From IMG/VR virus record IMGVR_UViG_3300030098_003098, positions 1 to 28,862 of that record: DNA of 28,862 nucleotides, one strand, 5' to 3'. Positions 1-28,862 of the stretch are shown here, in pieces. Under the pieces are notes generated by a model. It was not told the DNA's origin and searched no databases. It saw nothing but the letters and a program-made list of their open reading frames with translations. Each line of letters opens with the position of its first letter. The stretch's first letter is position 1. The stretch is from a virus. The position numbers and the translations under genes were made by a program.

Positions 1-131
1 TATTCAGCTCCTGTTAATGGGTCTGTGGCAGTTTCGTGAGAGGTGTTCCGAGAATCCTAGGCTTCTGTCGTTTCAACATCGTGTAGTACTTTCTTCTTAC
101 CATTAACTATCTAAGCACACGCTAATGTGCC
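1..131. other. Left-edge stretch without a clear gene
   Basis: No convincing gene is present between the window edge and the first - strand gene. By eye the base composition is less AT-rich than the rest. Read on the - strand, one frame is protein-like (peptides such as VNGKKKVLHDVETTEA and HETATDPLTGAE) but is broken by two TAG codons, so it may be a decayed or very short coding remnant. A 29-codon basic ORF in another - frame lacks a ribosome binding site. A small hairpin (GCACA/TGTGC, about 113-128) follows the stop of the neighbouring - strand gene and could act as a weak end-of-transcript structure. Confidence 0.3.
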
Positions 132-452
132 TCAATTTATTTTCATTTCAATCATAAATGGCTCTACATCTCCACCGTTATCATATTTATGTATAAACTC
201 ATTTATTTCTTTCCATTGACATTTGGATTTAGGTTCTACACCAAACATAAATTCCATTTCTGCGTTATTATTATGATGATGTACATTTATATCTCCATCG
301 TGAACAGTTACTATTACATTTTTTGTATCTACTTCATAACCATCACACATATCTTGTTCAACAGCATCTTGTACAGCTAATGCTATCGCACAATTACATT
401 CATCTTCTGGAATACCTTTATCTATATGTTCTTGAGTTACATCAATCCACAT
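132..452 (-). CDS. Hypothetical acidic protein, 106 aa
   Basis: I do not recognise this gene. The product is acidic and soluble, with no membrane segment. It contains a Cys pair near the N-terminus (DECNC, residues 17-21), another Cys in the following helix-like stretch, and a His/Asn run (HHHNNN) near residue 60, so metal binding is conceivable but unproven. It starts at ATG 452 with AGGAGG about nine bases upstream. Its first 11 bases overlap the end of the upstream gene, so translation is probably coupled. It is the last member of a run of small - strand genes that reads away from the structural operon, as early or host-takeover genes of phages often do. Confidence 0.7.
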   Translation of the reverse strand: MWIDVTQEHIDKGIPEDECNCAIALAVQDAVEQDMCDGYEVDTKNVIVTVHDGDINVHHHNNNAEMEFMFGVEPKSKCQWKEINEFIHKYDNGGDVEPFMIEMKIN

Positions 453-639
453 TATTCATAGCCTCCTGTTCTTTCTGGTCTAGCCATGTATCATAGGCAT
501 TCATCTCTGTTTCATTCTCTTCAATCTGATGTTTAAGCTCTTTCTTAAATGTTTCTATATCATCATCAGCATCTGTCTCTAAGAATTTTAACGCTGTCTT
601 TAACATTGCTGTACTATCAGCTAACTCTGTGTAGCTCAT
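442..639 (-). CDS. Hypothetical small helical protein, 65 aa
   Basis: The product is short, highly charged and predicted by eye to be mostly helical: acidic residues alternate with hydrophobic ones (for example ETDADDDIETFKKELKHQIE) in a coiled-coil-like pattern. No family is recognised. The ATG at 639 overlaps the TGA of the upstream 52-codon gene (ATGA), and that gene supplies the AAGGAGG ribosome binding site. The 3' end overlaps the next gene by 11 bases. Position and coupling argue that it is real and co-translated with its neighbours. A role as a small regulatory or inhibitory protein is possible but not shown by the sequence. Confidence 0.65.
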   Translation of the reverse strand: MSYTELADSTAMLKTALKFLETDADDDIETFKKELKHQIEENETEMNAYDTWLDQKEQEAMNNVD

Positions 640-794
640 TTGTTTTCCTCCTTATAGTTATATAATTTCTCTCTAAACATCTCATACATTTGTTGGCATC
701 GTATCTTCTCGACCTCATTCTTAGTTACTTTTGCCTTCTTTTTATAGAATTTCATTTGTTCTTTAAGATAAGTAGTATATTTCCTTCTAGCCAT
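636..794 (-). CDS. Very short basic hypothetical protein, 52 aa
   Basis: This is a 52-codon ORF starting with ATG at 794 (MARRKYTTYLKEQMK...) and ending at TGA 636-638, which overlaps the ATG of the next gene. An excellent ribosome binding site (AAGGAGG) lies a few bases before the start, inside the end of the preceding gene. The product is rich in Lys, Arg and Tyr, helical in character, and carries one Cys. No family is recognised. Tight overlap on both sides (8 bases upstream, 4 bases downstream) and the strong start signal support a real gene in spite of its length. A small nucleic-acid-binding protein would fit the charge, but this is inference only. Confidence 0.65.
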   Translation of the reverse strand: MARRKYTTYLKEQMKFYKKKAKVTKNEVEKIRCQQMYEMFREKLYNYKEENK

Positions 795-942
795 CCTTCC
801 TCCTTAGCTCTAATTGATATTGATATCTTGCTCTCTTAGTGGATTGCTTGATAGTTATATGTGAATAGTCTATATCCTTTATATTCCTACCAAGCCCCAC
901 ATCTTTACGGTTGATATAATGAATGAACTCAGTTACTCTCAT
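787..942 (-). CDS. Very short hypothetical protein, 51 aa
   Basis: The ORF starts at ATG 942 (MRVTEFIHYINRKDVG...) inside the 3' end of the zinc-finger-like gene and ends at TAG 787-789 inside the start of the following 52-codon gene. The product is basic towards its C-terminus (KQSTKRARYQYQLELRRKDG). The overlap of 14 bases with the upstream gene and 8 bases with the downstream gene matches the coupling pattern of this whole - strand cluster. No strong independent ribosome binding site is visible, so translation probably depends on termination of the upstream gene. The function is unknown, and being real rests mainly on the gapless arrangement. Confidence 0.5.
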   Translation of the reverse strand: MRVTEFIHYINRKDVGLGRNIKDIDYSHITIKQSTKRARYQYQLELRRKDG

Positions 943-1282
943 TCTCGAAATGTTCCTTTACATCAGCATAAATGTTTTGCATAAACTCTTCAAAAGTCTC
1001 TTGATTTACTCGTTCATCTTCATTTATAGCTCTCAGTTTGGCATATATCTTGGCTAAGAGTAACTGAAATCGCTGTTCCAACCAGGGCTTAGGAGGAGGT
1101 TCTTTGAACAACGCGTTACTTAACTCGGATGGATGCTCATTCATCATATGTTCCATAATATCATTATCAGTATCACTAACAAATACATCATCAGTTAGTC
1201 TATCATCTTCTTGTAAGCAGAAAGGACATGGCTCACCATTACCTATTGCTAGGCTTCCTGTTATATCTAATTCCCTGCTCAT
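929..1282 (-). CDS. Hypothetical protein with a C2H2 zinc-finger-like motif, 117 aa
   Basis: Near the N-terminus the sequence reads CPFC (Cys19, Cys22) and about 22 residues later HMMNEH (His45, His50). This is a C-x2-C-x22-H-x4-H pattern consistent with a zinc-binding finger, although the Cys-His spacing is longer than the canonical 12. The rest is helical and acidic (residues 65-117). Small zinc-finger proteins are frequent among early phage genes, where they often bind nucleic acid or host enzymes; the specific role here is unknown. It starts at ATG 1282 directly after the stop of the upstream gene, with GGAGG shortly before. Its 3' end overlaps the next small gene. Confidence 0.7.
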   Translation of the reverse strand: MSRELDITGSLAIGNGEPCPFCLQEDDRLTDDVFVSDTDNDIMEHMMNEHPSELSNALFKEPPPKPWLEQRFQLLLAKIYAKLRAINEDERVNQETFEEFMQNIYADVKEHFENESN

Positions 1283-1480
1283 TTATATATCCTCCTTGAT
1301 AGGTGTAAAACCTAGAAGATTTGTTACTCCCTCTAATCTATAAGTTCTTTCCCCAGATTTAATATTTTTAAGAATTTTAATAGTAACAGAATTTAATGTA
1401 GTATCAAGCTCTAATGCTTCTATACATTCATCTAAGATTCTTTCTGTAATTATATATTTTTTAGGTATAACATCTTTCAT
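1283..1480 (-). CDS. Hypothetical small protein, 65 aa
   Basis: The product is a small soluble protein, with a helix-like N-terminal half (ITERILDECIEALELD) and strand-like later segments (NSVTIKILKNI, RTYRLEGV). No family is recognised. The ATG at 1480 has AAGGAG eight bases upstream, and the stop is immediately followed by the ATG of the zinc-finger-like gene, so the two are likely co-translated. About 70 non-coding bases separate it from the upstream membrane-protein gene. They contain a possible stem TGTAGG/CCTACA (1510-1515 with 1539-1544) with a long loop, whose importance is unclear. Confidence 0.65.
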   Translation of the reverse strand: MKDVIPKKYIITERILDECIEALELDTTLNSVTIKILKNIKSGERTYRLEGVTNLLGFTPIKEDI

Positions 1481-1549
1481 TTGTTCGCTCCTTGTTATGT
1501 TATAAATTGTGTAGGCTACTTGCCGCTCCCAGCTTTCACCTACAATTAA

Positions 1550-1735
1550 TTACTCTTCATCATTACCATATATTAAGTCCATAATAGTACAAATTGACAA
1601 GCTTAATAGTATTGCCCATAGAACTAATAAGGGCATATATTCTAAGCCTCTATACCAGTGATTTACTAATAGTATAGTTATTAATAATTGTGCTACAATA
1701 GGTAAGTATTTACCCAATTTATCAAAAGAATCCAT
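1550..1735 (-). CDS. Small membrane protein with two transmembrane segments, 61 aa
   Basis: Two hydrophobic stretches (about residues 11-26 and 33-53) are separated by a short loop (HWYRGLEYM), and the C-terminus is acidic (YGNDEE). The size and hairpin topology resemble small two-segment holins, but many small phage membrane proteins look like this, and the gene lies in the - strand cluster far from the lysozyme, so a holin assignment is weak. It starts at ATG 1735 with AAGGAG about ten bases upstream. It stands slightly apart from its neighbours, with 69-138 base gaps on both sides, unlike the overlapping genes further along. Confidence 0.6.
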   Translation of the reverse strand: MDSFDKLGKYLPIVAQLLITILLVNHWYRGLEYMPLLVLWAILLSLSICTIMDLIYGNDEE

Positions 1736-1830
1736 AGTTTAATTACTCCTTATAGTTTAGGACACGTTTATTTATATATTCTCGTGTATGTATATGTTAC
1801 AGGAAATTTAAGTGTAGAACAAGAGTAGCT

Positions 1831-1861
1831 ATAGCACACCAACAATAAGTCAATGTGCTAT
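1831..1861. other. Stem-loop after the 114-aa gene
   Basis: A perfect 8-bp stem, ATAGCACA (1831-1838) pairing with TGTGCTAT (1854-1861), has a 15-base loop. It lies just beyond the stop codon of the - strand gene ending at 1874. There is no clear T-run on the - strand side, so it is a weak terminator or a transcript-protecting hairpin rather than a classical intrinsic terminator. Confidence 0.4.
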
Positions 1862-1873
1862 GCTCTCTAGATA

Positions 1874-2218
1874 CTAAGCTGGTAACTGCTCTGTAGGTTG
1901 TTCAGATGGTACTGAAACACCTTGAGATTGCATATCTGCATACTCAGATTCAGACATACAATCATTTGTTTCAGGATTCCAATAGCAATAACCCTCAGTA
2001 TAAACTGCTAATAGTTTCTTCCATTGTACTTCATCAATATCATTTGCAAAGCCACTATCTATAACAGTCCCTTGCTTGGCTGTTGGGTCAAACTTGCTCA
2101 TATTGAATACAACGCCTGGTACTGGTTCAAGAGCTTTCTTTGGTCTTGAAGTAGCTTGATACTTCTGTTTTCCATCACTACCTATATAATCTATGAAGTA
2201 TAACTTAATCCATTTCAT
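1874..2218 (-). CDS. Hypothetical protein, 114 aa
   Basis: I choose the ATG at 2218 (MKWIKLYFIDYIGSDGKQK...) because an AAAGGAAAG ribosome binding site precedes it and the upstream in-frame extension to 2422 reads like non-coding DNA with hairpins. The product has a strand-like N-terminus, a central acidic part (FANDIDEVQWKKLL) and a low-complexity Gln/Pro/Ser-rich tail (VPSEQPTEQLPA). No enzyme motif is recognised. It is the first gene of the - strand cluster, preceded by a leader of about 150 bases from a candidate promoter at 2378-2404 that contains two adjacent stem-loops. Confidence 0.65.
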   Translation of the reverse strand: MKWIKLYFIDYIGSDGKQKYQATSRPKKALEPVPGVVFNMSKFDPTAKQGTVIDSGFANDIDEVQWKKLLAVYTEGYCYWNPETNDCMSESEYADMQSQGVSVPSEQPTEQLPA

Positions 2219-2260
2219 AACTGTTCTTTCCTTTCTTGATTTGATTTGAAAAACGAAACG

Positions 2261-2298
2261 TATATCAACTAAAATGATATAAGCAAAATCTATTTTGC
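2261..2298. promoter_or_regulatory. Two adjacent perfect hairpins in the - strand leader
   Basis: TATATCA (2261-2267) pairs with TGATATA (2275-2281) around a 7-base loop. One base further, GCAAAA (2283-2288) pairs with TTTTGC (2293-2298) around the tetraloop TCTA. Both fall in the untranslated leader between the candidate - strand promoter and the ATG at 2218. They could attenuate transcription, stabilise the leader RNA, or mark an operator. Both stems are AT-rich and there is no long T-run directly after them. Confidence 0.4.
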
Positions 2299-2377
2299 CG
2301 TACCCTAGGGGATGAATATAGTTGTATAACATTTTGTAATAATTTTTGAAACTTCTTGTATTTGTGATACTAGTCAC

Positions 2378-2404
2378 ATTATATTGGAAAGTTGTATGAG
2401 GCAA
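2378..2404 (-). promoter_or_regulatory. Candidate sigma70-like promoter for the - strand cluster
   Basis: On the - strand, TTGCCT (2404-2399) is followed 15 bases later by a perfect TATAAT (2383-2378). The -10 box is ideal, the -35 box matches 4 of 6 consensus bases, and the spacer is shorter than the usual 17. Transcription would begin near 2371, giving a leader of about 150 bases before the gene at 2218. Confidence 0.45.
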
Positions 2405-2713
2405 TATTTTACATATTATCACCCTTTGAGTACCCCTGCAATGGTTCTGCTTCGAGGGTCAGACGTTGGTTTTACTCTCCAAATAGGATAAAGAGTTTTT
2501 CACCTACAGCCTCACAAATTGTTTTAATATAAATATTAGTATGGGTCGATAGAGTTAACCCGATGAAGTCAAGATGAGAATGAGAAGGTCCGTAGGAGAC
2601 TAATTAAGCTTGGCTTACTGAAAGTAAGCTCTTAGTGTACTGGCTAATAGGAAATTTAAAAATAAATAGCTTTTTCCTCCAGGGGATACTTACGCCCTTT
2701 TCGAATTTCGCTC
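2405..2713. other. Divergent intergenic region rich in stem-loops
   Basis: No ORF longer than about 27 codons with a ribosome binding site occurs here. The stretch holds several potential RNA stems: GCTTAC (2613-2618) with GTAAGC (2624-2629) around TGAAA; CTGG (2640-2643) with CCAG (2679-2682) enclosing GGAAA/TTTCC and ATTTA/TAAAT; and GGGT...ACCC near 2543-2561. It could contain a small non-coding RNA, an early control region or a packaging recognition site next to the terminase genes. None of these is proven by sequence alone. Confidence 0.35.
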
Positions 2714-2733
2714 ACACTATTTGGAAATAGTGT
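2714..2733. promoter_or_regulatory. Perfect palindrome, likely operator
   Basis: ACACTATTT (2714-2722), two central bases GG, then AAATAGTGT (2725-2733) form a 20-base inverted repeat with 9-base perfect arms. The two-base centre is too short for a good RNA hairpin loop, which favours a binding site for a dimeric DNA-binding protein. It covers the -35 box of the candidate + strand promoter, where a bound repressor would block RNA polymerase. Confidence 0.5.
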
Positions 2734-2749
2734 TCGCATTTTGTATATT
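2721..2749 (+). promoter_or_regulatory. Candidate sigma70-like promoter of the structural operon
   Basis: TTGGAA (2721-2726) and TATATT (2744-2749) are separated by exactly 17 bases. They match 4 of 6 and 5 of 6 consensus bases. The predicted transcription start, seven bases after the -10 box, is 2756, the A of the ATG of the first + strand gene. That gene has no Shine-Dalgarno sequence, which fits a leaderless transcript. Confidence 0.5.
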
Positions 2750-2755
2750 TAAGTT

Positions 2756-2968
2756 ATGGATAAAGATAAAAAAGGTAATGTTGTTTATACTCTTAAGATA
2801 TGTTTTAATCGAGAAACAGACGATATAGAATATATAGCTGAAGGGTTTGATGACAATTTTGACTTTACACCCATAGACCCATTTAATTTAGATAAGGATT
2901 ATACTGAAGTAATTACTTCCGAAGATATGGAAGCATTGCAGAAATTATATGATATAGAAGAAGACTAA
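2756..2968 (+). CDS. Hypothetical acidic protein at the head of the packaging operon, 70 aa
   Basis: The product is small and strongly acidic (ending YDIEED) with strand-like segments such as NVVYTLKICF. No family is recognised. It begins at ATG 2756 without any ribosome binding site; the predicted transcription start of the promoter just upstream coincides with this A, so translation from a leaderless mRNA is plausible. Its TAA shares a base with the ATG of the small terminase gene (TAATG), implying translational coupling. First position in the operon and conserved overlap suggest a packaging-related or regulatory role, but nothing in the sequence proves it. Confidence 0.6.
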   Translation: MDKDKKGNVVYTLKICFNRETDDIEYIAEGFDDNFDFTPIDPFNLDKDYTEVITSEDMEALQKLYDIEED

Positions 2969-3690
2969 TGAGGCAATATACGGTAAACAAGTTTAGACAC
3001 AACGTCTACGAAGAAGATGGTGAAGTTCCGTCTCATATTACTATTAAGGAAGATTGGCGTACAGCTAATATAGGAGACTGGGTAAGAGCAGATGATGATT
3101 GTGTTATCCAGATACTCCGTAAAGGTAAGATGCTTAGAAAGAAGGGTACTAGGTACTATGTAGGAACATGTACTGGTACCTTTTTAGTTTTACCTAAAAC
3201 AAAAATGGATACAGACCGTAGAAGTAATATATATTCATTTGGAGGACATGAGACTCCTGAAGAGGTAGTAAGGAATAGAAAAGAATTAACAGCTAATGAA
3301 GAATTGTTTGTTCAGTTCATGGCTATAGATAAAGATTCACCAGAGGAAGCGTATGTAAAAGCGTTTCCTACTAATAATAAAAGGTACGCTAGAGTAAAGG
3401 CTGCAAACCTTTTACAAACTGAGAGGATAAGAACTCGTATGAGAGAAGACTTAAAACCTACATTAGACGAACTAGGCATAGATGATAGAATGGTTCTAAG
3501 TGGAATTAAGAATGAAGCGACTACTGCTGAGAAGGCAGACACTAGATTAAAGGCTTTATTTAAACTATCTGATATATTAGACCTAGAAGAAAAGACTACT
3601 ACTAAGGTACAACAAGTTACTGGAGCTGTATTCCAAGGGTTTACTGATGAAATGCTAGAACCAGTTGAGCCCAAGAAACTCGATAAGTGA
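2968..3690 (+). CDS. terS: Terminase small subunit
   Basis: Residues about 106-210 show the pattern of phage small terminase subunits (XtmA/Terminase_2 type): LTANEELFVQFM, then EEAYVKAFPT, RVKAANLLQTERIR and later LKALFKLSDILDL. These proteins recognise viral DNA, recruit TerL to it and control the first cut. The N-terminal 90 residues are an extra domain rich in beta-strand-like segments (NIGDWVRADDDCVIQIL, RYYVGTCTGTFLV) that looks like a small barrel fold, and it makes the protein longer than many homologues. The gene overlaps the previous stop by one base and lies 19 bases before TerL, the usual order. The ribosome binding site is weak (GAAGAAG), in line with coupling to the upstream gene. 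Confidence 0.8.
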   Translation: MRQYTVNKFRHNVYEEDGEVPSHITIKEDWRTANIGDWVRADDDCVIQILRKGKMLRKKGTRYYVGTCTGTFLVLPKTKMDTDRRSNIYSFGGHETPEEVVRNRKELTANEELFVQFMAIDKDSPEEAYVKAFPTNNKRYARVKAANLLQTERIRTRMREDLKPTLDELGIDDRMVLSGIKNEATTAEKADTRLKALFKLSDILDLEEKTTTKVQQVTGAVFQGFTDEMLEPVEPKKLDK

Positions 3691-3709
3691 TTGAAGAAGT
3701 TATTGGGTT

Positions 3710-5266
3710 ATGGCTAATGTTAATTTTAATAATGTATCTAAGGCAGAAGAAGCATTAAAACTTGCTAGTAAGGATAATATTGCATTTGGTAAGTTATTCT
3801 TACAAGATGATTTTCTAAGAAGTGAAACTCCTCCCTTTCATTATGAAATAGCTGATGTAATCTCTAATGAAGAAAATAAGCAGGTGGCTATTATACTTCC
3901 TAGGGGTCATGGCAAGACCGTAATGACTAAATGCGATATACTTAAATCTTTCTGCTTTACTCAAGACCCTCTATTCTATGGATGGGTATCAGCTACTGCA
4001 AAACTTGCTACTGGTAACATGGACTATATAAAATATCACATAGAATTTAATGAAAGGATTCAATATTACTTTGGCAACTTAAAGGGTAATAAGTGGACCG
4101 AAACCGATGTGGAGCTAACAAATGGATGTAAACTTATTTCGAAATCGAATATCTCAGGTATTCGTGGAGGTGCGAAACTCCATAAAAGATACGACCTTAT
4201 CATTCTGGACGACTTTGAAGACGAAAATAACACGATTACACCAGAGGCTAGAGCCAAGAACTCCAATCTTATCACTGCTGTGGTGTTTCCTGCACTTGAG
4301 CCTCATACTGGTAGGTTACGCATTAATGGGACTCCTGTGCATTTTGATTCTTTCATTAATAACCTTATCATTAATCATGAGCAATCTAAGAAAGAAAATA
4401 AAGACTTCTCTTGGAAGGTAGTTCTTAAGAAAGCAATAGAAGAAGATGGTACTATGTTGTGGGATTCATGGTTTGGTGCTAAAGAGATGGAGCGTAAAAA
4501 GAAGTTCTATGCTGATTCAGGACAGCCACAAAAGTTCTTTCAAGAATATATGATGGAAGTACAGAGTAAAGATGATGCTATGTTTACTCGTGACCATATA
4601 AGATACTGGAATGGAAACTATACATACGATGCAGATTCAGGTATAGGATATTTAATCCCTGACGATGGAGATGCACAGCCTGTTAATATATATGTTGGAG
4701 TAGACCCAGCGACTGATAGTGCACGAAGAGAAGCTGACTATAGTGTATTACTTGCAGTTGCTGTTGATTTAAATAATAATATTTATATACTAGAATATTT
4801 AAGGAAAAGAGGTATACCAGTATTGGGTATCCCAGGAGAAGCTAAAAAGGGAATCGTAGATTATATATTTGATTTTGCGTCTAGGTATCACCCACAGCTA
4901 TTTACAATAGAAGATACTGCGATGAGTAAGCCAGTATTCCAAGCTCTTAGAGCTGAGATGCGTAGACGTAATAATTTTGATGTACGCTTTAAAGAAGAAC
5001 TACCTGGCACTAGACTATCTAAAAGAGATAGGATACAAGGTATACTTGCACAAAGATTTGCTATAGGGCAAATACATTTGAAAAAAGATATGTATGATTT
5101 ACAACGAGAGATAATAACATTTGGTCCTCGTATGAGTCATGATGATACTATAGATGCACTTGCATATGCTTGTAAGTATGCACAACCACCTATAGGAATA
5201 AAAGAAAGTAAAGATAAAGGGTATTATAAACGCAAACCAAAGGCTAAAAGTTGGGTAACAGCATGA
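3710..5266 (+). CDS. terL: Terminase large subunit (packaging ATPase and nuclease)
   Basis: This is the motor that pumps DNA into the procapsid and cuts it to length. The N-terminal ATPase has a Walker A motif LPRGHGKT (residues 63-70) and a Walker B segment LIILDDFE (163-170). The C-terminal RNase H-like nuclease shows its acidic residues in order: VGVDPATDS (Asp332), TIEDTAM (Glu401) and SHDDTIDALAYA (Asp478/479). At 518 residues it has the usual length and no disrupted motif. The C-terminal tail is basic (KGYYKRKPKAK). The ATG at 3710 has only a weak GAAG upstream. The stop TGA overlaps the ATG of a 19-codon ORF (ATGA). Confidence 0.95.
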   Translation: MANVNFNNVSKAEEALKLASKDNIAFGKLFLQDDFLRSETPPFHYEIADVISNEENKQVAIILPRGHGKTVMTKCDILKSFCFTQDPLFYGWVSATAKLATGNMDYIKYHIEFNERIQYYFGNLKGNKWTETDVELTNGCKLISKSNISGIRGGAKLHKRYDLIILDDFEDENNTITPEARAKNSNLITAVVFPALEPHTGRLRINGTPVHFDSFINNLIINHEQSKKENKDFSWKVVLKKAIEEDGTMLWDSWFGAKEMERKKKFYADSGQPQKFFQEYMMEVQSKDDAMFTRDHIRYWNGNYTYDADSGIGYLIPDDGDAQPVNIYVGVDPATDSARREADYSVLLAVAVDLNNNIYILEYLRKRGIPVLGIPGEAKKGIVDYIFDFASRYHPQLFTIEDTAMSKPVFQALRAEMRRRNNFDVRFKEELPGTRLSKRDRIQGILAQRFAIGQIHLKKDMYDLQREIITFGPRMSHDDTIDALAYACKYAQPPIGIKESKDKGYYKRKPKAKSWVTA

Positions 5267-5322
5267 CAGATGATATAATTACATTAGAAGATTTATCTCC
5301 AAAGCCTGTAGATAACGATTGA
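5263..5322 (+). CDS. Tiny coupled ORF, 19 aa, doubtful
   Basis: MTDDIITLEDLSPKPVDND starts in an ATGA overlap with the terminase stop and ends in a TGATG overlap with the next gene. It may be a real micro-protein, or simply a translational bridge that carries ribosomes from terminase to the membrane-protein gene, since neither start has its own ribosome binding site. There is no recognised function. Confidence 0.35.
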   Translation: MTDDIITLEDLSPKPVDND

Positions 5323-5648
5323 TGGACGTATTTGCATTGATTGAAACCTTCGGGGTTCCAGTTGCAATGAGTATTGCATTTGGTTTTTTTATTTGGAAAC
5401 AGAATAATTGGATACAAAATGAACTGCAAAAAGAACTTAGAGAATCTTTTGAAAGATTAGAAGATATAATCGATAAAGACTTTAGGCAGATAGTTATTGG
5501 ACTTATCAATGCACAGAAAGAAACTCAAATTAAGATAAGTGAAATGAATAGAAGTTATAAAGCTATTGTAGAGATTATGTGCATGTTAGAAGACAATGGT
5601 TTAAAAAAGAAATGGCTTCAGAAAAAAAATGTAGAAGAAGACTGGTAA
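5322..5648 (+). CDS. Small membrane protein with coiled coil, holin-like
   Basis: One N-terminal transmembrane segment (about residues 4-24, ending FGFFIWKQ) is followed by a long charged helix with heptad-like hydrophobic spacing (ELQKELRESFERLEDIIDKDF) and a basic C-terminus. This layout resembles small phage proteins of the XhlA/BhlA type, which take part in membrane permeabilisation, but sequence similarity cannot be tested here. A TTG three bases upstream is in frame; I prefer ATG 5322 because it overlaps the preceding stop codon (TGATG). Its place between terminase and portal is not typical for a holin, so a role in head assembly at the membrane remains possible. Confidence 0.6.
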   Translation: MDVFALIETFGVPVAMSIAFGFFIWKQNNWIQNELQKELRESFERLEDIIDKDFRQIVIGLINAQKETQIKISEMNRSYKAIVEIMCMLEDNGLKKKWLQKKNVEEDW

Positions 5649-5689
5649 AGTTTATTATATTAAGATGCTAAATACCATAAGGAATTTTA

Positions 5690-7942
5690 ATGGCAAAAAG
5701 AGTTGATAAGACTGCAGATAAGGTAAAAAGATTATACGAAAATTCAAGAACTGAGAAGAGAATCCAATGGGAATATATAAACCAAAAAGGATTTGACTTC
5801 GCTAATGATAACCAGTTATCAGAATCTGAAAGGATAGCTTTAGAAGAACAGGGTATGCCCACCTTCACTATTAATAGGATTATTCCTGTTGTAGAAATGC
5901 TTAACTTTTATGCGACTGCTAAAGACCCTAGATGGCAAGCAGTAGGTAGCGATGGAAGCGATTCAGATGTAGCAGCAGTATTTTCAGATGTTGCTGATTA
6001 TATTTGGTATCAATCTCATGGCCAGACATTATTGTCTAATGCTATTAATGATGCTATAACAAAATCTTTAGGCTATTTAATGGTTACTGTAGACCCCGAT
6101 GCTGATAGAGGTATGGGGGAAGTTGTTATTAAACAACCAGAACCTTTTGACGTTTTTGTAGATAATAAATCTAGAGATATATTATTCAGGGATGCTGCTT
6201 TTGTTCTCATCCGCAAACTCCTACCTAAATCACATCTCATTCAACAGTATCCAGATAGTAAACGAAAAATAATGGCAGCATCCTCGAATACAAGTAGTTG
6301 GGATGACTTATCTGAAAAATCAACAGATGTTACTCAGCATGATTTTCACTATAAAGAAATGACAAGTAATGATGTGTATGGAGATAAGAGAGATGAGATA
6401 GTAGAGTTTTTTGAACTATATGAAAAAGAAAAGATAGCTTATAGAAATATATTTGTAAAGGTTCCACCTGATAAGCAAATACTAGCTCAAATAAAACAAC
6501 AAGCTGAACAAGAAGTTGCTAAAATGAGAATTGAAATGGAAGTTGCAATGAAAGAAAAAGCGTTGCAGATGCAAGCAGCTGTTGATGGTGGAGAAATGCT
6601 TCCTGAAAGAATGCAACTTGAAATGCAAAAAGAGCAAGAGATGATGGCTCAACAATTAGAAGCATATGAAATAGAAGTGACTGCTAGATTGCAAGATGAA
6701 AATTCTAAAATTGATAATAAAGTTGTTACTGAAAAAGAATTTAATATTCTTATGAAAGATAAAGTTTTTGAAGCTAGATTAGTTGAAGCAGTAAAGTTTC
6801 ATGAGAATAAAATAAAATTATGTTGTATTGTAGGAGATAAAACATTATATGAAAAATATTTGCCATTAACTGAGTATCCTATAATACCATTTCATTATAA
6901 ATGGACAGGGACTCCGTTTCCAATGTCAGCGGTTGCACCTCTTATAGGAAAGCAAAGAGAGCTTAATAAAGCTCATCAGCTCATGGTGCACAATGCATCT
7001 TTGGGGAGCAGTCTTCGTTGGATGTATGAAGAAGGAAGTATAGATACTGATTATTGGGAGCAGTATTCATCCTCTCCAGGAGCATTACTACCTAAACGAA
7101 GTGGCTTTGAAGCTCCTCAACCTGTAATGCCCTTTCAGTTAAATAATGCATTTTTTAGTTTAACGCAAACAGGTAAGGGTGATATGGAATACTTGGCAGG
7201 TATATATTCTGCTATGCAAGGTGATACAAGTGCATCAGCTGATATGCCTTATCGTGGTATGTTAGCAATGGATGAATATGGTACACGAAGAATTAAATAC
7301 TGGTTAAAAAACTGCATTGAACCTGCACTAAGACAAGTAGGTGAAGTTGTAAAGCAGTATAGCCAAACTGTATATACTGCACATAAAATATTTAGAATAG
7401 TTCAACCTGAAAGTATTGAAGGTGAAAAGCAAGTTGAAATTAATGTTCCAGTTTATAATGATTATGGAGAAGTGGTAGATAAATATATGGATTATGCTTC
7501 AGCCAAATTTGATGTTCGAATACAAGCTGGTTCTACATTGCCTGTTAATAGATGGGCATATTTAGAAGAATTGAAACAATTAATGCAGTTGGGAGTTGTA
7601 GATGATATAGCTGTCCTAGCTGAAACCGATATAAGAAATAAAGATAATATAGTTAAAAGAAAAAGTTTGTATGCTCAATTGCAATCTACAATTGCAAATC
7701 TTGAAGAACAGGTTAAAAATTCCAATGGTACTATTGAAACCCTTGAAAGACAGCTTGTTCAATATGGTATTAATAATAAGATACTAAGAGGTGGAGTTGA
7801 AGTAGATAAGCAAACTCAAGCTTCTAAAGCTAATATAATGAAAGATGAGCTTGAAAGCAGAGCAAAACAAAAATATTATAGAAATGTTTTAGAGAACGAT
7901 GTTAAGAACGTTCGTGATAATATTAAAAAATCAAATAAATAA
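5690..7942 (+). CDS. Portal protein (P22-like)
   Basis: The portal forms the dodecameric ring at one capsid vertex through which DNA enters and leaves. The N-terminal half has the features of the P22-type portal family: helices around DFANDNQLSESER, the segment PTFTINRIIPVVEMLNFYA, and SLGYLMVTVDP followed by EPFDVFVDNKSRD. Residues about 262-360 are an extremely Gln/Glu/Met-rich helical stretch (EMQKEQEMMAQQLEAYE) that looks like an insertion or long barrel helix. A second coiled-coil region lies at about 650-700 (LEEQVKNSNGTIETLERQ). At 750 residues it is of P22 portal size. AAGGAA precedes the ATG. It stands between terminase and scaffold, as expected. Confidence 0.85.
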   Translation: MAKRVDKTADKVKRLYENSRTEKRIQWEYINQKGFDFANDNQLSESERIALEEQGMPTFTINRIIPVVEMLNFYATAKDPRWQAVGSDGSDSDVAAVFSDVADYIWYQSHGQTLLSNAINDAITKSLGYLMVTVDPDADRGMGEVVIKQPEPFDVFVDNKSRDILFRDAAFVLIRKLLPKSHLIQQYPDSKRKIMAASSNTSSWDDLSEKSTDVTQHDFHYKEMTSNDVYGDKRDEIVEFFELYEKEKIAYRNIFVKVPPDKQILAQIKQQAEQEVAKMRIEMEVAMKEKALQMQAAVDGGEMLPERMQLEMQKEQEMMAQQLEAYEIEVTARLQDENSKIDNKVVTEKEFNILMKDKVFEARLVEAVKFHENKIKLCCIVGDKTLYEKYLPLTEYPIIPFHYKWTGTPFPMSAVAPLIGKQRELNKAHQLMVHNASLGSSLRWMYEEGSIDTDYWEQYSSSPGALLPKRSGFEAPQPVMPFQLNNAFFSLTQTGKGDMEYLAGIYSAMQGDTSASADMPYRGMLAMDEYGTRRIKYWLKNCIEPALRQVGEVVKQYSQTVYTAHKIFRIVQPESIEGEKQVEINVPVYNDYGEVVDKYMDYASAKFDVRIQAGSTLPVNRWAYLEELKQLMQLGVVDDIAVLAETDIRNKDNIVKRKSLYAQLQSTIANLEEQVKNSNGTIETLERQLVQYGINNKILRGGVEVDKQTQASKANIMKDELESRAKQKYYRNVLENDVKNVRDNIKKSNK

Positions 7943-7952
7943 TGATTTGGAA

Positions 7953-7981
7953 AAGAACACTAGTTGTTCTTAAATTTTTAA
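7953..7981 (+). terminator. AT-rich hairpin followed by a T-run, possible weak terminator
   Basis: AAGAACA (7953-7959) pairs with TGTTCTT (7965-7971) around CTAGT, and AAATTTTTAA follows. The shape is that of an intrinsic terminator but the stem is AT-rich and weak. It lies between portal and scaffold, so partial termination or an mRNA processing or stability role is more likely than a full stop. Confidence 0.4.
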
Positions 7982-8000
7982 CCAAAAAAAGGAAGCAATA

Positions 8001-8891
8001 ATGGAAGATAGTAAAAGCGGTAACCCAGAAGCAGTAGATAATGCAGTTTTTGGCTCCTCTGATAACTTCTTTGACGCCCTTGAAAATGATGTCAATGGTG
8101 CAATTGCAGATGAAGCTGAACCAAAAGTTGAGGAAACCTCACAAGGCGTGAGCCCCGATAATACTGATACAGTAAGCCCAAAAGAGGTGTCACAAGAACC
8201 TTCTGAAGCAGAACTGCTAAAGAAGCGGTATAGTGATTCCAGTCGTGAAGCACAAAGATTGAGAGCCGAGTTAAATGAACTCAAACCTTTCGTTCCTGTG
8301 TTAGATGCGATGAAAAAAGATAGTGGACTAGTAGACCATGTTCGTGGTTATTTTCAAAACGGAGGTGAAGTTCCTGGAAATGTCAAAGAGCAATTAAAGC
8401 TTGATGAAGATTTTCAATTCGATACTGAAGATTTGGTGAATAATCCTGATTCAGATTCTAGGAAAGTCTTTAATACAATGGTAGATAAAGTAGTTAATAA
8501 AAGAGCAACTGAGATTCTTGAAAGAGAAAAACAAGAGAATATCAAGTATGCTAGAAAACAAAGAACTAGAGAATTGGCTCAAGATTTCATGCAAAGAAGT
8601 GGAATGAATGAAGAACAATTTGCTGACTTTGTTATAGCTGCTAAAGATAGATTTAGTTCTCAACCTTTATCTTTTGATGACATGTATGCTTTAATGAATA
8701 AGCAAAATGTAAATCAAAATGTTGCAAATGCTACCAAAGAAGATATGCTTTCACAGATGAAGAATGTCAGAGAAATACCTACTAGTCAAAGCGGCTCTAA
8801 TAATGCAGGTGATGGTAAAGCAAGTCCAAGTGACTCTTTATTTGATAGCTTATTAGATGTCGATGGTAATCTCGATAACATGTTTAGCTAG
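8001..8891 (+). CDS. Capsid scaffolding protein
   Basis: The protein is acidic and hydrophilic, with a disordered N-terminal part (residues 1-70, rich in Glu, Asp, Ser and Pro) followed by a helical centre (AELLKKRYSDSSREAQRLRAE, then LVDHVRGYFQNGGEVP) and a low-complexity C-terminus rich in Ser and Gly. Such composition, and the position directly before the major capsid gene, are typical of internal scaffolding proteins that guide shell assembly and are then removed. No protease motif is visible, so the scaffold is probably not a fused protease. AAAGGAAG lies upstream of the ATG at 8001. Assignment is based on composition and synteny rather than on a specific motif. Confidence 0.8.
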   Translation: MEDSKSGNPEAVDNAVFGSSDNFFDALENDVNGAIADEAEPKVEETSQGVSPDNTDTVSPKEVSQEPSEAELLKKRYSDSSREAQRLRAELNELKPFVPVLDAMKKDSGLVDHVRGYFQNGGEVPGNVKEQLKLDEDFQFDTEDLVNNPDSDSRKVFNTMVDKVVNKRATEILEREKQENIKYARKQRTRELAQDFMQRSGMNEEQFADFVIAAKDRFSSQPLSFDDMYALMNKQNVNQNVANATKEDMLSQMKNVREIPTSQSGSNNAGDGKASPSDSLFDSLLDVDGNLDNMFS

Positions 8892-8908
8892 ATAAAACAA
8901 CTTTAAAT

Positions 8909-8957
8909 AGACTATCTAGCTGGACGCAAACTCCCTATATGGGGGAAAGGATAGTCT
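8909..8957 (+). promoter_or_regulatory. Hairpin enclosing the ribosome binding site of the capsid gene
   Basis: AGACTATC (8909-8916) is perfectly complementary to GATAGTCT (8950-8957), which ends one base before the capsid ATG at 8959. Inside this stem a second one can form: CTCCC (8931-8935) with GGGGG (8941-8945), one U-G pair, loop TATAT. The ribosome binding site AAAGG (8946-8950) lies in the junction between both stems. The structure could limit or time translation, protect the mRNA end, or present the ribosome site in a favourable form. Confidence 0.5.
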
Positions 8958-8958
8958 T

Positions 8959-10437
8959 ATGGCTTTAAATGACTATGTACAGTTATCGGAACTAGGGGCA
9001 ACTGATGTCCTCGCGAATGGTCCAGGTACTTCTACAGCCAATGTAGATACTGGTGACCTAAGGAGACGGTATAACTTTGGAGACAGAGTTTCAGAACTAT
9101 CAATTGCTCAGGACCCCTTCTTTCGATTTGTAAGTAAATGTGCAAAAAAACCAACAGATGACCCTTCTTTCAAATTCACTGAAAAAAGAGGCTCATACCA
9201 TAAAAGATATGCTTATATGGTTGCAATGGGAAGTGGTTTCGCAACTGCTTTAACAGGTAACCTAAATGCACAAGATGCAGTAGGTGATACTTTCTATGGT
9301 AAATTCGGAACTGATTATTCAAATCAGGGTAACCTTCAGAATCGTTTTGGACAAACTCCAGAATATGAAGAAGGTGACGCTAACACTAAACCTAGTTTCT
9401 TTCTACCTGACCAATTAATTAGAGTTCCTGTAGCTTCTGCTGACAATGCAACAGCAAATGCTTCATCTGTAGTTGATTATCAGATAATTAAAGTAACTAG
9501 TGTAGCTGATAATGGTAATTATGTAAATGTTACTGGAACAGTTGTAAAAGGTGTTGATGCAGGTAGATTTTATATGGGTGTACCTTTATCAATAGCTCAA
9601 GGTGCTGGAACTACAACAGCAAGCGAGGAGACATTAGCTCCTTTTAAATGTTATGTTGTAGGTAGTGCTCATTCTGAGGGTTCTGGTTATCCTGAAACAT
9701 GGAAAGACCAGCCTTATTCAACTCAGTATGGTCAAACTCAAATCTGGAAAACTGCAATGGCAATGACTAATACAGCCAGAGCTACTCAATTGAAGTATGA
9801 AGGTAATGAGTGGGCTAGAATATGGAAAGAAAAGCTTATTGAACATAAATGGGATATGGAAACATCACTTCTGTTTGGTTCTCAAAGCGAAACATATAAT
9901 ACTACACAAGGTGCTGTAGATTATATCTTAAATTATGGTAATTCATTTTCATTAGATATTAACACTAAGACTTCAGATGATTTCTTAGATGATATGTCTG
10001 CGTATATGGACCCAAGATATAATTCACAAAGTGCGAATGTTTACTTCTGTAATACTTCAGTGTGGAACTGGCTACATAAGATGGGTGGTTACTTCAAGAA
10101 TAATCTAGAAGTATCTTCTAACTTTAGGTCAGATATTGCAATGATTGGTAAGAAGAAAGTGTTTGGTGTAGATATTACAACCTTCTCAACTCCATATGGT
10201 GACATGAATGTGGCTAGAAATGTCCACCTTGATACTTCTCATGTGAAGATGTTAGGTATAGATATGAAACATTGTGCGTATCGTCCACTTGTGGGCAACG
10301 GTGTTAACAGAGATACTTCAGTTTACGTGGGTGTTCAAACCCTCGAAAACTCTGGTGTTGACCGTAGAGTTGACTTAATCTTAACAGAAGCTGGGATGGA
10401 ATGGTCAATGCCTGAATCTCACGCTATCTGGACATAA
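8959..10437 (+). CDS. Major capsid protein
   Basis: The 492-residue product follows the scaffold gene and has a good ribosome binding site (AAAGGAT), as expected for the most abundant virion protein. Features seen include an N-terminal arm (residues 1-60), a middle part with many short strands and Gly/Asn turns (GSGFATALTGNLNAQDAVG), and a C-terminal part rich in alternating strands and helices (NVYFCNTSVWNWLHKMGGYF, DMKHCAYRPLVGNG). This agrees with an HK97-type shell protein, although the fold cannot be proven from sequence alone. Three small genes likely to encode decoration proteins follow directly. Confidence 0.85.
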   Translation: MALNDYVQLSELGATDVLANGPGTSTANVDTGDLRRRYNFGDRVSELSIAQDPFFRFVSKCAKKPTDDPSFKFTEKRGSYHKRYAYMVAMGSGFATALTGNLNAQDAVGDTFYGKFGTDYSNQGNLQNRFGQTPEYEEGDANTKPSFFLPDQLIRVPVASADNATANASSVVDYQIIKVTSVADNGNYVNVTGTVVKGVDAGRFYMGVPLSIAQGAGTTTASEETLAPFKCYVVGSAHSEGSGYPETWKDQPYSTQYGQTQIWKTAMAMTNTARATQLKYEGNEWARIWKEKLIEHKWDMETSLLFGSQSETYNTTQGAVDYILNYGNSFSLDINTKTSDDFLDDMSAYMDPRYNSQSANVYFCNTSVWNWLHKMGGYFKNNLEVSSNFRSDIAMIGKKKVFGVDITTFSTPYGDMNVARNVHLDTSHVKMLGIDMKHCAYRPLVGNGVNRDTSVYVGVQTLENSGVDRRVDLILTEAGMEWSMPESHAIWT

Positions 10438-10450
10438 GGAGGTTTAGATT

Positions 10451-10765
10451 ATGGGTGTACCATTATATGGACAAAATAAACATGGTGACAATCTAGAACA
10501 ATTCGCAAAAGCTCTTTCAGGTTCTAAAACTTGGAATGCAGGTTCTATAGCTGATGGAAATGAAGAGGCTTTAGAAATAACTGTTCCAGGAGCAGCTCTT
10601 GGTGACTTCGTATTATGTAGTCTTGGAGTTGATGTTGGGGATTTAGACCTAGGTGGTGCTGTTACAGCTGCTGATACTGTTACTTTAGTTTTAGGTAACG
10701 ATACTGGTGGAGCTATTGATTTAGCTTCAACTACTGCTTACTGCTTAGTTATCAAAAAAGCGTAA
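10451..10765 (+). CDS. Small head or decoration protein, 104 aa
   Basis: The sequence has the shape of small all-beta virion proteins: LEITVPGAALGDFVLC, then VTAADTVTLVLGNDTGG and AIDLASTTAYCLVI. Short proteins with such alternating strands directly after the capsid gene are commonly found in phage heads as decoration or stabilising subunits. The ATG follows the capsid stop by 13 bases with GGAGG in between, so strong co-expression with the capsid gene is expected. No enzymatic motif and no signal peptide are visible. The function is inferred from position and strand-rich composition. Confidence 0.65.
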   Translation: MGVPLYGQNKHGDNLEQFAKALSGSKTWNAGSIADGNEEALEITVPGAALGDFVLCSLGVDVGDLDLGGAVTAADTVTLVLGNDTGGAIDLASTTAYCLVIKKA

Positions 10766-10776
10766 GGAGGTAGATA

Positions 10777-11229
10777 ATGGCTAACGCAAAACTAGGTTCA
10801 CATGCAGGTTGGAGTTTTAATTTTGTAGAAAACTTGGATTCTGATAGACAATTACAAGTAGGTGATTCTGGTAAATTGTTTATGGTAGATAATACAAGTG
10901 CTTTTACAGTTAATCTCCCAGAACTGTCTTCTGTCGAACCAGGCTGGACTTGCAAGATGATTGTACACGTAAATGGCAGTGCAGATGTTTCTGTCGTTGG
11001 CTACGGTCAACCTGCAGGTGGTGGTTCAACAGGTGATGCAAATAGCGTGTGTATACATACCTATGTAAGAGATGGCAATGCAAGTACTTCTGATGTAGAT
11101 GCTGATGGTTTTATCATAGAAGCAGCTTCTAGCTTAGGAGACTCTGTTACAATTACAACTAATGGAAGTCTTTGGTTTGCAGAAGGATTTGGTGCTGAAG
11201 CTGCCTCTATAACAGCTATCGCAAGTTAA
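10777..11229 (+). CDS. Putative virion surface protein, first of a tandem pair, 150 aa
   Basis: This beta-rich, Gly/Ser/Asp-rich protein has the motifs RQLQVGDSGKLFMVD, NLPELSS and GWTCKMIVHV. The next gene repeats the same motifs in the same order, so the two arose by tandem duplication. Location between capsid and connector genes and an AAGGAGG ribosome binding site suggest an abundant virion component such as a head decoration or head fibre protein. No known family is identified with certainty. Similar motifs (GDSGKLF, LP.LS, GW.CKMI) imply a common fold, possibly a jelly-roll, but this is inference. Confidence 0.6.
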   Translation: MANAKLGSHAGWSFNFVENLDSDRQLQVGDSGKLFMVDNTSAFTVNLPELSSVEPGWTCKMIVHVNGSADVSVVGYGQPAGGGSTGDANSVCIHTYVRDGNASTSDVDADGFIIEAASSLGDSVTITTNGSLWFAEGFGAEAASITAIAS

Positions 11230-11248
11230 ACGATGAAAGGAGAGACTA

Positions 11249-11746
11249 ATGGCTAATAGTAAATTAGGTTCGTATTCTACATATAAAAGTAAATATGTTA
11301 TGAATATAGACTCCGCTCGTCAATTAACTCCAGGGGATTCTGGCAAGTTATTTTTCTTAGATGGAACTAGTGCTAGTTACATAATACATCTTCCTAAATT
11401 ATCAACTAAGATTATAGGTTGGAATTGTAAGATGATTTTAGATGTAGCTATACCTAGTTCTGAAACTATAAAAATAATGGCTTATGGATTACCTTCTGCT
11501 GGAGGTACTTCACCTACTTATGCAGATGCTGAATCTATTAGGTATACAGAGTATGCTCGCAATGGAGGTGTAGGTGGTACTTATAATCATGCAGATGGGA
11601 TTCAATTGAATGATTCTTCGGTTATAGGTAATAGCCTTATAATTCATTGCGGTGGAACACATATAGGTAGTGGATTACCTGCTGCTTGGTATATTGAGCA
11701 TAAATGTGCTACAGGTAGCGATGCTGGCAATGTAGACACCGACTAG
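11249..11746 (+). CDS. Putative virion surface protein, second of a tandem pair, 165 aa
   Basis: This is a paralogue of the preceding protein: both start MAN[AS]KLGS and share RQL-x2-GDSGKLF, LP-x-LS, GW-x-CKMI and YG-x-P-x2-GG in the same order. The C-terminal halves differ strongly (here GTYNHADGIQLNDSSVIG and a His/Cys-containing end, IIHCGGTHIG). Such divergence fits one shared attachment domain and different exposed domains. AAAGGAG precedes the ATG. A strong hairpin follows about 20 bases after the stop, marking the end of the head-protein group. Confidence 0.6.
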   Translation: MANSKLGSYSTYKSKYVMNIDSARQLTPGDSGKLFFLDGTSASYIIHLPKLSTKIIGWNCKMILDVAIPSSETIKIMAYGLPSAGGTSPTYADAESIRYTEYARNGGVGGTYNHADGIQLNDSSVIGNSLIIHCGGTHIGSGLPAAWYIEHKCATGSDAGNVDTD

Positions 11747-11766
11747 AGTGAACAAATAAACTAATC

Positions 11767-11794
11767 GAGTTTGCCTGTTTCGGCAGGCAGACTC
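11767..11794 (+). terminator. Strong hairpin with UUCG loop after the head genes
   Basis: GAGTTTGCCTG (11767-11777) pairs with CAGGCAGACTC (11784-11794), including one G-U pair. An additional U-G pair closes a UUCG loop (11779-11782). It is the most stable stem seen in the window. Only a short T-poor stretch (TGTTAGG) follows, so it may cause partial termination or protect the upstream capsid mRNA from 3' exonucleases. Confidence 0.5.
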
Positions 11795-11816
11795 TGTTAG
11801 GTAAGATAAGGAATTA

Positions 11817-12914
11817 ATGCAGACATTAGGACAAAGAATAGTAGAATTAATAGGCAAGGGTAGAGTTGTAACTAGTAGTAGTACACCTTTAAATGAAGAA
11901 GATATTTCTAACTTTATAAAAGATGGGATTAGAGACTTTACTGCAAAAGCAATAGCTTCTCAAAATCCAAACATATTATCTATGCTTTCTGTTTCAAAAA
12001 GTGATACTACTGGGTTGGGGATTAATATAGATAATGGATATGTTCTTTCTGTAGTTAGAAATGAAGCTGCTGCTTCTACAACATTAAATCCTGCTACTCC
12101 TATAGATGCTAGTTTAAGAGGTAGAGCAGCTGATGTAAATAGTTTATATTATCAATCCCATTATAATCCTGCGTATTATATATTAGATGGTAGGATTCAT
12201 ATATTGCCTACTCCATCTAGTTCAACTGATTATGGAAGAGTAAGTTATGTATCTTCAGAAGAAGCTGTAGATAATTCTAATTATCATACAATAACTATAC
12301 CATCTTTCCCTGAAACATTTAATGGTTTAATAGTTTATTATGGAGCAGCAATGGCTTGTTTAGCATATGCCTCTGGAATACATACAGACATGGAGGATAA
12401 TTTATCGTTACCGAGTGCTCCATTATCTCCTTTTGATATTACAATTCCTACAGTAGCAGGGGAAATAACATTACCTTCAGTTCCTGTATTTTCAGCTCCT
12501 ACTTTAACATATGATTTGACAAGTGTAAATACTCAAATAGCTAATGAAGATATGGAATTAATTGAAAAGGAACTTGATAAAGTAGATAAGAATATAAATA
12601 AATTTGATAAAGATTTAGAAATTGCAGACAAAGAATATTCTAAACAATTAGATGAATTTAACAAAGAATTTGAAAGAAGATTAACAAACAATGAAAGAAA
12701 AATAGATGCTGAATTTACTACTTTTAGAGAGAATGTTAATAAATATGAAAAACAAGTTGTAAATTATCAAGCAGAGCTAGCTTCATATACTTCTGAAATG
12801 AAAGAGTATGCAGCTAAGTATCAATGGTTTATTGAAAGGTATCAATTATTATATAATCAATATTTAGCTGGTGTGACTCAAAGACCTCCAGCTCAAAATC
12901 AAGCCGAAGCATAA
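11817..12914 (+). CDS. Structural protein with C-terminal coiled coil, probable head-tail connector
   Basis: The N-terminal 200 residues are a globular part (GQRIVELIGKGRVV, ISNFIKDGIRDFTAKAI, ILDGRIHILPTP, FNGLIVYYGAAMACLAYA) resembling phage proteins that bind below the portal. Residues about 200-233 are Pro-rich. From about 235 to 350 a long heptad-type helix follows (ELIEKELDKVDKNINKFDKD, LTNNERKIDAEFTTFRENV), and the tail is Pro/Gln-rich. The long helix could be an internal rod or a collar element. AAGGAA lies upstream of the ATG. Position after the head genes and before the adaptor-like pair supports a connector or neck function, but no exact family can be named. Confidence 0.6.
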   Translation: MQTLGQRIVELIGKGRVVTSSSTPLNEEDISNFIKDGIRDFTAKAIASQNPNILSMLSVSKSDTTGLGINIDNGYVLSVVRNEAAASTTLNPATPIDASLRGRAADVNSLYYQSHYNPAYYILDGRIHILPTPSSSTDYGRVSYVSSEEAVDNSNYHTITIPSFPETFNGLIVYYGAAMACLAYASGIHTDMEDNLSLPSAPLSPFDITIPTVAGEITLPSVPVFSAPTLTYDLTSVNTQIANEDMELIEKELDKVDKNINKFDKDLEIADKEYSKQLDEFNKEFERRLTNNERKIDAEFTTFRENVNKYEKQVVNYQAELASYTSEMKEYAAKYQWFIERYQLLYNQYLAGVTQRPPAQNQAEA

Positions 12915-12924
12915 GGAGTTTTAA

Positions 12925-13449
12925 ATGGCAACAATAAAGTTTGCAATAAGTGCTACACCTATAGAGGTGGCAACAGTTCAACAAGGAACAGGTCCTTCAA
13001 TAGCTGCAACGGAATGTTATGGGAGTGTATCAGGCAGCGGAGAAGATACAGGTGTTACCATTCAAGCATCGGGGGGGAGTAATGATGGATATGTAGATGG
13101 AGCTCCATATTACCTTTCAGCAACAGCTGTAGCAGAATCTAGTGCTGTATTATTAACTGATTTATCTAATTTAAGATTTGTATATTTTAAACATACAGGT
13201 TATCAATATAGTAGTACATCTGCTTTAAGTACAACTGCTAATACTACTGATTATTTATCTATATCAACTAATTGTGCTTCGAATCATAGAGTGGTTATAG
13301 CAAGATTAAAAGCTGGTGAAGGTATTTTACTTCCAGTTAGAAAGGGATGTAGTTTAAATGAATTTGCTATATGTTCCAGTGATGGAGTAAATGAAGATAC
13401 TACAGCAGGTGATAATACTATAGCAGTTGAATTTCTAGCTTTCGCATAG
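12925..13449 (+). CDS. Hypothetical beta-rich virion protein, 174 aa
   Basis: The product is poor in charged residues and rich in Ser, Thr, Gly and Ala with short hydrophobic strands (VLLTDLSNLRFVYFKHTGY, HRVVIARLKAGEGILLPVR, NTIAVEFLAFA). This composition is typical of small phage structural proteins. AAGGAG lies just before the ATG, ten bases after the preceding stop. No enzyme motif, signal peptide or membrane segment is visible. It lies between two connector-type genes, so a collar or neck component is the most reasonable guess, with no specific family recognised. Confidence 0.55.
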   Translation: MATIKFAISATPIEVATVQQGTGPSIAATECYGSVSGSGEDTGVTIQASGGSNDGYVDGAPYYLSATAVAESSAVLLTDLSNLRFVYFKHTGYQYSSTSALSTTANTTDYLSISTNCASNHRVVIARLKAGEGILLPVRKGCSLNEFAICSSDGVNEDTTAGDNTIAVEFLAFA

Positions 13450-13456
13450 GAGATAT

Positions 13457-13738
13457 ATGACAGTTAAAGAATTAATGGAAAGAGCAGGAGTCACTCAAAC
13501 AGGTAGAGCTATTGCTTATATTAAAGATGGCTTAGAAGACTTAAATATAAAGTTTGAAACTCATACTAATACACAACGAATAGATATTACTGAGGATAAA
13601 AGGTTTTATGAATTTCCAAAGGATATGGTTAAATTAATTGACATAAGAATGAAGAATCATTTAAATGGTAAGGATGAATATAGAAGTATACCAAGAATGT
13701 TACATCAACCAACTATAAAAGATGGAGATGACGTATAA
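13457..13738 (+). CDS. N-terminal half of a head-tail adaptor-like protein, 93 aa
   Basis: The helical start (VKELMERAGVTQ, AIAYIKDGLEDLNIKF) followed by strands (QRIDITEDKRFYEFPKDMVKLIDIRM) is the usual beginning of T7 gp11-like/tail-tubular-A-type adaptors that sit between portal and nozzle. Here the ORF stops after IKDGDDV, where a typical adaptor would continue. The next ORF, in another frame and overlapping by one base (TAATG), supplies what looks like the continuation. AGGAG precedes the ATG. I regard it as a split gene: either two subunits make the adaptor, or the first product is a separate small protein. The family call rests on pattern recognition only. Confidence 0.6.
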   Translation: MTVKELMERAGVTQTGRAIAYIKDGLEDLNIKFETHTNTQRIDITEDKRFYEFPKDMVKLIDIRMKNHLNGKDEYRSIPRMLHQPTIKDGDDV

Positions 13739-14460
13739 TGGGATATTGTAGTTTAGAAGGATATTCAAATAAGACAACTTGTGAAGCAGCTGGAGGGACA
13801 TGGACTGCTGGTACTCCTACATATGAATATGCGTATTATATAGAAGGTAATAAAGTAGCTATTGTAGAACGTGATACTGCATTTGATAATAATGTAAGTT
13901 CTAAAGAGTATGGCCCTGGTGTATCAAGAGCTATGTGGAAATCTCCTAAAACATCTGTAACTGATGGATTAGAGATAAAATATGCTTATAGCCCTAAATA
14001 CTATATTAATGATTTAGATGATACTGTGGCTGGGTCTGCATATACAGAACATGGAGGATATTTAAGAATAACTATCCCTTCAAGTAGTTATACAAAAGAT
14101 ACATATATTGTAATTACAGGTTCTTCAAAAATAAATGGCTTACATCAAGTTTATGAAGATACTTCATCTTCAACATTATTAAAATTAAATACAAAATATA
14201 ATGGTGGGGCAGTAACAGAGGCCTTTACTTTTTATAAAGATGTAGATGTATTAAATGACGAGGCAGATGAATTAAATATACCTTCTTATTTAGAGAAGGC
14301 ATTAGTATATTATGTCAAAGGCAGACTAGCAGAAGATGCTGGTGAAATAGATTTAAAAGAATATATGATGAGAGAGTATAAGAGACATATAGAACAATAC
14401 GAATCATCTCTCATGAAAGGTCCTAGAATAATTAGTTCAGGATTTCACGCAATAAGATAA
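13738..14460 (+). CDS. C-terminal half of a head-tail adaptor-like protein with a Cys motif, 240 aa
   Basis: The first 27 residues form a compact motif: Cys4, Cys15 and GGTW (19-22), that is C-x10-C-x3-GGTW. From about residue 30 the adaptor pattern resumes (YEYAYYIEGNKVAIVERD, DGLEIKYAYSPKYY). Residues about 98-165 look like an inserted small beta domain (GGYLRITIPSSSY, TYIVITGSSKINGLHQVYED). The C-terminus (NIPSYLEKALVYYVKGRLAE, EYMMREYKRHIEQYESS, GPRIISSGFHAIR) is the helical end usual in these adaptors. GGAG lies inside the upstream ORF before the start, so translation is coupled. Confidence 0.6.
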   Translation: MGYCSLEGYSNKTTCEAAGGTWTAGTPTYEYAYYIEGNKVAIVERDTAFDNNVSSKEYGPGVSRAMWKSPKTSVTDGLEIKYAYSPKYYINDLDDTVAGSAYTEHGGYLRITIPSSSYTKDTYIVITGSSKINGLHQVYEDTSSSTLLKLNTKYNGGAVTEAFTFYKDVDVLNDEADELNIPSYLEKALVYYVKGRLAEDAGEIDLKEYMMREYKRHIEQYESSLMKGPRIISSGFHAIR

Positions 14461-14464
14461 AATA

Positions 14465-14498
14465 GTACATTCATGGTCAAGCTAAGACCTTAAAGTAC
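14465..14498 (+). other. Weak nested stem before the 94-aa gene
   Basis: GGTC (14475-14478) can pair with GACC (14486-14489), and GTAC (14465-14468) with GTAC (14495-14498) outside it. The stems are short and interrupted. The structure ends well before the AAAGGAG ribosome binding site, so it would leave that site free. Significance is uncertain. Confidence 0.25.
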
Positions 14499-14517
14499 AA
14501 CTCGAAAGGAGAATAAA

Positions 14518-14802
14518 ATGGCAAATCAAAGAGGACTGCATACATATACAGTTCAAGAAGCACAAAATGCCCAGATGGGACAAGCAGGTTCAGTCTTTAT
14601 AGATGATACTGCTCAACATACAGGTCCATTCGCTGCTATTACAGCAATAGAAGATTCCGAAGTAGATGTAAGTGATTGCACTGATATTGATAAAACAATG
14701 ACAGATGCAGTTGATTTTACAATTCCAGCTGGATTAACTATCTATGGTAACTTTGCAGTTTTTTCACTTGTTAGTGGAAAAGTTATAGCATATAAAGGAT
14801 AG
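14518..14802 (+). CDS. Hypothetical small virion protein, 94 aa
   Basis: The ATG at 14518 is preceded by an excellent ribosome binding site (AAAGGAG). The sequence is acidic in the middle (AIEDSEVDVSDCTDIDKT) and ends with strands (VDFTIPAGLTIYGNFAVFSL, GKVIAYKG), a pattern frequent in small phage tail or fibre-associated proteins. It opens the adsorption gene block and is followed without a gap by the first LamG gene (TAG directly before ATG), so it may be a baseplate adaptor or chaperone-like partner of those proteins; that is inference. No catalytic motif is visible. Confidence 0.6.
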   Translation: MANQRGLHTYTVQEAQNAQMGQAGSVFIDDTAQHTGPFAAITAIEDSEVDVSDCTDIDKTMTDAVDFTIPAGLTIYGNFAVFSLVSGKVIAYKG

Positions 14803-16092
14803 ATGCCTAAGTTAGGATTAACAACAAGCTTAGGAGCTTCTGGATTAACTACCCCAGGTATCGTTACAGATAATCTGGTTATGAAACATAAATATCCTGC
14901 AGGAGCAGTGCAGCCATTAAGTGATGGTGCTGCTCAATTCAGTTTATCTGCAGGTAATACAAATGAATGTATTACTATTGGAGATATTCAAGATTTAAGT
15001 ACAACAGATTTTTCTATAGTATGTTGGTTTTATCCTTCCAGTAATATAGCAGAATATGATAATCTAGTCTCACAAAGAGAGATAACTGGAGGGAGTAGGG
15101 GTTTTCAATTTGATATAAGGGATGGTGGAGAAAAATTAGGAATAGCATTGACAGATTCTGACAATACTGTAACTATAGCTGGAGACATTACTATTTCACC
15201 AAATCAATGGCATCATGGAGCAGTAGTAGTTGACAGGTCAGATAAAGCTTATTTATATCATAATGGAGTTTTTGATAAAAGTACTGCTTCGCTTACGACT
15301 ATAACTACAGGATTAGAGCATACCGATGGTATATTTACAATTGGAGCCAGACAAGATGAAGATGGGACTATTAACAATGAATTTAGTGGATATATTTGTA
15401 ATGTCGGATTTTGGAATAGAGTATTAACTCAAGCAGAAATAAAATCAATTATGTGGAAACAGTATGCAGACTTATCAACTAGTGAAAAAAGTAGTTTAGT
15501 ATCATGGTGGAATTTAGATAATATTCCATATTCTGGGAATGCTGCTCATAATAGTTCTTTAATAGGTGCACTTCAATATGAAGATGGTGCTTCAGACATA
15601 GGGTATGGAGCTCATGCTTCAATGTTAGAATTTGCTCCAACAAATGATATAGAATTAGGAGCAGATATATTTGGAGGAGAGGGAAGTTTTACAACTGACA
15701 CTGGATATTGGTCTTTATCAAATGATACTAGAGTAGAAAATGGTCTTGTTATTACTGATTCAGGTGCAGGTAGTGGTAATTATAATGCAATTTCAAAAGG
15801 TAGTATTTTAACGGATGGTAAAATCTATAAATTATCTTTTGATATTATTGATTATGTTGATGGGGGAGATTTAAAATTTAGATTTAATTGGGCTCAAGAT
15901 AGCACAGGTAGTGCTTATCCTTGGGTCTGGAAAGCGGTTGATGGAAAAGGTTCTTTTTATTGTTATTTTGAACCAGGTGGAAGTACAGTTACTACTTTGA
16001 CAATGTATGCTAGTGACACAGGAGGTTATGGAGAAATTAAATTAGATAACTTAGTATGCCAAGAAGTATTAAATGCAGGAGTGCTTAAATAA
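14803..16092 (+). CDS. LamG-domain tail protein with C-terminal CBM-like domain, 429 aa
   Basis: Residues about 35-225 show the laminin-G/concanavalin-like pattern: TDFSIVCWFYPSS, QWHHGAVVVDRSDKAYLYHNG, FTIGARQDEDG and the closing SGYICNVGFWNRVLTQAEI. A WWNLD segment follows. Residues about 285-425 resemble a carbohydrate-binding-module-like beta-sandwich: TGYWSLSNDTRVENGLVIT, KIYKLSFDIIDY and the terminal GEIKLDNLVCQEV. Both folds bind sugars or other surface ligands, so the protein is probably a spike, fibre or head/tail appendage for adsorption. The start follows the preceding stop directly, with AAAGGA upstream, and its end overlaps the next LamG gene by one base. Confidence 0.75.
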   Translation: MPKLGLTTSLGASGLTTPGIVTDNLVMKHKYPAGAVQPLSDGAAQFSLSAGNTNECITIGDIQDLSTTDFSIVCWFYPSSNIAEYDNLVSQREITGGSRGFQFDIRDGGEKLGIALTDSDNTVTIAGDITISPNQWHHGAVVVDRSDKAYLYHNGVFDKSTASLTTITTGLEHTDGIFTIGARQDEDGTINNEFSGYICNVGFWNRVLTQAEIKSIMWKQYADLSTSEKSSLVSWWNLDNIPYSGNAAHNSSLIGALQYEDGASDIGYGAHASMLEFAPTNDIELGADIFGGEGSFTTDTGYWSLSNDTRVENGLVITDSGAGSGNYNAISKGSILTDGKIYKLSFDIIDYVDGGDLKFRFNWAQDSTGSAYPWVWKAVDGKGSFYCYFEPGGSTVTTLTMYASDTGGYGEIKLDNLVCQEVLNAGVLK

Positions 16093-19000
16093 TGCCTGCT
16101 ACTATACAAGAAATATTAAAACCAACTAAATACAGAGCAATAGATACTTCTACAGGCGATTATTATGTAGATGAATATGTTGTAGATGGAAATTTCTCTA
16201 GTGCTAGTAATTGGAATCTTGGAGATGATTGGAGTATTTCAAACAATGAATTAATTTTAACTCATGCTGGAGATACATCAGGGAATGTTAATCAATCTGC
16301 AGATAGTGGTGGAGCTGTAGGTATGGCTATGGGTTTGACGAAGGGGACCTATCAATTAACTTGGACTATAAGTGCTTATGCTGGAGAGGGCTCTGTGACT
16401 GCGAGAATCTTTGGATTAGATAGTGAAAGAGTCCCTGGAAGTGCTAGAAGTAGCAATGGTACTTTTACAGAAATATTAACCTTAGATGGTACTAATCCTA
16501 TTGATACTACTATAACAGATGGGCTTCAATTTAGAACAAACCCAGACCCTACCACTGACCAAGTTTCTTTAAAAATTACTAATGTTTCTTTAAAAAAATT
16601 AGAATCTATAGGCAATAACAATCATGGACAGATATATTCAGGTAGAGGATTAGAGTTTGATGGTGTTAGTGATTATTTGGATACAGGAATGGCTTTTAGT
16701 GAGACAAATTGCACTGTCGCTGTATGGGCTTATATAGATGATTTAGGGGCAGGTGCAGATATAATATGTGCAAGAGATAGTGATGATGAAGGTATTGTAA
16801 TTAGAGCTAATTCAGCTGAACAAATTTTATTTAAAGTTGGAGATGGAAGTACAACAAATACAATAACATCATCTAGAAGTTATAAAAATACTTGGATAAG
16901 AATTGTAGGTACATATGATGGTTCAACTCAAAGATTATATATTAATGGAGTGGAAGCTGGTTCAGCCTCTATATCTATAACGATACCATCTGTTACAAGT
17001 GATGTATTTATTGGTGCAAGGTCTTTTACATCTCAAATAAATATGTTTTCTGGTAAATTGTCTGATGTGCAATTATGGAATGCAACTTGGTCAGCCTCTG
17101 ACGCATTATATGACTATCTTAATCCTGAATCTTTAGCATTAAATAATGGTGGCACCTCACTCACAGAGTCTAATCTAAAACTCTGGTATCCTATGCAAGA
17201 TGGACATAGAGGGAGTGATGGAGTTAATGATGGTAAACATTTTATAATGGATGGAGCTAATACAGGGTTAGGTGATGATATTGTAAATTGGACATCTACT
17301 TTTTCTGGAACAGGAATAACAACAGATGGTAACGTAGGAAGTTGGGTGTCAAATGCAGGTGATAGTGGTGATACTCATACTTACATAGATAATGATAATA
17401 AAACTATAAGGCTTAAGAGTGATGATGGTGCACATGTACACTTAAAAATTCTAAACAGTCTAACACCTGGTGTAGCTTATAAATTTGTTGTTACAGTTGA
17501 TAGTATATCAGGTAAATTTAGAATTAGACCAGGAGACAATGAACCAGATGCTGATATGACTACAACTGGCACTCATAGCTTTTATTTTGCATCATCTGAA
17601 AGTACTTATTGGAGAATAGAGAGAGATTCTGGAGTTGGAGATATGACAGTATCTGATATAAAAATATATCCAATAAACGAAAAACATCATGCAACTTCTG
17701 AGTTTTTTGATGAGTTGGTAACTGAAGGTGACTTTAGCAATGGAGGTGCTGCTTGGTCTACTTCAGGAAGCACTATTACAACAGCAATAAATGGTGGAGC
17801 GTTTGTGTCTACAGGGGATGCTGATGGTGGTTTTGGCACTTGCTCACAATCTGAAACTTTAATAGAAGGAAGAACTTATAAGTTAGAATTTGAGGTGACA
17901 GCAATTACAGGGACTCCATCTGTTCATAATTATTGTGGTGCTTTAACAAAAAGTTTAGGAACAGCATCTGTTACAACATTTACTGATACTTTTGTAGCTA
18001 GTTCATCTGATGCAACTGCAGGTGGTATTGACGTAAGAACTATTTGTGCTAATGGTGAATCTGTAACTATAGATAATATATCTTTTAAAGAGGTAGGTGT
18101 AGCTACAGGCTGGTCAGAAGCAAGCCAAGAACTAGATATACCTCAAACAGCATTACAATCCTATAATCAATTAGCTTGGTTTCCTGGAACAGATTCTGGC
18201 ACTGATTTTGATATTAATTGTGGCAAAGATTCTACTATAGATGATATTTTTAATGGAGGTGGTACTGTATCAGCTTGGATTTATCCTGTTGGTTCAGATG
18301 CTCAATGGATTGTACATAAAGGACATGGTACATCTCCTACTTCTGGATGGTATATAGGCATACAAAATCTTTCTAGCGGTAAATATGTTTTAAGACTTGA
18401 TGCATCTTTTAACGGTACTAGTAATGGACGTTGGGATACTGATGATAGAATAATAAAACAAGGAGCTTGGAATCATATTGCAGTTAATTGGAATGATGAT
18501 AGCACTGATAATAATCCTACTATATTTGTAAATGGAGAATCTGTAGATGTAGATGAGAATGAAGAGCCTGATGGAGCTTATAATTCTGAAGGGTCAAGAG
18601 ACTTTTTAATAGGAAATTCTCATGATGGAACTAATCCATTTGGTGGGGCTATAACAGAAGTATCTTTATGGGATACAGGCTTATCAATAGCTCAAGTTGG
18701 TGAATTGTATAATGATGGTAAGGCATTAGATGCTTTAACCCATTCACTTGCTAGTTCAAACTTAAAAGCATACTGGAGAAATAATGGTCTGGCAACTTGG
18801 AAAGATTTGAAGAATAGTAATGACGGAACGGTTAATAATGTTTCTGAGACTATACTAATTCCAGCAGGAGTAGATGCTTCTAGAGATACTCAAGGTTTTA
18901 TAATGAATAGGCAGAAGGATACTAATGCATTGAATTTACCAGAAGAGCCTAGTGGGGTACGTGGAAGTAGTAATTCTGGCCCCTATGTATTCATTCCTAA

Positions 19001-19745
19001 AGCTCCAGTCCAAAATGCATCAAGCACTGTTACCAACTTCTCTTTTTCACTTTGGATGAAACTTACTTCAAACCCAAGTGATATTCTAAGTTCTTTGCAA
19101 AGTGTTAGGCTGTTTGATGATTCTCAAGCTACTGCTAGACAAGGACTAAGGGTACAAATAAATAATAACAATGTACTTTATACATATCTTACTTGGGGCT
19201 CTGGTGCTTCGGAGTCTATATATACTGATTACGCTTTAGGTAACCTAAATAATTCAACTGTTACCAATCCTCATTCATTTGGGGCTGATGGAGAGTGGAA
19301 TGGAACTCAAACTTCAATGGGTGGTAGTGTAGGTGTCAATCAATATGCAAATGGTCCTGTAGATGAATGGATTCATTATGCTGTTACGTTTGACCATGAT
19401 AGAGAAGAGTCACAAACTACAACAACAGGAGACCATACTTCTTATGGGGATGGAGCTAGCAATAACACAAATAGAGCTCCCTTTTATGTATTTATAAATG
19501 GAATTATAGTAGCTAAAGAAGGTAAAGAAGCTGATGATAATGAAGCAACTGCTACTTCTCGAGCAATGCAAGCAGGTAATAATCCAATATTAATTGGAAA
19601 TGATATGAATGGAACGGGAACTGGTCCTGGTCCTAGTGGAGCAACATTCCCAGGGCATATAGATGATTTATTATTTTATAGCGATACATTAACAGCAAAG
19701 GAAGTTTTAAGAATTTATAACGCAGGGAAAAGGAGTCACAAATAA
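16092..19745 (+). CDS. Giant multi-domain LamG/CBM-like adsorption protein, 1217 aa
   Basis: The domain order read by eye is: CBM-like sandwich (about 28-170, ending VSLKITNVSLKKL), LamG (178-370, with LEFDGVSDYLDTG, TVAVWAYIDD, FIGARSF, GKLSDVQLWNATW), CBM-like (395-530), CBM-like (540-668, with DGGFGTCSQSETLIEGRTYK and VTIDNISFKEVG), LamG (695-900, with GTVSAWIYPVG, AWNHIAVNW, FLIGNSHDG, EVSLWDTGLS) and LamG (965-1210, with FSLWMKLTS, EWIHYAVTFDH, ILIGNDMNG, HIDDLLFYSDTL). No hydrolase motif is evident, so binding rather than cleavage is likely. AGGAG lies before the ATG, which overlaps the previous stop (TAATG). The length and repeated lectin-like modules suggest a long fibre or a multivalent surface adhesin. 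Confidence 0.75.
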   Translation: MPATIQEILKPTKYRAIDTSTGDYYVDEYVVDGNFSSASNWNLGDDWSISNNELILTHAGDTSGNVNQSADSGGAVGMAMGLTKGTYQLTWTISAYAGEGSVTARIFGLDSERVPGSARSSNGTFTEILTLDGTNPIDTTITDGLQFRTNPDPTTDQVSLKITNVSLKKLESIGNNNHGQIYSGRGLEFDGVSDYLDTGMAFSETNCTVAVWAYIDDLGAGADIICARDSDDEGIVIRANSAEQILFKVGDGSTTNTITSSRSYKNTWIRIVGTYDGSTQRLYINGVEAGSASISITIPSVTSDVFIGARSFTSQINMFSGKLSDVQLWNATWSASDALYDYLNPESLALNNGGTSLTESNLKLWYPMQDGHRGSDGVNDGKHFIMDGANTGLGDDIVNWTSTFSGTGITTDGNVGSWVSNAGDSGDTHTYIDNDNKTIRLKSDDGAHVHLKILNSLTPGVAYKFVVTVDSISGKFRIRPGDNEPDADMTTTGTHSFYFASSESTYWRIERDSGVGDMTVSDIKIYPINEKHHATSEFFDELVTEGDFSNGGAAWSTSGSTITTAINGGAFVSTGDADGGFGTCSQSETLIEGRTYKLEFEVTAITGTPSVHNYCGALTKSLGTASVTTFTDTFVASSSDATAGGIDVRTICANGESVTIDNISFKEVGVATGWSEASQELDIPQTALQSYNQLAWFPGTDSGTDFDINCGKDSTIDDIFNGGGTVSAWIYPVGSDAQWIVHKGHGTSPTSGWYIGIQNLSSGKYVLRLDASFNGTSNGRWDTDDRIIKQGAWNHIAVNWNDDSTDNNPTIFVNGESVDVDENEEPDGAYNSEGSRDFLIGNSHDGTNPFGGAITEVSLWDTGLSIAQVGELYNDGKALDALTHSLASSNLKAYWRNNGLATWKDLKNSNDGTVNNVSETILIPAGVDASRDTQGFIMNRQKDTNALNLPEEPSGVRGSSNSGPYVFIPKAPVQNASSTVTNFSFSLWMKLTSNPSDILSSLQSVRLFDDSQATARQGLRVQINNNNVLYTYLTWGSGASESIYTDYALGNLNNSTVTNPHSFGADGEWNGTQTSMGGSVGVNQYANGPVDEWIHYAVTFDHDREESQTTTTGDHTSYGDGASNNTNRAPFYVFINGIIVAKEGKEADDNEATATSRAMQAGNNPILIGNDMNGTGTGPGPSGATFPGHIDDLLFYSDTLTAKEVLRIYNAGKRSHK

Positions 19746-20098
19746 TGGCACATTATGAAATGTATTTTTGTATACCTAGCAGTGCATACGATAGTGCTGT
19801 TGGGGCTAAAATTAAAGCACTATATCCAATAGTGGAATCAGTAGATGAAGATACTGGAGAGGTAACATATAAATCAGCTCCTACATGGCATGAGATAATA
19901 TTTGCAGGTAAAGTAGGAGTTCCTGCTTATTCACATGATAAAGCATATTGCATTATTAAAGGTGAGTGGTCTATGAAAGAAGGAGTGTTATCTGAACTGA
20001 TTGCATTAGGAGCTAGTAAGTCCTATCCAAATTTTAGTATATTAACTAAGTCTGAAGCACAAGTTTTAGTAAGTAGTTCAACATTTACAGGAGAATAA
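19745..20098 (+). CDS. Hypothetical protein after the LamG genes, 117 aa
   Basis: A soluble protein with mixed strands and helices (YEMYFCIPSSAYDSAVGAKI, PTWHEIIFAGKVGVPAY, AYCIIKGEWSMKEGVLSEL, NFSILTKSEAQVLV). No family is recognised. It overlaps the LamG gene end by one base and has AAGGAG before the ATG; the lysozyme gene follows after one base. Small genes directly after large fibre genes often encode fibre chaperones or attached tip proteins, which would fit here, but the sequence offers no proof. Confidence 0.55.
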   Translation: MAHYEMYFCIPSSAYDSAVGAKIKALYPIVESVDEDTGEVTYKSAPTWHEIIFAGKVGVPAYSHDKAYCIIKGEWSMKEGVLSELIALGASKSYPNFSILTKSEAQVLVSSSTFTGE

Positions 20099-20099
20099 T

Positions 20100-20516
20100 A
20101 TGACTAGTCATTTATTAGAAGCAGTAAAATTGTCTGAAGGATTTAGAGATAAGGTATATAAATGCACTGAAGGTTATGATACTATAGGTTATGGGTTTGC
20201 AGTTAAAGATTTAGTTATGGATGAAGATATAGCTGAAATGATACTTAGACGAAAGTTAGATACTTTAATAGATAGTGCTAATAAAAGATTTTCCTTTTTG
20301 AAAGATATGCCTGTAGAAGTTCAAGACGTTGTATATGAAATGTGTTATCAAATGGGAATAAGTGGAGTTTCAAAGTTTAAAAAGACTTTAATGTATTTAG
20401 AGAATTTTGAATTTAAGATGGCATCTAAAGAGATGCTTGATTCTAGATGGGCTAGACAGACTCCTAATAGAGCTAAACGATTAAGTAATATAGTAGGAGA
20501 TGCTAGTGTTAGATAG
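20100..20516 (+). CDS. Endolysin, T4-type lysozyme (GH24), E-C-T catalytic triad
   Basis: The protein cleaves the glycan strands of peptidoglycan to release progeny. It aligns to T4 lysozyme over LSEGFRDKVYKCTEGYDTIGYG: Glu13, Cys22 and Thr28 fill the places of Glu11, Asp20 and Thr26, giving the E-x8-[D/C]-x5-T signature. The C-terminal WARQTPNRAKRL is the conserved helix of the family. At 138 residues it is somewhat short, near the lower end for GH24 enzymes. No signal peptide or membrane anchor is present, so a holin must let it pass. AGGAG precedes the ATG. The candidate holin gene starts two bases after its stop. Confidence 0.85.
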   Translation: MTSHLLEAVKLSEGFRDKVYKCTEGYDTIGYGFAVKDLVMDEDIAEMILRRKLDTLIDSANKRFSFLKDMPVEVQDVVYEMCYQMGISGVSKFKKTLMYLENFEFKMASKEMLDSRWARQTPNRAKRLSNIVGDASVR

Positions 20517-20517
20517 T

Positions 20518-20655
20518 ATGAAAACGGTTGCTACAGGCTTAGGTGGTATGACTATAACATGGTTAGAATGGTTACCTGTTATTGTTAGAGTCGGAGTTGG
20601 GATAGCAACTATAATTTATATAGGAGTTAAAACCTATAAAGAGTACAAAAAATAA
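20518..20655 (+). CDS. Small single-span membrane protein, holin candidate, 45 aa
   Basis: A 45-codon ORF from ATG 20518 to TAA 20653-20655. After a short polar start, WLEWLPVIVRVGVGIATIIY (about residues 15-34) can span the membrane, and the end is basic (KTYKEYKK), placing the C-terminus in the cytoplasm. A small membrane protein with charged tail directly after an endolysin gene is a good holin candidate, but spanin or accessory roles cannot be excluded. AGGAG lies about 18 bases upstream, rather far. Its last 20 bases overlap the likely start region of the metallophosphoesterase gene. Confidence 0.6.
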   Translation: MKTVATGLGGMTITWLEWLPVIVRVGVGIATIIYIGVKTYKEYKK

Positions 20656-21418
20656 TAGACTCGTTAAGCGAGGCATTGTAACACCAGATAAACATTTTCC
20701 GTTACATAGTCCTGAAGCTATTAGTGTAGTCAATCAAGCAATTGAAATAGTAAAGCCTGATGTATATATAGATTTAGGTGATACTGGAGAATGGACTCAT
20801 TTTAGTACTCATCATTGGAAAGGTAGATTTGCCAAGCCAATGGAAGATTTAATGCCACTTTTAGAGCAAGATATTGCAGAAGTTAATGCTGGTATGGATT
20901 GGATTGATGCTTCTTTGGACAAAATTGGGTGCAAAGAGAGACATTTTGTTCAAGGTAACCATGAAGTATGGCTAGATAAATTTGTTACTAGATATCCGTA
21001 TTTAAAGCAATATGAGACTTCTAAAGCATTAAAGCTAAAAGAAAGAGGATATAAATATCATCCTTATAATAAGAAAAAGAACTTAAAAATAGGAAAGTTA
21101 AACTTTACACATGGAAAATATGTTCCCAAATATCATGCTTTTAAACATCTTGACCATTATGGTGAGAGCATTATGTATGGACATACCCATGACTTACAAA
21201 GGTTTACTAAAACTTTCAATGGAGGCACTATAAGTTCATGGAGCTTAGGTTGCTTAAAAGATATAGAACACGATGAAGATTGGTTGGGTGGCAAGCTCAC
21301 TAATTGGAACCATGCTTTTGCAATAGTAGATTGGTTTAAAGGTGGTAATTTTAAAGTCGAAATAGTGGAAATCATAAAAGGTGAAACAACACTATGGGGA
21401 GAGTATATAAAAGGTTAG
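20636..21418 (+). CDS. Calcineurin-like metallophosphoesterase with apparent non-ATG start
   Basis: The five metal-binding motifs of this superfamily are all present: PDKH (Asp18, His20), LGDTGE (Asp49), GNHE (Asn108, His109), THGK (His159) and GHTHD (His183, His185), counted from ATA 20636. The first ATG is at 20840 and would remove Asp18, His20 and Asp49, so translation must start earlier. The frame is open from 20624 and no ATG, GTG or TTG occurs upstream of the first motif. The best placed start is ATA 20636, with TAGGAG nine bases before it. Alternatives are ribosomal frameshifting from the overlapping membrane-protein ORF at an A6 run (20647-20652) or a base error. Substrate unknown; phage members act on phosphoproteins or nucleic acid ends. 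Confidence 0.7.
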   Translation: MKSTKNNRLVKRGIVTPDKHFPLHSPEAISVVNQAIEIVKPDVYIDLGDTGEWTHFSTHHWKGRFAKPMEDLMPLLEQDIAEVNAGMDWIDASLDKIGCKERHFVQGNHEVWLDKFVTRYPYLKQYETSKALKLKERGYKYHPYNKKKNLKIGKLNFTHGKYVPKYHAFKHLDHYGESIMYGHTHDLQRFTKTFNGGTISSWSLGCLKDIEHDEDWLGGKLTNWNHAFAIVDWFKGGNFKVEIVEIIKGETTLWGEYIKG

Positions 21419-21419
21419 T

Positions 21420-21587
21420 ATGGTTCAAAAGATGTTAATAAATGCAGCTATTAAATTAATAGCAAAACAATTTAAATTAGACAAAGTTCTTAAATATGTT
21501 GAAGAGCCTAATGAGTTAGATAATAAGGTTGACAACTTAAATGACAGGTTAATGATAATTGAAAAACACATAAATAAGGAGAAATGA
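21420..21587 (+). CDS. Small helical hypothetical protein, 55 aa
   Basis: The ORF starts at ATG 21420, one base after the metallophosphoesterase stop, with AAAAGG five bases upstream. The product (MVQKMLINAAIKLIAKQ...) begins with a basic amphipathic helix and continues with a coiled-coil-like stretch (DNKVDNLNDRLMIIEKHINK). No family is recognised. The next start lies one base after its stop, and its 3' end supplies AAGGAG for that gene. A small accessory virion or membrane-associated protein is possible. Confidence 0.6.
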   Translation: MVQKMLINAAIKLIAKQFKLDKVLKYVEEPNELDNKVDNLNDRLMIIEKHINKEK

Positions 21588-21588
21588 T

Positions 21589-21729
21589 ATGCCATACGGA
21601 AAAGGTACATACGGTAAAAAAAGAGGAAGACCATCAAATAAAGCTAAAGCAGCTGGAAGAAAGAGGATGGCTAAACCTAAAGCTAGGCCAAAAGCTAGGC
21701 CAAAGGCTAAAGCTCGTAAAAAGAAGTAA
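21589..21729 (+). CDS. Very basic AT-hook-like peptide, 46 aa
   Basis: The peptide consists mostly of Lys, Arg, Ala and Pro. It begins MPYGKGTYG and then has KKRGRPSN (10-17), the core Arg-Gly-Arg-Pro of the AT-hook that binds the minor groove of AT-rich DNA. The C-terminal half is a repeat of Lys-Ala-Arg-Pro units. AAGGAG precedes the ATG. It most likely binds DNA; condensing packaged DNA in the head or coating it during ejection would fit its place among late genes, in the manner of small basic virion peptides of other viruses. That role is inference. Because it is so small and repetitive, it is easily missed by gene callers. Confidence 0.65.
   Translation: MPYGKGTYGKKRGRPSNKAKAAGRKRMAKPKARPKARPKAKARKKK
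21679..21702 (+). repeat. Two tandem 12-base repeats in the basic peptide gene
   Basis: AAAGCTAGGCCA occurs twice head to tail (21679-21690, 21691-21702), followed by a diverged copy. Each unit encodes Lys-Ala-Arg-Pro. Such short in-frame repeats change number by replication slippage, so the length of this peptide may vary between related phages. Confidence 0.75.
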
Positions 21730-21756
21730 TTAAACTAAATACTAGGAGGTATTTAC

Positions 21757-22038
21757 ATGTTAGATTTTTTAGTAAGCAATTCAACAATGATAGGTGGCAT
21801 TGGTAGTGGAGGTATAGTATTATACATCCTCAAGAAGATACCAAATGAAAGTATTTGCAGTGTAGTAGAAACTACTTTTGAAAGCCTTGGTAAGGTAATG
21901 ACTCTCGGATTAGGAAAGTGGCAGTTTTCTAAAAAGATTTGGAATAGTCAAATTGAGCCATGGTTTATAGATATTATAGATAATATTTTTGGTTCAGTAG
22001 TTAGAGGTTTTATTAAAGGGCTTAGAAGCGATAACTAA
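21757..22038 (+). CDS. Hypothetical protein with one membrane segment, 93 aa
   Basis: The N-terminus contains a Gly-rich hydrophobic segment (IGGIGSGGIVLYILKKIP, about residues 12-29) that could cross or dip into the membrane. The remainder is amphipathic (WQFSKKIWNSQIEPWFIDII) with several Trp residues and ends in GLRSDN. AGGAGG lies before the ATG and the stop overlaps the nozzle-like gene (TAATG). It could belong to the lysis group as a second holin or antiholin, or be a minor virion protein that inserts into the membrane during DNA entry. The sequence does not decide between these. Confidence 0.6.
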   Translation: MLDFLVSNSTMIGGIGSGGIVLYILKKIPNESICSVVETTFESLGKVMTLGLGKWQFSKKIWNSQIEPWFIDIIDNIFGSVVRGFIKGLRSDN

Positions 22039-25000
22039 TGGCTAAAGATGTTTTAAAGATAACAGATTTCAGTGGGGGTCAGAACGATAACTCTGACCCT
22101 CGTGATTTAAAGGGCAATGAAAGTGCTGAGATGGTAGATTTCCATGGTGATGAAAAAGGATTGCTTACTCCAATGGGAAGAACAAAATATTCTCCAGACT
22201 ATGGTAGTCCAAATGGAACTGTTATAAAGGGATATGGTGTACATACATATAATTCTGGATATGGAATGACTCCATCTTCAGGAGTTAAGTTTACACATAC
22301 ACACGTACAAGACCCTGCAGATGGCACAGCTGCAATGGCTAGTCCATGTAGTATTGCTACTCAGGCAAGTAATTCTAAGTTTGGTCAATATGTAGGGAAT
22401 ATATTAACACCAACTTCAGTTGAAGGTTATGTAAGTACTGGAAATCATCATTATGATACTATAACTGGATGGGACCATGTTGCTATAGGTATTTTTGCAC
22501 AGAAGTGGGAAGATTCTAATGGAGATGGAACTTTTGAAATATCTGGTAATCCTGTTCCTTTATTTGGGACAGCAGCTGCCTCAAGTGAATATAAATTATC
22601 TAGTGATACTGGTTATTCTACAGGGACTTTACATAATGGAAGTTCAGTTACTGCACATAAATGGAACTCTGATTCAGGAACAGTAACTACATATACAAAT
22701 GCTTCGGGAGGGTCTACAAGTTACAGTGCATCAAATTGGCTTGTTGTATTAGATGAAAACGATGATACTGAACTTATTACTGATATGGCAACCCTTGTTT
22801 TTGGAACTGGATTTGATAGCAGTCCAGATAATAATATTAATTATGTAGCTGGTCAAACAATAGCGAATGGATTAAGTGTGAGTTTTGAGAATATAGGGCA
22901 TAAACTGACTACAGCTATTCATACTGCAATAAATAGAAATACTTCAGTTTCTGGATTTGTAAGTGAAGTTATATTGACTAATGAGGATGGTGGAAATGAT
23001 AAGTTGAAAATAAGTCGCAATAGTTATTCTGGAGAAACCAATTCAACTATATGGACATTTTTTTCAAATTATCAAAGAACTGATGACTCTAATCATAAAA
23101 TTACAGCTTTAACTCCTGGCAGTGGAGAAATGGAAGGTAAAATTGTTATAAAAACTGCTGCTTTGACTTTAAATACTTTACCTGTAATAGATATTATTGA
23201 TGCAGGAGGAACAGGTCAAACTTTAGGTGATGCTCATCGTTGGTCAATTGGTGGTTTATTTGGTGGAGAGAATAATCATGATTGGGCAAATCATTCTTAT
23301 GTTTATGATTTAATAATGATAGCTGGTAATAGTCGAAAAGATAGCGATACAGGAGGAAGTGAACTTGCTCATTATCCATCAGGGAAGCCTTCTTTAGGAG
23401 GAACAATGGAATGGAATTTATCTGATAGAGGGTTAATGCATCTTTCATATCCTGGAGCTTTTGGAGAAGATACTTCTTTATGGTCTGGAAATAATATGGG
23501 TTGGCAAGAGTTAGGTGAAGCACAAGAATTAAATTATGCATCAAATATTGCTCATAACACTACAGGATATCTTGAATATGCTTTATATTATTTCAGTGCC
23601 CTTGGTAGTTCTAGATGGATTATGAATGAAATGCCTTGTGCATTAGGTAAGGGTAATCATAGCAAGAAACAAAAAGAAACATTGACTGCATCTGGAACTC
23701 CTGCAAGTGGTGATGCTTGGAATATTGATATAAATGGAACTACTCATACAGTAACTTATGGGGATACTGAAGCAGATGGAGGAACTTTAACGACAAGTCT
23801 TACTGAATGGGCTGATGAATTTGCTGATGATATTGAAGCAGGAGCTCAAGCTGGTGCAGTTGCTGCTACATCTGTTGATGAAGTATTGACTATAGAGTCA
23901 ACTACTGGAGGAGTATCAGCTTCTAATACTTCTTTTTCATTTGCTTCTTATTCAGATGCAAATAGAACATTAGAGAAAGTAGATGATGAGAGAATTGCAT
24001 ATATAAATCAAGCTGGAAAACTTCAAATATATTCGAATGATTTAAAGGGATGGTATGCAGGTAGTGCTATTAATACTTTAGGTTGGTCAGGAACAACTGC
24101 AATTAGACCAGTATTTTATTCTGAGGGCGGTGCATTAAGAATGTCAGATGGAAATTTCAGTAATAATAATGAATCTAAAGTAGTTAATTATTTTGAAACA
24201 GGAGATATATGTGGAGTACCTAATAATAAAATTGTAGGAAATCAATTAATGAATCAAGACTTATCTTGGAGAATTAATTTATCAGACTCAACATCTAAAA
24301 ATTCTTATACAATGCAATCAGGTAATGCTTCTGGTACTATGGGAATAATTAGAGCAGCAAGAGGAAGCACTGCTAGTGATTTTACAAATTGGGAAAATGA
24401 TACTAATTTAACTGGCCAAAGATGGAAGTTTACATTTAAAGCAACCACTGATACTGGAGGTTGGTTTGGGAAGCATAGGTTTTTCGCAAGTGCTGTTTAT
24501 TTTGATGGTTCTGAATCTTTGCCTACACATTCATTTACAAATGCTAATGTAGCAGCAAATCCTACTTATGATGATGATGATACTAATACTGTATGGGATT
24601 TTGGAACCGATGGAGTAACATTAGAAATAAGGCAAGTTTGTCATCCAGGTACATATGCAGCAGGAGAATGGTTATTTGATGAAAGAATGAGAGGTATTCG
24701 CTTATATCATGCAAAAGAAGATGACAATTATGGAATATATTATCATTTAGGTATGGTTGATTTTGTACATGGATTTAGAGATAGTAGGGGCTCTATTTTA
24801 AGTGAATGGTCGCGAGAAGGTAGCACAGCTAGATATACTTGCACAGGAGGTGGTGGAACTGGAACAACTGCAGGAAATACTGGAGTTACTATATACAATC
24901 CAAATGAAGACGATACTTTTGAATATATAACAGGATATGATAGTAACTCTACTGCATTGGCAGCAAAATATGCGACTGCTACTATTACTGGAAGAAGAGC

Positions 25001-25688
25001 TTGGATAGGTAATGTATCCTATGTTGATGAAACAGGTAATGAGCGTGTGCATAATGATAGAATAATAGCATCTCCTCCAAATATGTTTGATATATTTCCT
25101 ACACCTTATGGAGTAATAGATGTAGACACTAGTGATGGTGATGGCATTGTAGCTCTTCATTCTGCTCATGGTAGACTTCTGCAATTCAAACAAAGACATT
25201 TATATATTATTAATGTAGCTGATTCAGATTTAACAACTGCATTTTTAGAATCATCACATAATTTTAAAGGAGTTTCACATACGAATCATGTTGTAGAAGT
25301 AGATGATGGAATTGCATGGGCTAACAATAAAGGAGTTTATGTATATCGAGGTGATGATATAGAAAATTTAATGGTAAAGGATGAAGGCGACTCTCCTTAT
25401 AAAATGATAGAACAAAAAGCTTGGCAGAATTTCTTTTCAGATGATTCTATGGTTATATATAGTCCATTAGATAATCAATTAATAATTAAAAAATCTATTA
25501 CAGGTTCTGAGAATGATGCTGGAGATGTATATATGTATTCTTTTAATACTGAAAGTTGGGCTAAGGGTCTAGATAGAATGATTAATAATAAAGATTGTAC
25601 CAATTTTATAGTAATGCAAAATGGAGATGTTTTTACTTTAGCTAATGTAGCTGGCGATGATACAACAGATGGAGGGTCAATTAACTAA
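22038..25688 (+). CDS. Tail nozzle-like protein (tail tubular protein B type), 1216 aa
   Basis: The start (KITDFSGGQNDNSDPRDLKGNESAEMV...) contains the DPRDL-x3-E pattern that opens podovirus nozzle or stabilising proteins, and the C-terminal third (residues about 1020-1180) has propeller-like repeats, such as IVALHSAHGRLLQFKQRHLY, HNFKGVSHTNHVVEVDDGIA, WANNKGVYVYRGDDIENL and SPLDNQLIIKKS. T7 gp12, the reference member, is about 800 residues; the excess is explained by inserted beta domains, one at about 541-636 (GDAWNIDINGTTHTVTYGD) and another at about 235-355. The product probably forms the distal tube and carries adhesin-like modules. It overlaps both neighbours by one base. Confidence 0.7.
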   Translation: MAKDVLKITDFSGGQNDNSDPRDLKGNESAEMVDFHGDEKGLLTPMGRTKYSPDYGSPNGTVIKGYGVHTYNSGYGMTPSSGVKFTHTHVQDPADGTAAMASPCSIATQASNSKFGQYVGNILTPTSVEGYVSTGNHHYDTITGWDHVAIGIFAQKWEDSNGDGTFEISGNPVPLFGTAAASSEYKLSSDTGYSTGTLHNGSSVTAHKWNSDSGTVTTYTNASGGSTSYSASNWLVVLDENDDTELITDMATLVFGTGFDSSPDNNINYVAGQTIANGLSVSFENIGHKLTTAIHTAINRNTSVSGFVSEVILTNEDGGNDKLKISRNSYSGETNSTIWTFFSNYQRTDDSNHKITALTPGSGEMEGKIVIKTAALTLNTLPVIDIIDAGGTGQTLGDAHRWSIGGLFGGENNHDWANHSYVYDLIMIAGNSRKDSDTGGSELAHYPSGKPSLGGTMEWNLSDRGLMHLSYPGAFGEDTSLWSGNNMGWQELGEAQELNYASNIAHNTTGYLEYALYYFSALGSSRWIMNEMPCALGKGNHSKKQKETLTASGTPASGDAWNIDINGTTHTVTYGDTEADGGTLTTSLTEWADEFADDIEAGAQAGAVAATSVDEVLTIESTTGGVSASNTSFSFASYSDANRTLEKVDDERIAYINQAGKLQIYSNDLKGWYAGSAINTLGWSGTTAIRPVFYSEGGALRMSDGNFSNNNESKVVNYFETGDICGVPNNKIVGNQLMNQDLSWRINLSDSTSKNSYTMQSGNASGTMGIIRAARGSTASDFTNWENDTNLTGQRWKFTFKATTDTGGWFGKHRFFASAVYFDGSESLPTHSFTNANVAANPTYDDDDTNTVWDFGTDGVTLEIRQVCHPGTYAAGEWLFDERMRGIRLYHAKEDDNYGIYYHLGMVDFVHGFRDSRGSILSEWSREGSTARYTCTGGGGTGTTAGNTGVTIYNPNEDDTFEYITGYDSNSTALAAKYATATITGRRAWIGNVSYVDETGNERVHNDRIIASPPNMFDIFPTPYGVIDVDTSDGDGIVALHSAHGRLLQFKQRHLYIINVADSDLTTAFLESSHNFKGVSHTNHVVEVDDGIAWANNKGVYVYRGDDIENLMVKDEGDSPYKMIEQKAWQNFFSDDSMVIYSPLDNQLIIKKSITGSENDAGDVYMYSFNTESWAKGLDRMINNKDCTNFIVMQNGDVFTLANVAGDDTTDGGSIN

Positions 25689-26167
25689 TGTCTGCTACGC
25701 ATATAAGAGTTTGGGATAGGGATTATAGATTTACCTCTCAAGGATATATAGTTACTAAATTATTTGATATGGGTGACAGCACAACCATTAAAGATATTTA
25801 TAATATCATATTAGGTTTTCAAGGAATTACAAATATTAATATACAGGTAGATATTTATTATAGATTTACTCCAAGAGATGATTGGGTTAAATATGGGTCA
25901 AAAGGTATAGATATGCAAGCAGAAGGTACTTTAGAAATTAAACCTCAAAAATCTATTACTACAGATGGAAATAAGGTTGTAACTACTGTTGTTGATTCAA
26001 CTGGGGTTGATACTGAAATAGAATTTGTAAAATTGACAAATGTTAAAACAATACAATTTAAAATAGAATTAAATATGCCACTTAGTTATAGTTCAACTAT
26101 ATCCTTAACAGAACTTTCAATAGAATATCGAAAGCGTAGGAGTAAAAATATTGAAGTCTCGGAATGA
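25688..26167 (+). CDS. Hypothetical tail protein, 159 aa
   Basis: The protein is strand-rich (THIRVWDRDYRFTSQGYIVT, NINIQVDIYYRFTPRDDWV, IQFKIELNMPLSYSSTISL) and probably folds as a beta-sandwich. It sits between the nozzle-like gene and the fibre gene, a place suited to a protein that links fibres to the tail. Its ATG overlaps the preceding stop (TAATG) with GGAGGG upstream, and its 3' end overlaps the fibre gene by 17 bases. The C-terminus is basic (EYRKRRSKNIEVSE). No named family is recognised. Confidence 0.6.
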   Translation: MSATHIRVWDRDYRFTSQGYIVTKLFDMGDSTTIKDIYNIILGFQGITNINIQVDIYYRFTPRDDWVKYGSKGIDMQAEGTLEIKPQKSITTDGNKVVTTVVDSTGVDTEIEFVKLTNVKTIQFKIELNMPLSYSSTISLTELSIEYRKRRSKNIEVSE

Positions 26168-27614
26168 TAAAGGAAGATTAAAGGCTAAAAAAGATTTAAA
26201 TGCAGTTCAATCTAGAAAACAAAAGGTTGTAACTATAGGTCAAGGCTTTCCTGGAAAAATGGAAGGCCATGAAGGTGATATTGTCATTCGCAGAATACCT
26301 CAGAAAGGACTGCATTTATTTGCTAAGTATGGACAAAGATGGTATTCAATCCCCTTGGAAACTGCTTCAGAGTCAAAGACCGATAGAGATAGAATTATAA
26401 TTAAACCCAAAAATCCCAAAGAAAGTAATTTAGCTTATGAATTGCATAAAGTAGGGGAAGCTGTTAAGCTCACATTAGATGCTACTAGTAATCATTTATT
26501 CGGCAAAGGACTTACTAAGATTATTAGTTCTGATGGTACAGGGGTACAACTTAAAAATGATTCGGGCGTATTAAAGGTAAGAAATCTAGCTGATGATGCA
26601 GATGCGGAACTGAAAGCATCTAAACTAACTGTTTCTGCAGTTGCTGCTGCTGTTAATGAAATAGGAAAAGGAGCTAGTGATAATAAATATTTAACTGTGC
26701 ATGATGGGAGTGCTACTTATCATACTGTAATGGTTAATGATTCGGCTGTTGTTCAAACTAGTGGGGGAGGAACAGCATTAAAAATAGCAGATAATAATTT
26801 ATATATTGTAGATAATTCAGACAATACAAAGCTTGTTGATTTTCAAGTGAGCGGAGTTGATGCAGGTACTACACGAACTCTCACAATACCCAATGCTAAT
26901 GGTACGATAGCACTTACTTCTGATTCTGGAGGAGCTGTGTCTTTAGGATTAAACGATTTATCTGATGTTAGTTATTCTAGTGGCGATTTAACAATATCTA
27001 GCTTAGATAAAATTATTGCAGATGATTTTGTAGTAGACTCTGGAGCAAGTGTTGAACTTGACTCTCATAATGGTAATTTTGTAGCTAAAAAAGCAGGAAC
27101 AGAATTTAGTGCTGCTAATAGTTCTTATGCAGGTATGATATTAGGATATACTAGAATACAAAATGATGGCACTGGCACTGGCGATGCTTTAATTACAATG
27201 GATGCTACTTTAAGTGTATTGCAAACAGTAGCAGGTACAGATTTATCTGTCACTTTTAAAGCACCTCCATCAGGAAATGTAGAGATACAGATGATAGCAA
27301 GTCTTTATGCGTCTTCAAAAACTGTAGAACTTGCACTGTCTGATAATGCTACTTTTAATGAAGTTAATGAAATACATACTTATGATGCAGGTGCTCAAAG
27401 TTCTGATGAAACAGATGTAAATATGACTACTGTATCATTTGTAGTGACAGGTTTGACAGCAGGAAGTTCCTATACATATTATATTGGAGGTGCTGAAACA
27501 TCTTCAGGGACATCATATTTTAGACATGGTAGATTTAGAACAACAGGGACACATTATCCGCCAATTATTATAAAGGCAATAGCATTACCTGCTACAATCA
27601 CAACTGGACAATAG
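26151..27614 (+). CDS. Tail fibre protein, 487 aa, TTG start
   Basis: The N-terminal 75 residues are basic (RLKAKKDLNAVQSRKQK) and carry HEGDIVIRRI, probably the attachment part. The middle is built of short strand repeats typical of fibres (VDAGTTRTLTIPNANGTIAL, LGLNDLSDVSYSSGDLTIS). The last 165 residues form a compact beta-rich domain likely to bind the receptor. The start codon appears to be TTG 26151 with AGGAG eight bases upstream; the first in-frame ATG lies much later and would remove the basic N-terminus. It overlaps the previous gene by 17 bases. Functional assignment rests on composition, repeats and position. Confidence 0.7.
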   Translation: MKSRNDKGRLKAKKDLNAVQSRKQKVVTIGQGFPGKMEGHEGDIVIRRIPQKGLHLFAKYGQRWYSIPLETASESKTDRDRIIIKPKNPKESNLAYELHKVGEAVKLTLDATSNHLFGKGLTKIISSDGTGVQLKNDSGVLKVRNLADDADAELKASKLTVSAVAAAVNEIGKGASDNKYLTVHDGSATYHTVMVNDSAVVQTSGGGTALKIADNNLYIVDNSDNTKLVDFQVSGVDAGTTRTLTIPNANGTIALTSDSGGAVSLGLNDLSDVSYSSGDLTISSLDKIIADDFVVDSGASVELDSHNGNFVAKKAGTEFSAANSSYAGMILGYTRIQNDGTGTGDALITMDATLSVLQTVAGTDLSVTFKAPPSGNVEIQMIASLYASSKTVELALSDNATFNEVNEIHTYDAGAQSSDETDVNMTTVSFVVTGLTAGSSYTYYIGGAETSSGTSYFRHGRFRTTGTHYPPIIIKAIALPATITTGQ

Positions 27615-27689
27615 AAAATGGAAGTATTTTTTATTATGATATATATAGAGAAGAGTGGTATATTAGATTGATAAATAGGAGTTAATTTT

Positions 27690-28862
27690 ATGTCAGTTAG
27701 ACGATTACAACAAACTTATGGAGGTCGTGCTGCTTATAGGGGCCCAGTTAGGGCAGAAGCTGAATCTCCAGATGAAGAAAGTAAGGCTCTGTCTAATGCT
27801 TTTAAGATGACAGATGCTTTTGGGAAGTTATCTATTGCACATGATAAATTAGCTGATAGTAAAGTTGAAGATTCAGGACTCCTTACCGACAAATATAGTA
27901 TAAAAGTTCATGATGAATATGGTGGCGTAGATACAAAGCGGTTATTTAAAAAGTCTTCTTCTAGAACTGATTCTATAGGAATGACAGGCTATATTGAAGA
28001 TATATATCAACCTTCTTATCTTAGAGTTAAACCAGATGTAGAAGTTATGCAGGATTTAGCTTTTTCAAAGCTAGATGAAGTATTAGAAGTAAATCCTCAA
28101 CCAGATTATTTTGGTGGAGACTCTGAAGTATTTAAAGAGGTATTGAAAAATAAAGATGCTACTGGTCATGAATTTGCTAAAAAGTTATATCAACTAGCTG
28201 AAGAAGATGTAATAGTTTCTTTGAGTGAGAATGGCTTTAATGAGTCTGAGATAGCTCAAATAATGGATAAAAATACTAAAGATATAGCTGTTATACCTAA
28301 CTTAAAAAAAGAAAAGAAAGAACTTAATTCTAATACTGTAGAAGAACTTATTAGAAAGACTTCAGATGCAGATGTCGTCACTAAGATTTTAGATGAGATA
28401 AAAGACTTTAAAATTAAACCAATCGGTAGTAATTCAGAATTAGATGCACGAAATGCATTTATAAAAGAAGGTAGAATGCTTGCTAATGAAAAATGGAAAG
28501 ATGCAGGTATTAATCAGGGTCAAATTTTAAAAGATTATGAATCTATTGTTGATTATGCTAAGAAAAATAATCCTACTGAGTTTGGTAAAAGTAGTAAAGG
28601 ATTGACATTTATAAAAAGTCATGAGGATATTATACCTACCCCTGAAGAATTTGTAGATGCTTATGATAATCCAGAACTCACAAAAGATATTTTTGCCAAA
28701 TTAGGTATGGATACAGAAAGTAATCCTATATTATCAGACCCCAATTTTGGTGGATTGCAGTATGATGATTTGGCTAGTGCTAAAGATATTACTGATATAG
28801 GTATACAGGCTCCAGATGCAATTAGAAATTCTAATGATATTTTAAATGAAAGCAGTGGTTTA
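27690..28862 (+). CDS. Large hydrophilic protein, partial; possible internal virion protein
   Basis: The ORF starts at ATG 27690 with TAGGAG nine bases before it and is open to the window edge (391 codons seen, 3' end missing). The visible part is hydrophilic, charged and helix-rich, without signal peptide, membrane segment or enzyme motif (RLQQTYGGRAAYRGPVRAEA, HEFAKKLYQLAEEDVIVSL, NTVEELIRKTSDADVVTKIL). In short-tailed phages, long helical proteins encoded after the tail genes are commonly internal or ejection proteins that enter the cell with the DNA, and the length and position fit. Family membership cannot be stated from the visible part. Confidence 0.65.
   Translation, partial: MSVRRLQQTYGGRAAYRGPVRAEAESPDEESKALSNAFKMTDAFGKLSIAHDKLADSKVEDSGLLTDKYSIKVHDEYGGVDTKRLFKKSSSRTDSIGMTGYIEDIYQPSYLRVKPDVEVMQDLAFSKLDEVLEVNPQPDYFGGDSEVFKEVLKNKDATGHEFAKKLYQLAEEDVIVSLSENGFNESEIAQIMDKNTKDIAVIPNLKKEKKELNSNTVEELIRKTSDADVVTKILDEIKDFKIKPIGSNSELDARNAFIKEGRMLANEKWKDAGINQGQILKDYESIVDYAKKNNPTEFGKSSKGLTFIKSHEDIIPTPEEFVDAYDNPELTKDIFAKLGMDTESNPILSDPNFGGLQYDDLASAKDITDIGIQAPDAIRNSNDILNESSGL

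Follow-up and report, generated by a model that had tools for sequence, protein, structure and literature searches.

Operators of temperate-phage repressors are palindromic. In Deinococcus, experimentally tested -10 motifs are found about 6-7 bp 5' of open reading frames (ORFs), at the position of the ribosome binding site; close to one third of the genes of D. radiodurans have promoters with such an ORF-adjacent -10 motif, and for leaderless genes of Deinococcus-Thermus a -35 element at 17 bp can add strength (PMC12340547). Among phage transcripts, the lambda cI mRNA is a naturally leaderless control (PMC4965119), and the put RNA of HK022 is a structured RNA that begins a long operon (PMC9378689). 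A search of the literature on leaderless late phage operons found nothing usable. The locus analysed here shares traits with each of these systems and lies in front of the structural operon of an uncultured phage.

Results and discussion

The locus and its relatives

The DNA analysed (the window) covers 28.9 kb out of the 29.7 kb in a virus record from an uncultured phage. Judging from the kinds of sample and the nearest matches, the phage family is, at a guess, apparently marine. Neither a near DNA relative nor a close isolate was found among annotated phages, whose large terminase subunits (TerL) are less than 60% identical. The relatives used for comparison are IMG/VR contigs, in which the locus was located through searches with TerL, the portal protein and the small terminase subunit (TerS) and through DNA patterns, the regions upstream of g1 homologues being collected.

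Leftward genes start at about 2218 and rightward genes at 2756, with promoter, repeat and RNA in the gap between. The rightward gene order is g1, terminase small subunit, terminase large subunit and portal. The features discussed are as follows.

2356..2385, plus strand: P1, putative upstream promoter (TTGTAT-18-TATATT); the TTG/TATATT geometry is found 5' of the RNA in most relatives
2363..2378, no strand: CRP-like palindrome (TGTGA-N6-TCACA) flanked by the two boxes of P1; sole perfect match in the 29.7-kb record
2395..2701, plus strand: conserved structured RNA of about 300 nt; 27 sequences aligned, with covariation
2711..2738, no strand: YTCRCA direct repeats flanking the inverted repeat (CTCACA 2711-2716, TTCGCA 2733-2738); in many relatives, not all
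2714..2733, no strand: inverted repeat or hairpin, centred over the -35 region; arms covary in 17 distinct versions
2721..2726, plus strand: -35-like TTGGAA in the repeat apex; TTG-like hexamer at 17 or 18 nt in 12/19
2744..2749, plus strand: predicted -10 box TATATT of P2; TATATT or TAAATT 4-6 nt 5' of the ATG in 19/19 tabulated sequences
2756..2968, plus strand: g1 (70 aa), opening the structural operon; start predicted to be leaderless, no Shine-Dalgarno sequence (SD)
2968..3690, plus strand: terminase small subunit (PF03592, E 7.5e-6; phrog_51, E 1.3e-9)
3710..5266, plus strand: terminase large subunit (phrog_38, E 2e-75)

The g1 product is a small acidic protein which is conserved but has no convincing family; a low-confidence structure prediction gives a beta hairpin plus a helix. 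Several other genes were seen in the relatives: matches to spore photoproduct lyase (PF20903) at L163:13493-14392 (minus strand, E 9e-22) and L166:2109-2624 (plus strand, E 1e-17), a 234-aa protein whose C terminus carries an RNA polymerase alpha-CTD domain at L163:14684-15388 (minus strand; PF03118, E 3e-17), and a 3,444-aa late protein without family match at L180:167-10501 (plus strand), similar giant ORFs being present in the other long contigs.

The region in front of g1

An earlier note on this DNA had proposed a repressor-controlled leaderless transcript in front of g1, and the elements it described were all located: a perfect 9+2+9 palindrome at 2714-2733 (ACACTATTTGGAAATAGTGT), TTGGAA at 2721-2726 in the repeat apex, a 17-nt spacer, TATATT at 2744-2749, then six bases and the ATG at 2756. 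The ORF at 2756-2968 lacks an SD, as the note had stated, and most genes of the window have one. What the note had missed is that a structured RNA and another promoter-like site lie immediately upstream. A search for the palindrome elsewhere found it to be the single one in the window with arms of at least 9 and a loop of at most 8, against 1.7 expected from dinucleotide shuffles (0.03 for the 535-bp intergenic stretch), and promoter-like sites numbered 11 in 2.5 kb against 11.1 expected. Since palindrome and boxes occur at chance number in this AT-rich DNA, the relatives must decide, and it is conservation rather than count that argues for both being real.

Nineteen distinct upstream sequences were tabulated, and all of them keep the box, as TATATT in 17 and TAAATT in 2. 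Its columns average 98% identity compared with about 60% in the flanks, including the 24 columns 5' of the box. The upstream hexamer is weaker in the sequences outside the 12 with a TTG-like version, and a weak -35 in about a third of relatives counts against a promoter at this position. Across seven genomes, the box was found at the g1-type distance from 5 of 364 ORF starts, and all five were g1. Loci L010 and L097 were counted at an upstream ATG; both have a second ATG 6 nt after TATATT, which itself follows TTGGAA by 18 nt, so that taking this second ATG as the start preserves the geometry. None of the box-bearing relatives has an SD, and box and SD never co-occur, a mutual exclusion which is expected and partly trivial because both occupy the same bases.

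On this comparison, 2744-2756 is well supported as a genuine leaderless promoter (P2), with initiation predicted at 2756, and we infer that g1 is translated as a leaderless mRNA. The promoter half of the earlier proposal is thereby well supported at the level of comparative sequence: the box lies 4-6 nt from the ATG, is found before g1 only in the genomes scanned and gives way to an SD where the RNA is gone. A phage RNA polymerase was looked for and no match was found. A T4-type late promoter (TATAAATA, many copies) was rejected, the box being at the g1 distance before g1 only in the seven genomes, and a general alpha-CTD regulator was ruled out, being present in G001 only among ten records.

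The inverted repeat

The arms of the repeat are complementary in 17 distinct versions from the relatives, among which the left arm has 13 different sequences. Pairing of each arm with its own partner reached 6.6 of 7 positions compared with 3.2 of 7 for swapped partners, a value equalled by none of 20,000 permutations. The outer length of the repeat varies between 17 and 30 bp, and internal mismatches are present in L015, L108 and L109; these three loci, together with L157/L200, also lack the YTCRCA direct repeats. By manual count, the repeat centre stays some 20-23 bp 5' of the -10 box, over the -35 region, whatever the repeat length, and G-U pairs are absent from the outer stems. The repeat is retained by nine relatives with an SD but without the -10 box (L018-L037 group), and L073, L085 and L190 have lost it while keeping box and start.

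As the repeat occurs without the box and the box without the repeat, the repeat is not simply the operator of P2. The arm comparison indicates an element, separate from P2, in which selection has acted on the complementarity of the arms and not on their sequence. Its variable geometry favours an RNA fold; an outer stem free of G-U pairs and the near-constant centre over the -35 favour a DNA-level dyad. We have a weak preference for a folded hairpin in RNA read through from P1 over a fixed repressor site.

A conserved motif, promoter-like or for binding, AATTAAGCTACAGTAAGCTTA, was observed directly 5' of the hairpin, upstream of g1, in L018, L026, L036 and their relatives; a close form of it is found 5' of the RNA instead in L010, L016, L097, L154, L156 and L188.

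The upstream RNA and P1

Folding of the single leader sequence by minimum energy gave a z of -0.42, which is uninformative, and alignment folding was used instead. RNAalifold applied to 27 aligned sequences returned 30 consensus pairs, 16 of them with compensatory changes. In a hand-drawn set of 19 pairs, 92% were formed, and double-change cells numbered 47, shuffles giving 16.9 and slid partners no more than 4; this set leans towards the test sequences because it was drawn from those same sequences. Its G-U pairs assign the RNA to the plus strand. With a covariance model built on the 5' domain, one match each was found in the window, G001, G003, G004, G005 and G008, and none in G002 or in any SD-type locus of the L018-L037 group. 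Covariation in the alignment shows the RNA fold, and transcription of the RNA would begin at about 2392.

Searches against Rfam 15 gave no hit in the window at the gathering score, none up to E 1 over 1700-3000 and, in three relatives, none with E of 0.1 or less. The possibility of a group I intron, or of another known RNA, was rejected for want of an Rfam match, and the sole match from a scan of bacterial genomes with the RNA pattern, in Paenibacillus, was taken as chance. The structured RNA is previously uncatalogued, and is the bigger find at this locus.

Where most relatives have the TTG/TATATT geometry of P1, others carry AATTAAGCTACAGTAA. Of 28 distinct P1 regions, 9 retain the TGTGA-N6-TCACA palindrome, its N6 varying among them. 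An identical 28-nt sequence, TTGACAGTCAACATTGCGTACTCACTGA, was observed at L005:3121-3148, at L011:2541-2568 and on the minus strand of L188, upstream of the RNA in L005 and downstream of it in L011 and L188; it is a mobile or shuffled control element.

Evolution of the locus

On a TerS tree of 41 rows, with row states assigned by hand, the combination of box, RNA and repeat looks ancestral to a clade of 29 rows. The RNA-less relatives of SD type nest inside this P2 clade, the SD replacing the box, and the repeat-less, box-bearing L073, L085 and L190 form one group inside it. Outside the clade, in L152, L209, L210, L217 and L218, the RNA is followed directly by an SD and start codon, an arrangement in which the gene can be served by transcripts from P1; in other relatives outside, the box resembles TATCTT and the repeat is absent. 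Most simply read, the gene has its own leaderless promoter where RNA and P2 are present, and is served from P1 with an SD leader where the RNA was deleted. Loss of the RNA with a switch to the SD took place once or a few times (two independent pairs, on well-supported branches), and the association therefore amounts to no statistical proof.

Alternative explanations

The operator half of the earlier proposal is not supported in the form stated. It would have a dimeric repressor bind the palindrome over the -35 and so block P2, an arrangement consistent with the steady position of the repeat centre over the -35, with an outer stem free of G-U pairs as for a DNA dyad, and with the second, CRP-like palindrome in P1. 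A repressor dimer normally requires half-sites of fixed sequence and spacing, however, and here arm sequence, length and half-site spacing vary freely; the repeat also survives in relatives without a -10 box and is absent from others where the box is kept. Scans of early genes from G001 and G002 yielded no repressor gene, nor was a helix-turn-helix protein found among the early proteins scanned, most of which are without known function. We consider control by such a repressor unlikely. About as doubtful, in our view, is the reading in which there is no promoter at 2744, the operon is read solely from P1 through the RNA, with TATATT serving as an A/U-rich signal for translation instead of the SD. 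P1 and the RNA do lie directly upstream of g1, and the distant relatives couple the RNA to an SD-led gene, but mere A/U richness needs no exact TA(T/A)ATT at a fixed distance, other genes of these phages use SDs, and loss of the RNA is accompanied by loss of the box.

The repeat might alternatively belong to a pac or cos packaging signal, the terminase small subunit recognising the inverted repeat and YTCACA direct repeats. It is present as a single copy about 230-257 nt 5' of terS, often with the direct repeats, but it is lost in L073, L085 and L190 and absent from sister groups; moreover, contigs continue across the site, and the ends of the six long ones retrieved are at unrelated positions, so there is no fixed genome end at the repeat, and this role seems very improbable. 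A hairpin promoter of N4 type, used by a virion RNA polymerase, would accommodate the hairpin at the promoter, the protein of 3,000-3,700 aa encoded late in the genome and the distant similarity of TerL to that of N4-like phages. Against it, neither the giant protein of G001 nor nine records gave an RNA polymerase match (Pfam/PHROGs), although this is weak evidence, as the PF00940 control matched in no control genome; the box persists without the hairpin, and the -10 box is an ordinary one. We regard this explanation as highly improbable. A FliW/CsrA circuit, suggested by a weak match of g1 to FliW and by GGA in many repeat apices, was rejected: matches were weak and confined to 3 of the 27 relatives of g1, and seven records yielded no CsrA gene.

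Proposed mechanism

The explanation that we favour, and believe probably correct, is that P1 makes the RNA, P2 starts a leaderless mRNA at 2756 and the repeat is a separate element. Host RNA polymerase would recognise TATATT at P2, helped by the TTG-like -35, and transcription would begin at, or adjacent to, the A of the g1 ATG. The structural-operon mRNA would then open with the start codon, so that no SD is needed. Upstream, P1 would transcribe the structured RNA at 2395-2701, and in relatives that lost the RNA the hairpin would fall in the 5' leader. More tentatively, and with considerable doubt, the late control region could be a new module in which a structured phage RNA of about 300 nt, made from its own promoter separately from and before the leaderless late mRNA, acts on late transcription or on the packaging genes, loss of the RNA swapping the leaderless start for an SD.

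If the operon is indeed leaderless, the main late protein output of an otherwise SD-using phage would depend on leaderless-mRNA translation, and the nested SD-bearing relatives offer a natural comparison for the leaderless start. The RNA, which has no Rfam relative and is conserved beside the terminase genes across a group of uncultured phages, now has a role that can be tested.

Comparison with known systems

As in Deinococcus-Thermus, a TANNNT box lies a few bases 5' of the start codon, at the position of the SD, and there is no SD. Unlike in Deinococcus, the arrangement concerns one gene per phage, which heads the late operon, with SDs used otherwise, and it is here predicted from sequence. 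Like lambda cI, g1 is a phage gene, and its translation is predicted to start at an AUG forming the 5' end of the mRNA; whereas cI is a repressor gene, g1 heads the structural operon, and its leaderless start is a prediction. The inverted repeat overlaps the -35 region as temperate-phage operators do, but differs from these in that half-site and spacing are not fixed, no repressor gene was found and the repeat outlives the promoter. Lastly, as with HK022 put, a structured phage RNA opens a long operon and could act in cis on the polymerase; the RNA described here is distinguished by its size, about 300 nt, and by the second promoter-like site that follows it.
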